From contig NZ_CP059067.1 in NCBI RefSeq assembly GCF_017795745.1, positions 930,001 through 994,000 of the forward strand: a DNA stretch of 64,000 nt. Reading direction: 5' to 3'. The notes below the pieces were generated by a model, which did not search any database, had not been told where the DNA came from, and was given only the letters and a program-made list of their open reading frames with translations. The position numbers and the translations under genes are program-made. The DNA comes from Rhizobacter sp. AJA081-3 (GTDB lineage: Bacteria; Pseudomonadota; Gammaproteobacteria; Burkholderiales; Burkholderiaceae_C). This document shows, in pieces, positions 1-64,000 of this stretch (position 1 is the first letter of the stretch; each line of letters opens with the position of its first letter).

Positions 1-548
1 GTGCCGCCCTGGACTCGGCGATCGACGGCATCGTCAAGCAGCACGGCGGCCTGCAGGTGCTGGTCAACAATGCCGGCATCACGCGCGACACGCTGTCGAT
101 GCGCATGAAGGACGAAGACTGGGACGCCGTGCTCGACACCAACCTCAAGGCCGTCTTCCGCGCCAGCCGCGCAGCGATCCGGCCGATGATGAAGCAGCGT
201 TACGGCCGCATCGTCAACATCACCTCGGTGGTGGGTGCCAGCGGCAACCCGGGCCAGGCCAACTACGCTGCGGCGAAGGCCGGCGTGGCCGGCATGACGC
301 GATCGCTCGCCCGCGAACTGGGCAGCCGCGGCATCACCGTCAACTGCGTGGCGCCCGGCTTCATCGACACCGACATGACGCACTCGCTGCCCGAGGCGCA
401 GAAGGCCGCGCTGCTGGCGCAGATCCCGGTCGGCCGGCTCGGCCTGGCTGCCGAGATCGCCCATGCGGTGGCCTTTCTCGCCTCGCCGTTGGCCGGTTAC
501 GTGACCGGCGCCGAACTGCACGTCAATGGCGGCATGTACATGGCCTGA
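1..548 (+). CDS. fabG: 3-oxoacyl-ACP reductase FabG (5' truncated by window edge)
   Basis: NADPH-dependent reduction of 3-oxoacyl-ACP in the fatty-acid elongation cycle, cytoplasmic. The gene starts before the window; the frame is open from base 3, and the last 181 residues are present. Visible short-chain dehydrogenase marks are NNAG, the catalytic Ser in NITSVVG, and Tyr/Lys in NYAAAK, followed by the family's PGFIDTDMT loop and a C-terminal [13 protein letters not shown]. It is followed after 84 bp by acpP and then fabF, the usual fab order. The missing N-terminus would carry the Rossmann glycine motif. The identification is secure because of the motif set and neighbours. Confidence 0.96.
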
Positions 549-632
549 AACCGGCTTCGCGCCCCGCGCGCGGCCCGGACCGGCCAAGCCTTAGAATCCC
601 GCCCTGTTTCTGTAAACACTCCCGGAGGAGTC

Positions 633-875
633 ATGAGCGACATCGAAGCACGAGTCAAGAAGATCATCGCCGAGCAGTTGGGTGTTCCCGAGGCCGATGT
701 GTCCAACGAAAAAGCATTCGTGGCCGACCTCGGCGCCGATTCGCTCGACACGGTGGAACTGGTCATGGCACTCGAAGACGAGTTCGGCATCGAGATTCCC
801 GATGAGGAAGCCGAGAAGATCACGACCGTGCAACTGGCGATCGACTACGCCGTGAAGCACCAGAAGGCCGCCTGA
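633..875 (+). CDS. acpP: Acyl carrier protein
   Basis: 80-residue acidic carrier protein that holds growing acyl chains on a 4'-phosphopantetheine arm. The attachment serine is Ser37 in [10 protein letters not shown], the family's signature. A strong ribosome site (CGGAGGAG) lies just before the ATG. It stands alone between fabG and fabF with its own leader (549-632), as is usual for a very highly expressed gene. The enzyme that adds its prosthetic group, AcpS, is encoded at 13472-13873 in this window. Confidence 0.98.
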
Positions 876-915
876 GCGCGCTCCTTCGTTCGTTCCCCTT
901 GCACTCGCATAGCGC

Positions 916-2160
916 ATGAGCCGTCGCCGCGTCGTCGTCACCGGGCTCGGTCTGATCAGTCCCGTGGGCAACACGGTGTCCGACGGCTGGTCCAACCTGA
1001 TCGCCGGGCGCTCCGGCATCGCAAACATCACGCGCTTCGATGCGTCGGCGTTCGCGTGCAGGTTCGCCGGTGAGGTGAAGGGCTTCCAGATCGAGGATTA
1101 CATCCCCGCCAAGGAAGCGCGCCACATGGACACCTTCATCCACTACGGATTGGCGGCGTCGATTCAGGCGGTGCGCGATGCCGGCTTGCCGACCAACGAT
1201 GCGTTGGGCGAAGACGCGGCCGAGCGCATCGGCTGCCTGGTCGGCTCGGGCATTGGCGGCCTGCCTCTGATCGAGGAAACGCAGGCCGAGTACGCGAGCC
1301 GCGGCCCCCGCCGCATCTCGCCGTTCTTCGTGCCGGCGTCGATCATCAACATGATCTCCGGCCACGTGTCGATCCACTTCGGCTTCCAGGGGCCGAACCT
1401 CGCCATCGTGACCGCCTGCACCACCGGGCTGCACTGCATCGGCGAGGCAGGCCGCCTGATCGAGTACGGCGATGCCGACGTGATGGTCGCCGGCGGCGCC
1501 GAGTCGACGGTGTCGCCGCTGGGCATCGGTGGCTTCGCGGCGGCGCGTGCGCTGTCCACGCGCAACGACGACCCCGCCACCGCGTCGCGCCCCTGGGACA
1601 AGGACCGCGATGGCTTCGTGCTCGGCGAGGGCGCGGGCGTGGTCGTGCTCGAGGAATACGAGCATGCCAAGCGGCGCGGCGCGAAGATCTACGCCGAGCT
1701 GAGCGGCTACGGCATGGGCGCCGACGCGTACCACATGACTGCGCCCAACGTGGATGGCCCGAAGCGTTCGATGCGTGCGGCGCTGCGCAATGCCGGCCTC
1801 AACGCCGACCAGGTGCAGTACCTGAACGCCCACGGCACCTCCACGCCGCTGGGCGACGTGAACGAGACCAACGCCATCAAGCTCGCCTTCGGCGACCACG
1901 CCGGGAAGCTGGTGGTGAATTCGACCAAGTCGATGACAGGGCACCTGCTCGGTGGAGCCGGCGGCATCGAGTCGGTCTTCACTGTGCTGGCGCTGCACCA
2001 CCAGGTGTCACCGCCGACCATCAACATCTTCAACCAGGATCCCGAGTGCGACCTGGACTACTGCGCCAACGAGGCGCGGCAGATGAAGATCGAGTACGCC
2101 GTGAAGAACAACTTCGGATTCGGCGGCACCAACGGCACGCTGGTGTTCCGTCGCGCCTGA
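916..2160 (+). CDS. fabF: Beta-ketoacyl-ACP synthase II FabF
   Basis: Condenses malonyl-ACP with acyl-ACP in fatty-acid elongation. The 414-residue length is normal. The Cys-His-His triad is visible: Cys168 in TACTTGLHC, His306 in [11 protein letters not shown] and His343 in [10 protein letters not shown]. It ends with the typical [14 protein letters not shown] segment. It begins 40 bp after acpP. The ATG at 916 gives the standard [12 protein letters not shown] start. Nothing unusual. Confidence 0.98.
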
Positions 2161-2184
2161 GGGCGCGCGGGCGCACCCGCTGTC

Positions 2185-2673
2185 ATGCCCGATTCCAACG
2201 CGCTGTCCATCCGGATCCGAACGGCTGCCGCCTGGCGGTTCGGGGTGGCTGCCTTGACGCTGGCCGCGTCGCTGAGCATGGGCTGTTGGCTCGTGACAGC
2301 CTTCGAACGAAACGCGACGGGATGGATCTGGCTTGGCTTGCCGGCCTCGCTGGCGCTCGGGGCCGCGGCGGCGATGCACTGGATCCGCAGCGGCCAATTG
2401 CGCCTGGAGGGTGAAGTCTGGCGGCTGGCCGACGGCGCCCCAGGCAGCGCTGAGGAGACGCCCGGCAGCGTGGCCGTTGCGCTGGACGGCGGCCGCTGGA
2501 TGCTGCTGCGTTTTCGCGCCACGCCGGCCGGTTCGAGGCGGCGCGTGCGCTGGCTGGCACTGAGTCGTCGCGACATCGGCGGTCAATGGCACGACCTGCG
2601 CTGTGCGGTATATTCGCCGCGACCCGATCCGGCCGGCCGCTCGGCGCAGGCTCCTGCCGCACCTTCCGCATGA
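2185..2673 (+). CDS. Small membrane protein of unknown function, upstream of rpoE
   Basis: 162 residues with a basic N-terminus and two predicted membrane segments, about residues 18-40 and 46-65, followed by a soluble C-terminal part with WLALSRRDIGGQWHDLRCAVY. The two-TM hairpin plus a Trp/Arg-rich tail recalls the YgfX/CptA-like proteins, but similarity by eye is weak and I do not name it. Its stop overlaps the rpoE start (ATGA, 2670-2673), so translation of rpoE is probably coupled to it. A promoter-like element for rpoE lies inside its 3' end. Confidence 0.75.
   Translation: MPDSNALSIRIRTAAAWRFGVAALTLAASLSMGCWLVTAFERNATGWIWLGLPASLALGAAAAMHWIRSGQLRLEGEVWRLADGAPGSAEETPGSVAVALDGGRWMLLRFRATPAGSRRRVRWLALSRRDIGGQWHDLRCAVYSPRPDPAGRSAQAPAAPSA
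2586..2614 (+). promoter_or_regulatory. Candidate sigma-70 promoter for rpoE
   Basis: ATGGCA (4 of 6 matches to TTGACA) and TATATT (5 of 6 matches to TATAAT), separated by 17 bp, lie inside the 3' end of the preceding gene. An expected start near 2621 leaves about a 49-nt leader before the rpoE ATG. This is a pattern match by eye with no experimental support. Confidence 0.4.
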
Positions 2674-3278
2674 ATCCCAACGACGCCGACGCACCGCTGA
2701 TCGAACGCGTCAAGCAAGGCGACGTCAAGGCCTTCGAGATGCTGGTCGTCAAGTACCAGCGGCGCATCGAAAGGCTGATCGGCCGCATGGTGCGCGACGT
2801 CGACCTGGTGCCCGACATCGCCCAGGAGACCTTCATCCGCGCCTACCGGGCGGTCGGGCAGTTCCGTGGCGACAGCGCCTTCTACACCTGGCTGTACCGG
2901 ATCGCGGTGAACACCGCCAAGAAGGCGCTGGTCGACCTCAAGCGCGACCCGATCGTGACGGAATCCGCACTCGCCTCGCGTGATGAGGACGAGGAAACTT
3001 CGCGCGTCGAAAATGAACTAACCGACGGCGAAACCCCCGAGGCGGTGCTGGCGAGCAAAGAAATCGCGTCTGCAGTGAACTCCGCGATCGAAGCGCTGTC
3101 GGAAGACCTTCGCCAGGCGATCACGCTGCGCGAGATCGAAGGGCTGAGCTACGAAGAGATTGCCGAATTGATGAACTGCCCGATCGGGACGGTGCGTTCG
3201 CGCATCTTCCGGGCCCGCGAGGCGATCGCGTTGCGGCTGCGGCCGTTGCTCGACACGCGTGAAGGTGAACGGTGGTGA
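2670..3278 (+). CDS. rpoE: RNA polymerase sigma factor RpoE (sigma-E, ECF family)
   Basis: 202-residue extracytoplasmic-function sigma factor controlling the envelope-stress regulon. Region 2 (DLVPDIAQETFIRAYRAVGQF, then FYTWLYRIAVNTA) and region 4 (LREIEGLSYEEIAELMNCPIGTVRSRIFRAR) are both clear. The frame is open upstream, but the ATG at 2670 gives the family's usual N-terminus and overlaps the upstream stop by four bases. It is followed by rseA, rseB and mucD, its anti-sigma factor, regulator and output protease, so function is well supported by context. Confidence 0.97.
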   Translation: MNPNDADAPLIERVKQGDVKAFEMLVVKYQRRIERLIGRMVRDVDLVPDIAQETFIRAYRAVGQFRGDSAFYTWLYRIAVNTAKKALVDLKRDPIVTESALASRDEDEETSRVENELTDGETPEAVLASKEIASAVNSAIEALSEDLRQAITLREIEGLSYEEIAELMNCPIGTVRSRIFRAREAIALRLRPLLDTREGERW

Positions 3279-3305
3279 GGGGGCGGGAGATGTTTGGAGT
3301 CGAAG

Positions 3306-3929
3306 ATGTCCAGTGAACAGTCAGTCGATTCGAACGGCGCGGAAGAGTTTTCTGCGCTGGTCGATGGAGAACTCGGCCCCGATGGTGTGGTGCGCGCCTG
3401 CGCGAGCTGGCGCAGCGACGCCCGGTCGCGACAGACGTGGCACGCGTACCACCTGATCGGAGACGTGCTGCGATCCGACGATCTGGCTTCGCGCCCTGCT
3501 CGCGACGTGGATTTCCTGAATCGCCTGCGCGAGCGTCTTGCCGACGAGCCGGTGGTGCTGGCGCCGTCGGCTGTGCCGGCAGTTTCCGCCGTGCCGGGGA
3601 TCGCTGGCCGCCGCGCATTGCGGCACTGGCGGGCGGGTGCCGCCGTCGCTGCCGGATTTGTCGCCGTGGCGGGCGTGCTGGTCGTGATGCGTTCGCCAGC
3701 GCCGCAGACGGCGCCGGAGTTGGCTCGCGCGCCCATGGCCTCGCCTGTGGTGCCGGTCGCAGCAGATGCCGGTGTCGAGCAGGCAGCTTATGTCACCGAC
3801 GGGCGGGTCATGCGCGACGCGCGACTGGATCGCTACCTGGCGGCCCACCAGCAGTTCGCGGGCGCTTCGGCGCTGGGCGTGCCGTCGGCATTCCTGCGCA
3901 GTGCGACCACCGATGCCTCGAAGCGCTGA
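3306..3929 (+). CDS. rseA: Anti-sigma-E factor RseA (MucA-like)
   Basis: 207-residue inner-membrane protein that holds sigma-E inactive. The cytoplasmic N-terminal domain has the typical opening FSALVDGELGPDGV and the WHAYHLIGDVLRS segment. One membrane helix spans about residues 107-126 (AGAAVAAGFVAVAGVLVVM), followed by a periplasmic tail that would be read by RseB and cut by a DegS-type protease. The ATG at 3306 has GGAG six bases upstream; a TTG at 3294 in the same frame is less likely. It lies 27 bp after rpoE. Confidence 0.93.
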   Translation: MSSEQSVDSNGAEEFSALVDGELGPDGVVRACASWRSDARSRQTWHAYHLIGDVLRSDDLASRPARDVDFLNRLRERLADEPVVLAPSAVPAVSAVPGIAGRRALRHWRAGAAVAAGFVAVAGVLVVMRSPAPQTAPELARAPMASPVVPVAADAGVEQAAYVTDGRVMRDARLDRYLAAHQQFAGASALGVPSAFLRSATTDASKR

Positions 3930-3954
3930 CTTCCGCGAACGGCCCGTTTCCCAC

Positions 3955-4971
3955 ATGCTCATCCGTCCGATCTTTGCGCTGACTCTGCTCGGCGCCTTCT
4001 GCGGCTTTGTGTCCGCGGCGGGTGGCGGAACCGCGTCCACCGATGCCGAAGCTCGCGAGGTGCGTGTCTGGCTGACGCGCATCCACGAGGCGGCGGGCAA
4101 GCAGAACTTCCAGGGAACGTTCGTGGTGAGCGGCGGCGGAGCGGTCTCCAGTGCCCGAATCGCCCACTACTGCGAAGGCAGCAACCAGTACGAGCGGATC
4201 GAGTCGCTCGACGGGCAGGCGCGCCACGTCTTCCGTCTCAACGATGTGGTCCACACGGTGTGGCCGGCCAGCCGCGTCGCTCTGGTCGAGCAGGCGCAGT
4301 CGCTGACGAGCTTTCCCGCGCTGCTGCAAGGAGGCGTCGACCGGCTGGCCGAGTTCTACGAGGTCAATCCGCAGGGCAGCGAGCGCGTGGCCGGGCGCGA
4401 GGCCAACGTGCTGATGGTGCAGCCGCGCGACGCGAACCGCTTTGGCTACCGGCTCTGGTCGGACAAGGCCTCGGGCCTGTTGCTGCGAGCCGACGTGGTC
4501 AACGACCGCAACGAGGTGCTCGAGACTTCGGCCTTTTCCGAGGTGACGATCGGTGTGAAGCCGCAGCTCGACAGCGTGACCGTGCCGATGCGCAAGCTCG
4601 ACGGGTACCGTGTGATCCGGCCCGCGCTGACCGCCACGCGGCTGGACGCCGAAGGCTGGGCGATGCGGCAGTTGGTGCCCGGGTTCCGCGAAGTCAGCTG
4701 CGTCAAGCGGCCGATGGAGTCGCCCACCTCGAACAGCCAGGAGGCTTCGGCAGAGCCGGTGCTGCAGACGATCTTCTCCGACGGGCTGACCTACGTGTCG
4801 CTGTTCATCGAGCCATTCAATGCGCAGCGCCACCAGCGCTCCATGCGCACTGCCGTCGGCGCGACGCAGACCCTGATGCGCCGGCATGGCGATTGGTGGG
4901 TCACTGTCGTTGGCGACGTTCCGCCCGCGACCCTGCTGATGTTCGCCAACGGGCTTGAACGCAAGAAGTGA
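3955..4971 (+). CDS. rseB: Sigma-E regulatory protein RseB (MucB-like)
   Basis: 338-residue periplasmic protein that binds the RseA tail and shields it from proteolysis. It starts with a signal peptide (MLIRPIFALTLLGAFCGFVSA), then a MucB/RseB domain with QNFQGTFVVSGGG, YERIESLDGQ and the C-terminal segment with RRHGDWWVTVVGDVP. The chosen ATG at 3955 puts the signal peptide at the N-terminus; the frame stays open upstream into rseA in another frame, but that part does not look like protein. Third gene of the rpoE operon. Confidence 0.95.
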   Translation: MLIRPIFALTLLGAFCGFVSAAGGGTASTDAEAREVRVWLTRIHEAAGKQNFQGTFVVSGGGAVSSARIAHYCEGSNQYERIESLDGQARHVFRLNDVVHTVWPASRVALVEQAQSLTSFPALLQGGVDRLAEFYEVNPQGSERVAGREANVLMVQPRDANRFGYRLWSDKASGLLLRADVVNDRNEVLETSAFSEVTIGVKPQLDSVTVPMRKLDGYRVIRPALTATRLDAEGWAMRQLVPGFREVSCVKRPMESPTSNSQEASAEPVLQTIFSDGLTYVSLFIEPFNAQRHQRSMRTAVGATQTLMRRHGDWWVTVVGDVPPATLLMFANGLERKK

Positions 4972-5011
4972 ATCGCCAACTGGCTCGGTTTCCTGTTTGA
5001 GGCCATCACCC

Positions 5012-6469
5012 ATGACCCAGATGTACTCCCTCGTTCCGCAGGCCGCACGCCGCAGCCTCGTCGCCGTTCTGTTCGGCCTCGTCCTGGCCGCGGCAGGCGG
5101 CATCGTCAGTCAGCCGGCACGGGCCCAGGCGCTGCCGGAGTTCGCCGACCTCGCCGATCGTGTCGGCCCGGCGGTGGTCAACATCCGCACCACCGAGAGG
5201 CGCTCTGCGCGCAGCAGTGGCGGGCCGGAGATCGACGAGGACATGCTGGAATTCTTCAAGCGCTTCGGCCTGCCCATCCCCAACCAGCCCTCGCCGCGCG
5301 GTCAGCGCCCGGCGCCAGATGGCGAGCCGCAGCAGCGCGGCGTGGGATCCGGATTCATTTTGAGCGCCGACGGCTACGTGATGACCAACGCGCACGTGGT
5401 CGAGGGTGCCGACGAGGTCTTCGTCACGCTGACCGACAAGCGCGAGATGAAGGCCCGCATCATCGGTGCCGACCGTCGCTCTGACGTGGCGCTGGTGAAG
5501 ATCGACGCGGCCGGGCTGCCGACCGTGCGCATCGGCGACGTCAGCCGCCTTCGCGTGGGCGAATGGGTGATCGCCATCGGCTCGCCTTTCGGACTGGAGA
5601 ACACCGTGACCGCCGGCATCGTCAGCGCGAAGTCACGCGATACCGGCGAGTTCCTGCCGCTGATCCAGACCGACGTGGCCATCAACCCCGGCAATTCGGG
5701 CGGTCCGCTGATCAACATGCGCGGTGAGGTGGTGGGCATCAACTCGCAGATCTACAGCCGCTCTGGTGGCTACATGGGCATCTCGTTCGCGATCCCGATC
5801 GACGAGGCCAGCCGAGTGGCCGAACAGCTCAAGACGACCGGCCGCGTCAGCCGCGGCCGCATCGGCGTGAGTATCGATCAGGTCACCAAGGACGTGGCCG
5901 AATCCATCGGCCTGGGCAAGCCCACGGGTGCCTTGGTGCGAAGCGTCGAAGCCGGCGGCCCGGCCGAGAAGGCCGGCATCGAGGCGGGAGACATCATCAC
6001 GCGCTTCGATGGCCGCGTGGTCGAGAAGTCGGGTGACCTGCCGCGCATCGTCGGCGGCGTGAAGCCAGGCAGCAAGTCGACCGTTCAGGTGTTCCGGCGT
6101 GGCGCCTACAAGGATCTCGGGGTGATGGTGGCCGAGATCGAACCGGACAAGGTCAAGCGTACCGCCGAGGCAGAGACCAAGCCGCCGGCCACCGTCTCGA
6201 CGATGGGCATTGCCGTGTCCGATCTGAACGAGGCACAGAAGCGCGAACTCAAGCTGAAGAACGGCGTGCGGGTGGAGGTGGCCGATGGCGCCGCGGCACG
6301 CGCTGGCCTGCGCGAGGGCGACGTGATCCTGTCGCTGGACAACACCGAGATCACCAGCGCCAAGCAGTTCGAGGCCGTGGTCTCGAAGCTGGACAAGTCG
6401 CGCGCCGTCACCGCGCTCGTGCGGCGCGGCGACACGGTGAACTTTCTGATCATCCGTCCCGTGCGCTGA
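5012..6469 (+). CDS. mucD: Periplasmic serine protease of the DegP/HtrA family (MucD)
   Basis: 485-residue periplasmic quality-control protease. A signal peptide (about residues 1-34, ending ARAQA) precedes a trypsin-like domain with the triad His128 (TNAHVVEG), Asp158 (RRSDVALVKI) and Ser229 (NPGNSGGP), then two PDZ domains (about 265-355 and 390-480). Located at the end of the rpoE-rseA-rseB operon, as in other Burkholderiales, it is probably a sigma-E output. The ATG at 5012 is preferred because it places the signal peptide first; an ATG 12 bases later is possible. Confidence 0.95.
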   Translation: MTQMYSLVPQAARRSLVAVLFGLVLAAAGGIVSQPARAQALPEFADLADRVGPAVVNIRTTERRSARSSGGPEIDEDMLEFFKRFGLPIPNQPSPRGQRPAPDGEPQQRGVGSGFILSADGYVMTNAHVVEGADEVFVTLTDKREMKARIIGADRRSDVALVKIDAAGLPTVRIGDVSRLRVGEWVIAIGSPFGLENTVTAGIVSAKSRDTGEFLPLIQTDVAINPGNSGGPLINMRGEVVGINSQIYSRSGGYMGISFAIPIDEASRVAEQLKTTGRVSRGRIGVSIDQVTKDVAESIGLGKPTGALVRSVEAGGPAEKAGIEAGDIITRFDGRVVEKSGDLPRIVGGVKPGSKSTVQVFRRGAYKDLGVMVAEIEPDKVKRTAEAETKPPATVSTMGIAVSDLNEAQKRELKLKNGVRVEVADGAAARAGLREGDVILSLDNTEITSAKQFEAVVSKLDKSRAVTALVRRGDTVNFLIIRPVR

Positions 6470-6740
6470 CCGCCGCGGCGGGCCTGTGGGGAGCCTGGCG
6501 TTGGCGCCGGGCATCCTACTGTGGAGGCGGGTCTTTCCATGATCCGGGATGTGAGGCGGTGTGATGGCACCCGAGAAGCGAGGCTGCGGGCCAGCTTTTC
6601 AGATTGCAGTAAGTCAGCTCTCGCTAACATTGGTGCCCGAACGGGGATTGCACTGACCGAACGGTAGAATCAGGGTCTGCCACCGCCCTGTTTCGCTGAT
6701 TCGATCAACAAAGCAGGGTGTTCAGATCTATCCCCAACTG
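6470..6740. other. Start of the mucD-lepA intergenic gap, no gene seen
   Basis: The 557-bp gap between mucD and lepA holds no convincing protein. Its first half (to about 6740) shows only a TAGAAT box at 6665-6670 without a good partner element and an imperfect inverted repeat (CCCTG at 6686-6690 against CAGGG at 6714-6718). The second half carries the elements listed separately. Confidence 0.5.
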
Positions 6741-6760
6741 ATCCACAAGGCTTTGTGGAT
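6741..6760. promoter_or_regulatory. DnaA-box palindrome
   Basis: ATCCACAA-GGCT-TTGTGGAT is a perfect 8-bp inverted repeat with a 4-bp spacer. The right arm with the next two bases (6753-6762) is, on the minus strand, a perfect match to the DnaA consensus TTATCCACA; the left arm is a partial match on the plus strand. Flanking TATCCCCAAC and CTGTTGATGAC also recall replication-origin style sequence, but no dnaA, dnaN, gidA or parA gene is near, so this is more likely a DnaA binding or titration site than an origin. Confidence 0.5.
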
Positions 6761-6822
6761 AAGCTGTTGATGACTTTTCCTGTTGGCACCCTGCAACGAC
6801 GAGAAATCGAGGATTGGCGCGG

Positions 6823-6850
6823 TTTCCAGCCGGGTGCTTTTGGCTACAAT
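6823..6850 (+). promoter_or_regulatory. Candidate promoter of a short transcript before lepA
   Basis: A TACAAT -10 box (6845-6850) has a weak TTTCCA -35 element (6823-6828) 16 bp upstream. Initiation is expected near 6857. The -10 is good and the -35 poor; the case rests mostly on the strong terminator that follows at 6887-6920. Confidence 0.45.
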
Positions 6851-6856
6851 GAAGGC

Positions 6857-6920
6857 CCAACAAGCAGTTGCCATACGTTTTGTTGGAAGGCGCGTCAATC
6901 TTTCGACGTGCCTTTTTTTT
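6857..6920 (+). ncRNA. Putative ~64-nt small RNA or attenuated leader upstream of lepA
   Basis: From the predicted start the sequence folds into two stem-loops. The first pairs CCAACAA (6857-6863) with TTGTTGG (6880-6886). The second is a strong terminator immediately after. No open frame of useful size lies inside. It could be an independent small RNA or the prematurely terminated leader of lepA, whose ATG is 107 bp beyond the T-run. I do not recognise a named RNA family. Confidence 0.4.
6887..6920 (+). terminator. Rho-independent terminator
   Basis: AAGGCGCGTC (6887-6896) pairs with GACGTGCCTT (6905-6914) as a ten-base stem with one G-U pair and an eight-base loop, followed directly by a run of eight T. 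It is the clearest intrinsic terminator in the window. Confidence 0.85.
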
Positions 6921-7026
6921 GGTTTCGACACGCCGCTTCGCGGCTTCACATCGCTTCGCGATTTGAGTCTCCGCCGCAACGCAATGGCCGTTGTGTTTAT
7001 CGCCTGAGGCTCACGCTCCGCTGTCC

Positions 7027-8834
<1,808 letters not shown>

Positions 8835-8835
<1 letters not shown>

Positions 8836-9812
8836 TGGGTTACCTGACCGGTGTGCTCTATGGCGTGCTCGCCTTCTACCTGGGGGGCTGGTACCTCGGC
8901 AAGTGGACGGGCAATTTCTCGCTGCTGCTGTTCATTCTCAGTGTCGTGACCCTGGCCTACTGGCTGGCCGAACGTTTCCACTTCGCGCCGCGGCGCCTCG
9001 TGGCCGCCCGTGCACTGGAAGAACAGGACACTGCCCGTCGCGCCCAGCTCGCCGCGCAGGGCATCTCCAAGATCGACACCGATCTGGAACCGGCGCGCGA
9101 ACGACTGCTGATGCAGCCCTGGTGGCTGGACTGGACGGCCGGCCTGTTCCCGGTGATCCTGGCAGTCTTCCTGCTGCGATCGTTCCTGTTTGAGCCGTTC
9201 AAGATCCCGTCGGGGTCGATGATTCCGACACTGCTCGTCGGCGACCTGATTCTCGTCAACAAGTACCACTATGGTGTGCGCCTGCCGGTGATCAACAAGA
9301 AGATCATCCCGAACAACAACCCGAAGCGCGGCGACGTGATGGTGTTCCGCTTCCCGCGCGATCCCAGCATCGATTACATCAAGCGAGTGGTCGGCCTGCC
9401 GGGCGACGAGGTCAGCTTCCGCAACCAGAAGCTGTCGATCAACGGCCAGGAAGTCCCCCTGGAGGCGATGCCCGCGCCAGGCTTCTACGACGAGGACTCG
9501 CTGCGCTACTTCCCCGAGTTCAAGGAAAAGCTCGGCGACGTCGAGCACCGCATCCTCGTGAACCCGCAGGCGCAGCGGCCGTTCGGCGCCGATGGGGCCT
9601 ACACGTTTCCCTTCCGGGAGAACTGCCGGTACAGTGCCGAGGGCGTGAGCTGCAGGGTGCCCGAGGGACACTATTTCATGATGGGCGACAACCGCGACAA
9701 TTCCGAGGACTCGCGCTACTGGGGCTTCGTGCCCGACGAGAACATCGTCGGCCGGGCTTTTTTCGTGTGGATGAACTTCGGCAACCCGAAGCGCATCGGT
9801 TCGTTCCACTGA
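8835..9812 (+). CDS. lepB: Signal peptidase I
   Basis: 325-residue inner-membrane protease that removes signal peptides from exported proteins. Membrane segments lie near residues 3-20, 24-45 and 99-118, followed by the periplasmic catalytic domain with the Ser-Lys dyad: Ser128 in IPSGSMIPTL and Lys183 in DYIKRVVGLPGD. The conserved GDNRDNSEDSRYWG box is near the C-terminus. It follows lepA with a one-base overlap, the classical lepA-lepB pair. Confidence 0.97.
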
Positions 9813-9851
9813 CGCGCCGGGGCACGAGGTTCACGACGGGAGCATGAACGC

Positions 9852-10220
9852 ATGACTGCAGAGCCTGTATCGAGCCGCCGCCAGCGCGGTGTCACTCTCT
9901 TCGGCCTGATGTTCTGGGCCGTGTTGATCGGATTCGGCGCGCTCGTCACGATGCGCGTGCTGCCGACGATCAACGAGTACTACACCATCCAGCGCGCGGT
10001 CGAGAAGATCGCCAAGGAAGGCGGCACCACCGTGCCCGAGATCCGCAACGCCTTCGAGAAGCAGAAGCAGATCGAGTACTCGATCAATTCGATCGAAGGC
10101 AAGGACCTGAAGATCACCAAGGAAAACGAGAAGGTCGTGGTGAGTTTCGCCTACGACAAGGAGATCGAGCTGATGGCTCCGGTCTACCTGCTCATCAAGT
10201 ACGAGGGGCGCTCCAAGTAG
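9852..10220 (+). CDS. DUF4845-type membrane-anchored protein
   Basis: 122 residues: a short basic cytoplasmic N-terminus with RQRGVTLFGLMFW, one membrane helix (about 16-38), then a small charged periplasmic domain ending KEIELMAPVYLLIKYEG. The RGVT-F/L start resembles pilin-like membrane anchors. This matches the DUF4845 proteins that sit between lepB and rnc in many beta- and gammaproteobacteria; the function is unknown. Placement between lepB and rnc supports the family call. Confidence 0.8.
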   Translation: MTAEPVSSRRQRGVTLFGLMFWAVLIGFGALVTMRVLPTINEYYTIQRAVEKIAKEGGTTVPEIRNAFEKQKQIEYSINSIEGKDLKITKENEKVVVSFAYDKEIELMAPVYLLIKYEGRSK

Positions 10221-10269
10221 CGCAGCGGGGCCAATCCGGGTGCGAGGGCACCTGACCGCGACCAACCCG

Positions 10270-10974
10270 ATGGACGAACGACTCGACGAACTTCAGCAAC
10301 GAATCGGCCACCGATTCCGCCAGGCCGATCTGCTGCCGCGTGCGCTCACGCACCGCAGCTTCGGCGCCGATCACAATGAGCGGCTCGAATTCCTCGGCGA
10401 TGCCGTGCTCAGCCTGGCTGTCTCCAGCCTGCTGTTCGACCGCTTTGCCGGCTCCGATGAAGGCGACCTGACGCGCGTGCGCGCCCACCTGGTTCGCGAG
10501 GAGAGCCTGCACCGTGTCGCCCTGCAGGTCGGCCTGCCCGAGGTGCTGCGGCTGTCCGAGGGCGAAGCCCGCGGCGGCGGCGCGCAGCGTGCGTCCATCC
10601 TCGCCGATGCGCTGGAGGCGGTGATCGGCGCGGTGTTCCTCGACGGCGGCTTCGAATCGGCGCGTGCGCTGGTACAGCGACTGTTCGGCGAGGTCATCGC
10701 GGGCACCGACATCGGCGGCTGGGCCAAGGACGCCAAGACCGAGCTGCAGGAATGGCTGCAGGCTCGGCGCCTGCCGGTGCCGACCTACCGCATCAGCGGC
10801 ACACGCGGCCAGGCGCATGCGCAGACCTTCGAGGTCGATTGCGAGGTGCCGGCACTGGGCCTGACGCAAGCCGGCGAGGGCAAGTCCCGCCGGCAGGCCG
10901 AGCAGGAAGCGGCACGCCGCATGATCGACCTGCTCAAGGCCAGTGACCGCCCCGGCGGCCCGCTCCGCTCATGA
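10270..10974 (+). CDS. rnc: Ribonuclease III
   Basis: 234-residue double-strand-specific endoribonuclease for rRNA and mRNA processing. The RNase III signature [14 protein letters not shown] is at about residues 36-49, with the second acidic cluster [16 protein letters not shown]; a double-stranded RNA-binding domain follows ([20 protein letters not shown] to the Ala/Arg-rich end). The ATG at 10270 is preferred over a GTG 30 bases earlier. Its stop overlaps the era start (ATGA). Confidence 0.97.
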
Positions 10975-11897
10975 CGAACACCCCCTCGGCCGAAGAACCT
11001 CCTGCGGCGCAGCGCTGCGGCCTGATCGCCATCGTCGGCCGGCCGAACGTCGGCAAGTCGACATTGCTGAATGCATTGGTCGGCCAGAAGATCAGCATCA
11101 CCTCGGCCAAGGCGCAGACCACCCGCCACCGCATCACCGGCATCCGCACGGTGGGCGACTCGCAGTTCGTCTTCGTCGACACGCCCGGCTTCCAGACGCG
11201 CCACGCCGCAGCGCTGAACCGCACGCTGAACCGCACGGTGCAGGGCGTGCTGACCGATGTCGATGTGGTGCTCTTCGTCGTCGAGGCCGGCCGTTTCGGG
11301 CTGGACGACGCCAAGGTGCTCGCCCTCATCCAGGGCGAGGCCATGAAGGGCAAGCCGGTGTTCCTGATCGCCAACAAGCTCGACGCCGTGCAGCGCCGGG
11401 CCGAACTGGCGCCCTGGCTCAAGAGCATGCAGGACCGCCACGCTTTCGCCGAGTTCGTGCCGCTGTCGGCCAAGAAGGCGGCCGACGTCGAGCGCCTGCT
11501 CGGCATCGTGCGGCCCTATCTTCCAGAGCAGCCCTGGTTCCACGAGGAAGACGCGCTCACCGACCGCAGCGACCGCTTCCTTGCCAGCGAACTCATCCGC
11601 GAGAAGCTGTTCCGCCTGACCGGCGACGAACTGCCCTACACCTCGACGGTGGTGATCGACAAGTACGAGGAAGAAGGCAACCTGCGGCGCATCGCGGCGT
11701 CCATCGTCGTCGAGCGCGACGCGCACAAGGGCATGATCATCGGCGCCGGTGGCGAGCGGCTCAAGCGCATCGGTTCCGAGGCGCGCCAGGAGCTCGAGAA
11801 GCTGCTGGACGCCAAGGTGTTCCTCGAGCTGTTCGTCAAGGTGCGATCCGGCTGGGCGGCCGACGAGGACCACCTGCGCAGCTACGGCTACGAGTAA
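10971..11897 (+). CDS. era: GTPase Era
   Basis: 308-residue GTPase that binds the 3' end of 16S rRNA during 30S assembly. G1 [13 protein letters not shown]2 [10 protein letters not shown]3 DTPGF and G4 NKLD are all present, and a KH RNA-binding domain occupies the C-terminal third ([21 protein letters not shown]). The rnc-era four-base overlap is the standard arrangement. Confidence 0.98.
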
Positions 11898-11899
11898 CG

Positions 11900-12670
11900 A
11901 TGGCCACGGCGCGCGGCGCGGCCCCGCTGGCGGCCTTCGTGCTGCACCGATACGACTGGAGCGAATCCAGCCTGATTCTCGATCTGTTCACTCGTTCGCA
12001 GGGCCGCGTGGCGGTGGCGGCGCGCGGAGCCAAGAAGCCGCACTCCAATCTGCGTGCGATCCTCTTGCCGTTTCAGCGCGTCCATGTCTCGCTGGGCCGG
12101 CTGCCGGAAGGCGAGGGTGCTGGCGAGGTGCAGACGCTGCGCCAGGCCGAGTGGGGCGGCGGCGCGGCCATGCTGACCGGGGCGGCGCTGTTCAGCGGCT
12201 TCTACCTCAACGAATTGCTGATGAAGCTGCTCGCCCGGCACGACCCGCACCCGGTGCTCTTCGATGCCTATGCGCAGACCCTGCCGCTGCTCGGCCCCGG
12301 CGAAGATGCCCGCACGCAGACGGCGCTGCGCGCCTTCGAGCTCACGCTGCTGCAGGAGATCGGGCTGCTGCCCGACCTGAGCGTGGCGACGCAGACGCAG
12401 CAACCCTTGCAGTCCGCAGCGCTGTACGCGCTTCGGCCGGAGGCCGGCGTCATCGAGGCGCGCGGCGACGAGTCGGGCATGCCGGGCGCCACGCTGGTCG
12501 GTGTGCAGGCCGCGCTCGAGCACGGCAGCCTCGAGGCCCTGCACCAGGTCTGTGCCGGCGCGCTACCGGCGCTGAAGGCACAGTTGCGCGCGCTGCTTCA
12601 CTATCATCTCGGCTCCGCCCCCTTGCGCACCCGCCAGGCGATGCTGGACGTGCAGAACCTCGCCCCATGA
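11900..12670 (+). CDS. recO: DNA repair protein RecO
   Basis: 256-residue RecFOR-pathway protein that loads RecA onto SSB-coated DNA. The N-terminal OB-fold has FVLHRYDWSESSLILDLFTRSQGRVAVAARGAKK, as expected; the central part is helical. It begins two bases after era and its stop overlaps pdxJ (ATGA). No zinc cysteines are seen, as in many proteobacterial RecO proteins. Confidence 0.95.
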   Translation: MATARGAAPLAAFVLHRYDWSESSLILDLFTRSQGRVAVAARGAKKPHSNLRAILLPFQRVHVSLGRLPEGEGAGEVQTLRQAEWGGGAAMLTGAALFSGFYLNELLMKLLARHDPHPVLFDAYAQTLPLLGPGEDARTQTALRAFELTLLQEIGLLPDLSVATQTQQPLQSAALYALRPEAGVIEARGDESGMPGATLVGVQAALEHGSLEALHQVCAGALPALKAQLRALLHYHLGSAPLRTRQAMLDVQNLAP

Positions 12671-13464
12671 ATCCACTGCTGACCACCGGACTCGACGCCC
12701 ACCGCGGCATGACCGCGCTGTCGGTCAACCTCAACAAGGTGGCCCTGCTTCGCAACACACGCGCGCTGGGCATCCCGAGCGTGACGCGCGCTGCCACGCT
12801 GGCGCTGGAGGCCGGCTGCCAGGGCATCACGGTGCACCCACGGCCCGACGAGCGCCATATTCGCGCGCAGGACGTCGTCGACCTCGGCGAACTGCTGAAG
12901 TCCTGGCCGCAGGCCGAGTACAACATCGAAGGCAACCCTTTTCACAACCTGATGGACTGCGTTCGCGACCTGGTGCGCCGTGGCCTTCCGGTGCACCAGG
13001 TCACCTTCGTGCCCGACAGCGTCGATCAGCCGACCTCCGACCACGGCTGGCGCTTCCCGCAGGACCTGCAGCGCCTGGCGCCGCTGGTTGCCGAGTGCCG
13101 GGCGATGGGTCTGCGTGTGAGCCTGTTCATGGACCCGGAGCCAGGCCAGATGCGCGGTGCGCGCGAGGCCGGCGCCGACCGCGTCGAGCTCTACACCGAG
13201 ACCTATGCCCGTGCCCACGGCACGCCGCAGCAGGCGCCCGTGCTGGCCGGCTTCACCGCGTCGGCGCAGGCCGCGCTGGCCGAAGGCCTGGGCTTGAACG
13301 CCGGCCACGACCTGAACCGCGACAACCTCACCGACTTCCTGCAGGCCGTGCCGGGCATCCAGGAGGTCTCGATCGGCCATGCGCTGATTGCGGATGCGCT
13401 GGAGCTCGGTCTGGCAGAGACGGTGCGCGACTACCTGCGCTGCATCCACCGGGCGCACGCCTGA
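12667..13464 (+). CDS. pdxJ: Pyridoxine 5'-phosphate synthase PdxJ
   Basis: 265-residue TIM-barrel enzyme that joins deoxyxylulose 5-phosphate and 3-amino-2-oxopropyl phosphate to make pyridoxine 5'-phosphate. Family segments are [45 protein letters not shown] and [12 protein letters not shown]. It is slightly longer than usual because of about 18 extra N-terminal residues; the overlapping ATG at 12667 supports this start. Confidence 0.97.
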
Positions 13465-13471
13465 GCCGAGC

Positions 13472-13873
13472 ATGATCTTCGGCATCGGGACGGACATCTG
13501 CGACATCCGGCGCATGCGCGAGACCTACGTGCGACGCGGCGAACGTTTCGCGGCCAAGGTGCTCGGCCCGCACGAGATCGAGGTGTTCCGCCAGCGCTTG
13601 GCCAAGGTCGAGTCGCGCGGCATCAGCTACCTGGCCACGCGCTTCTCGGCCAAGGAGGCCTTCTCCAAGGCCATCGGCATGGGCATGCGCATGCCCATGA
13701 CCTGGCGCGACTGCGAAGTCGTCAAGGCGCCCAGCGGCAAACCCGAGATCCGCCTGCATGGCGCGCTGGCCGAGTGGTTCGAGACACGCGGCCTGCGCGC
13801 CCACGTCAGCGTGACCGACGAAACCGACTACGCGGCGAGCTTCGTCGTCGTCGAAACCCGAGAGAACCGATGA
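13472..13873 (+). CDS. acpS: Holo-ACP synthase AcpS
   Basis: 133-residue phosphopantetheinyl transferase that activates AcpP using coenzyme A. Motifs are the metal-binding [11 protein letters not shown] at the N-terminus and [15 protein letters not shown] in the middle. It starts 7 bp after pdxJ and overlaps nagZ by four bases. Its substrate AcpP is encoded at 633-875. Confidence 0.97.
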
Positions 13874-14928
13874 GCCCCCATTGCCCCGTCATCCTGGACA
13901 TCGCCGGCCTGAGCCTGTCGGCCGACGATCGCCGCCGCCTGCAGCACCCGCTGACCGGCGGGCTGATCCTGTTCGCGCGCAACTGGTCCGAGCGCCGCCA
14001 GCTCGTCGAGCTGACCGCCGAGATCAAGTCGCTGCGCGCCGACCTGCTGATCTGCGTCGATCACGAAGGCGGGCGTGTGCAGCGTTTCCGCACTGACGGC
14101 TTCACGCACCTGCCGCCGATGCGCGCGCTGGGTGAGCTGTGGATGCGCGACCCGCTCACCGCCACCGACGCCGCCACCGCTGCCGGCCAGGTGCTTGGCA
14201 TGGAGCTGCGCGCCTGCGGTGTCGACCTCAGCTTCACGCCGGTGCTCGACCTCGACCACGGCGGCAGCAGCGTCATCGGCGACCGCGCTTTCCACCGCGA
14301 TGCGCGCGTGGCCACGATGCTGGCCAAGAGCCTGATGCATGGCCTGCTGCTGGCCGGCATGGCCAACTGCGGCAAGCATTTCCCGGGGCACGGCTTCGTG
14401 AAGGCCGACAGCCACACCGAGGTGCCGGTCGACAAGCGCAGCCTGAAGGCCATCCTGGCTGACGACGCCAAGCCCTACGAGTGGCTGTCCACCAGCCTGG
14501 CCAGCGTGATGCCGGCGCACGTGGTCTACCCGAAGGTCGATGCCCACCCGGCCGGCTTCTCGCCGCGCTGGCTGAAGGAGATCCTGCGCCTGCAGCTCGG
14601 TTTCACCGGCGCCGTGTTCAGCGACGACCTCAGCATGGAGGGCGCTCGCCGCGTCGGCGGCGTCGAGGTCAGTTATGCCGAGGCCGCCGCCATCGCGCTC
14701 GACGCCGGTTGCGACCTGGTGCTGCTGTGCAACCAGTCGGTGGACGGCGGTGCGGCCGTCGACGCCTTGCTCGACGGCCTGGAGGCGCAGCATGCACAAG
14801 GCCACTGGCAATCCGACCCCGACAGCGAGGCGCGACGCCAGCGCCTGCTGCCGCAGACCGCGCCGCTGGCCTGGGACGACCTGATGCACGACCCGCTGTA
14901 CCAGCGCGCGCTGGAACGGCTGCCCTAG
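13870..14928 (+). CDS. nagZ: Beta-N-acetylhexosaminidase NagZ
   Basis: 352-residue cytoplasmic family-3 glycosidase that trims N-acetylglucosamine from recycled muropeptides. The diagnostic KHFPGHG loop is present, as are [18 protein letters not shown] and the catalytic segment [10 protein letters not shown] with the Asp nucleophile. Last gene of the rnc-era-recO-pdxJ-acpS-nagZ overlap series; the convergent rne gene ends 59 bp downstream. Confidence 0.96.
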
Positions 14929-14932
14929 AAAC

Positions 14933-14969
14933 GACAACGCCGCCGAAGCCTGGGCCGCGGCGGCGTGTC
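14933..14969. terminator. Hairpin between convergent nagZ and rne
   Basis: ACGCCGCCG (14937-14945) pairs perfectly with CGGCGGCGT (14958-14966), and the outer GAC/GTC bases extend the stem. It has no T-run on the plus strand and a short T-containing tract on the minus strand. Placed in the 59-bp gap between two converging genes, it is a plausible shared terminator. Confidence 0.55.
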
Positions 14970-14987
14970 GCACAAGGCGACGCGTAC

Positions 14988-17900
14988 TTACTGCGGTGCG
15001 CGCGGCTCCTGCGCAGCCTGGTCGAAGGGCAGGGTGATCTGCGAGAGATCCTTGCGCGTCTCGACCAGCACCAGCGGGCCTTCGTCGGCCACCACCACCG
15101 GCTTGCGCTCGCGCGGCACGTGCACGGGCTTCGGCTCGTTGGCCATCGCCTCCTGCACGGCGCGGATCTTGTCGGCGTCGGAGTTCACCCACTGCAGACC
15201 AGCGGATTGCGCGACCTCGGCCAGCTGACCGGCGGGCAGCACGAAGGGTTCGACCTTCGTGACGACGGGTGCAGCGGCGGGGACCGGTGCTGCCACGGGG
15301 GCGGCCACAGGCGCCGGTGCTGCGACGAACGGCGCGACGAAGGCTTCGGCCAGCGGCTCGGCAATCGGTTCGACCGCAGCCACCGGTTGCGCGACTGATT
15401 CGGCCGCAGCCACCGGCGCATATTCGGCGAACTCGGCGGGCACGGCGCCTTGTTCGGCGATGGCCGGCATGCCCTCGCCGAGCGGTACTTCGCTGCCCGG
15501 CGCGGCTTCGTCACGGCGCTCACGGCGCTGACGATCGCGGCCACCGCGACCACCACGACGGCGGCTGTCGCGCTCCTCGCCGCCTTCGGTCGCCTGCGGC
15601 GCGGCCTCGGCGGCCCCGCTGCTCACGACCTCGGTGGCGACTTCGCCTTCAGCGCTCACCGGCGTATCGCCTACCGCGCCTTCGGCTCCGCGCGATTCAT
15701 CGCGGTCACGACCACCGCGCCCACGGCGGTTGCGACGGCGGCCATTGCGTTCGGCCTGCGCCTCGCCGCTCTCGGCAGCACCCTCTGCCACCGGGATGGT
15801 GTCGACGAAGGCCTGCTGCACGGGCACAGCCTCTGCGCTGCCCGCCTCGGGTGCGGGACGGCGCTCGCTGCGCTCGGTACGATCACCGCGCTCGCCACGC
15901 TCGCCCCGGCCACCGCGGCGGCCTTCGCCACGCGCTTCGCCGCGCGTTTCGACGCCGGCCTCGGTGCGCACGGTGGCTTCTTCACCTTCCGGACGCTCGC
16001 TGCGCTCGCCACGTTCGTTGCGCGGCCCGCGCCCGTCGCGACCACCGCCTTCACCGCGTCCGTCACGGCCACCACGGCCACCGCGGCCGTCGGCACGTGC
16101 TTCGCCACCACGTTCGCCGCGCTCGCCACGTTCACCTCGCTTGGCATCGCGGCCACCGCGGCCGCCACGCTCGCCGCGGCCTTCACGGCGCGGCTCGCCG
16201 GCAGCCGGAATCGCAGGCTTGGCGGCCGGGGCCGGTGCTGCAGCCGGCGTGCTCGGCTCGGCCGAGAACAGGCGCTTGACCCAGCCGAAGAATCCCGTGC
16301 CGGCCGCAGCCGCCACAGGTGCCGCCACCACCGGCGCCGGCGCGGCCACCGGGGCCACCGCGACGGGTTCGGGCTTGGGCACCGGCTGGGGCGCGGGCGT
16401 CTCGGGCATGATCCCCTTGATCACCGGCTCCTGCTTGGGCTTGGCCTTCTCGCGACGGGTGATGCCGACTTCCTCGTCCATCTCGTCGATCATCGTGTAG
16501 CTGGCCTGCAGGTTCTCCAGACGCGGGTCGTCGTGGCGCAGGCGCTCGAGCCGGTAGTTCGGCGTGTCGAGGTTCTTGTTCGGCACCAGCAGCACGGTGA
16601 CGCGCTGCTTCAGCTCGATCTTGGTGATCTCGGTGCGCTTCTCGTTGAGCAGGAACGACACCACTTCCACCGGCACCTGCACATGCACGGCGGCGGTGTT
16701 CTCCTTCATCGACTCCTCCTGCACCATGCGCAGGATCTGCAGCGCGGAGCTCTCGGTGTCGCGGATGTGGCCGGTGCCGTTGCAGCGCGGGCAGGTGATG
16801 TGGCTGCCTTCGCTCAGCGCCGGGCGCAGGCGCTGGCGGCTGAGTTCGAGCAGGCCGAACTTGCTGATCGAGCTGAACTGCACGCGGGCGCGGTCTTGCC
16901 GAAGCGCGTCGCGAAGCCGGGTCTCGACCTCGCGGCGGTTCTTCGACTCTTCCATGTCGATGAAGTCGACGACGATCAGGCCGCCCAGGTCGCGCAGGCG
17001 CATCTGGCGGGCGATCTCATCGGCCGCTTCGAGGTTGGTGCGGGTCGCGGTCTCCTCGATGTCGCTGCCGCGCGTGCTGCGCGCCGAGTTCACGTCCACA
17101 GAGACCAGCGCCTCGGTGTGGTCGATCACAATGGCGCCGCCCGAGGGAAGGTTCACTGTGCGCGAGAACGCCGTCTCGATCTGGTGCTCGATCTGGAAGC
17201 GGCTGAACAGCGGCGCATCGTCCCGGTAGCGCTTGACCTTGTTTGCCGTCTCCGGCATCACGTGGGTCATGAACTGCAGCGCCTGATCGTAGATGTCGTC
17301 GGTGTCGATCAGGATCTCGCCGATGTCGGCGGTGAAGTAGTCGCGGATCGCGCGGATCACCAGGCTCGATTCCTGGTAGATCAGGAACGCGCCCTTGCCG
17401 CCCTTGGAAGCGCCGTCGATGGCCTCCCACAGCTTGAGCATGTAGTTCAGGTCCCACTGCAGCTCGGCGGCCGAGCGGCCGATGCCAGCGGTGCGGGCGA
17501 TCAGGCTCATGCCCTTGGGGTACTCGAGCTGGTCGAGGTTTTCCTTCAGCTCCTCGCGGTCCTCGCCCTCGATGCGCCGGCTCACGCCGCCGCCGCGCGG
17601 GTTGTTGGGCATCAGCACCAGGTAGCGGCCGGCCAGCGAGACGAAGGTGGTCAGCGCCGCGCCCTTGTTGCCGCGCTCTTCCTTCTCGACCTGGACCAGC
17701 AGCTCCTGGCCGTTGGAGATGACGTCCTGGATCTTCGCGTCGCGCACGCTGGCGCCTTCGCGGAAGTAGTTCTTGGAGATTTCCTTGAACGGCAGGAAGC
17801 CGTGGCGGTCTTCGCCGTAGTCGACGAAGCAGGCCTCCAGCGACGGCTCGACGCGCGTCACGACGGCCTTGTAGATGTTGCCCTTGCGCTGTTCGCGCCC

Positions 17901-17996
17901 TTCGATCTCGGTCTCGAAGTCGAGCAGCTTCTGCCCGTCGACGATCGCCAGGCGACGCTCTTCCTGCTGCGTCGCATTGATCAGCATGCGTTTCAT
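14988..17996 (-). CDS. rne: Ribonuclease E
   Basis: 1002-residue endoribonuclease and degradosome scaffold. The catalytic half has an S1 domain ([23 protein letters not shown]), the metal-binding aspartates in [10 protein letters not shown] and [10 protein letters not shown], and the zinc-link cysteines 402 and 405 in [10 protein letters not shown]. The C-terminal half (from about residue 520) is low complexity: Pro/Ala-rich, then long Arg/Gly/Glu-rich tracts that would bind RNA, then an Ala/Pro/Val-rich tail. The ATG at 17996 has GGAGGAG seven bases upstream; a GTG six bases earlier is less likely. It is divergent from rluC. Confidence 0.96.
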
Positions 17997-18622
17997 GTGC
18001 ACTCCTCCTGCGCCGCCTTCGTGGGCGGCGCGCTATCGACAGTCACCGCCTGCGGATGCAGGAGGCGACGCTTCGATGCACGAGAAACGCGTGGGAACCG
18101 GAAGGAATCGCCCTGGACTGCCTGGTTGCGGTGTCGATCAGCAGATCGGCCGCAGGGGCAGCGTTGGCGCGTGCGCGACAGTGGGGTGGGCGGTTGGCAC
18201 TGCGCGCTGAGGCCTCGTGGGCCGGCCGCGCGCTGCATGAAAGTCCTGGGTCCTGGGCCACCGGGAACCCGGGAGCGACGGCGCAGCGCAGGACCATGTC
18301 CTGTCAGGCGCACGCTCGCAGCGCGGGGGGTGGGGGACCGGGAACAACATCCGCTGGATCACTGGACGCAGACGGGAGACGTCGGCTTTCGCGGGGCATT
18401 CGCCCTCACGCTCGGCCGCGGGTGTCTCCTGTCCGAAAACCTTGTTGGGTGGTTCGTTCTTCGTTCGCTCTGCCGCTTCGCGCCCTGGGCCGCGGCGTCA
18501 CTTGGGGACGCCGCCCGCCCGGGCAACGTTGCGTTGCATCACCGGGTGGCCGCTCTCCTGAACGGCCCGTCACGCTGGCCTGCGAGGCTAAACTCCGTGG
18601 AATCAAGCACTTAGAGCACAAC
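17997..18622. other. 626-bp divergent region between rne and rluC
   Basis: No convincing protein is seen, although frames stay open because of GC bias. It must hold the rne promoter and leader (minus) and the rluC promoter (plus). Near rluC a TAAACT box is seen at about 18590 without a clear partner. Long rne leaders that carry the RNase E autoregulation site are known in enterobacteria; whether one exists here cannot be read by eye. Confidence 0.5.
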
Positions 18623-19612
18623 GTGAACGCGCCGATTATAGGGGCCAAACCGAAGCCGGCCGCAGCGGCCGCCAATGCCCCGAGCGTGCTGCGTCTCACG
18701 GTCGACGAAGGCTCGCAAGGCCAGCGGCTGGACAACTTCCTGATCCGGCTGCTCAAGGGCGTGCCCAAGACGCACGTCTACCGGGTCATCCGCTCGGGCG
18801 AGGTGCGTGTCAACAAGGGCCGTGCCGCCGCCGACACCCGGCTGGAAATCGGCGACGTGGTGCGCGTGCCGCCGGTGCGCGTGGCCGACCGATCGGCCGA
18901 GCCAGCGGCGCCGGCGCGGGAGTTTCCGGTCGTCTTTGAAGACGAGCACCTGATCGCCGTCGACAAGCCGGCCGGCGTGGCGGTGCACGGCGGAAGCGGG
19001 GTGAGCTTCGGCGTCATCGAGCAGTTGCGCCAGGCGCGGCCGGCGGCTAAGTTCCTCGAACTCGTGCACCGCCTCGACAAGGAGACCTCGGGCCTGCTGC
19101 TGATCGCCAAGAAGCGCTCGGCCCTGGTGGCGCTGCAGGACCAGCTGCGCGAACGCGAAACGGGCAAGACCTACGTGGCGCTGGTGATCGGTGCCTGGCC
19201 GGCCAGCCGCAAGGTCATCGACGTGCCGCTGCACAAGTTCCTCACCGGCGAGGGCGAGCGCCGCGTGCGCGCCGTCGAACCCGGCCACGACGAAGCCAAG
19301 CGCTCGATCACGCTGGTCAAGGTGGCGCAGCGCTATCGCGACTTCACGCTGCTGGACGTGACCATCAAGACCGGCCGCACGCACCAGATCCGCGTGCACC
19401 TGACGCACGAGGGCCACCCCATCGTCGGTGACGCCAAGTACGGCGACTTTGCGCTCAACAAGTCGCTCTCGCGCGGCGCGGCCCATTTCGAGCGCATGTT
19501 CCTGCACGCCCGGCGGCTGCGTTTCCAGCACCCGGCCAGCGGCGAGGTGATCGAGCTCGAATCGCCCCTGCCGGCAGAATGCGTGGCTTTCCTCGCCACA
19601 CTCTCGACATGA
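18623..19612 (+). CDS. rluC: 23S rRNA pseudouridine synthase RluC
   Basis: 329-residue RluA-family enzyme that modifies 23S rRNA. An N-terminal S4 RNA-binding domain (GQRLDNFLIRLLKGVPKTHVYRVIRSGEVRVNKG) is followed by the synthase domain with the catalytic Asp in ELVHRLDKETSG and the TGRTHQIRVHL motif. The GTG at 18623 gives the family's usual start; no strong ribosome site is seen. Divergence from rne is the classical arrangement. Its stop overlaps the next gene (ATGA). Confidence 0.95.
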   Translation: MNAPIIGAKPKPAAAAANAPSVLRLTVDEGSQGQRLDNFLIRLLKGVPKTHVYRVIRSGEVRVNKGRAAADTRLEIGDVVRVPPVRVADRSAEPAAPAREFPVVFEDEHLIAVDKPAGVAVHGGSGVSFGVIEQLRQARPAAKFLELVHRLDKETSGLLLIAKKRSALVALQDQLRERETGKTYVALVIGAWPASRKVIDVPLHKFLTGEGERRVRAVEPGHDEAKRSITLVKVAQRYRDFTLLDVTIKTGRTHQIRVHLTHEGHPIVGDAKYGDFALNKSLSRGAAHFERMFLHARRLRFQHPASGEVIELESPLPAECVAFLATLST

Positions 19613-20271
19613 CACGACCGAGGCAGTTCGACCTGATCGCCTTCGACTGGGACGGCACGCTGTTCGACTCCACTGCGCTGATCGCGCGCTGCATCCAGGC
19701 CGCCTGCGCCGACCTGGGCGTGCCGGTGCCCAGCGACAAGGACGCCAGCTACGTGATCGGCATGGGCCTGATCGAGGCGCTGCAGCATGCCGCGCCGGAC
19801 CTCCCGCGCGAGCGCTACAAGGAGCTCGGCGAGCGCTACCGCCACCATTACTTCGCGAAGCAGCACGAGATCGTGCTGTTCGAGGGCACGCTGGCGATGT
19901 TGCAGGCCTTGAAGGCGCGCAACCACTGGCTGGGCGTGGCCACCGGCAAGTCGCGCCGCGGGCTGGACGAGGCGCTGCAGACCGTGCAGCTGCAGGGCCT
20001 GTTCGACGCCACCCGCACCGCCGACGAGACGGCGTCCAAGCCGGATCCGCAGATGCTGATCGAGCTGATGAGCGAGTTCGGCGTGGAGCCCGAGCGCACC
20101 TTGATGATCGGCGACACCACGCACGACCTGCAGCTCGCCGCCAACGCCGGCGCCGCGGCCATCGGCGTGAGCTACGGCGCGCATGCGCACGAGAGCTTCG
20201 CCGGCTTCGAGACCCGCTACGTGGCGCACTCCACCGCCGAGCTGCACGACTGGCTGATGCGCCATGCCTGA
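19609..20271 (+). CDS. HAD-superfamily phosphatase (phosphoglycolate phosphatase-like)
   Basis: 220-residue hydrolase with the HAD nucleophile pair Asp13/Asp15 in FDWDGTLFDS, the lysine in ASKPDPQ and the acidic motif GDTTHDLQLA. A helical cap lies between motifs I and II (about residues 20-90). The substrate cannot be told; the Gph-like cap suggests a small phosphorylated metabolite. It is coupled to rluC by a four-base overlap and overlaps the next gene by eight bases. Confidence 0.9.
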   Translation: MTRPRQFDLIAFDWDGTLFDSTALIARCIQAACADLGVPVPSDKDASYVIGMGLIEALQHAAPDLPRERYKELGERYRHHYFAKQHEIVLFEGTLAMLQALKARNHWLGVATGKSRRGLDEALQTVQLQGLFDATRTADETASKPDPQMLIELMSEFGVEPERTLMIGDTTHDLQLAANAGAAAIGVSYGAHAHESFAGFETRYVAHSTAELHDWLMRHA

Positions 20272-20653
20272 GGCGGCCGAGCGCGGTCACGCGCAGCACC
20301 TGTGCGCCTCGGAGCAACTGGCCGAGCGCGGCGATGCCATGGTGTTCGACGTGCTGCAGTACCGCCAGCCTGCCCGCGCCTTCGCGCTGCGCTTCGACGG
20401 CCGTGTGGTCGCCTACCTGAACCGCTGCGCGCACGTGCCCGCCGAGATGGACTGGCAGCCCGGCCAGTTCCTCGACAGCGAGCGTGCCTTCATCCTGTGT
20501 TCGATCCACGGTGCGGCCTACGAGCCGTCCAGCGGCCGCTGCGTCGCCGGGCCCTGCGGCCGCGGCCGCCTCGTCGTCATCGACGTCGAGGAACGCGATG
20601 GCCAGGTGTATTGGTATCCTTCCCGCGACACCCAACCCGCCTTTGCCGACTGA
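20264..20653 (+). CDS. Rieske-type [2Fe-2S] protein
   Basis: 129 residues forming a single Rieske domain; cluster ligands are Cys55/His57 (RCAHVP) and Cys79/His82 (LCSIHGAAY). There is no membrane anchor or signal peptide, so it is probably a soluble ferredoxin-like protein in the cytoplasm. A partner oxygenase is not encoded nearby. It overlaps the HAD gene by eight bases and is followed by the S49 peptidase gene, so the three are likely cotranscribed. Confidence 0.88.
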   Translation: MPEAAERGHAQHLCASEQLAERGDAMVFDVLQYRQPARAFALRFDGRVVAYLNRCAHVPAEMDWQPGQFLDSERAFILCSIHGAAYEPSSGRCVAGPCGRGRLVVIDVEERDGQVYWYPSRDTQPAFAD

Positions 20654-20681
20654 CGCGTCGGCCGGGGCCGAAAGCCTTCCC

Positions 20682-21713
20682 ATGAGCACACCCGACGAAC
20701 CCAGCAACCCAGGGCGAGTGGAGCCCGCCTTCGGCAGCGTGCCGCCGCCGGCATCCCCCACGCCGTCCAGCGCCGCGGCACGCCCGGCGACGCTGGAGAC
20801 CTCTGGCCTGGAGCAGGTTGCACGCGACTTCCTGCGCGAGCGGCGCAGCGAACGCCGCTGGCGCATCTTCTTCCGCCTCGCCTGGCTGCTGCTACTCTTC
20901 TTCATCGTCTCGCTGACCTTCTCGTCGCGCATGGGCCCCACCGCGCCGAGCACGCCGCACACGGCCCTGGTCGAGGTGCGCGGCGAGATCGCCGCCGACA
21001 CGGAGGCCAGCGCCGAGAACCTCGTCGCGGCACTGAAATCGGCCTTCGAGGATGTGGGCGCGCAGGCGGTGGTGCTGCGCATCAACTCGCCTGGTGGCAG
21101 CCCGGTGCAGGCCGGCATCGTCTACGACGAGATCCGCCGCCTGAAGGCGCTGCACAAGAAGCCGGTCTACGCGGTGGTCGAGGAGATGTGTGCCTCGGGC
21201 GCCTACTACATCGCTGTTGCAGCCGACGAGATCTACGTCGACAAGGCCAGCCTGGTGGGCAGCATCGGCGTGCTGATGGACGGCTTCGGCTTCACCGGCA
21301 CGATGGAAAAGCTCGGCATCGAGCGCCGCCTGCTCACCGCCGGCGCGAACAAGGGCATGCTCGACCCGTTCTCGCCGCAGAACGAGCAGCACCGCGCGTT
21401 CGCCAAGTCGATGATCGACCAGATCCACCAGCAGTTCATCGCCGTGGTCAAGCAGGGTCGCGGCAAGCGCCTGAAGGAGACGCCGGACACTTTCTCGGGC
21501 CTGTTCTGGAACGGCGAGGAGGCCATCAAGCTCGGCCTGGCCGACAAGACCGGCAACCTCGACTTCGTGGCGCGCGAGGTGATCCGCGCCGAAGAGGTGA
21601 TCGACTACACGCCCAAGGAGAACGTGGCCGAGCGGCTGGCCAAGCGCTTCGGCGCCTCGGTCGGCGCCGGCGCGGTGCGGGCGCTGCGCGAGATGGCGCC
21701 GCCGCTGCGCTGA
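20682..21713 (+). CDS. sppA: Signal peptide peptidase, S49 family (SppA-like)
   Basis: 343-residue membrane-anchored protease with a Pro-rich cytoplasmic N-terminus, one membrane helix (about 65-82, FFRLAWLLLLFFIVSLTF) and one periplasmic S49 domain. The Ser-Lys dyad is visible as Ser172 (CASGAYYIA) and Lys224 (AGANKGMLDP), 52 residues apart as in short-form SppA. RINSPGGSPVQAG forms the oxyanion region. It follows the Rieske gene after 28 bp. Confidence 0.93.
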   Translation: MSTPDEPSNPGRVEPAFGSVPPPASPTPSSAAARPATLETSGLEQVARDFLRERRSERRWRIFFRLAWLLLLFFIVSLTFSSRMGPTAPSTPHTALVEVRGEIAADTEASAENLVAALKSAFEDVGAQAVVLRINSPGGSPVQAGIVYDEIRRLKALHKKPVYAVVEEMCASGAYYIAVAADEIYVDKASLVGSIGVLMDGFGFTGTMEKLGIERRLLTAGANKGMLDPFSPQNEQHRAFAKSMIDQIHQQFIAVVKQGRGKRLKETPDTFSGLFWNGEEAIKLGLADKTGNLDFVAREVIRAEEVIDYTPKENVAERLAKRFGASVGAGAVRALREMAPPLR

Positions 21714-21727
21714 TCGAGGAGCGGGCC

Positions 21728-22213
21728 TTAGGGCTCGCCCTCCCAGTAGTCCAGGCTGTCGGCCGGCCGCTGGATGATGCGCAGGCCGCGCGTGTAGCCG
21801 GCGACCTTGCCCGAATCCGGGTACTCGCACAGCTCTGGCCGCTCCTGCGTGCTGATGCTCAGGTAGCGCATCGGCGCGGCCGAGGTGTTGATGAACTGGT
21901 GCGGGTACATCGGGCCGGGCGGGATGAACACCACGTCGCCGGCACGCACTGGCACCGTCTCGCCGGCCACGCGCAGCGTGCCTTCGCCTTCGAGGATGAC
22001 GAACATCTCTTCCTGCGCATGGTGGAAGTGGTACGGGCAGCTGCGCTTGCCCGGCGCGAGGATGTCGAAGCCGGCGCCGAGCTTGACTGCCGCGGTACCG
22101 TCGGAGACGCCGCCGCACAGCGTGTCGTACAGCGGCTCGCGCTGCTGCCGCTCGAGTGTCACGTCCGCCAGGTTGCGGACGAGCGCGGCGCGCAGCTCGT
22201 CGGCCCGGCTCAC
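21728..22213 (-). CDS. Cupin-domain protein at the end of the urease operon
   Basis: 161 residues with a single cupin barrel: [19 protein letters not shown] gives the His/His/Glu metal ligands, and [16 protein letters not shown] the second motif. The start is a GTG that overlaps the ureG stop (GTGA, 22210-22213), so it is part of the ure operon. Its role is unknown; it could be a metal-binding or small-molecule-binding accessory protein. It is not one of the standard urease accessory proteins. Confidence 0.88.
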
Positions 22214-22851
22214 TTCAGCAGCCCCTTGGTCTCGATGAACTCGATCACCTGCTGCAGCCCGATCTTCGTCTTCAGGTTGGTCATCACGTAGGGCCGCGTC
22301 GGGCGCATGCGCTTCGTGTCGGCTTCCATCACGGCCAAGTCGGCGCCGACGTAGGGCGCGAGGTCGGTCTTGTTGATGACGAACAGGTCGCTCTTGGTGA
22401 TGCCGGGGCCGCCCTTTCGCGGGATCTTCTCGCCGGCGGCGACGTCGATCACGTAGATCGTCAGGTCCGACAGTTCGGGGCTAAAGGTCGCCGCCAGGTT
22501 GTCGCCGCCCGACTCGATGAAGACGATGTCGGCGTTCGGGAACTTGCCCAGCATGCGATCCACCGCCTCGAGGTTGATCGAGGCGTCTTCGCGAATCGCC
22601 GTGTGCGGGCAACCACCGGTCTCCACGCCCATGATGCGTTCGGGCTCCAGCGCGCCGGCGACGGTGAGCAGGCGCTGGTCTTCCTTGGTGTAGATGTCGT
22701 TGGTCACGACCACCAGGTCGTAGCGCTCGCGCATCGTCTTGCACAGCATCTCGACCAGGGTCGTCTTGCCGGAGCCGACCGGGCCCCCGACACCCACGCG
22801 CAGCGGTGGCAGTTTCTTGGTTCGCGAGGGGATGTGGTGCAGGCTGCTCAT
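22210..22851 (-). CDS. ureG: Urease accessory GTPase UreG
   Basis: SIMIBI-class GTPase that drives nickel insertion into urease with UreD, UreF and UreE. The P-loop is [14 protein letters not shown]; the metal-binding CPH motif is in [25 protein letters not shown] gives the base-specificity motif. The ATG at 22851 gives the standard MSSLHHIP start (213 residues); another ATG nine bases earlier is possible. It is downstream of ureF. Confidence 0.97.
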
Positions 22852-22885
22852 GGGGCCCATGATAGGCGCCGGGCTGACACTCCGC

Positions 22886-23596
22886 TCAGGATCGGAACAG
22901 GCGCGAGTACTGCGTCTCGTGCTGCGACGACAGGATGGCGAGCATCGGCGAGAAGGCCTGCCGCTCGCTGTCGGCGAGCCGCGCGGCCTGCTCGGCCGCG
23001 GCGGGGATGGCGGCCACCAGCGCCGCGAGGATGCGCTGCCCCGCGCTCTGGCCCAGCGGCACCGACTTCAGCGCCGCCTGCACCATGTTCTCGGCCCAGC
23101 CGAAGGCAAAGCTCAGCAGTGCTTCGCGCCGCGGTGCACCGGTCTGCGCCGCCGCGAGTGCGAAGGCCACCGGCCAGGTCGGCGCCGGCGGCAGTGCGGC
23201 GAGCACCGCCACGCGCTCGTCGACCACGCCACGGTTCTTCAGCCACTCGACCAGCGAGCGGCCCATCTGCTCGGCCTGCGCGCGCAGCTCGCGCGTCTCG
23301 CGCGTGGCGAGCACCCAGTCGTTGAGCTCGCGCACATGGGCGGCATCACCCCGCTGCCAGGCGCCGAAAGCCCTGGCGACCACGGCAAGCTCGCTGCGCG
23401 CCAGGGCGAGCTGGAGCTGGTCGCACAGCCAACGCGCGGCATCGGCTTCGCCGGCAACGTGACCCGACTCGACCGCGGCTTCCAGCGCCTCGGAGTAGCT
23501 GAAGCCGCCCACCGGCAGGGCCGGCGAGGCCAGCCATATCAACTGCAAAAGCGCGCTCGGAGCGAAGGGCGGTGCAACGGTGCGGACGCGCGGCAC
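22886..23596 (-). CDS. ureF: Urease accessory protein UreF
   Basis: 236-residue helical protein acting with UreD and UreG in urease maturation, probably as the gate for UreG's GTPase cycle. Family marks are [27 protein letters not shown] near the N-terminus and [32 protein letters not shown] in the C-terminal half. It starts only six bases after ureE ends. Confidence 0.96.
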
Positions 23597-23602
23597 AGCG
23601 GT

Positions 23603-24199
23603 TCAGTGATCGTGGCCGCCGTGACCGTGGTCGTGGCCATGTGCGTGGTCGTGCCCATGATCGTGGGCGTGATCATGCGCGTGCGCGGCGTGGCCATGGT
23701 CGTGTGCCTTCTCGTGCGCACCAGCGTGCGCATGGGCGTGCGCGCCCGGCGCATAGGCGCCCGACTCCGGCTCGAAGGGCTCCTGCACTTCCTTCACGAT
23801 CATGTGCATCTGGTTCAGAAGCTCGGCCAGCACATGGTCGGGCTCGAGCTTCAGATGATCGGGCTTGAGCTCCAGCTGCACATGCCGGTTGCCCAGGTGG
23901 TAGGCGGCACGCAGCAGGTCGTAAGGGCTGCCGTGCTGGCTGCAGTGCGTCACCCGCAGCACCGGCTGCGGCGCAGCCAGCACGCGCACCAGCGAGCCGT
24001 CTTCGGCCACCAGCACGTCGCCGCCGCGCACCACGCTGCCGCGCGGCAGGAACACGCCGAGCGCGCGGCCCTGCGAATCGGTGGCGTCGAAGCGGCTCTT
24101 CTGGCGCACGTCCCAGTCCAGCTCGACAGTGGCGGCGCGCTTGAGCAGCACGCCGGCGAGGCCGCGTCCGCCGGGGATGATCTTGTTGAGGGTCAGCAT
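23603..24199 (-). CDS. ureE: Urease accessory nickel chaperone UreE, with long His-rich tail
   Basis: 198-residue nickel metallochaperone. The N-terminal peptide-binding domain (MLTLNKIIPGG to VLRVTHC) and metal domain (AAYHLGNRHVQLEL with the conserved GNRH histidine) are normal. The last roughly 45 residues are nearly half histidine, alternating with Ala, Asp and Gly, a nickel-storage tail like that of Klebsiella UreE but longer. The ATG at 24199 is the only good start. It overlaps neither neighbour and precedes ureF by six bases. Confidence 0.97.
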   Translation of the reverse strand: MLTLNKIIPGGRGLAGVLLKRAATVELDWDVRQKSRFDATDSQGRALGVFLPRGSVVRGGDVLVAEDGSLVRVLAAPQPVLRVTHCSQHGSPYDLLRAAYHLGNRHVQLELKPDHLKLEPDHVLAELLNQMHMIVKEVQEPFEPESGAYAPGAHAHAHAGAHEKAHDHGHAAHAHDHAHDHGHDHAHGHDHGHGGHDH

Positions 24200-24216
24200 G
24201 GATCGGATTGTGCCGC

Positions 24217-25308
24217 TCAGCGACGCCGCTGCGCGTAACCCTGGCCATCGAGCCAGATCGCGCCGGTCGGGTCCTTCGGGTCGGTGATGATCAGGCGCGA
24301 TTCCTCGCTGCCGTCGTCGTAGCGGATGTTGAGCATCACGCCCTCGATGCGGTAGCTGCCCTGCTGGCCGGCGGCCTGGCTGCGCGTGACCACCGAGCCG
24401 CCGGTGCTCTCGGCGCGGCCGCCCGCGCCGCCGCCGCGGCTGACCCTGCCATCGGGCGTGAAGCGGTATTCGTTCCACGCCGCCACCGACGCGGTACCGC
24501 CGACCGCCACGTTGCCCGTGCCGCCCAGGCGCCGGAACAGCCCGTCGAGGCGAAAGTCCTTGGGCAGCTGCCGGAAGGTCGACTGGAAGGGCAGCTTCTC
24601 CCAGCCCTTCTCGCCGGCGATCTGCAGCTCGCCGCCCTGGCGCCGCCAGCGTGTCCAGTCTTTGGGATGGGCCGCCTGGTGCGCGGCCATGCCGCCCGCG
24701 AACATCAGCCCTTCCACGTCGGTGAGCAGCCGGCCGTCGCGGAACAGCACCACCGGGTAGATGTCGGTGGTGATGAAGCCACCGATGCCCATGGCCGGGC
24801 GGGTGTCGAAACCGAAGGAGTCGATCTGGGCCAGCAGCGCGGCATCGGGCTTGACTCCGGCCACCGGGGCCGTCGCGGGCAGGGCCGGCTTCGCGGCCGG
24901 TGCGGCGCTGACGGCCCCCGAAAGCAGTTGCGGCGCCACCGCGGCGAACTGCGCGTCGCGCGTGCGGCTGGCTGTCACGGCGGCGAGGCAGGGGCTCACG
25001 CCCTGTGCGTCGATCTGCCGCACGATGGTGCTCACGCCGCGCTCGAGTTGCTGCTTCTGCGCGGGCTCGCTGTCGATCGCCTGTGCCTTGGCGCGGATCT
25101 GAGCGACGCCGTGGTCGCGCTCCCAGGCCTTCACGGTGGAGGCGTCGGCCGGCTTGAAGCCCCCGCGTCGCTGGCAGGCTGCGGCGAAATGGTCGAAGGT
25201 GCGAACGATCAGCACGGCTTTCAGCAGCGCTTCGTCGGCCGGTGGGGCGGCCCCGCCGGCAGCCGGCATCGCCGCGGCCAGTGCACACATCCATGCACGG
25301 TGATTCAC
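24217..25308 (-). CDS. Unknown exported protein inside the urease operon
   Basis: 363 residues with a short N-terminal signal-like segment (about 1-20, ending AAGGAA). The N-terminal third is helical with Cys45 and Cys107, and an Ala/Pro-rich linker follows (about 130-150). The C-terminal half is beta-rich with IGGFITTDIYPVVLFRDGRLLTD, a Gly-rich loop (RGGGAGGRAESTGG) and a final DDGSEESRLIITDPKDP strand pair. I recognise no family. It lies 17 bp before ureE and 96 bp after ureC on the same strand, so it is probably cotranscribed with them. No link to urease maturation can be inferred from sequence. Confidence 0.8.
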   Translation of the reverse strand: MNHRAWMCALAAAMPAAGGAAPPADEALLKAVLIVRTFDHFAAACQRRGGFKPADASTVKAWERDHGVAQIRAKAQAIDSEPAQKQQLERGVSTIVRQIDAQGVSPCLAAVTASRTRDAQFAAVAPQLLSGAVSAAPAAKPALPATAPVAGVKPDAALLAQIDSFGFDTRPAMGIGGFITTDIYPVVLFRDGRLLTDVEGLMFAGGMAAHQAAHPKDWTRWRRQGGELQIAGEKGWEKLPFQSTFRQLPKDFRLDGLFRRLGGTGNVAVGGTASVAAWNEYRFTPDGRVSRGGGAGGRAESTGGSVVTRSQAAGQQGSYRIEGVMLNIRYDDGSEESRLIITDPKDPTGAIWLDGQGYAQRRR

Positions 25309-25404
25309 GCCCGCCTCCCTGCTCCATGCTGATGCACCCGCAGGATATCGGCGACGCGCAGCGCGGCGCGTCGCCGGAACAAGGAGTTACCGCGTTCGTG
25401 CCCC

Positions 25405-27131
<1,727 letters not shown>

Positions 27132-27132
<1 letters not shown>

Positions 27133-27437
27133 CAAAGTTTCCCTTGGACCAAGCCGCGGAAGCCGTAGACCTCGCGGTCGCCGGCAAAGTCGACCAGCTC
27201 GACGGTGCGCTGCTGCCCCGGCTCGAAGCGCACCGCGGTGCCCGAAGCGATGTTCAGCCGCATGCCGTGTGCCGCGCCGCGGTCGAACTTGAGCGCGCCG
27301 TTGGTCTCAGCGAAGTGGTAGTGCGAGCCGACCTGGATCGGCCGGTCGGCGCCGTTCTCGACCACCAGGGTGATCGTGCGGCGGCCGGGGTTGAGCGTCA
27401 GGTCGCCGGCATCGACGAGCAGTTCGCCGGGGTTCAC
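27132..27437 (-). CDS. ureB: Urease subunit beta UreB
   Basis: 101-residue structural subunit, the normal length. It starts at a GTG (27437) as [19 protein letters not shown] and contains the family core [19 protein letters not shown] and [17 protein letters not shown]. The start overlaps the stop of the small membrane-protein gene (GTGA), and the stop overlaps ureC, so the three are translationally coupled. Confidence 0.97.
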
Positions 27438-27601
27438 TTGCGGCCTCGCCACCACACCATGCCGGCGCCGGCGGCCAGCGCGAGCGCCAGGCCGAACAGG
27501 TCGCTGGCGTGCCAGTGCGCACCGGCGAGGCCATGGCCCTCGTGGGCGGCGGCCCAGCCGCTGGCCAGCAGCAGCGCGGCGGCGATCAGGGTTCGATTCA
27601 T
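27434..27601 (-). CDS. 55-residue His-rich membrane protein between ureA and ureB
   Basis: A signal-like hydrophobic N-terminus ([19 protein letters not shown]) is followed by a short His-rich stretch ([15 protein letters not shown]) and one membrane helix ([19 protein letters not shown]). A good ribosome site (GGGAGACGCTC) precedes the ATG, and the stop overlaps the ureB start. The HEGHG motif after the cleavage region resembles the start of HupE/UreJ-type nickel permeases, but the protein is far too short to be one. It may bind nickel at the periplasmic face (inference). Confidence 0.75.
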
Positions 27602-27624
27602 GAGCGTCTCCCTCGATTTCGTTG

Positions 27625-27927
27625 TCATGCAATGGGTTGGTGCACGGTCACCAGTTTGGTGCCGTCGGGGAACGAGGCCTCCACCTGGATGTCCGGGATC
27701 ATCTCCGCCACGCCGTCCATCACATCGGCCTTGCTGAGCACCGTCTTGCCCTCGCTCATCAGCGCGGCCACGCTCTTGCCGTCGCGCGCACCCTCCATGA
27801 TCGCGGCGCTGATCAGCGCCACCGCCTCGGGGTAGTTGAGCTTCAGCCCGCGCGCCTTGCGCCGCTCGGCGAGAAGCGCGGCGGTGAAGATGAGCAGCTT
27901 GTCCTTCTCGCGGGGCGTGAGTTCCAT
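27625..27927 (-). CDS. ureA: Urease subunit gamma UreA
   Basis: 100-residue structural subunit with the standard [23 protein letters not shown] start and the NYPEAVALI and [14 protein letters not shown] segments. It is the first gene of the minus-strand urease operon and is 79 bp from the divergent permease-kinase gene, so both must be controlled from that short region. ureD, which often precedes ureA, is absent here. Confidence 0.98.
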
Positions 27928-28006
27928 GGGGTCGGCTTCAGCAGGAGACGTGCCAGATGCTACGAGGCTTCGCCCCGTTGGCACAGGCCTTGCCCCAAGA
28001 AGGCGC

Positions 28007-31000
28007 ATGAGTGCGAACCCGGCCCTGCCCCAGGAGAATCTGCCCATCGGGCCGGGCATCGCCACGCCTGCGAGCACCAAGGCGGTGCAACGTGTCATCA
28101 AGGTCCGGCGCGACTACAACAGCTGGGTCGCCAAGGAGACGATGGAGGACTACGCGCTGCGCTTCACGCCGCGCTCCTTCCGCAAGTGGTCGTCGCTGCG
28201 TGTGGCCAACACGGCGTTCGGTGCGGCCTCGTTCCTGGTGCTCGAGGCCGTGGGTGGCACGCTGCTGGTCGACTACGGCTTCATCAACGCCTTCTGGGCC
28301 ATCCTCGCCACGGGCTTGATCATCTTCCTGGCCGGGTGGCCGATCAGCGTCTACGCGGCGCGGCACGGCGTCGACATGGACCTGCTCACGCGCGGCGCCG
28401 GCTTCGGCTACATCGGCTCGACGATCACCTCGCTGATCTACGCGAGCTTCACCTTCATCTTCTTCGCGCTCGAGGCGGCCATCATGGCCTACGCGATCGA
28501 GCTGGCTTTCGACATCCCGCCGGCCTGGGGCTACCTGCTGTGCTCTTTGCTGGTGATCCCGCTGGTCACGCACGGCGTGACGACGATCAGCCGGCTGCAG
28601 GTGTGGACGCAGCCGCTGTGGCTGGCCATGCTGATTGTGCCGCTGGCCTACGTGCTGCAGCAGCATCCGACGGTGTTGACCGACATCTGGCACTTCGGCG
28701 GCATCGTCTCCGGCGCTTCGGGCAGCGACGAGCTGCAACCCGCCGGCTTCGACCTGATGAAGTTCGGCGCCGCGATGACGGTGGGCATCGCACTCATCAC
28801 GCAGATGGGCGAGCAGGCCGACTACCTGCGCTTCATGCCCGAAAGGCAGCGCAGCAACCGCTTCGCCTGGTGGGCCGGCGTCGTGATCGGCGGCCCCGGC
28901 TGGGTGATTCCCGGGGTGCTGAAGATGCTGGCCGGCTGCCTGCTCGCCTACCTGGCGATCGGCTACGCGGTGCCGGTGGCGCGCGCGGTCGATCCGACCC
29001 AGATGTACCTGATCGCCTACGGCGCGGTCACCTCGAACTATGGCTGGGCGGTGGCGGCCACCGCGGTGTTCGTGATCGTCTCGCAGCTCAAGATCAACGT
29101 CACCAACGCCTATGCCGGCTCGCTGGCCTGGTCGAACTTCTTCGCGCGGCTCACCCACAGCCACCCGGGCCGCGTGGTGTGGATGGTGTTCAACACCCTG
29201 ATCGCGCTGATGCTGATGGAGCTGAACGTCTTTCAGGCGCTCGGCAAGGTGCTTGGCCTGTACTCCAACATCGCCATCAGCTGGATGATGGCGGTGGTGG
29301 CCGATCTGGTGATCAACAAGCCGATGGGCTGGTCGCCCAAGGGAATCGAGTTCAAGCGCGCGCACCTGTTCGACGTCAACCCGGTCGGCGTGGGCGCGAT
29401 GGGCATCGCCTCGGCGCTGTCCATCGTCGCCTACCTCGGCGTGCTCGGGCCGATGGCGCAGGCCTTCTCGGCGCTGATCGCGCTGGTCACCGCGTTCGTG
29501 ACTTCGCCGCTGATCGCCTGGTGGACGAAGGGCCGCTATTACATTGCCCGCCAGCCTGACGCGGCGCCGCAGGAACAAGGGAGCTACAAGCGCCTGACGC
29601 GCTGCACGATCTGCGAGCGCGACTACGAGCACGACGACATGGCCTCGTGTCCGGCCTACGGCGGCGCGATCTGCTCGCTGTGCTGCTCACTGGACGCGCG
29701 CTGCCACGACCTGTGCAAGCCCGACGCGCGGCTGTCGGTGCAGTGGCGCTCGGCGATGTCGGGCATCGTGCCACCGGGCCTGTGGCAGCGCCTGGACACC
29801 GAGCTCGGCCACTACCTGATGCTGATGGCGCTGGCCATGCCCGCGCTGGCGGCACTGTTCGCCACCGTCTACACGCAGGAGCGGCGCGCGCTCGGCGCCA
29901 TCGCGCCGGAGGCCGAGGCGGCGCTGCAGATGGGCTTCGTGAAGGTCTACGCGGCCTTGCTCGTGACCAGCGCGGTGGTGGCCTGGTGGCTGGTGCTCAA
30001 GCACAAGAGTGCGCAGGTGGCGCAGGAGGAATCGAACCGCCAGACGCTGCTGCTCGTGCAGGAGATCGAGTCTCACCGCCGCACGGATGAAGCGCTGCAG
30101 CAGGCCAAGCACGTGGCCGACGCAGCCAACCAGGCGAAGAGCCGCTACATCTCGGCGATCAGCCACGAGCTGCGCACGCCCTTGAACAGCATCCTCGGCT
30201 ACGCGCAACTGCTCGATGACGATCCGTCGATCCCCGAGGCGCGCCGCCAGGCGGTGCGTGTCATCAAGCGCGGCGGCGATCACCTGCTGTCGCTGATCGA
30301 GGGCACGCTGGACATGGCGCGCATCGAAGGCGGCAAACTCACGCTGGAGCCCGCGCCCTGGCGGTTGCGCGAAAGCCTGCAGCAGATTGCGCGCCTGTTC
30401 GAGCTGCAGGCGCAGTCCAAGGGCATCGGCTTCGTCGCCGAGATCGACGCCCAGGCTCCCGAGCTGGTGCGCGCCGACGATAAGCGGCTGCGCCAGATCC
30501 TCATCAACCTGCTCGGCAACGCGGTGAAGTTCACGCGCAGCGGGCGCGTCGTGTTCCGGCTGCGTTATGCGCGCGAGATCGCGCATTTCGAGATCGAGGA
30601 CACCGGCCCGGGCATGCCGCCCGACGAAGTGGCGCGCGTCTTCGAGCCCTTCGCGCGCGGTTCGGCGGCGGGGCAGGGCGCGGGCCAGGCTTCGGGGGGG
30701 ACGGGTCTGGGCCTGACCATCGCCAAGATGCTCACCGAGTTGATGGGCGGCGAGATGACGGTGGACAGCCAACCCGGCCGCGGCTCCGTCTTCCGCGTGC
30801 GCCTGTTCCTGCCCGAGCTGCATTCCGATGCACTGCCGGCGCCGCAGGCGGCCGCGCGCATCGGCTATGCGGGCGAGCGCCGGCGCATCCTCGTCGTCGA
30901 CAACGAGGAGGCCGACCGCGGCCTGCTCGTCAGCGTGCTCGAGCCGCTGGGCTTCGATCTGCGCACTGCGGCCTCCGGCGAGCAGTGCCTTGCGATGCTG

Positions 31001-31522
31001 CGCGAAGGCCGGCTGCATGCCGACGGCTGGCGGCCCGATGCGATCTTCATGGACCTGGCCATGCCCGGCATCGATGGCTGGGAGACGCTGCGCCGCATCC
31101 GCCACGAGGCCATCGGGCCGGCGGCGCTGGCGATCGTCTCGGCCAACGCCTTCGACAAGGGGCTGGACAACGACGTGGGCATCACGCCGCGCGACTTCAT
31201 CACCAAGCCGGTGCGCGTGGGGGAGTTGCTCGACTGGCTGGGGCGTTCGCTGGCGCTGCAGTGGATCACGGCCGATGCGGTGGTGGCGATGGCGGCGCCT
31301 GCCGTGGCCACCGAGAGCCTGGCGCTGCCGGCAGAGCCGCATTTGCGTGCGCTGCAGGAGCTGGTCAACATCGGCTATGTGCGCGGGATCGTCAAGCGGC
31401 TCGACCAGATCGAGACGGAGTCCCCGGCTTGCGCCGCGTTCGTCGAGCGCATGCGGGCGATGGCGCGAGGGTTTCAGCTCGACGAGATGAACGGTGTCTT
31501 GACCAGGGCTTTGGATTCGTGA
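28007..31522 (+). CDS. NCS1-type permease fused to a hybrid sensor histidine kinase
   Basis: 1171 residues. Positions 1-525 are a complete NCS1 (cytosine/allantoin/uracil) permease with about twelve membrane helices. A cysteine cluster follows (about 533-570: [22 protein letters not shown]), looking like a zinc or Fe-S site. Two further helices (about 605-625 and 645-662) and a coiled linker lead to a histidine kinase with His720 in [14 protein letters not shown], an ATPase domain ([15 protein letters not shown]) and a receiver domain with Asp1016 in FMDLAMPG. The single open frame shows no internal start. It is divergent from ureA and followed by a LuxR-type regulator. Probably a transporter-like sensor of urea or a purine breakdown product (inference). 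Confidence 0.9.
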
Positions 31523-31543
31523 TTTCTAGGCTTGTTCACTTTG

Positions 31544-31637
31544 CAGCAGCCCGCCGGTCGCGCCCGGCCGGCGGTAACTTTCATTTGCTGGCCCAAATGA
31601 AAGTCACCAAAGCAAAGGGCCTCGAACACGATCAGGC
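31544..31637 (+). repeat. Intergenic repeat, left arm of an inverted pair
   Basis: About 94 bp starting CAGCAGCCCGCCGGT and ending ACGATCAGGC. It contains internal dyads: CTTTCATTTG...CAAATGAAAG and CCGCCGG...CCGGCGG. The reverse complement of 31772-31867 matches it over almost its whole length with scattered substitutions. It has the look of a dispersed REP/BIME-like unit (CTTTC...CAAA...GAAAG...GGGCCT), a type seen in several Burkholderiales genomes; the family name is not known to me. Confidence 0.8.
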
Positions 31638-31771
31638 CGGTTTGCATGGCAGCAGACCCGAGGCGGCTGTTCCGCGCTGTGCTGACCCGGAGCGCCGAGC
31701 GCATGTTGGACGAGCCTGCGCTTCGATGGAGCTTGGCATTCACCAGCCGAACTCTCTAGCCAGCAGCAGCA

Positions 31772-31867
31772 GCCTGATCGTATTCAGGCCCTCTTCTTTG
31801 GGTCCTTTCTTCTGGGCCAGCAGAAGAAAGGATCTCGCCGGCCGGGCGAGACCGGCGGGCTGTCGGC
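31772..31867 (-). repeat. Intergenic repeat, right arm of the inverted pair
   Basis: Mirror copy of 31544-31637. Shared blocks, read on the minus strand, are GCCCGCCGGTC, CGCCCGGCCGGCG, CTTTC...GCTGGCCCA...GAAAG, CAAAG...GGGCCT and ACGATCAGGC. The right end stops about 10 bp before the response-regulator ATG, so a strong RNA hairpin could form just upstream of that gene. The 134 bp between the arms hold no recognisable gene. Confidence 0.8.
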
Positions 31868-31877
31868 CCACCGAACA

Positions 31878-32837
31878 ATGAACCTCGACCGCCACAACTC
31901 CGACGTCGTGCTCATCGTAGACGACGTGCCCGACAACCTGTCGATGCTGCACGACGCGCTCGACGAGTTCGGCTACACCGTGCTGGTGGCCACCAACGGC
32001 GAGCAGGCGCTGCAGCGCGCCGCGCAGGCCATGCCCGACGTGATCCTGCTCGACGCGATGATGCCGGGGATGGACGGCTTCGAAGTCGCCAGGCGGCTGA
32101 AGGCGAACGCGGCCACCGCGGCGATACCGATCATCTTCATGACCGGCCTGACCGAGACGGAGCACGTGCTCAAGGCCTTCCAGTCCGGTGGCGTGGACTA
32201 TGTGGCCAAGCCGATCAAGCCGATGGAGGTGCTCGCGCGCATCGCCGCGCACGTGCAGGGCGCTCGCGAGCGGCGCCAGGCGCGCAACGCGCTCGATGCC
32301 TTCGGCCACGCCACGCTGTCGGTGCGCGCCGCCGACGGCCGCATCCTCTGGCAGACGCCGCTGGCGCGCCAGCTGCTCACCGCCCATGAGGCCGGTGACG
32401 GCCACCACCTCGGCGAGGCCTTGCTCGACTGGCTGCAGGCGCAGGCCGTGGTGCAGGCCACCGGCGGCACGCCGCAGCCGCTGACGATCGCGCGGCACGG
32501 CAAGCGCCTGGCCTTCGCACTGCACGAGGCCAGCGCGGCCAGCGGCGGCGAGAGCGGCGGCGACGACGAGTGGCTGCTGGTGATGAGCGAGTCGTCCGAC
32601 GAGTCGACCATCGAGGCGCTTGGCCTGGCCTTCAAGCTCACCGCGCGCGAGGCTGAAGTGCTCTACTGGGTGGTGCAGGGCAAGACCAACCGCGACATCG
32701 GCGACATCCTCGGCACCAGTCCGCGCACGGTGCACAAGCACCTCGAGCACGTTTTCGAGAAGCTCGGCGTCGAGACGCGCACCGCTGCGGCGTCGATGGC
32801 CATGGGGCGGGTGCGGCAGCTCTCGCCGGCACGCTGA
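31878..32837 (+). CDS. Response regulator, receiver plus LuxR-type HTH
   Basis: 319 residues. The receiver domain (about 8-125) has the acidic pair in IVDDVPDN, the phosphoacceptor Asp59 in VILLDAMMPGMDG and the Lys in YVAKPIKP. A middle region (about 135-235) resembles a degenerate PAS-like segment (SVRAADGRILWQTP). The C-terminal LuxR HTH is KLTAREAEVLYWVVQGKTNRDIGDILGTSPRTVHKHL. It directly follows the permease-kinase gene and is its probable partner, though a repeat pair of more than 300 bp separates them. Confidence 0.93.
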   Translation: MNLDRHNSDVVLIVDDVPDNLSMLHDALDEFGYTVLVATNGEQALQRAAQAMPDVILLDAMMPGMDGFEVARRLKANAATAAIPIIFMTGLTETEHVLKAFQSGGVDYVAKPIKPMEVLARIAAHVQGARERRQARNALDAFGHATLSVRAADGRILWQTPLARQLLTAHEAGDGHHLGEALLDWLQAQAVVQATGGTPQPLTIARHGKRLAFALHEASAASGGESGGDDEWLLVMSESSDESTIEALGLAFKLTAREAEVLYWVVQGKTNRDIGDILGTSPRTVHKHLEHVFEKLGVETRTAAASMAMGRVRQLSPAR

Positions 32838-32848
32838 AGGAGGCTTCC

Positions 32849-33430
32849 ATGACACTGAGCATCCGGCCGGCCGAAGTGCGCGACGCCGCCGCGCTGGCCG
32901 AGATCTACGCGCCGAGCGTGCTGCATCGGCCCACGTCATTCGAACTGCGCGCGCCCGATGCCGCCGAGATGGCTGCGCGCCTGGCCAGGGTGACGGCGAT
33001 GTGGCCCTGGCTGGTGGCCGAGGAGGGCGGCGAGGTGCTGGGCTACTGCTACGCCGGCGCCTTCGCCGAGCGCGAGGCCTACCGCTGGTCGGTCACGGTG
33101 AGCGCCTACGTGCGCGATGGCCGGCACCGCCGCGGCATTGGCCGGCAGTTGTACGCCGTGTTGTTCGAACTGCTGCGCCGCCAGGGGGCGGTGTCGGCCT
33201 TCGCCGGCATCACCCTGCCCAACGAGGCCAGCGTCGGCCTGCACCGTGCGATGGGTTTCGAGCCGGTGGGCCTGTACCCTCAGGTCGGCTTCAAGCTGGG
33301 AGGCTGGCATGACGTGGCCTGGTATGGCCTGGCCTTGCGCGCGCCCTCTGCCGGCGTGCCGCCGGAAGAGCTGGTCCCCTGGCCGGCGCTGAAAGACCGC
33401 GTCGTGCGGCCGGGCATGCCGCAGGGCTGA
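32849..33430 (+). CDS. GNAT-family N-acetyltransferase
   Basis: 193 residues resembling the phosphinothricin/methionine-sulfoximine acetyltransferase group: IRPAEVRDAAALAEIYAPSV at the N-terminus, the acetyl-CoA loop VRDGRHRRGIGRQLYAVL and GLHRAMGFEPVGLYPQVGFKLGGWHDVAWYG. Members act on small amino compounds; the substrate here is unknown. It lies 11 bp after the response regulator with GGAGG upstream, so it is probably in the same operon. Confidence 0.9.
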   Translation: MTLSIRPAEVRDAAALAEIYAPSVLHRPTSFELRAPDAAEMAARLARVTAMWPWLVAEEGGEVLGYCYAGAFAEREAYRWSVTVSAYVRDGRHRRGIGRQLYAVLFELLRRQGAVSAFAGITLPNEASVGLHRAMGFEPVGLYPQVGFKLGGWHDVAWYGLALRAPSAGVPPEELVPWPALKDRVVRPGMPQG

Positions 33431-33522
33431 TTTTTGGCAAGCCGGGCGCACCGGGGTCTCGCCACAATCGTCCACGGCGTGCGCGGAATCGTCCGGGCAC
33501 GCGTCACACGGAGGTGACGACC

Positions 33523-34032
33523 ATGTCCCAGTGCTCGACGATTGCGCGCAAGCCGCGCCATGCAGCGGCACTCGGCGCCGCCCTCGTGGCAGCCCTGGCG
33601 CTGGCCGGCTGCGCCGTGCAGGTGCAGAACCGCCAGCCCGCGCAGGAGATCGCCCAGAGCGCGAAGCCGGCGGGATCGGTCTACCCCGGCTGGCGCGTCT
33701 TCCAGGACAAGTGCTCGCGCTGCCACGGGCCCGATGCCGGCGGTACGCCGCGCGGGCCCGACCTGCTGCCCAAGGTCCGCGAGATGGGCTCGCGGCAGTT
33801 CGTCGGCCTGGTGCTGCGGCGCTACGACTGGAGCATGCCCGCCGCGCGCGCCGGCAGCGAGGGCGCGGCGCGCGAGGCGTTGGTCGAAGACGTGCTGCAG
33901 CGCCGGGAAGGCCAGCTCGTCATGCCGGCCTGGGAGAGCGAACCGCGCGTCAACGCCCACATCATGGACCTGTACGCCTACCTCTCGGCCCGTGCCCAGG
34001 GCAGCCAGGCACCGGGGCGGCCGGCACCCTAG
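33523..34032 (+). CDS. Cytochrome c lipoprotein
   Basis: 169 residues. The signal sequence ends in a lipobox (ALALAGC, Cys30), so the protein is probably a lipid-anchored periplasmic protein. One c-type haem site, Cys64-Ser-Arg-Cys67-His68, is followed by a candidate axial Met in LVMPAWES, giving a class-I monohaem fold. The ATG at 33523 has GGAGG eight bases upstream and is preferred over an upstream GTG. It lies between the sensor/acetyltransferase genes and urtA; the electron-transfer partner is unknown. Confidence 0.88.
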   Translation: MSQCSTIARKPRHAAALGAALVAALALAGCAVQVQNRQPAQEIAQSAKPAGSVYPGWRVFQDKCSRCHGPDAGGTPRGPDLLPKVREMGSRQFVGLVLRRYDWSMPAARAGSEGAAREALVEDVLQRREGQLVMPAWESEPRVNAHIMDLYAYLSARAQGSQAPGRPAP

Positions 34033-34163
34033 GGTCGGCGGGTGAACGGGGCGGGGGTGGCCGAGCGCCGCCTACGCCACCTTGCGTATTGGCCGGACGT
34101 GGCGGCGCACCTAACCTGCGCCTGTCCCACAACCCCGACCCACAAGCCAGGAGTCCGTTCACC

Positions 34164-35441
34164 ATGAATCTGTCCCGCCGCTTCGCCGCGAAATCGCTCA
34201 CCGCGCTGGCCGCTGCCGCCTGCACGATGGGCTTCGCCACCATTGCCCAGGCCCAGGCCACCATCAAGGTCGGCGTGCTGCACTCGCTGTCGGGCACGAT
34301 GGCCATCTCCGAGACGGTGCTCAAGGACGTCGCCCTGATGGCGATCGACGAGATCAACGCCAAGGGCGGTGTGCTCGGCAAGAAGCTCGAGCCGGTGGTC
34401 GTCGACCCCGCCTCCAACTGGCCGCTGTTCGCCGAGAAGGCCAAGCAGCTGATCGACCAGGACAAGGTCGCCGTCACCTTCGGCTGCTGGACCAGCGTGA
34501 GCCGCAAGTCGGTGCTGCCGGTGTTCGAAGAGAAGAACGCGCTGCTGTTCTACCCCGTGCAATACGAAGGCGAAGAGCTGTCGAAGAACGTGTTCTACAC
34601 GGGCGCCGCACCGAACCAGCAGGCCATCCCCGCCGTCGAGTACCTGATGAGCAAGGACGGCGGCTCGGCCAAGCGCTGGGTGCTGCTGGGCACCGACTAC
34701 GTCTACCCGCGCACGACCAACAAGATCCTGCGCGCCTTCCTGAAGGCCAAGGGCGTGGCCGAGCCCGACATCATCGAGGAGTACACCCCCTTCGGCCACA
34801 GCGACTACCAGAGCATCATCGCCAAGATCAAGAAGTTCGCCTCCGAGGGCAAGAAGACTGCCGTGGTGTCGACCATCAACGGCGACTCCAACGTGCCCTT
34901 CTACAAGGAACTGGGCAACCAGGGCCTGAAGGCGACCGACGTGCCGGTGGTGGCCTTCTCGGTGGGTGAGGAAGAGCTGCGCGGCGTCGACACCAAGCCG
35001 CTGGTGGGTCACCTGGCCGCCTGGAACTACTTCATGTCGATCAAGAGCCCGGCCAACACCGAGTTCGTCAAGAAGTGGAGCGACTACGCCAAGGCCAAGA
35101 ACATCCCGGGCCACAAGGACAAGCCGCTGACCAACGATCCGATGGAAGCCACCTACATCGGCATCATGATGTGGAAGCAGGCAGTCGAGAAGGCGAAGTC
35201 GACCGACACCGACAAGGTGATCGCGGCGATGGCCGGGCAGACCTTCAAGGCGCCGGGCGGCTTCATGTCCACCATGGACAAGGAGAACCACCACCTGCAC
35301 AAGCCGGTGTTCATCGGCGAAATCAAGGCGGATGGCCAGTTCAACGTGGTGTGGAAGACCAAGGGCCCGGTGGTTGCCGACCCGTGGAGCGACTACATCG
35401 CCGAGAACAAGGGCAAGAAGAACGTGCCGGAAAAAAAGTAA
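34164..35441 (+). CDS. urtA: Urea ABC transporter substrate-binding protein UrtA
   Basis: 425-residue periplasmic urea receptor. The signal peptide ends near ATIAQAQA. The mature part has IKVGVLHSLSGTMAISE, CWTSVSRKSVLPVFE and FYPVQYEGEE, all typical of UrtA within the amide-binding family. First gene of urtABCDE; a good AGGAG site lies upstream. The 131-bp region before it is the likely promoter, but no clear boxes were recognised. Confidence 0.96.
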   Translation: MNLSRRFAAKSLTALAAAACTMGFATIAQAQATIKVGVLHSLSGTMAISETVLKDVALMAIDEINAKGGVLGKKLEPVVVDPASNWPLFAEKAKQLIDQDKVAVTFGCWTSVSRKSVLPVFEEKNALLFYPVQYEGEELSKNVFYTGAAPNQQAIPAVEYLMSKDGGSAKRWVLLGTDYVYPRTTNKILRAFLKAKGVAEPDIIEEYTPFGHSDYQSIIAKIKKFASEGKKTAVVSTINGDSNVPFYKELGNQGLKATDVPVVAFSVGEEELRGVDTKPLVGHLAAWNYFMSIKSPANTEFVKKWSDYAKAKNIPGHKDKPLTNDPMEATYIGIMMWKQAVEKAKSTDTDKVIAAMAGQTFKAPGGFMSTMDKENHHLHKPVFIGEIKADGQFNVVWKTKGPVVADPWSDYIAENKGKKNVPEKK

Positions 35442-35520
35442 CCCCCCGAAGCGCCTGACGGCGCCTCCCCCCAAGGGGGGCGCCGCCAGCGGCCCGGCGA
35501 AGCCGGTTCCGCGGCGTCCG
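35442..35520. repeat. GC-rich hairpin repeat between urtA and urtB
   Basis: Starts CCCCCCGAAGCGCC right after the urtA stop. The core GGCGCC-TCCCCCC-AA-GGGGGG-CGCC (35460-35484) forms a very stable hairpin, followed by CGCCAGCGGCCCGGCGAAGC and CCGGTTCCGCGGCGTCCG. It looks like the dispersed element found between genes in many Burkholderiales. It could stabilise urtA mRNA or attenuate the rest of the operon, which would fit the higher need for the binding protein. Confidence 0.7.
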
Positions 35521-35578
35521 CTTGAGGGTGCGGACGGGCTTTCGCCCGGTCCGCATCGTCCTTTGCCTTTCGACACGC

Positions 35579-37162
35579 ATGCTCCGACGAATCGTTCTCT
35601 GCTGTCTGCTGCTGTGCCTGCCGCTCGCATCCTTCGCGCTGACGCCCCAGCAGGCGCTGGCCATCGCGTCGGGTGACAGCGACGAGCGCATCGCTGCGCT
35701 GAACGAGGCGGCCGCGAGTGCCGCCGACGGGCTCGGGCCTTTCGTGCAGGCGCTGCTCGACGACTCGGTCAAGGTCGCGGGCGACAAGGTCTTCATCGTG
35801 CAGGGCGACAAGGCGGTCGATGCGGCCACCGGCGCCGCGGCCACCGTGCCCGACGACGCGGAAGACGTGGTCAACAACAACCGGGTACGCGGCGCGCTGC
35901 AGGCCGCCATGGGCGCCCTGCAACTGCTCTCGCCCGACATCGAGGCGCGCCGGGCCGGTGTGGCCGAACTGCTCAAGCAGCAGCTCGAGGAGGCGCAGCT
36001 GCCGCTGCTCGAGAAGGCCTTCGCGGCCGAGACCGATGCCGCGCTGAAAGCCTCGCTCGAGCGCATGCGCGCCACCATCCTCGTCTCGTCGAGCGACAAG
36101 GCCAAGCGTCTGGCGGCCATCACCGCGCTCGCCGGCAGCGGCCAGGGCGCGGTGGCCAGCCTGCTGCAGGAACGCCTGGCGCCTGACGCCGAGACCGACC
36201 CCGAGGTGCGCGCCGCGCTCGGCCGCGCGCTCGACAGCGTGCGCGACCGCCTCGCCTGGGGCGAGCGCATCGGCGTGGTCTTCACCGGTGCCAGCCTCGG
36301 CTCCATCCTGCTGCTGGCCGCGCTCGGCCTGGCCATCACCTACGGGCTGATGGGCGTCATCAACATGGCGCACGGCGAGCTGCTGATGATCGGCGCCTAC
36401 GCCACCTACGTGGTGCAGAACGTCTTCCGCAACCACCTGCCCGGGCTGTTCGACTACTACATCCTGGCGGCCATCCCCTTGTCGTTCCTCGCTTCGGCGC
36501 TGGTCGGCGCGGCGATGGAGCGCAGCGTCATCCGCTGGCTCTACGGCCGGCCGCTGGAGACGCTGCTGGCCACCTGGGGCATCAGCCTGGTGCTGATGCA
36601 GGGCGTGCGCACGCTGTTCGGCGCGCAGAACGTGCCGGTCGAGAACCCGGCCTGGCTGTCTGGCGGCGTGTCGCTGATGAGCAACCTGACGCTTCCCTTC
36701 AACCGCATTGCCATCATCGTCTTCGCGGTGCTGGTGCTGGCCGGTGTGGCGCTGCTGATCGCGCGCACGCGGCTGGGCCTGTTCGTGCGCGGCGTGACGC
36801 AGAACCGCCGCATGGCCGCCTGCGTCGGCGTGAACACGGCGCGCGTGGACACCTATGCCTTCGCGCTCGGCTCGGGCCTGGCGGGCCTGGCCGGCTGCGC
36901 GCTCTCGCAGGTGGGCAACGTCGGTCCGGACCTCGGCCAGAGCTACATCGTCGACAGCTTCCTCGTCGTCGTGCTCGGCGGCGTGGGCCAGCTCGCCGGC
37001 ACCGTCTACGCGGCACTCGGCCTGGGCGTGCTGAACAAGCTGCTCGAGGGCGTGGCTGGCGCGGTGCTGGCCAAGATCATGGTGCTGGTGTTCATCGTCA
37101 TCTTCATCCAGAAGCGGCCGCAGGGGATCTTTGCCATGAAGGGCCGGAGTGCCGAAGCATGA
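35579..37162 (+). CDS. urtB: Urea ABC transporter permease UrtB
   Basis: 527 residues. A signal peptide (about 1-19) and a periplasmic, helical N-terminal domain of about 200 residues precede a LivH-type permease core of about eight helices (GLMGVINMAHGELLMIGAY, VGQLAGTVYAALGLG). The long N-terminal domain separates UrtB from ordinary LivH. The ATG at 35579 places the signal peptide first. Its stop overlaps urtC (ATGA). Confidence 0.95.
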   Translation: MLRRIVLCCLLLCLPLASFALTPQQALAIASGDSDERIAALNEAAASAADGLGPFVQALLDDSVKVAGDKVFIVQGDKAVDAATGAAATVPDDAEDVVNNNRVRGALQAAMGALQLLSPDIEARRAGVAELLKQQLEEAQLPLLEKAFAAETDAALKASLERMRATILVSSSDKAKRLAAITALAGSGQGAVASLLQERLAPDAETDPEVRAALGRALDSVRDRLAWGERIGVVFTGASLGSILLLAALGLAITYGLMGVINMAHGELLMIGAYATYVVQNVFRNHLPGLFDYYILAAIPLSFLASALVGAAMERSVIRWLYGRPLETLLATWGISLVLMQGVRTLFGAQNVPVENPAWLSGGVSLMSNLTLPFNRIAIIVFAVLVLAGVALLIARTRLGLFVRGVTQNRRMAACVGVNTARVDTYAFALGSGLAGLAGCALSQVGNVGPDLGQSYIVDSFLVVVLGGVGQLAGTVYAALGLGVLNKLLEGVAGAVLAKIMVLVFIVIFIQKRPQGIFAMKGRSAEA

Positions 37163-38277
37163 GTGCCGTGTTGCCTGCCACGGCCGCTCCCTCGCCGACG
37201 CGTGTGCTCTCGCTGAAGAGCTGGTTCGGCGTGCTCGGCGCGCTGCTCGTCGTCGTGGTGCTGGCGCCGGTGCTCAACCTCGTCGTGCCCGAAGGCAGCG
37301 TGTTCCACATGAGCGACTTCGCCGTCGCGCTGGTCGGCAAGATCATGTGCTACGCCATCTGCGCGCTGGCGATGGATCTGATCTGGGGCTACACCGGCAT
37401 CCTGTCGCTCGGCCACGGCCTGTTCTTCGCGCTCGGCGGCTACGCGATGGGCATGTATCTGATGCGCCAGATCGGCACCGACGGTCAGTACAAGTCCGAG
37501 ATGCCCGACTTCATGGTGTTCCTGAACTGGAAGGAATACCCCTGGCACTGGGCCTTCAGCGACAGCTTCGTGTTCCAGATGCTCATGGTGGTGCTGGTGC
37601 CCGGGCTGCTCGCCTTCGTGTTCGGCTTCTTCGCCTTCCGCTCGCGCATCAAGGGCGTGTACTTCTCGATCATCACGCAGGCAATGACCTTCGCCGCCAT
37701 GCTGCTGTTCTTCCGCAACGAGACGGGCTTCGGCGGCAACAACGGCTTCACCGACTTCAAGCGCATCCTGGGCATCCCGATCGCCACGCCGTCGATGCGC
37801 ATGGTCCTGTTCGTGATCACCGGCCTCGTGCTGATCGGCTTCTTCGTCTTCGCGCGCTGGCTCGTGGCCAGCAAGTTCGGCCGCGTGCTGCAGGCGATCC
37901 GCGACGCCGAGAGCCGGGTGATGTTCACCGGCTACGACCCGATCCGCTACAAGCTCACCATCTGGGTGATCTCGGCGGTGATGTGCGGCATCGCCGGCGC
38001 ACTCTACGTGCCGCAGGTGGGCATCATCAACCCGGGCGAGATGAGCCCGGCGGCGAGCATCGAGATGGCGATCTGGGCGGCGGTGGGCGGCCGCGGTACG
38101 CTGATCGGCCCGATCGTCGGCGCCTTCTTCGTCAACGGCGCGAAGAGCTGGTTCACGCAGGCCTTCCCGGAGTTCTGGCTCTACTTCCTCGGCGCGCTGT
38201 TCATCGCGGTGACGCTGTTCCTTCCGCAGGGCATCATCGGCCTGGTGCGCCGGGTGAAGAAGGAGGAGCGCTCATGA
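37159..38277 (+). CDS. urtC: Urea ABC transporter permease UrtC
   Basis: 372-residue LivM-type permease with about nine to ten membrane helices. Family segments are AMDLIWGYTGILSLGHGLFFALGGYAMGMYL, NETGFGGNNGFTDF and AIRDAESRVMFTGYDP. Overlaps both urtB (ATGA at its start) and urtD (ATGA at its end), so the three are coupled. Confidence 0.96.
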   Translation: MSAVLPATAAPSPTRVLSLKSWFGVLGALLVVVVLAPVLNLVVPEGSVFHMSDFAVALVGKIMCYAICALAMDLIWGYTGILSLGHGLFFALGGYAMGMYLMRQIGTDGQYKSEMPDFMVFLNWKEYPWHWAFSDSFVFQMLMVVLVPGLLAFVFGFFAFRSRIKGVYFSIITQAMTFAAMLLFFRNETGFGGNNGFTDFKRILGIPIATPSMRMVLFVITGLVLIGFFVFARWLVASKFGRVLQAIRDAESRVMFTGYDPIRYKLTIWVISAVMCGIAGALYVPQVGIINPGEMSPAASIEMAIWAAVGGRGTLIGPIVGAFFVNGAKSWFTQAFPEFWLYFLGALFIAVTLFLPQGIIGLVRRVKKEERS

Positions 38278-39161
38278 CGCCCGAACTGATGAAGGCGGGC
38301 GCGAGGATCCGCGAGGAGCACGAGAAGCGCGCCGCGCCGCGCGAACTGTCGGCGACCGCGCCCGCGGCCTACGGCCGCGTGGTGAAGCAAGGCGAACTGG
38401 ACGTGGCGCACGGCGCCATCCTCTACCTCGACGACATCACCGTCAGCTTCGACGGCTTCAAGGCGCTCAACGCGCTGAGCCTGTCCATCAGCGCCGGCGA
38501 GCTGCGCTGCATCATCGGCCCGAACGGCGCCGGCAAGACGACCATGATGGACGTCATCACCGGCAAGACGCGGCCTGACGCCGGCAAGGCCTTCTTCGGC
38601 TCGACCATCGATCTGCTGCGCATGCGCGAGAACGACATCGCCTCGATCGGCATCGGCCGCAAGTTCCAGAAGCCCACGGTGTTCGAGCAGCTGTCGGTGT
38701 TCGAGAACCTCGAGCTCGCGCTGAAGGCCGACCGCGGCGTGCGCTCGTCGATGTTCTTCCGCCTGTCGGGCATGCAGCTCGACCGCATCGGCGAGATCCT
38801 CACGCTGATCCACCTGAAGGACAGCGCGCAGCGCGTCGCCGGCCTGCTCAGCCACGGCCAGAAGCAGTGGCTGGAGATCGGCATGCTGCTGATGCAGGAC
38901 CCGAAGCTGCTGCTGCTCGACGAGCCCGTGGCCGGCATGACCGACGAGGAGACCGAACGCACGGCGGAACTGTTCCTCTCGCTCGAGGGCAACCACTCGC
39001 TGGTGGTCGTCGAACACGACATGAAGTTCATCGGTGAACTCACGCAGGGCAAGGCGAGCAAGAAGGTCACCGTGCTGCATGAAGGCAGCGTGCTGGCCGA
39101 AGGGTCGCTCGCCGACGTGCAGGCCAACGACAAGGTCGTCGAAGTGTATTTGGGTCGCTGA
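38274..39161 (+). CDS. urtD: Urea ABC transporter ATP-binding protein UrtD
   Basis: 295-residue ATPase. An N-terminal extension of about 50 residues (charged, with LDVAHGAILYLDDI) precedes the ATPase core: Walker A GPNGAGKTT, signature LLSHGQKQWLEIG, Walker B LLLLDEPVAGM and the switch histidine in VVEHDMKF. The LSHGQ signature is usual for UrtD. It follows urtC with a four-base overlap. Confidence 0.96.
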   Translation: MTPELMKAGARIREEHEKRAAPRELSATAPAAYGRVVKQGELDVAHGAILYLDDITVSFDGFKALNALSLSISAGELRCIIGPNGAGKTTMMDVITGKTRPDAGKAFFGSTIDLLRMRENDIASIGIGRKFQKPTVFEQLSVFENLELALKADRGVRSSMFFRLSGMQLDRIGEILTLIHLKDSAQRVAGLLSHGQKQWLEIGMLLMQDPKLLLLDEPVAGMTDEETERTAELFLSLEGNHSLVVVEHDMKFIGELTQGKASKKVTVLHEGSVLAEGSLADVQANDKVVEVYLGR

Positions 39162-39162
39162 C

Positions 39163-39855
39163 ATGCTCAAGGTCGAAGGCATCAACCAGTACTACGGCGG
39201 CTCGCACATCCTGCGCAACCTCGGCTTCGAGTCGAAGATCGGCGAAGTGACGGTGGTGCTGGGCCGCAACGGCGTGGGCAAGACCACGCTGCTGAAGTCG
39301 CTGATGGGCGTGGTGCCGGTGAAGACCGGCACGATCCAGCTCGACGGCCAGGACATCACCCGCGACACGCCCTACGATCGCGTGCGCAAGGGCGTGGGCT
39401 ACGTGCCGCAGGGCCGCGAGATCTTCGGCCGCCTGACGGTGGAAGAGAACCTGCGCATGGGCCTGGCCTACAAGAGCGGCAGCACTCCGATCCCGGCCGA
39501 GCTGTTCGAGCTGTTTCCGGTGCTGAAGACCATGATCAACCGCCGCGGCGGCGACCTCTCCGGCGGCCAGCAGCAGCAGCTCGCGATTGCGCGCGCGCTG
39601 GCTGCGGGGCCGAAGCTGCTCATCCTCGACGAGCCGACCGAAGGCATCCAGCCCAGCATCATCAAGGACATCGGCCGCGTCATCCGCATGCTGGCCGACC
39701 GCAAGACGATGGCCATCGTGCTGGTCGAACAGTACTACGACTTCGCCGCCGAACTGGCCGACCAGTACCTGCTGATGGAACGCGGAGAGATCGTCCAGCG
39801 CGGTCGCGGCAGCGCCATGGAAGCAGAGGGCGTGCGCGACCGCATGTCGATTTAA
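39163..39855 (+). CDS. urtE: Urea ABC transporter ATP-binding protein UrtE
   Basis: 230-residue LivF-type ATPase starting MLKVEGINQYYGGSHILRN. Walker A is GRNGVGKTT, signature LSGGQQQQLAIARAL and Walker B LLILDEPTEGIQPS, all intact. Last gene of urtABCDE. Its stop codon overlaps that of the convergent lipoprotein gene by four bases. Confidence 0.96.
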   Translation: MLKVEGINQYYGGSHILRNLGFESKIGEVTVVLGRNGVGKTTLLKSLMGVVPVKTGTIQLDGQDITRDTPYDRVRKGVGYVPQGREIFGRLTVEENLRMGLAYKSGSTPIPAELFELFPVLKTMINRRGGDLSGGQQQQLAIARALAAGPKLLILDEPTEGIQPSIIKDIGRVIRMLADRKTMAIVLVEQYYDFAAELADQYLLMERGEIVQRGRGSAMEAEGVRDRMSI

Positions 39856-40622
39856 GGCGTGTTGACCAGCTCGGTCGAAGGCGCGCCTTCGTCGGAACGG
39901 ATCACCAGCACCTTCACGTCGCCCGGGGTGACGCTGCCGGGAACGGAAGTCATCAGCCAGTCGGCGTTCTTGGCCAGGTTCACCGGCGAGGTGAAGATCA
40001 CGGTCTTGGTGCCGGCAGTGGTGATGCGCAGGCTGTAGGTGCCGCCCTCGATCTCGCTCGAGTTGACGCCGGTGGCCGGTGCCGCCTGCTTGTAGCCCAC
40101 CGCACCGAAGTTCGGCGTGGCGGTGGCCAGGTCGGCGCCCGGCGCGGTGAGGTAGACGTCGACGCTCGCGGCGTTGAATGAACCGTTGAACATGCGCACG
40201 CGGGCGTTGTCGGTCACGATGCCGCGGGTGTACGGGTCGTCGATCAGCACCACCTCGGTCACCGAGCCGGCATCGGGCACGGCCAGCAGCGTGTACTTGC
40301 GGCCGCGGTTCGCGTCGAAGGTCACGCTGCCCACGGGCAGGGCCGGCGTGGTGGCTGTGCGCACGTCCCAGACGGCGGTGGAGGTCGACACGTCGAAGTA
40401 GTTGGAGGCGCCCTTGTAGGCCATGTTCGTCACGTCGGCGGCCTGGGCCACGTCGGCGCGGAACAGCGAGACATTGGGGGCGAGCGGCACGGCGTGCACG
40501 AGGCGCACCTTCGGGTCGGCGATGTTCAGGCGATCGTCCAGCGAGTCGTCGTCGCTGCCGCCGCAGGCGGCGATCAGGAACACCGGCGCGATGGCCAGCA
40601 AGAGCTTGGTGGAAGGGTTCAT
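39852..40622 (-). CDS. DUF4397-type lipoprotein
   Basis: 256 residues. The signal peptide ends in a lipobox (FLIAACGGSDDD), so it should be a lipid-anchored envelope protein. The mature part is beta-rich with a Gly-Ser/Asp spacer and repeats of the type VRLVHAVPLAPNVSLF and VRMFNGSFNAASVDVYL, typical of DUF4397 adhesion-like domains. Function unknown. It stands alone, convergent with urtE. Confidence 0.85.
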   Translation of the reverse strand: MNPSTKLLLAIAPVFLIAACGGSDDDSLDDRLNIADPKVRLVHAVPLAPNVSLFRADVAQAADVTNMAYKGASNYFDVSTSTAVWDVRTATTPALPVGSVTFDANRGRKYTLLAVPDAGSVTEVVLIDDPYTRGIVTDNARVRMFNGSFNAASVDVYLTAPGADLATATPNFGAVGYKQAAPATGVNSSEIEGGTYSLRITTAGTKTVIFTSPVNLAKNADWLMTSVPGSVTPGDVKVLVIRSDEGAPSTELVNTP

Positions 40623-40769
40623 GGGGAGGTCCTCGACACAGTTCAGTGAAAGTGAGACGACTCTAGGCAGGGCGCTTGGCCCGCGCAGTCGGCCGAACCG
40701 GCATCCGCGTGTCGGACGATGGCTTGCTTGCAGGCCACAATGCGTTTCTGTACGCCGCCGCACCGACAA

Positions 40770-41438
40770 ATGATCACCGTCCACCACCTCAACGATTCGC
40801 GCTCGCAGCGCGTGCTCTGGCTGCTCGAGGAGCTCGCGCTGCCCTACGAGATCAAGCACTACCAGCGCGACAGCAAGACCATGCTCGCGCCGCCCGAGCT
40901 GCGCGCGGTGCACCCGCTGGGCAAGTCGCCGGTGATCACGGATGGCGAGGCCACGGTGGCCGAGTCGGGCGCGATCATCGAATACCTGCTCGACCGCTAT
41001 GGCAACGGCCGGCTGCGGCCCGCGGCGGGAACGCCCGAGTTCCTGCAGTACCGCTACTGGCTGCACTTCGCCGAAGGCTCGGCGATGTCGCCGCTGCTCA
41101 TGAAGCTGGTGTTCGACAAGGTGGCCTCGTCGCCGATGCCCTTCTTCGTCAAGCCGATCGCACGGGGCATTTCGGCCCAGGTGCTCAAGAGCTTCGTGAT
41201 GCCCAACATCGTCCGGCAGCTCGATTTCATGGAGGCCGAGCTGGCGCAGCGCCCCTGGTTCGCCGGCAGCGAGTTCAGCGCCGCCGACATCCAGATGAGC
41301 TTCCCGCTCGAAGCCTCGGCGCAGCGCGCCGGGCTCGACGCGAGCCGGCCGAAGCTGCACGGCTGGCTGCAGCGCATCCATGCACGGCCGGCCTACAAGA
41401 AGGCGCTGGAGCGCGGCGGGCCGTACAGCTTCGCGTAG
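40770..41438 (+). CDS. Glutathione S-transferase
   Basis: 222 residues. The N-terminal thioredoxin-like domain has MITVHHLNDSRSQRVLWLLEEL (active-site Ser region) and the glutathione-binding PLGKSPVITDGEATVAESGAIIEYL; the C-terminal helical domain has PWFAGSEFSAADIQMSFPLE. The substrate is unknown. The ATG at 40770 gives the canonical start. Confidence 0.94.
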   Translation: MITVHHLNDSRSQRVLWLLEELALPYEIKHYQRDSKTMLAPPELRAVHPLGKSPVITDGEATVAESGAIIEYLLDRYGNGRLRPAAGTPEFLQYRYWLHFAEGSAMSPLLMKLVFDKVASSPMPFFVKPIARGISAQVLKSFVMPNIVRQLDFMEAELAQRPWFAGSEFSAADIQMSFPLEASAQRAGLDASRPKLHGWLQRIHARPAYKKALERGGPYSFA

Positions 41439-41497
41439 AACCGATCGCGCAGTTCGGCGCGCTGGCGCACACTGGGGGCCCAGGCGGAGGAGCCCCC

Positions 41498-41782
41498 ATG
41501 AAGAACCTGCAGGAAGCGACCGAGAAGATCTGCGAGCTCAAGGGCAGCCTGCTCGTGCTCGACACTCTGCTGATGTCGCTGGTCCAGGTGCTGCCGCCGG
41601 AAACACGCGCCGCGCTGCGACAGCGTTTCGAGGCGCACGCCGAGATTGCGCGCACCGTGCTGCTGCACGCGCCGATCTCCGAGCACACCATCGGCACTTT
41701 CGACCACGAGGCCAGCCGCACGCTGGCCATCGTCGGCCACGCATTGCCACCGCCACCGCCGCCGGCCGAACGCGTCGTCTGA
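41498..41782 (+). CDS. Small helical protein of unknown function
   Basis: 94 residues, mostly alpha-helical (MKNLQEATEKICELKGSLLVLDTLLMSLVQVLPPETRAALRQ), ending in a poly-Pro stretch (PPPPPPAERVV). A strong GGAGGAG ribosome site precedes the ATG, which makes translation likely. No family recognised. It lies 59 bp after the GST gene. Confidence 0.7.
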   Translation: MKNLQEATEKICELKGSLLVLDTLLMSLVQVLPPETRAALRQRFEAHAEIARTVLLHAPISEHTIGTFDHEASRTLAIVGHALPPPPPPAERVV

Positions 41783-42005
41783 GGCGTACCGCTGCGCGGC
41801 GCAAGGAGATCGCCGCAGGGCGCCAGCGCTCAAAGGCGTACATTCGGACTTGTAGGTATACGCAAGACCCAGTTTCTTGAGGTCTCTTCGACGCCTCGCC
41901 CCACCCCGGGCCGAGTGCCGGAACTCCCCAGCCGACTTCCTTGAGTGTTTCTGCATGCGCGCGGCATGTCGCCGCCGCATCCCACAGGCCTTCAGAGGAA
42001 ATCTC
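41783..42005 (+). promoter_or_regulatory. Leader region of the cold-shock gene
   Basis: A 223-bp gap precedes the csp ATG. An AT-richer patch near 41840-41862 (TTGTAGGTATACGC) is the best promoter candidate, and would give a leader of about 140 nt, in keeping with the long temperature-sensing leaders of csp mRNAs. A ribosome site AGAGGAAATCTC stands before the ATG. The promoter boxes are weak by eye. Confidence 0.35.
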
Positions 42006-42215
42006 ATGGCAACCCAGACCGGCACCGTGAAATGGTTCAACAACGACAAGGGCTTCGGCTTCATCGCCCAGGATGACGGCGGCAAGGACATCTTCGCTCA
42101 CGTGAGCGAGATCGTCGGCGACGGCTACAAGACCCTGGCCGAAAGCCAGCGCGTCGAGTACGACGTCGGCCAGGGCGCCAAGGGCCCGCAGGCCACGCGC
42201 ATCCGCTCGATCTGA
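42006..42215 (+). CDS. cspA: Cold-shock-domain RNA/DNA-binding protein
   Basis: 69-residue single cold-shock domain with both RNA-binding motifs: KGFGFI (RNP-1) and DIFAHVS (RNP-2 region). It acts as an RNA chaperone; whether it is cold-induced cannot be told, as these genomes carry several copies. It starts MATQTGTVKWFNNDKGFGFI as in other Burkholderiales. Confidence 0.96.
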   Translation: MATQTGTVKWFNNDKGFGFIAQDDGGKDIFAHVSEIVGDGYKTLAESQRVEYDVGQGAKGPQATRIRSI

Positions 42216-42261
42216 CGCGCAGCCTCTCCCCGCTGCAGCGCCTGCGCGCCGGGCCACGGCC

Positions 42262-43599
42262 ATGTCGCTAGCCGAGTGGGCGCTTTCCATCGGCGCGCTG
42301 CTGGTCACCATGGTGCTGGCCGGCACGCTGCTGGGCCGCCTGCCGCTGAGCAGCGCGATGGTGTATCTCGCGCTGGGCTGGCTGCTCGGGCCGGACGTGG
42401 CCGACGTGCTGCGGCCCGATCCGGTGCCGAACGCCGAACTGCTCGGCTGGCTCGCCGAGGCAGGCCTGCTCATCTCGCTGTTCGCTGTCGGTTTGCGGCT
42501 GGGCGTGCCGCTGCGCGACCGGCGCTGGCGGCTGCCCCTGCGGTTGGCCTTCGTGTCGATGGCGGCGATGGTGGCGATGGTCGCGGCACTCGGCGTGTGG
42601 CTGCTCGGGCTGCCGCTCGGCGCGGCCGTGCTGCTGGGTGCGATCCTCGCGCCGACCGACCCGGTGCTCGCCGCCGGCGTGCTGACCGACGACCCCGACA
42701 AGCCCGACCGATTCGGCTTCAGCCTGGCCGCCGAAGGCGGGCTCAACGACGGCGCGGCCTTCCCTTTCGTGTTGCTCGGCCTCGGCCTGCTTGGCCTGCA
42801 CCCGCTGGGCGAGGGCCTGCTGCGCTGGTGGAGCGTAGATCTGCTGTGGTCGACGCTGGGCGGCATCGCCATCGGCGCGGCGCTCGGCCTGGCCACCGGC
42901 AGGCTCGTCGTCTACCTGCGCAGCCGGCACGACGAGGCGGTGGGGCTCGACGAGTTCCTCGGCCTGGGCCTGGTCGGCATGGCCTACGGCATCGCGCAGC
43001 TGTGCCTGGCCTCGGGCTTCCTCGCCGTCTTTGCGGCCGGTCTGGCGCTGCATCGTGTGCGCGAGCGTCCGCAGCCGCACACGCGGCCGCTGAAGGCTGC
43101 CGACGATCTGCAGGGCCACCCGTACGCCACGCTGGCCACGCATTCGCACCACGCCAGCGCGACCATGCGCGACTCGGTGCTGGGTTTCAACGAGCAGCTC
43201 GAGCGCCTGGCCGAAATGGTGCTGGTGCTGGTGCTCGGCGCGATGCTGTCGTATGCACGGCCGCTGCCCGCCGTGTGGTGGTTCGTGCCGGTGGCGATGC
43301 TGCTGCTGCGGCCGCTGTCGGTGGTGCTGGCCACGGTGGGCGAGGGGTTGACGCTGCCGCAGCGCGCGCTGATCGGCTGGTTCGGCATCCGCGGCATCGG
43401 CTCGCTGTTCTACCTGCTGTTCGCGCTGCAGTTCGGCCTGGCCGGCGACGTCGCGGACACGCTGGTGTCGCTGACCCTGTGGACGGTGGCGGCCTCGATC
43501 GTCGCCCACGGCCTGACGGCCCAGCCGCTGACGGGCCGCTACTTCGCTTGGCGGGCACGCAAGCGGGCGGCGCGTGCCGGGCGCAGTCCGGGGGCGTGA
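42262..43599 (+). CDS. CPA1-family sodium/proton antiporter
   Basis: 445 residues with about twelve membrane helices. Family marks are APTDPVLAAGVLTDD and the ND ion-binding motif in EGGLNDGAAFPFV. A basic cytoplasmic tail ends the protein (RARKRAARAGRSPGA). It exchanges Na+ or K+ for protons across the inner membrane; ion preference is unknown. It lies 46 bp after cspA and converges on the next gene. Confidence 0.92.
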   Translation: MSLAEWALSIGALLVTMVLAGTLLGRLPLSSAMVYLALGWLLGPDVADVLRPDPVPNAELLGWLAEAGLLISLFAVGLRLGVPLRDRRWRLPLRLAFVSMAAMVAMVAALGVWLLGLPLGAAVLLGAILAPTDPVLAAGVLTDDPDKPDRFGFSLAAEGGLNDGAAFPFVLLGLGLLGLHPLGEGLLRWWSVDLLWSTLGGIAIGAALGLATGRLVVYLRSRHDEAVGLDEFLGLGLVGMAYGIAQLCLASGFLAVFAAGLALHRVRERPQPHTRPLKAADDLQGHPYATLATHSHHASATMRDSVLGFNEQLERLAEMVLVLVLGAMLSYARPLPAVWWFVPVAMLLLRPLSVVLATVGEGLTLPQRALIGWFGIRGIGSLFYLLFALQFGLAGDVADTLVSLTLWTVAASIVAHGLTAQPLTGRYFAWRARKRAARAGRSPGA

Positions 43600-43737
43600 C
43601 GAGGTCGGCGTTCGAAGCTCGGACTGCCCACCACTTGCCCCTGGAGTGCCGAGGTCGAGTTCCAGCCTTGAGGTCGTGTGTCGCAGCCGTTGGTTGCGGT
43701 CGGGACTGTTGAGGCCCCGACGTTGGACGCAACCCTG

Positions 43738-45237
43738 TCAACTCAGGTGCACGACGGAGCTGGCGAGGTTCCGGAATCCCCCCTGATGTCCGTCATCCGA
43801 ATACATTGCGACCGATACGCGACGCGTGAGAGGGTCGACAGTCAGCACGTTATAGGAAAGAGGCTTGTTCTCGGCCCCGAGGGAAGTGCCGCAACCCACG
43901 ATTGCCGGCTCCGAGGCTCGGCCTGGCCGCAAACGTTGCAGATGCTTGTGGCCGTGCAGCACCACGCTGATCTCCAGGCGGCTGCACCAGGTCATGAACC
44001 GTTCGGCATCTACAAGGCCGAGCAAGGATTCCTGATCCAGAAGGCCGCCCTCTATCAGGGGCTGAACCAGCAGATCGTCATGTCGGCTGTAGCTCCTGGG
44101 ATGGTGGTGCAAAACGGCCACGCGGCGATAGGCCCTCGCTGCCGGCTCACGGGCGCAAAGGGCTTCGAATTCGTGAGCCACGTCATCCAGTTGCGCTTGC
44201 GAGAGCTCTCCGCGCGCAGAACTGCCGTCGCGTGACGAATCCAGGCAAAGGAAGCTGCACATCAGATCGTCATCTGCCACGGCCCTGTGCCATGCCAGGT
44301 CGGCGACGGCGCGCTTGTTGTCTCCCAGAAAGCCGAGTCTGTTGCCGCGCCAACGCTGGTCGTGGTTGCCGGGCACGACGATCACGTCTTTGCCAACCTG
44401 GGTGGACAACCAACGCCGGAACTCCTTGAACTCTGCAAAGTCGTCGTCATCCGCGTCGCGGGGCGTATCGATCAGGTCGCCGGTGATCACGACGCGTGAG
44501 ACGTCGTGGGACTCCGCCATCACGCCCTCTCGGAGGTAGTCCAGATTTCGCCGCGACGCAGGGGTGCCGAAGTGGAGATCGCTCAGGTGAAGGAGTCGCC
44601 TCGAGCGCTTCCTCGGACGATGCGACTGCAGTATTCGGTCGATCGCGTCGAGCCCTCCTTCAAAGTGCGTTTCGAGCTGCGAATACAAGTTCATCACGTC
44701 GCCGAGTCCTGCGAACGCCGCCGCGCCGCTGCTCGACCAGAACAACACGCCCGGCCACTGCTCGATGTAGTTGCACAGGAGTTCCACTGCCGGCATGGGA
44801 TCAACGATGGTGCGACTCCACCGGTCATCGTAGACATCGGGAATCAGTACCAAAGCATGCTTTCCTGACGCGGCAGCCATGTAGTGGAGTGCAGCGTCGA
44901 GCTTGTGCGTGTCCAGGCTGCCGTGTCCGCCGCCCGTCGGCAGGGCGAAGAGCATGTGGCTCTCGAACAAGATCCGCACCGGCGCGGTGATCGCAGCGAG
45001 GCGCGCTGGCTCGAGCAGGAAGTTCGACTCGTTTCGGCCTAGGCGCTGCAGTGACTCCTCGGCAGCGACCGCGAGCTGGGCACGGCCTTCCGGTGTCCAG
45101 GTCCGAGTCTGGCCCTCGTTGGCAACGTTGCCCAGGAACTGGCGAAGGGGCCAAGCTTCCACGCGCGGGACACGCGTCGTCCTTGTTGTGAGGTACACGG
45201 CAAGGTTAACGAACTTGACTGGGAACACGAAGCACAT
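43738..45237 (-). CDS. Calcineurin-like metallophosphoesterase with unknown N-terminal domain
   Basis: 499 residues. The C-terminal part (from about residue 215) is a phosphoesterase with all metal motifs: HLSDLHFG (Asp220), GDLIDTP, PGNHDQRW, HHHPRS and VLHGHKHLQ. The N-terminal 210 residues resemble nothing I know (KLDAALHYMAAASGKHALVLIPDVYDD). The ATG at 45237 is preferred because TTGGAG lies six bases upstream; the frame stays open a further 534 bases, but that part does not look like protein. Its substrate could be a nucleotide or a phosphoprotein. Base composition looks less GC-extreme than its neighbours. Confidence 0.85.
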   Translation of the reverse strand: MCFVFPVKFVNLAVYLTTRTTRVPRVEAWPLRQFLGNVANEGQTRTWTPEGRAQLAVAAEESLQRLGRNESNFLLEPARLAAITAPVRILFESHMLFALPTGGGHGSLDTHKLDAALHYMAAASGKHALVLIPDVYDDRWSRTIVDPMPAVELLCNYIEQWPGVLFWSSSGAAAFAGLGDVMNLYSQLETHFEGGLDAIDRILQSHRPRKRSRRLLHLSDLHFGTPASRRNLDYLREGVMAESHDVSRVVITGDLIDTPRDADDDDFAEFKEFRRWLSTQVGKDVIVVPGNHDQRWRGNRLGFLGDNKRAVADLAWHRAVADDDLMCSFLCLDSSRDGSSARGELSQAQLDDVAHEFEALCAREPAARAYRRVAVLHHHPRSYSRHDDLLVQPLIEGGLLDQESLLGLVDAERFMTWCSRLEISVVLHGHKHLQRLRPGRASEPAIVGCGTSLGAENKPLSYNVLTVDPLTRRVSVAMYSDDGHQGGFRNLASSVVHLS

Positions 45238-45801
45238 GTCGAACTCCAACAAGCTGCCATGGCCAGCATTCGAATGCTCGGTATAGCGTTCGTCACTCCC
45301 TAGTCGATGTGGGTACGGCGGCATTCGCCGCTCGCACGGGGACGGAGGCAGAACCTGAAGTGATTGACTGCCGTTGCGCGACTGCCACTTCAAGGTCGCG
45401 CCAAGGCCTGCGGTTCGCACCCGATCTGAATCGAACGAGTGCGGCCCAGGAGCGTCGGCTGCCTGACGCGACCTGAGGCAGATCCACAGGTGGCCTGACT
45501 CTGCGCCCGAGACCTGCCGTTGTGCGGACAGGCCTGCTCTTGAACCTCGCCGCCATGGACGTTGCACGCGGCCACAGGCAAAGGCGCCTCGACGTTGACC
45601 GACAGGAGCTGATTGGCACGCCCGAGATTCTTTCGCCCTTGCCTGCCCGGCCAGTCGGGTGTCGTCGAGTACCTTCTCGCGCCTGACCTCAGCCGGCGCG
45701 TGGCCCGATGCCTTGCAGCAAGAGTCGGCGAACGCGAGCGTTGTCGCTCCGGCGGATTCATGCCATGCCACGTGCTGCTGATTCCGAGGTCAGCAGTTGC
45801 A
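45238..45801. other. Gene-poor region upstream of the sigma-54 cluster
   Basis: About 560 bp without a convincing gene; open frames here read as low-quality Arg/Ser/Pro-rich peptides. It holds a perfect 14-bp palindrome, AGCATTCGAATGCT (45265-45278), next to a minus-strand TATACC box (45285-45280) that may serve the phosphoesterase gene. The remainder shows nothing recognisable and may be the remnant of an insertion. Confidence 0.5.
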
Positions 45802-45821
45802 GGGCGAACAGCGGTTCGCCC
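45802..45821. promoter_or_regulatory. Upstream palindrome 1, probable activator binding site
   Basis: GGGCGAAC-AGCG-GTTCGCCC is a perfect 8-bp inverted repeat with a 4-bp spacer, about 116 bp upstream of the predicted transcription start. It shares the core GCGAAC-N4-GTTCGC with the palindrome at 45845-45860. Its position is typical of sites for sigma-54-dependent activators; the likely binder is the activator encoded at 51679-53109. Confidence 0.65.
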
Positions 45822-45844
45822 GTATGACATCCGCCGGTGCCGAT

Positions 45845-45860
45845 GCGAACCGCAGTTCGC
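45845..45860. promoter_or_regulatory. Upstream palindrome 2, probable activator binding site
   Basis: GCGAAC-CGCA-GTTCGC is a perfect 6-bp inverted repeat with a 4-bp spacer. Its centre is 41 bp from that of palindrome 1, close to four helical turns, so both would face the same side of the DNA. It is about 75 bp upstream of the predicted start. Confidence 0.65.
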
Positions 45861-45901
45861 GTTGCCGGCCCGAGAAGGCCCGTTTCCAGGGGATTCAGAG
45901 A

Positions 45902-45917
45902 TGGCACGGTGATTGCG
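45902..45917 (+). promoter_or_regulatory. Sigma-54 promoter (-24/-12)
   Basis: TGGCACG-GTGA-TTGC matches the consensus TGGCACG-N4-TTGC at every fixed position; the GG (45903-45904) and GC (45915-45916) are separated by exactly 10 bp. Transcription should begin near 45928, 27 bases before the first ATG of the cluster. A gene for a sigma-54 activator lies at the other end of the same cluster. Confidence 0.85.
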
Positions 45918-45954
45918 AAACGAGGCCTGTCCAACCTGTTGCGAGGAGATGCCC

Positions 45955-46578
45955 ATGCGATTCCCGAACCTTGATTCCGAGTTCGAGGCGAGCTCAGCGT
46001 TCGAGGCGAGTGGCGACGAATTCGAGTCATCGCCGCTGGCTGGCGAGAGCGATTCCGAACAGATGCAGCTCGCCGCTGAACTCCTCGGCGTGTCCAGCGA
46101 AGGGGAGCTCGAGGAGTTCCTCGGCGGGCTGATCAGCAAGGCCGTCGGTCTGGGCTCCAGCTTCCTGAAGAGCTCCGCCGGGCAGCAGCTCGGCGGGCTG
46201 CTCAAGTCGGCCGCGAAGAAGGCTCTGCCCCAGGTGGGTCAGGCGATCGGCGGCCACTTCGGCGGCGCCACCGGCGCTCGCTTCGGCGGTCAGGTCGCCG
46301 CGGGTGCCGGCCGCCTGCTCGGCCTGGAACTCGAGGGTCTCAGCAACGAGGACAGCGAGTTCGAGATGGCGCGGCAGTTCGTGCGCTTCGCGCAGGGCGC
46401 CGCGCAGCGCCTGCCCGGCCGCGGCAGCAGCGCCGCCGACGCGCGAAGCGCCTACGTCGAATCGGCGCGCGAGAACGCACCTGGCCTGCTGCCGGGCACG
46501 CGCATCGGTTCGCCGCTGTCCAGCTTTCCCAGCACCGGCCGCTGGGTGCGGCGCGGCCGGACCATCACCCTCATGTGA
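45955..46578 (+). CDS. Gly/Ala-rich protein with FLGG motif and GRWVRRGR tail (paralogue 1)
   Basis: 207 residues. An acidic N-terminus (about 1-45, rich in Glu/Ser/Phe) leads to LLGVSSEGELEEFLGG (ending near residue 58), then an amphipathic Gly/Ala/Lys-rich part (LISKAVGLGSSFLKSSAGQQ, GGHFGGATGARFGGQVAAGAG), a conserved SNEDSEFEMARQFVRFA block and a C-terminus GRWVRRGRTITLM. No signal peptide. ELEEFLGG resembles the double-glycine end of leaders of secreted peptides, but the part after it is long. Ribosome site GCGAGGAG. First gene behind the sigma-54 promoter; 46601-47227 is a paralogue. Function unknown. Confidence 0.85.
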   Translation: MRFPNLDSEFEASSAFEASGDEFESSPLAGESDSEQMQLAAELLGVSSEGELEEFLGGLISKAVGLGSSFLKSSAGQQLGGLLKSAAKKALPQVGQAIGGHFGGATGARFGGQVAAGAGRLLGLELEGLSNEDSEFEMARQFVRFAQGAAQRLPGRGSSAADARSAYVESARENAPGLLPGTRIGSPLSSFPSTGRWVRRGRTITLM

Positions 46579-46600
46579 ATCCACCACCAGGAGAAGCGAC

Positions 46601-47227
46601 ATGCACAACCTCGACCGCGTGCTCGGCCCGCAGCAGATGTTCAACGAGATGGAGTACGAGACCGGCCCGTTCGGCGCCGAGTTCGAGAGCGATGGTGAAG
46701 GCGCCATGCTCAACGAGGAGGCTCTGGCCGCCGAGCTGCTCACCGTCAGCAACGAGGAGGAGCTGGAGCAGTTCCTCGGGGGCCTGATCAAGAAGGCCGC
46801 CTCGGGCATCTCGAGCTTCGCCAAGTCGTCAGCTGGCAAGGCCCTCGGCGGCGTGCTCAAGCAGGTAGCCAAGACCGCGCTGCCCACGGTGGGCGGTGCG
46901 CTCGGCTCGCTGATCCCGATCCCCGGCGTCGGCACGGCCGTCGGCACGATGGCGGGCAAAGCGCTTGCCAGTGCGCTCGAGTTCGAGACCGGGCTGAGTG
47001 CCGAGGACCGCGAGTTCGAGGTTGCCAAGCAGGTCGTCCGCCTGGCCACCGATGCCGCGCGCACCGCCGCGCAGGCACCGGCCGGCGCCAACCCCGCCGC
47101 GGTGGCCATGCAGGCCGTCAAGACGGCCATGCAGGGCGCCGCCGGGGCCGGCACCGCAGCAGGCGGACAGGCGCAAAGCGGGCGCTGGGTGCGCCGTGGC
47201 CGCCACATCGTGCTGCTCGGGGTGTGA
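46601..47227 (+). CDS. Gly/Ala-rich protein with FLGG motif and GRWVRRGR tail (paralogue 2)
   Basis: 208 residues, same layout as paralogue 1: an acidic start (MHNLDRVLGPQQMFNEMEYE), LLTVSNEEELEQFLGG (ending near 56), a Lys/Gly/Ala part with a hydrophobic hairpin-like centre (GSLIPIPGVGTAVGTMAG), the conserved LSAEDREFEVAKQVVRLA block and a C-terminus GRWVRRGRHIVLLGV. The central stretch could insert into a membrane or assemble into a polymer. AGGAG ribosome site, 22 bp after paralogue 1. Unknown function. Confidence 0.85.
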   Translation: MHNLDRVLGPQQMFNEMEYETGPFGAEFESDGEGAMLNEEALAAELLTVSNEEELEQFLGGLIKKAASGISSFAKSSAGKALGGVLKQVAKTALPTVGGALGSLIPIPGVGTAVGTMAGKALASALEFETGLSAEDREFEVAKQVVRLATDAARTAAQAPAGANPAAVAMQAVKTAMQGAAGAGTAAGGQAQSGRWVRRGRHIVLLGV

Positions 47228-47228
47228 G

Positions 47229-48479
47229 ATGGCGCTGTCGGTGTTCGCGGCCCGCCTGCTCGAGCAGGAAGTGGCCGGCCTGATCGGCCGGCTGCAGCAG
47301 GTGCGCCCCTTCGCGCTGCACGAGACCATGGTGCCGGCGGCATTGCCGTCGCACCGCGCATTGCGCGACATCGACCTCCACCTCGACAGCGGCCGCCGCT
47401 CACTGATCGCACTGGCGCGGCGCTTCGTGCGCTGGCTCGCCGGCGGCCGTGCGAGCCGCCACAGCGCTGCCGCGGTGTACCGGCTGTACGTGTTCCTGCG
47501 CCTGCGCGTGAACCTCGAGCTCACCAAGTTCGACCTGTTCGCCGACGCCATCACCCAGCGCAGCGAAGCCGGGACCGGTGTGCTGCTCGCCGGCCTGGAT
47601 GCGCTGGCGCACGACGCGCTGAACATGCCGCACACCGCGCTGGCCGCCCCGCCACTGCTGTGCTACCTCGACCGCGGCATTGGCGCGGCGATCCGCCGCG
47701 CCCGCACGCGCCTGCCCGGCGGCGGCGAGAACCCGGTGGCGATCATCCGCGTGCCGCGCGAACGCATGGTCGGCCTAGGCATCGCCTCGTCGCTGGTGCA
47801 CGAAGCCGGTCACCAGGGCGCTGCGCTGCTCGATCTGGTGCCGCTGCTGCGCCGCGCGATGGAGCCGAACCTGAGCGCCGCCCGCGCCCGCAGCCCCTGG
47901 CAGTGCTGGTACCGCTGGATCTCCGAGATCGTCGCCGACCTCTGGTCGGTGTCGCGGCTCGGCGTGGCATCGACGCTGGGATTGATGAACGTGGTGAGCC
48001 TGCCTCGCGTGTTCGTCTTCCGTGCGAACCTCGACGATCCGCACCCGACTCCCTGGGTGCGCGTGTTGATCAGCGTCGAGATCGGCCGGCAGATCTATCC
48101 GCATGCGCAATGGGACCGGCTGCTCGATCTCTGGCTGGCCAGCTACCCGCCGCCGAGCCATGGCCCGCAGGCCGCCATCGTGCGCGAGCTCGCCGCCCAC
48201 GTGCCGGACTTCGTGACCTGGCTGCTGCGCCAGCATGCGGGCGTGCCCGCGCAGCCGATCGGCCGGCTGCTGGTCGACCCCGAGCTCGACGCGCGACGCC
48301 TGGACGAACACGTCGAGCAGTGGTCCCGCCGCCCGGGCCACCTGCATCGCTTACGGCCCTGCCAGGCTTTCGCCGTGGCCGGCTACTGCAAGCTCGTCCG
48401 CGCCCGCCTGCCGGTGCCGGAGATCGAGCTCTTCTCATCATTGCTGACGCGCTGGGCCCAGGCCGAGCGCACCTCGTGA
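47229..48479 (+). CDS. Protein with HEXXH motif, putative zinc metallopeptidase
   Basis: 416 residues. SSLVHEAGHQGAALLD carries His191-Glu192-x-x-His195, with a candidate third ligand Glu233 in WISEIVADLW, a gluzincin-like spacing. The N-terminal 150 residues are helical and Arg/Leu-rich; the C-terminal part is also helical. No signal peptide. It starts one base after the stop of paralogue 2, so is surely coupled to it. If it is a peptidase, the two preceding proteins are the obvious substrates (inference). Confidence 0.8.
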   Translation: MALSVFAARLLEQEVAGLIGRLQQVRPFALHETMVPAALPSHRALRDIDLHLDSGRRSLIALARRFVRWLAGGRASRHSAAAVYRLYVFLRLRVNLELTKFDLFADAITQRSEAGTGVLLAGLDALAHDALNMPHTALAAPPLLCYLDRGIGAAIRRARTRLPGGGENPVAIIRVPRERMVGLGIASSLVHEAGHQGAALLDLVPLLRRAMEPNLSAARARSPWQCWYRWISEIVADLWSVSRLGVASTLGLMNVVSLPRVFVFRANLDDPHPTPWVRVLISVEIGRQIYPHAQWDRLLDLWLASYPPPSHGPQAAIVRELAAHVPDFVTWLLRQHAGVPAQPIGRLLVDPELDARRLDEHVEQWSRRPGHLHRLRPCQAFAVAGYCKLVRARLPVPEIELFSSLLTRWAQAERTS

Positions 48480-48507
48480 TCGTTGAACCGTTCCAAGGAG
48501 ATCGAAC

Positions 48508-50079
48508 ATGGCTACCCGTGATTCCCGCGACACGCGCAAGACCCCCGTGCCCGAGAAGCTGGCCGAGGCCAAGCCCCATACGCCGGAAGGCGCGCTGCGC
48601 CATGGCCAGGGCGGCTGCTCGCCATGCGACGGGCCGATCGAGGTGACGCTGTCCGCGCGCCCGCCGGTAGACACCGAGCAGGCAGAGATCAACACGCTGA
48701 TCCGCTACCAGACGCAACTGGCTAGCTTCAACGAGTACAAGAAGTTCATGGACGCGCTGACGAACACGGCACCGAACCAGGTGCCTCCTGCAGCCGAGGC
48801 GTCGGAGGACACCGGTCCCGATCTGCGCCGCGCGGATCCTCGGCAGCGCATGTTCAACCGCTTCGGTAACGGCACAAATCTGTTCAAGATCCACGGCACG
48901 GTGCCCTACGAGTTGCTGCGCTTGGCTACTGAACTGTGGCTGCTGACGCGCTGCGGGCCAGCCTGCAGCGACTTCGCGGAAGACCCGGCCAAGGAGGGAC
49001 TCCTGCTCGCCGATCACTACGCCGCCGATGCGACACGTTGGGGAATCGATGCGGCTGAACTGCAGTCCCGCGTCGAGGAGTACATCGACAAGTTCGTCTC
49101 GCCGGGTGCGGCAACGCCGTACCTGAGCCTGATCGTCAACCAGCTGCTGCCAACGCTGCCTCCACCCGACCGCCTCGGCAATGCCTACCGCGGCCGCTGG
49201 GAGTGCCCGAGCATGATCGAGCTGATCTGGTCTTACTGGCACGAGGAAGGCGCGCAGTGCCAGGCCATGAACGCGATCGCGCTGCGCTTCCAGAACCGCA
49301 AAAGCCGGCCAGGGCGCGACCCGCTGGCCAATCTGGCGATCGACCCGCTGCGCCCGGCGCAGAACCTGCTGTGGGGCTGGGTGGAAGCCTCGTACAAGCG
49401 GCTCACCGTCGAACGCCGCGCCTACGAGTACGACCACCACTACGGCCTGACGCTGCTCGGCAAGGCGGTGCCGCAGCTATTGTCGGCAGACAGTCGCTCG
49501 AAGTTCCTCGAGGCCTTCCACTCGCTGCTGCACATCGCGCACCTGTACTACGTGGAGCGTGCTGACACCACGCGCATCCCCGACGGCTTCCCGCTGCTCA
49601 ACGCGCTGCGCCACGTGCACCTGATCCTGGCCGAGGGCGCGCACAACCAGTACGGCGACCTGCCCTGGACCAGCCGCGTCGAGATGCTGATCGAACAGTG
49701 GTTCTTGGCGCGGCCGGAGATCCGCGAGTTCCTGCGCGGCCGCGCGATGGTGCCCTACCACGAGGCATGGATGGGCCAGGTGGACACGATGAAGAAGCTT
49801 CAGGGCTGGAGCGACGTGACGGTGACGCACTTCCACGAGCTGGCCACCACCGGCGAGGCGGTGCTGCTGTCGGTGCGCCACGGCCCCTGGGCCACCACCA
49901 ATGACCAGGAGGAAGCCAAGACCTGGGCCGACTACTGGCGTCCCGAGATTCAGCGCTACATCTACGCCTACAAGGCCGCCACCGGTGCCGACTTGACGAT
50001 CGAGCCTGTCAATACCGTGATGCCGGCGCGGCTGCTGCAGGCGCGCCTGGCGCGGCAGCAGGCGGCCGTGGCGTACTGA
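48508..50079 (+). CDS. Unknown 523-residue cytoplasmic protein
   Basis: A Lys/Pro-rich N-terminus (to about residue 45, with CSPCDG) is followed by a helical body rich in Trp, Tyr, Arg and His: VPYELLRLATELWLLTRCGP, LIWSYWHEEGAQCQAMNAI, YEYDHHYGLTLLGKAVPQLL, FHSLLHIAHLYYVERAD and YHEAWMGQVDTMKKLQGWSD. No signal or membrane segment, and no family I can name. AAGGAG ribosome site; 28 bp after the HEXXH gene, 23 bp before the GIY-YIG-like gene. Confidence 0.8.
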   Translation: MATRDSRDTRKTPVPEKLAEAKPHTPEGALRHGQGGCSPCDGPIEVTLSARPPVDTEQAEINTLIRYQTQLASFNEYKKFMDALTNTAPNQVPPAAEASEDTGPDLRRADPRQRMFNRFGNGTNLFKIHGTVPYELLRLATELWLLTRCGPACSDFAEDPAKEGLLLADHYAADATRWGIDAAELQSRVEEYIDKFVSPGAATPYLSLIVNQLLPTLPPPDRLGNAYRGRWECPSMIELIWSYWHEEGAQCQAMNAIALRFQNRKSRPGRDPLANLAIDPLRPAQNLLWGWVEASYKRLTVERRAYEYDHHYGLTLLGKAVPQLLSADSRSKFLEAFHSLLHIAHLYYVERADTTRIPDGFPLLNALRHVHLILAEGAHNQYGDLPWTSRVEMLIEQWFLARPEIREFLRGRAMVPYHEAWMGQVDTMKKLQGWSDVTVTHFHELATTGEAVLLSVRHGPWATTNDQEEAKTWADYWRPEIQRYIYAYKAATGADLTIEPVNTVMPARLLQARLARQQAAVAY

Positions 50080-50102
50080 GGTGACGCGGAAGGAGCGGGA
50101 CG

Positions 50103-50954
50103 ATGGACACGTTGCGCGAGGTGGTGATCGACGAGGCGCGCTGGCCGCGGATGTTCGCGAAGTTGCGGCGGGCGGGGATGTATTCGAGTTGTGGGTGCGC
50201 GGGCTGCGGGGGTTGCCAGGCGGCGGCACAGCGCTTCGTGCGGGGTATTGCGCGCGGGGCACGCTACGTCGGAGCCTGGGGTGGTAGACCGCAGGGCGGG
50301 CCGCTGTCCGTGTTCCGCAGCATCCTCGCACCGCGTCCGATGAACGTGCTCGTCGGCGGCGACGCCGCTGCTCCGGCGGTCATCGACATCTCGATTGACC
50401 CGATCGCGCTAGGCGAAGGCGTCGAAGAGCACGAAGATCCCACGTGGCGCGCGGCGATCGCGTCGCGTGCGTGGCGCGCCGGCGCGGCGCCGCGGCTGTC
50501 AGCGATCCCGGAAAAAATTCCGGGCCACCCGCAGAGCAGGTGGCAAGGCCCGGTGTCATTCCTCGACATCTCGCGTGCTGGACCGAACCTCGATCGAGTG
50601 CTGCCGCCGAAACGCGGCCTGTACCTGATCGTCTGGCCGCACGGGGCGTACCTGGGACTGTCCGCGCAGCACAAGGGCATCCAGGCTCGCGTGCTCGACC
50701 ACCTCAAGGAGTACTACGGGTTCAGCTTCGGACCACTCAGCAACGAACAGCGCAGTCAGTTCCGCGTCTACTGGCTCGATATGCACAACCACGGCAAGCC
50801 GGCAATCACCGCAATGGAGCGGTCGTACCTTAACAGCATCATCCGGCGCCCGCTTGCCGAGGAACCCCGGGCCACGCCCGAGCGGCGCGCAGCCTACGGC
50901 CTTATCGGCTTCCGCAACCGCAAGGAGCTGGAGGCCGGGCTCGACACGGCGTGA
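50103..50954 (+). CDS. GIY-YIG-like protein with Cys-rich N-terminus
   Basis: 283 residues. The N-terminal part has a cysteine cluster (SSCGCAGCGGCQ, about residues 29-39) that could bind metal. From residue 172 the sequence reads GLYLIVWPHGAYLGLS, then Arg196 in IQARVLDHL, Glu239 in AMERSYLNS and Asn244: the spacing and order of the GIY-YIG nuclease core (GIY, YIG, Arg, Glu, Asn). Catalytic activity is unproven. It is in the operon between the 523-residue protein and the amidohydrolase. A nuclease role in this setting is unexpected. Confidence 0.72.
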   Translation: MDTLREVVIDEARWPRMFAKLRRAGMYSSCGCAGCGGCQAAAQRFVRGIARGARYVGAWGGRPQGGPLSVFRSILAPRPMNVLVGGDAAAPAVIDISIDPIALGEGVEEHEDPTWRAAIASRAWRAGAAPRLSAIPEKIPGHPQSRWQGPVSFLDISRAGPNLDRVLPPKRGLYLIVWPHGAYLGLSAQHKGIQARVLDHLKEYYGFSFGPLSNEQRSQFRVYWLDMHNHGKPAITAMERSYLNSIIRRPLAEEPRATPERRAAYGLIGFRNRKELEAGLDTA

Positions 50955-50963
50955 CGGCCGCCA

Positions 50964-51749
50964 ATGCTCATCGACTGCCACTGCCACGCCGGCCCCGGCG
51001 ATGGACTCACCGGCCCGTGGGACACGCGCGCCGATCTCGGCGCCTACTTGCGCCGCTGCCGCTCGGCGGGCATCGATCGCAGCGTGGTGTTCGCCGCGCT
51101 GCAGCGCGACTACCGCGCCGGCAACGCCGCGGTGGCTCGCCTGGTCGCACTCGATCCGCAACGCCTCATCGGCTTCGTCTTCCTCGACGCCCGCATGCCA
51201 CGCGAGGCAATGCGCGAGCAGTTGGAACGCTACGTCGGCGGCCAGGGCTTCGCCGGCATCAAGCTGCACCGGCACGACGCTCCGATCTCGCGCGCGGTGT
51301 GCGAACTCGCCGCCGAGTTCGGCGTGCCGGTGCTCTACGACCTCGCCGGCGAGGTGGCCACGCTCGAACTGTTCGCACCCGAGTATCGCGAGGTCGACTT
51401 CATCATCCCCCACCTGGGCAGCTTTGCCGACGACTGGAAGGCGCAGCTGACCCTGATCGACCACCTGCAGCGACACCCCAACGTCTTTGCCGACACCGCC
51501 GGCGTGCGCCGCTTCGACCTGCTCGTCGAAGCGGTGCGCCGCGCCGGCCCGGAGAAGATTCTGTTCGGCTCCGACGGGCCGTGGCTGCACCCGGCCGTCG
51601 AACTGGCGAAGATCCGCGCGATCGGGCTGCCCGATCGGGACTTCGCGCTGATCGGCGGCGGCAATCTGATGCGGCTGCTCAGCCGTCGCGCTGGCCGGGC
51701 GCGGTCTCGCTCTGCCGCCGCTGGCGCTTCTGCAGCGCCCGGTCGGTGA
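50964..51749 (+). CDS. Amidohydrolase-2 family TIM-barrel hydrolase
   Basis: 261 residues. Metal motifs are HxH in LIDCHCHAG, KLHRHD, the His in IPHLGSF and the Asp in LFGSDGPW. The family hydrolyses or decarboxylates small cyclic or aromatic compounds; substrate unknown. The last 20 or so residues (RRAGRARSRSAAAGASAAPG) are the antisense of the next gene's end and are probably not functional. It starts 9 bp after the GIY-YIG-like gene and overlaps the convergent activator gene by 71 bp. Confidence 0.88.
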   Translation: MLIDCHCHAGPGDGLTGPWDTRADLGAYLRRCRSAGIDRSVVFAALQRDYRAGNAAVARLVALDPQRLIGFVFLDARMPREAMREQLERYVGGQGFAGIKLHRHDAPISRAVCELAAEFGVPVLYDLAGEVATLELFAPEYREVDFIIPHLGSFADDWKAQLTLIDHLQRHPNVFADTAGVRRFDLLVEAVRRAGPEKILFGSDGPWLHPAVELAKIRAIGLPDRDFALIGGGNLMRLLSRRAGRARSRSAAAGASAAPGR

Positions 51750-53109
51750 CGCCAAGCCGGCGTGCGGCGCGGCCGACCTGCCCGCCTTCCATCGCTCGCG
51801 CCAGACGGATCGCGATCTCGCCAGCGCGCTCTTCGATGTCCGCGAGGCCGAGACCATCTTCCAGCCAGCGGCGCACGACATCCTCTGCTTCGGCGCCTGC
51901 CGAGACCTCGTCCGCGCTCCCGTATTCGATCAGCCCGGCTTGCACCAGCCAGGCCCGCGGCAGGCAGCCGACAGAGACGGGCCCTTTCTCCGCGCCATGC
52001 GCCGCCGCCGCCCGCCGCATCAGCTGGCGCAGCTCGCGCACGTTGCCGGCAAACGGCGCCGCCTCGAGCAAAGTCTGCATCAGTGCGTCAGGTCCCTCGC
52101 TGCAGCCGCATTCGGCGAGAAAGCGTCGGGCCAATGGGAGGATGTCGCCGCGCCGCTCGCGAAGCGTGGGCAACTGAACCACGCTGGCGGCCATGCGGTA
52201 GTAGAGGTCGGCGCGGAAGCTCCCTTGCGCGACAGCCGCCTCGAGATCGCGATGGGTCGCGCAGACGAGGCGGAAGTCTGCCGCTTGCCAGTGCGTGCCG
52301 CCCACGCTCTTGTACTTGCCTTCCTGCAGCACTCGCAGCAGCTGGGCCTGCACGGCGAGCGGCAGTTCGCCCACCTCGTCAAGAAACAGGGTCCCGCCGT
52401 CGGCAGCCGCCACGGCGCCCCGGCGAGCGCCCACGGCGCCGGTGAAGGAGCCGCGCTCGTGGCCGAACAGTTCGCTGGCCGCCAGCTCGGGCGAGAGCGT
52501 GGTGCAGTCGACGACGACCAGCTCGCCACGGCCACATTGTTCGTCCAGCGTGTGGACGAGGCGCGCGAGCAGTTCCTTGCCTGTGCCGGTTTCCCCCAGA
52601 AGCAGCACCGGGGCGCGCGACCCGTGCGTGGCAAGCACTACCTCGCGCAGTGCGGCACGCCAAGTCGCGCTGTGCCCGCACAAGTTGTCCTGGACTAGCG
52701 GGGTGTCGAGCAATTGCTCGATCCGGGCTTCGCGGCACGCACGTTCGGCAACGGCCGCGAGCATCTCGCCAATCGGCCTGCCGCAACGCAGATCGGTCGC
52801 CGCGCAGGCGAGCACCTCCAGTGCACGCCGCACCGGGGGAACCTCGCAGCACACCAGCACGCGCCCGCCCACGGGCAGCGGTCCGAGGCTGGCCAGCGCC
52901 GCCAAACCTGTCGGATCGACGCGCGAAACCACCATCACATCGACCGGCTGCTGGTCAGCTGTCTCGACGATCTTCAGCTGCTCGTGAGCGCGCGCCGCGG
53001 AACGTGCCGCCTCCCGTTGAGCCGGCGACAGTCGAGCATCGAGCGCGACTCGGAGCCGGTGCTGTGCCTCCACTCGCAGACTCCCGCCCGGCGTTTGGCG
53101 CTTGGACAT
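51679..53109 (-). CDS. Sigma-54-dependent transcriptional activator
   Basis: 476 residues. An N-terminal receiver-like but degenerate region (about 1-130) precedes the AAA+ domain (about 145-385) with Walker A LLGETGTGKE, the sigma-54 contact loop GSFTGA (a variant of GAFTGA), Walker B GGTLFLDEVGELP and the arginine-finger region. The C-terminal Fis-type HTH is EGGQVGRAARRLGVTDRALQKR. The N-terminus lacks a clear phosphoacceptor, so it may respond to a ligand or protein. It converges on the six-gene cluster that has a sigma-54 promoter at 45902, which it very probably controls. Confidence 0.92.
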   Translation of the reverse strand: MSKRQTPGGSLRVEAQHRLRVALDARLSPAQREAARSAARAHEQLKIVETADQQPVDVMVVSRVDPTGLAALASLGPLPVGGRVLVCCEVPPVRRALEVLACAATDLRCGRPIGEMLAAVAERACREARIEQLLDTPLVQDNLCGHSATWRAALREVVLATHGSRAPVLLLGETGTGKELLARLVHTLDEQCGRGELVVVDCTTLSPELAASELFGHERGSFTGAVGARRGAVAAADGGTLFLDEVGELPLAVQAQLLRVLQEGKYKSVGGTHWQAADFRLVCATHRDLEAAVAQGSFRADLYYRMAASVVQLPTLRERRGDILPLARRFLAECGCSEGPDALMQTLLEAAPFAGNVRELRQLMRRAAAAHGAEKGPVSVGCLPRAWLVQAGLIEYGSADEVSAGAEAEDVVRRWLEDGLGLADIEERAGEIAIRLARAMEGGQVGRAARRLGVTDRALQKRQRRQSETAPGQRDG

Positions 53110-53614
53110 CGCGCCTTGCGACGCCGGGAGCGGGATGATGTTGCCGCAACGCAGCGAGGCCCATCCCTAGCGATCGACTTGCAATTCTGCGATGCCGTGC
53201 ACAACGATGCCAGCGTGGGTTCGCGGAAACGCCGATGCAACAGGTTACATCGTTAAGGTGGCGCCTACAGTCACCTTGAAGTCACCTCAACCGCATGGCG
53301 CGAACCTGCGGCCGATGGCACCAGCTTCGGCTTCCACGCTGCCGGCAGATCCAAGCTTCAGTGGGCTGCACATAAGCGAACTGCCGGCGACCATGGTCAA
53401 TCGTGAGTGGGCTCATGGTCTCGCCATGCGGGCGGGCATGGTGAAGCTCGCCACGGCGGATGCAAGGGCTTGTGCGCGATGGCGTTGAACGGCGGTTGGC
53501 GCCAGACCTTGAAGCAGACGGTCGCAGACGACCGCTCCTGGCCGCGAGCCCCTACTCGTCCCCGCCACGAGCCGACTCGTTGGCAGGAGACCGGTACCCG
53601 TCTCCGCGCAACGC
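53110..53614. other. 505-bp region between the activator gene and fumC
   Basis: No convincing gene. The right part is antisense-like, Arg-rich open frame caused by GC bias. The left part (53110-53260) must hold the activator's own promoter on the minus strand; no clear sigma-70 or sigma-54 boxes were recognised, and only a half-site GCGAAC (53299-53304) recalls the cluster's palindromes. Confidence 0.45.
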
Positions 53615-55003
<1,389 letters not shown>

Positions 55004-55074
55004 GCGGTTCGCGCGGGCGTTCGCCAGGTTGTTGCCCAGGGGCGTCGGCCGATTGTGCGCCGCGCTACGGCGGC

Positions 55075-55905
55075 TCAGGTCGTCCAGATGCGCGGCTGCA
55101 CCCCGTCCAGGCCCCAGGCGACGCGACGCCAGCGGTTGCGCACGTCCTTGAACAGCGCCATCAACGGCTCCACGCGTGGCGCCAGTGCACGCAGCACCAC
55201 CACCTCGTCGTGCGGCGCCGTGGCGCCGGCACTGCGCGCGAGTTCGTGGCCTTCGCAGGCGGCGCGCGCAGCGTCGAGCAGCTCGTCACGCCGGGCGTCC
55301 GTCATGGCGTGGCCGGCGGCCAGCCACAGCGTGCCCATCACGCGGTGCCCCGCCAGGCCGAGCGGCGAGTCGAGCAGGCTGTGGTCGTCGGCGGCGATCA
55401 TGCCGCGCTCGAGCCAGCGGCCGGGCAGCTCGATGCTCTGCAGGTAGCGGCCACGCTCGAAGGGCTGGTCGGCGGCCGGCAGGCCGAGCGCGAGCACGTC
55501 CCAGCCGATCGTTTCGGCGCCAGGCTCGAGTTCGAAGCGCAGCAGGTTCTCGCCCTCGCAACCGCTGTAGGCAATGGTCTCCAGCGGCAGCCACTCGAGC
55601 CGCGTGCCGGCCGCCGCGCGCACGCGCAGGCGCTGCACCGCCGCCGCGCCGCTGCTGCGGTAGAAGCGCGCCGCGCCGGGGGTGGTGATCACCGCGTGGG
55701 CGCCTTCGGCCAGCGAGACATCGATGTCCAGCGTGTCGCCGCCCACCATGCCGCCGGGCGGATGCACGAGCACGTGGTGGCAGATGCCCGGGCCTTCCGG
55801 GTACAGGCGCTGCAGCACGCGCAGCGGGCCGTCGTGGCGGTCGTGGGCTTGCGTGGTGTCCCCGTCGCGGCGGTAGTCGAGGGTGAGGTGGCCGTGCCAG
55901 CCCAT
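55075..55905 (-). CDS. ureD: Urease accessory protein UreD, away from the urease operon
   Basis: 276-residue scaffold that joins urease apoprotein to UreF and UreG. Family marks are [67 protein letters not shown] and [13 protein letters not shown]. The ATG at 55905 gives [11 protein letters not shown]. It sits between fumC and an AraC-type gene, about 27 kb from ureA and on the same strand. It is probably still needed for urease activity, so its expression must be matched to a distant operon. Confidence 0.95.
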
Positions 55906-55967
55906 GGGCGGTCGAGTTGAAGTGGCCCGGCAGTGTAGCCAGGGCCGCGGCCTGCGCAGAGGCGCCG

Positions 55968-56927
55968 TCAGGCGCCGGCGGCGCCGCGCCGGTAGTCGCT
56001 GGGCGGCAGGCCCAGGTGGCTGCGGAACACGCGGCTGAAGTGCGCCATGTTCGAGAAGCCGAAGTCGAAGGCGATGTCGGTGATCGAGCGGTGCGCCTGC
56101 GTGCGATCGTCGAAGCAGCGGCGGCAGGCCTCGAGCCGGCGCCGCAGGATGTAGCCGGCCACGCCGTCGGGTTCGTCCGCGAAGGCGTTGTAGAGCTGGC
56201 GGCGACTGCAGTTCAGCGCCAGCGCGATGCCGTCCACGGTGAGCTGCGGGTCGCCCAGGTGCTCGCCCACATGCTGCTTGATGCGCTCGCGCAGCGCCTC
56301 GCGCTGCGTCACCGCGGTGCCGATGCCGGCCAGGTCGAGCATCGACAGGTGCACGAGCTGCGTGATCGCGTCGCCCACGCCGCGTGCGCCCGTCTCCGAC
56401 ATGCCGGGCAGCTCGCGGTAGGCGTTGCGCATGGTCTCCAGCGCGATGCGCGCCACGCCACCGCTGCCGCCCAGGCGGCGCGCCATCAGCGGGTCGAGCG
56501 CGATGCCGCGTTCGACGATGCGGTCTTTCGGCACCATCACGATCAGGTGCTCCACGCGCACCGGGTTGGCCACCGCGTAGCTGTCGGTGGTGTCGTAGAT
56601 GCTCCACTGGTCGGGTGTCACCCAGGCCTCGCGGCCCTTCTGCTCGACGCCGGCGCAGCCCACCCAGGGCGCGACGATCTTCAGGTAGCCGACCTCCGAC
56701 TGCCGCACCAGCGACGATGAGCGCATCACGCGGTGGCGGTTCGCCTCCAGGCGCGTCAGCACGACGTCGCCGGCGCGCACGGTGGCCATGCGGCCGTCGA
56801 AGCCGGTGTCGCCGTAGAGGTCGGAATCGAGGCCGTGGAAGAGGCGGTGGATCCAGTCGGTCCAGAACCCCGGGCGCTCTGCGGCCGCGACCTGGTCGGT
56901 GCTCATCGCGCTGACGGGAATGCCCAT
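55968..56927 (-). CDS. AraC-family transcriptional regulator
   Basis: 319 residues. An N-terminal AraC-binding-2 type sensor domain (about 15-200) precedes the C-terminal AraC HTH pair: LTVDGIALALNCSRRQLYNAF and ITDIAFDFGFSNMAHFSRVFRSHLGLPPSDYRRG. The architecture is that of regulators of aromatic or amino-acid breakdown. Divergent from the ABC transporter/aldehyde dehydrogenase genes, which it probably controls from the 238-bp gap between them. The ATG at 56927 has GAGG upstream; an ATG 21 bases later is possible. Confidence 0.93.
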   Translation of the reverse strand: MGIPVSAMSTDQVAAAERPGFWTDWIHRLFHGLDSDLYGDTGFDGRMATVRAGDVVLTRLEANRHRVMRSSSLVRQSEVGYLKIVAPWVGCAGVEQKGREAWVTPDQWSIYDTTDSYAVANPVRVEHLIVMVPKDRIVERGIALDPLMARRLGGSGGVARIALETMRNAYRELPGMSETGARGVGDAITQLVHLSMLDLAGIGTAVTQREALRERIKQHVGEHLGDPQLTVDGIALALNCSRRQLYNAFADEPDGVAGYILRRRLEACRRCFDDRTQAHRSITDIAFDFGFSNMAHFSRVFRSHLGLPPSDYRRGAAGA

Positions 56928-57165
56928 GGGGTGCCTCGCGGGACGGCCTGACGGTGACCGGTCCGGCAGCGTAGCGGCTCGCCGGAGCCCTCTCAAGCCC
57001 CGGGGTGATGGGCGAGGGAAAGCCCTAGCCGGCGTGCACGGATCGTCAAGCGCCGCTGCACGGCGCGCAAAGCCAAGTCGGGCGCGGGTGCGAAGAATCC
57101 GCTCCCGTCAGACACCGTCCACCGGCCGGATCGAGCCGGGTTTCTACCCATCACGGAGACAGACC
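56928..57165. promoter_or_regulatory. Divergent control region, AraC-type gene / ABC transporter
   Basis: The 238-bp gap between the AraC-type gene and the binding-protein gene should hold both promoters and the AraC operator. No clear -10/-35 pair or direct repeat stands out by eye. A CGGAGAC ribosome site precedes the binding-protein ATG. Confidence 0.35.
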
Positions 57166-58359
57166 ATGAGCACTCGCCGCACCGTCGTCCAGGCCCTCGC
57201 CGCCGCCCCTGCCGCGCTGGCCTTTCCCTCGCTCGTGCGCGCCCAGGCCGCGCCGGTGCGAGTGGGTTATGCCATCGCCCGCACCGGCCCGTGGACCACC
57301 GGCGCGCAGGTCAGCCAGGAACCCAACTACCTGCTGTGGGCCGAGCAGCAGAACGCCGCGGGCGGACTGAACGTGAAGGGAACGAAGCGGCCCATCGAGC
57401 TGATCAGCAGCGACGACCAGAGCAACATCGAGACCTGCGTGCGCACCTACGAGAAGCTGATGGGCAGCGACAAGGTCGACCTGGTCCTGCCGCCCTGGGG
57501 CAGCAACGCCAACTTCGCCGTCGCGCCGCTGGCCAACCGCTTCGGCTACCCCTTCCTCGCGCCCACGGCGCTGAGCCGGCGCCTGATCGAGATGAAGCTG
57601 CCGTACTTCTTCCTGATGCTGCAGCAGCCCAAGCCGATGATGGATGCGCTGGTCGACATGCTCAAGGCCAGCGGCGCGAAGAGCGCGGCGGTGATCTACG
57701 TCGACGACCTGTTCGGCCTGGAGAACTACGCGGCGCTGAAGGTGGCGCTGGCCGGCAGCGGCATCAGCCTGGTCGAGGACAAGAGCTACCCGCTGGGCGT
57801 GAAGGACCTCTCGCCGGTGCTGCGCTCGATGAAGGACAAGAACCCCGATGCCTTCATCGGCCTGACCTACCCGCCCGACACCATCCTCGCCAGCAAGCAG
57901 GCCAAGGAGGTCGGCTTCAACCCGAAGTTCTTCTACGCCTCGGTGGGCACAGCCTTCCAGCTCTACCGCAACGTGATGCAGGCCGGCGCCGAAGGCGTGC
58001 TCGGCATGGGCTCGTGGAACGGCAAGACGAGCGCCGGCGCGAAGGCCTACTTCGACGCGCACGTGAAGAAGTTCGGCGCCGCCAAGGAGCCCGACCGCTG
58101 GGCCAGCGGCGCGGCCTGGGCTTCGCTGGAGATCCTGACGGCCGCGGTGGGCAAGGTCGGCCTGGACCGCAAGGCGATCCGCGACTACGTGGCGGGCGGA
58201 GAGCACAACACCATCCTCGGCAAGATCAAGTTCGTCGGCAGCGAGAACGTGGGCACGCCGGGGACGGTGAGCCAGTGGCAGAAGGGCGAGTTCGAGGTGG
58301 TGTGGCCGAAGGCGAATGCCACGGCGCCGCTGGTGCCGCAGAAGCCCGCGTGGGTCTGA
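57166..58359 (+). CDS. Branched-chain-type ABC transporter substrate-binding protein
   Basis: 397-residue periplasmic binding protein of the Leu/Ile/Val-binding (type I) fold. A Tat-like or Sec signal with MSTRRTVVQALAAAPAALAF ends near VRAQA. The mature part begins APVRVGYAIARTGPWTTGAQ and contains LVLPPWGSNANFAVAPL and YVDDLFGLENYA. The ligand is unlikely to be an amino acid given the AraC-type regulator and aldehyde dehydrogenase neighbours; an aromatic acid or similar is more plausible (inference). Confidence 0.92.
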   Translation: MSTRRTVVQALAAAPAALAFPSLVRAQAAPVRVGYAIARTGPWTTGAQVSQEPNYLLWAEQQNAAGGLNVKGTKRPIELISSDDQSNIETCVRTYEKLMGSDKVDLVLPPWGSNANFAVAPLANRFGYPFLAPTALSRRLIEMKLPYFFLMLQQPKPMMDALVDMLKASGAKSAAVIYVDDLFGLENYAALKVALAGSGISLVEDKSYPLGVKDLSPVLRSMKDKNPDAFIGLTYPPDTILASKQAKEVGFNPKFFYASVGTAFQLYRNVMQAGAEGVLGMGSWNGKTSAGAKAYFDAHVKKFGAAKEPDRWASGAAWASLEILTAAVGKVGLDRKAIRDYVAGGEHNTILGKIKFVGSENVGTPGTVSQWQKGEFEVVWPKANATAPLVPQKPAWV

Positions 58360-58372
58360 GGACGCACGGGCC

Positions 58373-59251
58373 GTGACCGCAGGCGCCTGGCTCGAACTCA
58401 TCGCCTCCGGCCTCATCACCGGAGGCGTGTACGCGCTGGTCGCACTCGGCCTGAACCTGCAGTACGGCCTGATGCGCATCCTCAACATCGCGCACGGCGA
58501 GTTCCTGATGGTCGGCGCCTTCCTGACCTGGATGGCCACCACGCAGTTCGGCCTCTCGCCGCTGTTGATGATCCCGGTCGCCTTCGCGCTGCTGATGGCG
58601 CTCGGCCTCGGCGTGCACCGGCTGGTGTTCCGCCGCCTCACCCGCACCAGCCCCAACCTCGACGTCTTCGAGGCGCGTGGCCTGATGGTCAGCTTCGGCC
58701 TGATGTTCCTGGTGCAGAACTTCGCGCAGATGGCCTGGGGCGGCGACCTGCGCGGCTACGACTTCCTCACCGAGCCGGTGGCCATCGGCTCCGCGCAGTT
58801 CGCCGCCAACAAGCTGCTGCTGCTGGCGCTCGCGCTGGCCTTCAGCGCCGCGCTGATCGTCGTGCTGAAGAAGACGCTGTACGGCAAGGGCGTGCGCGCG
58901 CTGATGCAGTCGCCCACCGGTGCGCAGCTGGTGGGCATCGACACCGAGCGGCTGCATCCGCTGATGTTCGGCGTCGGCCTGGGCCTGTCGGGCGTGGCCG
59001 GCTGCCTGCTGTCGATGACGTACACCATCTCGCCGAGCATGGGCGAGCCCTACACGGTGACGGCGTTGATCGTCATCACGCTCGGCGGCTTCGGCAGCAT
59101 GAGCGGCGCGCTGGTCGGCGGCCTGGCGCTCGGCGTCATCGAGGCGGTGGGCATGCACTTCACCAGCCCCTCGCTGAAGTCGCTGCTGTCCTACGGCATC
59201 TTCATCGCCGTGCTGCTGTGGCGGCCCAACGGCCTGTTTGTCCGCAAATGA
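58373..59251 (+). CDS. Branched-chain-type ABC transporter permease (LivH-like)
   Basis: 292 residues with about eight membrane helices. Family segments are GGVYALVALGLNLQYGLMRILNIAHGEFLMVGAF and ITLGGFGSMSGALVGGLALG. The GTG start at 58373 gives VTAGAWLELIASGLITGG; no better ATG exists. Its stop overlaps the next permease gene (ATGA). Confidence 0.93.
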   Translation: MTAGAWLELIASGLITGGVYALVALGLNLQYGLMRILNIAHGEFLMVGAFLTWMATTQFGLSPLLMIPVAFALLMALGLGVHRLVFRRLTRTSPNLDVFEARGLMVSFGLMFLVQNFAQMAWGGDLRGYDFLTEPVAIGSAQFAANKLLLLALALAFSAALIVVLKKTLYGKGVRALMQSPTGAQLVGIDTERLHPLMFGVGLGLSGVAGCLLSMTYTISPSMGEPYTVTALIVITLGGFGSMSGALVGGLALGVIEAVGMHFTSPSLKSLLSYGIFIAVLLWRPNGLFVRK

Positions 59252-60219
59252 ACACGAAGCGCGATCTCCTCGTCCTCTTCGCCCTGGCCGGCTGGGCGCT
59301 GGCGGTGCCGCACTACGGCAGCGAGTTCGCCGTGTCGATGGCGCTGACCTGCCTGATGTACGCGACCCTGTCGTCGAGCTGGAGCCTGTTCTGCGGCAGC
59401 ACGCGCTACCTGTCGCTGGCCACCTCGGCCTTCTTCGGCATCGGCGCCTACTGCAGCGCGCTGTCGCTCGAGCAGGTCGGCTGGCTGGGCGCCATCGGCC
59501 TGGGCGCGGCCATTGCCGCCGCGGTGGCGGTGGTGATGGGCGCGGCGGTGCTGCACCTGCGCGGCACCTACTTCGCCGTGCTGACCTTCGGCATGACGGA
59601 GCTGATCCGCCACGCCATCACCACCTGGGAGAAGCAGGTCACCGGCACCGTGGGCCGCGTGCTCACGGTGGTGCCGGAGCGCGACACCGTCTACCTCACC
59701 GTGCTCGGCCTGGCGGTGCTGGCCATCCTCGTCTCCATCCTCGTGCGGCGCAGCCGCTTCGGCCTGGCGATGGCCGGCATCGGCGCCGACGAGCAGCGCG
59801 CGCAGACGCTGGGCGTGAACACCCGCCTGGTGAAGATCGGCGGCTTCGCCCTGACCGCGGCCTTCGCCGGTGCGGTCGGAGCGGCGATGAGCGTGCGCTG
59901 GACGTACATCGACCCGGCCACCGTGTTCAACCCCTTCATCGGATTCCAGACCGTGCTGATCGCGCTGATCGGCGGCGCCGCCACGTTGTGGGGGCCCCTG
60001 CTCGCTGCGGTGGTGTTCAGCCTGCTCGCCGAGACGCTGCGCCTGCAGCTGCCGCAGCTGTACATGATGACGCTGGGCCTGCTGCTGATCCTCTCGGTGC
60101 TCTACCTGCCAGGCGGCCTGGCCTCGCTGCGCCGCGAGACCTTCACGATGTGGCGCGACGATGTGCGTGGCTGGTGGCGCGAGCTGCGCCGCGACAAGTC
60201 GAAGAAGGTGCCGGCGTGA
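59248..60219 (+). CDS. Branched-chain-type ABC transporter permease (LivM-like)
   Basis: 323 residues with about nine to ten helices. Typical segments are SWSLFCGSTRYLSLATSAFFGIGAYCSAL, HLRGTYFAVLTFGMTELIRH and GAATLWGPLLAAVVFSLLAE. It overlaps the permease gene before it (ATGA) and the ATPase gene after it (GTGA). Confidence 0.93.
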   Translation: MNTKRDLLVLFALAGWALAVPHYGSEFAVSMALTCLMYATLSSSWSLFCGSTRYLSLATSAFFGIGAYCSALSLEQVGWLGAIGLGAAIAAAVAVVMGAAVLHLRGTYFAVLTFGMTELIRHAITTWEKQVTGTVGRVLTVVPERDTVYLTVLGLAVLAILVSILVRRSRFGLAMAGIGADEQRAQTLGVNTRLVKIGGFALTAAFAGAVGAAMSVRWTYIDPATVFNPFIGFQTVLIALIGGAATLWGPLLAAVVFSLLAETLRLQLPQLYMMTLGLLLILSVLYLPGGLASLRRETFTMWRDDVRGWWRELRRDKSKKVPA

Positions 60220-60962
60220 ACGGCCACCCGTTGCTCGAAGCCCGCGGCGTGACGGTGCGCTTCGGCGGCCTGGTCGCGGTCGACAGCGTCAGCGCTGCCT
60301 TTGCGCCGGGCGAGCTGGTCGGCATCATCGGCCCCAACGGCGCGGGCAAGACGACCTTCTTCAACGCGCTGTCGGGCGTGATCGAGCCGAGCGAGGGCGA
60401 GCTGTTCGCGCTCGGCCAGCGCCTCACCGGCGCGAAGCCGCACCGCTTCGCCCAGCAGGGCATCGCGCGCACCTTCCAGACGCCGCGCGTGTTCGCCGAG
60501 CTGAGCGTCGCCGCCAACATCGACTTCGGCCTGCAGTTCGCCGGCCGGCACCGCACGGCCTCGTGGCTGCTGAAGGACGAGACCAGCATCCTCAATCTCA
60601 TCGGCCTGGCCGCGCAGGCCGCGCTGCCGGCCGCGGCCATCACGCCCAGCCAGCAGCGCCTGCTGGAGATCGGCATGGCGCTGGCCACGCGGCCCAGGCT
60701 GCTGCTGCTCGACGAGGTGGCCGCAGGCCTGACCGAATCCGAGATCGAGAGCATGGCCCAGCTGATCCGCCGCCTGCGCGACGACCTGGATTTGTCGGTG
60801 ATCTGGATCGAGCATGCGGTGACCACGCTGCTGCGCCACGTCGAACGCGTGCTGGTGCTGCACCAGGGCCGCAAGATCGCCGACGGCACGCCGGCGGAGG
60901 TGGTGCGCAACGCCGAGGTGGTGGAAGCCTACCTCGGGGATGAAATGGTCGAGGTCGCATGA
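60216..60962 (+). CDS. ABC transporter ATP-binding protein (LivG-like) with degenerate signature
   Basis: 248 residues. Walker A IIGPNGAGKTTFF and Walker B RLLLLDEVAAGL are good, and the switch histidine is in WIEHAVTTLL. The signature is AAITPSQQRLLEIGMALA where LivG proteins normally have LSxGQ; Gly is replaced by Ser and Leu-Ser by Ile-Thr. Such changes are tolerated in one site of asymmetric ABC dimers. GTG start at 60216 overlapping the LivM-like stop; the end overlaps the next start. Confidence 0.9.
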   Translation: MNGHPLLEARGVTVRFGGLVAVDSVSAAFAPGELVGIIGPNGAGKTTFFNALSGVIEPSEGELFALGQRLTGAKPHRFAQQGIARTFQTPRVFAELSVAANIDFGLQFAGRHRTASWLLKDETSILNLIGLAAQAALPAAAITPSQQRLLEIGMALATRPRLLLLDEVAAGLTESEIESMAQLIRRLRDDLDLSVIWIEHAVTTLLRHVERVLVLHQGRKIADGTPAEVVRNAEVVEAYLGDEMVEVA

Positions 60963-63196
60963 AGAACGAGGTCGAAGCCATGCTGGAGCGCCGGCTGGCG
61001 CACCTGAAGATCGAAGGTCTGAGCGCCGGCTACGGGCCGTTCCTCGTGCTGCGCGACCTGAAGCTTGAGGCGCGCCCCGGCCTCACCGTCATCCTCGGCC
61101 CCAACGGCGCGGGCAAGACCACGCTGCTCAAGGCGATCGCCGGCCTGATCCCGCGCGGCGGCATGCTGAAACTCGACGACGAGGAGATCGAGCCCGACGC
61201 CAAGACCTCCGACATCGTCCGGCGCGGCATCGCGCTGGTGCCCGAGGGCCGGCAGCTGTTCGCGCAGATGACAGTGGCCGAGAACCTGGAGCTCGGCGGG
61301 TGGCTGCTGGGGCCGGAAGAGCGGGCGAAGCGGCTCGAACAGGCCTTCGAGGACTTCCCGAAACTGCGCGAGCGCGCCACGCAGCTCGCCGGCACGATGA
61401 GCGGCGGCGAGCAGCAGATGGTGGCGGTGGCGCGCGCCATGATGAGCGCGCCGCGCCTGCTGATGCTCGACGAGCCCTCGCTCGGCCTGGCGCCGAAGAT
61501 GGTTGACGAGCTGCTTGCCATTGCGCGGCGCATCGCCGACACCGGCACCACCGTGCTGATGGTCGAGCAGAACGTGCGCAAGGCGCTGGCCGTGGCCGAC
61601 CGCGGCTACGTGCTCGAGCGCGGCCGCCTGGTCGCCAGCGGGCCGGCCTTCCTGCTCGCGCGATCCACCGTCATCCGCCACGCCTACCTGGGCCAGGGCG
61701 CTGGCACCACTGCATCCCAAGCTGTTCACAAGGAGCACACCATGTCCGACCTGTCGATGCTGATCAACGGCCTGGCCGTCTCGGCCGAGAAGGGCGCCAC
61801 CTTCGAGCGCCGCAACCCGCTGGACGGCAGCGTTGCCACGCGCGCGCCCGCCGCGAGCGAGGCCGATGCCGTGGCCGCGGTGGAGGCCGCCGCCGAGGCC
61901 TTCAAGACCTGGAGCCAGACCGGCCCCGGCGAACGCCGCGCGCTGCTGCTCAAGGCTGCCGATGCGCTGGAAGCGAAGACGCCGAAGTTCTGCGAGGCCG
62001 TGCCCGCCGAGACCGGCGGCACCGCGATGTGGGCCGGCTTCAACGTGATGCTGGCGGCCGGCATGATCCGCGAGGCGGCGTCGCTGACCACGCAGATCAG
62101 CGGCGAGGTGATTCCGTCCGACGTGCCCGGCTCGCTGGCCATGGGCATCCGGCAGCCGGCCGGCGTGGTGCTGGGCATCGCGCCGTGGAACGCGCCGATC
62201 ATCCTGGGCGTGCGTGCCATCGCCACGCCGCTGGCCTGCGGCAACACGGTGATCCTCAAGGGCAGCGAGAACTGCCCGCGCACGCACCAGCTCATCATCG
62301 AGGCCTTCCAGGACGCCGGCTTCCCGGCCGGCGTGGTGAACTACCTCACCAACGCGCCGGCCGATGCCGGCAAGGTGGTCGAGGCGATGGTGGCGCACCC
62401 GGCGGTGCGGCGCGTCAACTTCACCGGCAGCACGCGCGTGGGGCGGATCATCGCGATGACCTGCGCGAAGTACCTCAAGCCGGTGGTGCTGGAGCTCGGC
62501 GGCAAGGCGCCGCTGGTGATCCTCGACGACGCCGACATCGACGACGCGGTGAACGCGGCGGCCTTCGGCTGCTTCGCCAACTCGGGGCAGATCTGCATGT
62601 CGACCGAACGCCTCATCGTCGACGAGAAGATCGCCGATGCCTTCATCGACAAGTTCGTCGGCAAGGCGAGCAAGCTGCCGCTGGGCGACCCGCGCCTGCC
62701 TGCGCCGGTGGTGCTGGGCTCTGTGGTGGGCATGGGCACGGTGGAGCACTGCAATGCGCTGATCGACGATGCGCTGGCCAAGGGCGCCAAGCTTCTGTGC
62801 GGCGGCAAGGCGAAGGACACGCTGATGCCCGCCACCGTGCTCGACCGCGTGACGCGCGAGATGCGCATCTACCACGAGGAGACCTTCGGCCCGGTGAAGT
62901 GCATCGTGCGCGTGAAGGGCGTCGACGCGGCGGTGGATTGCGCCAACGACAACGAATACGGCCTGTCGGCCGCGGTTTTCGGCCGCGACATCGGCCGGGC
63001 GATGAACGTGGCGCGGCGCATCGAGTCGGGCATCTGCCACGTCAACGGCCCGACGGTGCACGACGAGGCGCAGATGCCTTTCGGCGGCGTGAAAGGCTCG
63101 GGGCTCGGGCGTTTCGGCGGCAAGGCCGGCGTCGCCGAGTTCACGGAACTGCGCTGGATCACGGTGCAGACGACGCCGCGGCACTATCCGTTCTGA
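60959..63196 (+). CDS. LivF-like ATPase in one open frame with an aldehyde dehydrogenase
   Basis: 745 codons without a stop. Residues 1-242 are a complete LivF-type ATPase: Walker A GPNGAGKTTLLKAI, signature MSGGEQQMVAVARAM, Walker B LLMLDEPSLGLAP, ending in the usual HAYLGQG. About 19 unrelated residues (AGTTASQAVHKEHT) follow, then residue 262 onward is a full aldehyde dehydrogenase. Either the LivF stop codon was lost, giving a bifunctional protein, or a base error hides it. The separate ribosome site before the dehydrogenase (see 61742) suggests the genes were once independent. Confidence 0.8.
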   Translation: MKNEVEAMLERRLAHLKIEGLSAGYGPFLVLRDLKLEARPGLTVILGPNGAGKTTLLKAIAGLIPRGGMLKLDDEEIEPDAKTSDIVRRGIALVPEGRQLFAQMTVAENLELGGWLLGPEERAKRLEQAFEDFPKLRERATQLAGTMSGGEQQMVAVARAMMSAPRLLMLDEPSLGLAPKMVDELLAIARRIADTGTTVLMVEQNVRKALAVADRGYVLERGRLVASGPAFLLARSTVIRHAYLGQGAGTTASQAVHKEHTMSDLSMLINGLAVSAEKGATFERRNPLDGSVATRAPAASEADAVAAVEAAAEAFKTWSQTGPGERRALLLKAADALEAKTPKFCEAVPAETGGTAMWAGFNVMLAAGMIREAASLTTQISGEVIPSDVPGSLAMGIRQPAGVVLGIAPWNAPIILGVRAIATPLACGNTVILKGSENCPRTHQLIIEAFQDAGFPAGVVNYLTNAPADAGKVVEAMVAHPAVRRVNFTGSTRVGRIIAMTCAKYLKPVVLELGGKAPLVILDDADIDDAVNAAAFGCFANSGQICMSTERLIVDEKIADAFIDKFVGKASKLPLGDPRLPAPVVLGSVVGMGTVEHCNALIDDALAKGAKLLCGGKAKDTLMPATVLDRVTREMRIYHEETFGPVKCIVRVKGVDAAVDCANDNEYGLSAAVFGRDIGRAMNVARRIESGICHVNGPTVHDEAQMPFGGVKGSGLGRFGGKAGVAEFTELRWITVQTTPRHYPF
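61742..63196 (+). CDS. NAD(P)-dependent aldehyde dehydrogenase (internal start)
   Basis: 484 residues if started at the ATG at 61742, which has AAGGAG seven bases upstream inside the preceding frame. Catalytic residues are the Glu in LELGGKAPLVI and the Cys in NSGQICMSTERL; the cofactor region is IAPWNAPIILGVRAIATPLACGNTVILKGSE. By pattern it is near the vanillin/salicylaldehyde/benzaldehyde group, which oxidise aromatic aldehydes to acids; substrate not proven. It is in frame with the LivF-like ATPase, so it may be made both alone and as a fusion. Confidence 0.88.
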   Translation: MSDLSMLINGLAVSAEKGATFERRNPLDGSVATRAPAASEADAVAAVEAAAEAFKTWSQTGPGERRALLLKAADALEAKTPKFCEAVPAETGGTAMWAGFNVMLAAGMIREAASLTTQISGEVIPSDVPGSLAMGIRQPAGVVLGIAPWNAPIILGVRAIATPLACGNTVILKGSENCPRTHQLIIEAFQDAGFPAGVVNYLTNAPADAGKVVEAMVAHPAVRRVNFTGSTRVGRIIAMTCAKYLKPVVLELGGKAPLVILDDADIDDAVNAAAFGCFANSGQICMSTERLIVDEKIADAFIDKFVGKASKLPLGDPRLPAPVVLGSVVGMGTVEHCNALIDDALAKGAKLLCGGKAKDTLMPATVLDRVTREMRIYHEETFGPVKCIVRVKGVDAAVDCANDNEYGLSAAVFGRDIGRAMNVARRIESGICHVNGPTVHDEAQMPFGGVKGSGLGRFGGKAGVAEFTELRWITVQTTPRHYPF

Positions 63197-63324
63197 TCAG
63201 TCGCGGCCTGCCGAGTTCGACGGAAGAGATCGGGACTCGCTGCAGCAGCAGCGCTCGACCCATCAGCGACATTCATTACGCCGGCGACGCTGCCGCAAAG
63301 CTCTGCCAGGCTCCCTACGAGTCG

Positions 63325-63750
63325 TCAGCCCTGCATCTGCAAGAGGATGGTGCGCTCGACTCCCGCATACCGATGGACGAGCGCCTCGCGATACGCTGCG
63401 TTGGCCATCATTGCAAGGAAGTGCTGGCGACTCGGGTAGCGGACCAGCAGGCACTTGTCCCAGTCCTGGGTGGCGTCGCCGATGAAGGTCCTGTCGACCT
63501 GCCCCTCCCAAACCACCTCGGCACAGCTCACGTCACCCACCGTTTCCACGAATGCCGTCTGGTACCTGCGGTAGGCGTCCTCACCCGAGCAGGGCGCATG
63601 GGGCGACTCTGCGGGGTAGTTCGCATGCTCGCGGAACTTCAGAAGGTTGAGCATCACCACTGGGCCGTCAGGCCCGGCATCGCGCAATGCGCGCACCTGA
63701 TCGGCCGCGGGGTCGATGGACGGATCGAAGTTGGGGGGAGGGAAGGTCAA
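63325..63750 (-). CDS. DUF1330-type protein
   Basis: 141 residues of ferredoxin-like alpha/beta type: VVMLNLLKFREHA, AYRRYQTAFVETVGD, KCLLVRYPSRQHFLAMMANAAYREALVHRYAG. This is the DUF1330/EthD-like dimeric barrel pattern. Function unknown; such small proteins bind or isomerise small metabolites. It is convergent with the aldehyde dehydrogenase and separated from it by 128 bp. Confidence 0.82.
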   Translation of the reverse strand: MTFPPPNFDPSIDPAADQVRALRDAGPDGPVVMLNLLKFREHANYPAESPHAPCSGEDAYRRYQTAFVETVGDVSCAEVVWEGQVDRTFIGDATQDWDKCLLVRYPSRQHFLAMMANAAYREALVHRYAGVERTILLQMQG

Positions 63751-63917
63751 GGGTCGGCCCTGTCTGATGCCACGCGGTGCATGCGCGAGCCGGTATTGTG
63801 GATGCGAGCAGGATCGCAGCGATGTGTGGCCTGCGTTCAGGCGGCCGGCCGGCGACGACTGCAGGTGGCCGCGAGCCGCCGCTCGCCTGCGTTCGAATCC
63901 CTGCGCGCGAAGGGCTC
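63751..63917. other. Gap before the final partial gene
   Basis: 167 bp without a recognisable gene or terminator. It should contain the DUF1330 gene's promoter on the minus strand, not identified. Confidence 0.4.
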
Positions 63918-64000
63918 TCAGCGCGTCTTCCAGAAGCGCCGGTGCGTCGCCGCGATGGCCTCGGCCATTGCCGGCACCGGGCCGATCACGCGCACATCCT
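63918..64000 (-). CDS. 3' end of a minus-strand gene (runs off the window)
   Basis: The last bases, read on the minus strand, give an open frame ending DVRVIGPVPAMAEAIAATHR then RFWKTR and a TGA at 63920-63918. The amphipathic Ala/Glu-rich end looks like a real protein C-terminus, but only about 26 residues are in view. The family cannot be told. Confidence 0.45.
   Translation of the reverse strand, partial: DVRVIGPVPAMAEAIAATHRRFWKTR

Follow-up and report, generated by a model that had tools for sequence, protein, structure and literature searches.

RtcR–rtcBA and PspF–psp are known sigma-54 operons in which a dedicated activator is encoded alongside, and further known counterparts of the locus reported here are the class II bacteriocins with their double-glycine leaders, the T6SS and extracellular contractile injection system (eCIS) effector clusters, and the holin–endolysin lysis cassettes. 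In actinobacteria, the FxSxx-COOH system displays a zincin metallopeptidase gene adjoining the gene for a diverging small protein, which is its cleavage substrate (PMC7159879).

The locus lay in a 64,000-nt window of the Rhizobacter sp. AJA081-3 genome and contained seven intact genes, about where the initial annotation had placed them: six on the plus strand, encoding the paralogues A1 and A2, an HEXXH protein, a 523-residue protein (523), a GIY-YIG-like protein, and an amidohydrolase, and a convergent sigma-54 activator gene on the minus strand. It shared with RtcR–rtcBA and PspF–psp the activator beside the target operon, the −24/−12 promoter, and the paired upstream sites, and the AAA+ part of its activator matched best with RtcR (NCBIfam) and RtcR_PspF2 (PADLOC), but it carried no RNA-ligase or psp gene. 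The A motif resembled that of class II bacteriocins in having E(−8), L(−7), a hydrophobic residue at −4, and G(−2), followed by a cationic amphipathic stretch, but position −1 fitted in only 11/23 motifs and the A precursors had ~200 residues. Like T6SS/eCIS effector clusters, the cassette had swappable cargo (nuclease and peptidoglycan hydrolase) without signal peptides, whereas the complete genome of the window contained neither type of sheath; like holin–endolysin cassettes, it would combine a membrane-active small protein with a wall hydrolase, and residues 41–126 of A2 weakly matched a PHROG annotated as endolysin (E 2.9e-4), but with HEXXH as query neither phages nor viral contigs yielded a relative, and the window cassette contained no wall hydrolase. 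As in the FxSxx-COOH system, a metallopeptidase gene was paired with that of a diverging protein, here its putative substrate; the A tail, however, was GRWVRRG..., and no family model (Pfam, NCBIfam) united both.

Composition, distribution and mobility of the cassette

By gene-order comparison, the cassette was found at 26 loci across four phyla, and it was composed of A-type protein(s), HEXXH, 523, an optional PLP enzyme, variable cargo, an optional amidohydrolase, and the convergent sigma-54 activator. The order A–HEXXH–523 was kept at 26/26 loci, and the activator was the closing gene at 25, the contig of the remaining one stopping early; the genes, proposed at the outset to form one unit, were linked in relatives rather than scattered. 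Independent cases numbered fewer than 26 because L067–L070 were close relatives; L011, a duplicate of L006, was left out of the counts, L075 (at a contig end) entered the promoter count and stood outside the gene-order count, and plasmid hit H3 lay outside the locus set. The PLP enzyme (Aminotran_1_2 family) was present at 19/26 loci and the amidohydrolase at 17/26; the PLP gene was absent from the window and from five other loci with complete ends (L008, L009, L064, L072, and L074). The amidohydrolase gene of the window (50964..51749, plus strand; Amidohydro_2, PF04909, E 8.7e-23) overlapped the activator gene tail-to-tail by 71 bp.

None of A, HEXXH, and 523 scored over a Pfam or NCBIfam cut-off, and no described system with this gene set was found in Pfam, NCBIfam, PADLOC, PHROGs, PDB, or a literature search spanning sources other than subscription papers and preprints; as the initial annotation had it, the gene set appears undescribed. 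The core trio lay outside the searched family libraries, yet its order and its regulatory DNA signature were kept in four phyla. Identity with a described anti-phage system was rejected: PADLOC gave no match at E ≤ 0.1 for A1, HEXXH, 523, the GIY-YIG-like protein, or the amidohydrolase, and A2 reached 0.0021 to PDC-M09B. Distant relatives of HEXXH lay in parallel clusters whose regulator was of LuxR type instead of sigma-54 (L065, L077–L080, L084, and L099); if the cassette stood for a new effector class, these clusters would be its second branch. Homology of 523 with their 388- and 372-residue proteins was not supported: hhalign returned E values of 0.055 and 0.024, with probabilities of 1% and 2%, respectively.

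The close congener G002 displayed an empty site in place of an 11,853-bp segment (41762..53614), which in the window comprised the cassette and three other genes: a putative cold-shock-like gene, a putative antiporter-like gene, and a metallophosphoesterase gene, whose product weakly resembled an anti-phage protein (66 of the 420 bits cut-off) and had no counterpart in the gene lists of the other cassettes inspected. Two cassette copies from the same genus failed to group in the comparison, the window cassette formed a long branch, and some cassettes resided on rhizobial plasmids. Comparison of the loci showed a horizontally mobile cassette with a fixed gene order and what is predicted to be a one-target sigma-54 switch; its regulation and mobility are put forward with high confidence.

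Regulatory DNA and the sigma-54 activator

Two matching palindromes preceded A1: the distal activator box GGGCGAAC-AGCG-GTTCGCCC (45802..45821; core GCGAA-N6-TTCGC, 8-bp arms 100% complementary) and, 41 bp past it, the proximal activator box GCGAAC-CGCA-GTTCGC (45845..45860). The sigma-54 promoter TGGCACGGTGATTGC (45902..45916, plus strand) had a −24/−12 site TGGCAC-N5-TTGC that agreed with the consensus at 10/10 core positions, and 0/300 resampled controls were as good; "consensus-perfect", the wording used for it before, was slightly too strong because the base after the core was G, not A/T. The extended 16-mer alone was not significant in the 64-kb window (three matches with ≤1 mismatch vs 1.37 expected, three being reached in 13/100 shuffles); it was the recurrence of promoter and palindromes, in 25/27 and 27/27 loci, that placed both above chance. 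Paired CGAA-N6-TTCG boxes were present in every locus, with a spacing of 41–44 bp in 25 and of 32 bp in two, and the −24/−12 site was counted at ≥8/10 core positions, which L064 (7/10) and L096 did not reach. Promoter windows were re-anchored to later frame starts for L064, L072, L081, and L082, and among the 18 first-called promoter sites two were individually non-significant (L008, 0.093; L073, 0.210). The box motif was defined on earlier loci, and in those held out (only L094–L097 and L117, fetched once the motif was fixed) the box pair was found in 5/5 and the promoter in 4/5.

Genome-wide, the box pair occurred at the cassette in 19/19 genomes and at seven further places in four of these genomes, while the reversed-pattern control was found in 1/19; in the window genome, the exact pair pattern was located at the cassette and at one other place. 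Since the pair was nearly absent elsewhere in the 19 genomes, the activator looks dedicated to the cassette. The two palindromes are a predicted conserved activator site, and the conservation of the box pair, its near absence elsewhere, and the −24/−12 promoter lend strong support to the predicted control of the unit by its adjacent activator.

The sigma-54 activator (EBP; 51679..53109, minus strand) was recognized by Pfam and sequence as having an N-terminal region, an AAA+ domain, and a C-terminal Fis-like region. Its N-terminal region gave no Pfam match and may resemble a degenerate receiver, while the Sigma54_activat domain was detected in 21/21 activators. The sigma-54 contact loop was GSFTGA in the window activator, where GAFTGA is standard, and GAFTNA or GAFTHA in L081, L082, and L083. 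Identity with RtcR (CARF-AAA-HTH) was rejected: the match reached 269 of the 650 bits cut-off and covered the protein from residue 132 only (NCBIfam), that of PADLOC starting at residue 164.

A proteins, HEXXH protein, 523 and cargo

A1 (45955..46578, plus strand) had an acidic N-terminus, the motif ELEEFLGG, a cationic amphipathic Gly/Ala-rich middle, and a GRWVRRGR tail; A2 (46601..47227, plus strand) shared the FLGG motif and the tail and was a paralogue of A1, with 52% identity over residues 25–206. The A2 motif ELEQFLGG (residues 54–61; 46760..46783, plus strand) lay at the acidic/cationic boundary, the proposed processing region. The exact motif was lacking in 12/35 A-type frames; in the 23 A-type proteins that had it and were compared for charge, the charge ran from −9 to −21 over the 60 residues up to the motif and from +4 to +11 over the 40 that followed. 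Position −2 was G in 23/23 motifs, and position −1 was G or S in 11/23 and N, K, or D in 12/23; a double-glycine bacteriocin precursor, with G/A/S at both −1 and −2, was rejected on that count. No C39 peptidase/ABC exporter was found among the eight window proteins scanned. The hydropathy of the 12 A proteins examined was 0.98–1.54, below the usual transmembrane level. Production and processing of the A proteins would be the business of the unit, as the initial annotation had inferred.

The HEXXH gene (47229..48479, plus strand) began 1 bp past the A2 stop. Its motif HEAGH (residues 191–195; 47799..47813, plus strand) was invariant in 27/27 aligned sequences, as were H191, E192, H195, E233, and D237, distant relatives with identity down to 21% included; the product is a predicted zinc metallopeptidase of gluzincin type with E233 as the putative zinc ligand, and its structure model had a mean pLDDT of 87. 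HEXXH relatives were absent from the phages searched, and viral contigs gave 29 pattern matches with 0 confirmed; a phage origin was rejected. The 523 protein (48508..50079, plus strand) was predicted to be all-helical, and its C-terminal ~300 residues were highly conserved; its structure model was poor (mean pLDDT 48).

The slot after 523 was variable, with VanY, Amidase_2, PG_binding_1, and GIY-YIG cargo, GIY-YIG being one alternative of several. The window cargo (50103..50954, plus strand) had a Cys-rich N-terminal stretch (CGCAGCGGC), and its assignment as GIY-YIG-like was the weakest item of the initial annotation: the GLY...YLG, R, and E positions aligned with those of relatives, and PF01541 was matched (E ≤ 0.1) by 5/12 aligned relatives but not by the window protein itself. 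The GIY model found 15 loci, 12 of which had served to train it. L007 carried GIY and A domains joined in one frame, as did L006, where the GIY score was weak. Acidic F/W/Y-rich stretches occurred in several cargo proteins, and none was counted in the window GIY-YIG-like protein. By a crude hydropathy check, the 15 non-A products examined, which included 11 cargo proteins, showed no signal peptide.

Candidate functions of the cassette

T6SS and phage sheaths (PF05943 and PF04984) had no match in the window's complete genome (G000), while the T6SS sheath was found in 14/20 cassette genomes and the phage-type sheath in 10/20; contractile delivery as a general requirement was rejected for the window genome, where neither sheath was present. 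No delivery route was recognized, either from signal peptides in the 15 non-A products or from sheath genes in the window genome. No immunity gene or exporter was recognized within the cassette.

The cassette may tentatively be read as an inducible effector system, in which the acidic-to-cationic A proteins are matured by the metalloprotease and accompanied by exchangeable cargo, either a nuclease or a peptidoglycan hydrolase. A cue would be sensed by the N-terminal region of the activator, a hexamer of which, working from the paired CGAA-N6-TTCG boxes, would act on the sigma-54 polymerase at the only promoter, ahead of A. A would be made as a soluble precursor, acidic up to ELEQFLG and then cationic, amphipathic, and Gly-zipper-like, and the co-translated HEXXH metalloprotease would cleave near ELEQFLG, releasing a membrane-active or self-assembling part; 523 could be a partner specific to the system, or its scaffold, while tailoring or detoxification would fall to the PLP enzyme and amidohydrolase where these are present. 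The slot after 523 would hold interchangeable effectors, at times fused to an A domain: a GIY-YIG nuclease in the window, and cell-wall enzymes (PG-binding, VanY-type, or Amidase_2-type) at other loci. Taken together, these parts would act as inducible effectors in antimicrobial attack or competition, the antimicrobial character being held with moderate to low confidence. Less likely than not is an extension to a new effector class, in which the protease-matured Gly-zipper A pair, the metalloprotease, and the large helical 523 would form a delivery or killing platform with cargo mounted via A domains or acidic aromatic tails, the whole being under a one-target sigma-54 switch and passing between phyla as a cassette. 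As counterpoints to the effector reading, the amidohydrolase and PLP enzyme fit a toxin system poorly; the window cassette is long-branched and lacks the PLP gene; in 12/23 motifs the Gly is followed by N, K, or D; the hydropathy of the 12 A proteins examined is below the usual transmembrane level; and no immunity gene or exporter was recognized in the cassette, no signal peptide in the 15 non-A products, and no sheath in the window genome.

Several of the same features allow other readings. The A domains fused to GIY cargo, the acidic F/W/Y-rich stretches of several cargo proteins, the single protease beside A at 26/26 loci, and a strongly conserved 523 that is no recognized enzyme would suit an assembly system, which we regard as unlikely: A would self-assemble into a particle or layer, inside the cell or released from it, cargo would be recruited by way of A domains or acidic aromatic tails, and, as in protease-matured capsids, HEXXH would be the maturation protease and 523 the scaffold. 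Neither A1, A2, HEXXH, nor 523 gave a capsid-, shell-, or encapsulin-like match (Pfam, NCBIfam, PHROGs), and acidic tails were absent from some cargo, including the window GIY-YIG-like protein. Leader-like spacing of the A motif, namely E(−8), L(−7), F(−4), and G(−2), together with the PLP enzyme at 19/26 and the amidohydrolase at 17/26 loci, would instead be accounted for by a natural-product route, with A as a ribosomal precursor whose leader ends at ELEQFLG, HEXXH as the leader peptidase, and PLP enzyme and amidohydrolase as tailoring enzymes; another system is known to pair a zincin peptidase with a diverging precursor of small size (PMC7159879). Such a route is nevertheless quite improbable, considering the ~200-residue A proteins with a tail conserved past the proposed core, the N, K, or D at −1 in 12/23 motifs, the missing PLP gene in the window, L008, L009, L064, L072, and L074, and the lack of a C39 transporter among the window cassette genes.

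Very improbable in our estimate is a self-directed response, with the cassette induced for suicide or against phages, in which A permeabilizes the membrane of the producer and nuclease or wall-hydrolase cargo completes the killing. Nuclease and wall-hydrolase cargo without signal peptides would agree with it, as would the weakly anti-phage-like metallophosphoesterase within the mobile segment of the window; however, that protein scored only 66 of 420 bits and was not seen in the inspected gene lists of other cassettes, PADLOC gave nothing above noise for A, HEXXH, and 523 (best 0.0021, A2), and the cargo of several loci was directed at the cell wall and was not a nuclease.

Should the cassette be an inducible effector system, it would represent an antibacterial or particle-forming system of a new kind, whose cargo can be exchanged; should it not, it would still illustrate compactly how each mobile cassette has a single regulator and how a cis-element is carried across phyla. 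It is easily tested because the trio order and the conserved regulatory signature were maintained: each genome offers one promoter, one activator, and one operon, and the 55-bp signature finds the cassette. Cultivable hosts of the cassette included Corallococcus, Duganella, Ensifer, and Paraburkholderia phymatum.

Gene content and conservation of the cassette

The window (C1:930001-994000 of a complete one-contig genome of 5.40 Mb) contained six plus-strand genes plus a convergent activator gene, preceded by a -24/-12 site (45902-45916) and two palindromes (45802-45821 and 45845-45860), all as described in the initial annotation. With the window taken alone, the promoter match did not go beyond chance; the case for the cassette and its switch rests on comparison between loci.

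Six loci came from a single scan of genome contigs that used A2, one of the two A paralogues, as query; in these, local BLAST identified homologues of HEXXH (a predicted zinc metallopeptidase) and 523 (a 523-residue protein) together with the activator in 6/6 and the amidohydrolase in 5/6 (none in locus L009). Further cassette copies were recovered from plasmid records, Burkholderiales, Myxococcota, Gemmatimonadota, and a different order within the class to which the window belongs. Gene order was counted over 26 loci (25 including the window, by local profiles, plus locus L117): (i) the order A–HEXXH–523 was kept in 26/26, bearing out the linked gene set proposed initially; (ii) the convergent activator was the last gene in 25/26, the contig of the exception (L096) ending too early; and (iii) a PLP enzyme (absent from the window's cassette), an amidohydrolase, and a GIY-like protein (its search model trained on 12 of the positive loci) were present in 19, 17, and 16 of the 26, respectively. 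HEXXH proteins across phyla shared 44–49% identity with that of the window. The unit is real, and its extent is greater than a reader of the window could see. The cassette appeared to lie outside every described family of systems searched; a known biological role may yet turn up.

Sigma-54 promoter, box pair, and activator

Across 27 loci (L075 being counted among them), a -24/-12 site with at least 8/10 core positions was located upstream of the first A gene in 25, and a pair of (C/G)CGAA-N6-TTCG(C/G) boxes with at least 8/10 positions was found in all 27, spaced by 41–44 bp in 25 loci and by 32 bp in L064 and L074. The 18 loci whose promoter was called first had 37 boxes versus 3.6 expected, with the proximal box 46–82 bp before the -24 element; 2 of these 18 promoters were without significance individually. 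Held-out loci (L094 to L097 and L117), fetched once the motif was fixed, displayed the box pair in 5/5 and the promoter in 4/5. When scanned over 19 whole genomes, the exact box pair found the cassette in 19/19, and a reversed control pattern was present in 1/19. Away from the cassette, the exact pair occurred once in the window's genome, once in genome G348, twice in G436, and three times in G564; a second pair in G500 lay 0.7 kb on, inside the same cassette. Because the exact pair was nearly confined to the cassette in these genomes, the activator is most likely dedicated to the cassette operon. The only other exact pair in the window's genome (G000:C1:1603870-1603919) had 36-bp spacing. At window 27940-27994, the extended sigma-54 pattern was matched twice more with one mismatch each, on opposite strands and 24 bp apart.

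The AAA+ domain of the activator was normal (Sigma54_activat match in 21/21), and the loop of the window's activator read GSFTGA instead of GAFTGA. No receiver family was among the matches listed (25) for the N-terminal part, which may represent a degenerate receiver. The sigma-54 promoter consensus and the upstream repeat sites used by such activators are covered in an excerpt of PMC7910581; locus anatomy, together with what that excerpt gives as established for such activators, strongly supports regulation by a one-target activator, which would switch the operon on in response to a cue.

Mobility, phylogeny, and incidence

The congener G002 was collinear with the window on both flanks (86.9–93.6% identity over aligned blocks) and had 32 bp in place of window 41762-53614 (11,853 bp), which comprised the cassette and three more genes. 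A metallophosphoesterase gene (43738-45771, minus strand; PF00149, E 1.1e-12) adjoined the cassette inside this mobile 11.85-kb segment, its annotated start probably being too early. The stretch 41762-43599, absent from G002, carried two genes that we take to be cold-shock-like and cation-antiporter-like. The metallophosphoesterase showed a weak likeness to the anti-phage phosphoesterase DS9_1 (66 of 420 bits). G002 also lacked, at the corresponding place, a counterpart of the roughly 0.9 kb at 39852-40769.

In a tree built from HEXXH and 523 of 25 loci, the window copy stood apart from L006 (Piscinibacter sp. ACE_PRO42, same genus), and on a quick tree the forced grouping of these two was rejected (p-AU 1.9e-6), as was a single clade for all eight Burkholderiales copies; a single clade for the five Gemmatimonadota copies was not rejected (p 0.41). 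The window copy had a long branch, so long-branch effects may contribute to its placement. Incidence, as judged from HEXXH matches, was low and patchy: 4/399 Burkholderiales-order genomes, 24/195 Myxococcota (9 full-length and strong), 3/247 Acidobacteriota (1 strong), 6/200 Gemmatimonadota (5 strong), 5/398 genomes of a phylum-wide draw (3 strong, overlapping in part with the genomes found in the Burkholderiales-order set), and 6/72,556 plasmid records (4 over most of the protein). The HEXXH search of phages and viral contigs gave no relatives.

Component proteins, proposed function, and parallel clusters

The exact motif [ED][LI]-x-x-F[LI]G was present in 23/35 A-type frames; charge was counted over these 23, and in 23/23 the 60 residues up to the motif were acidic (-9 to -21) and the 40 residues after it were cationic (+4 to +11). 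The tail GRWVRRG-x2-I was conserved in most rows of the A alignment. Within ten cassette genomes, A matches were located at the cassette; the single exception, a weak one, was in the genome of the window (E 3.6e-4). HEXXH had at least 12 invariant residues, including H191, E192, H195, E233, and D237, over 27 sequences down to 21% identity, a pattern suggesting a working zinc peptidase; its structure model was confident (pLDDT 87), and a search for a clear fold relative of the model found none. The 523 protein was predicted to be all-helical and had some 60 residues invariant across 20 sequences; its structure model was poor. Strict adjacency, the acidic-to-cationic layout of A, and the zincin-precursor pairs treated in an excerpt of PMC7159879, a precedent for a metallopeptidase acting on an adjoining precursor, together suggest that HEXXH would mature A.

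In relatives, the cargo following 523 included VanY with PG_binding_1 (L008), Amidase_2 (L074), PG_binding_1 (L006 and L081), and PG_binding_1 with GIY-YIG (L062); GIY and A domains were joined in one frame in L007 and, weakly, in L006. This wall-hydrolase and nuclease cargo argues that the cassette product may act on other bacteria, a reading weakened by the missing delivery route: a crude hydropathy check gave no signal peptide for any of 15 non-A products, cargo proteins making up 11 of these, and the window's genome had no match to T6SS sheath or phage sheath models, these sheaths being found in 14/20 and 10/20 cassette genomes, respectively. Rival explanations take the cassette as an assembly system, as a route to a peptide natural product, or as a unit for self-directed lysis or defence. 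Its function is quickly testable.

Distant HEXXH relatives occupied other clusters, likewise starting with acidic, Gly-rich proteins: (i) those with a 363–388-residue protein (L065, L077 to L080, L084, and L099) and (ii) L076, L098, and L100. EWE/EFE-rich acidic proteins, a distant HEXXH, and a LuxR-type regulator, whose gene was read in the gene maps, were found together in L065 (8441-16832), L077 (6045-14272), and L099 (7667-17891). Comparison of the large proteins of these clusters with 523 did not establish homology. An amidohydrolase profile match in L065 and L099 indicated the same amidohydrolase family as in the cassette, and in each of the two cluster types (L010 14845-16557 and L065 14592-16010) the amidohydrolase gene was preceded by a gene presumably resembling M20 peptidase. 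Another distant HEXXH relative was found in L066, a Bradyrhizobium quebecense plasmid (9479-10900), in a cluster carrying annotations for patatin, DUF2252, PLD, two CHAT proteins, and GMC oxidoreductase.
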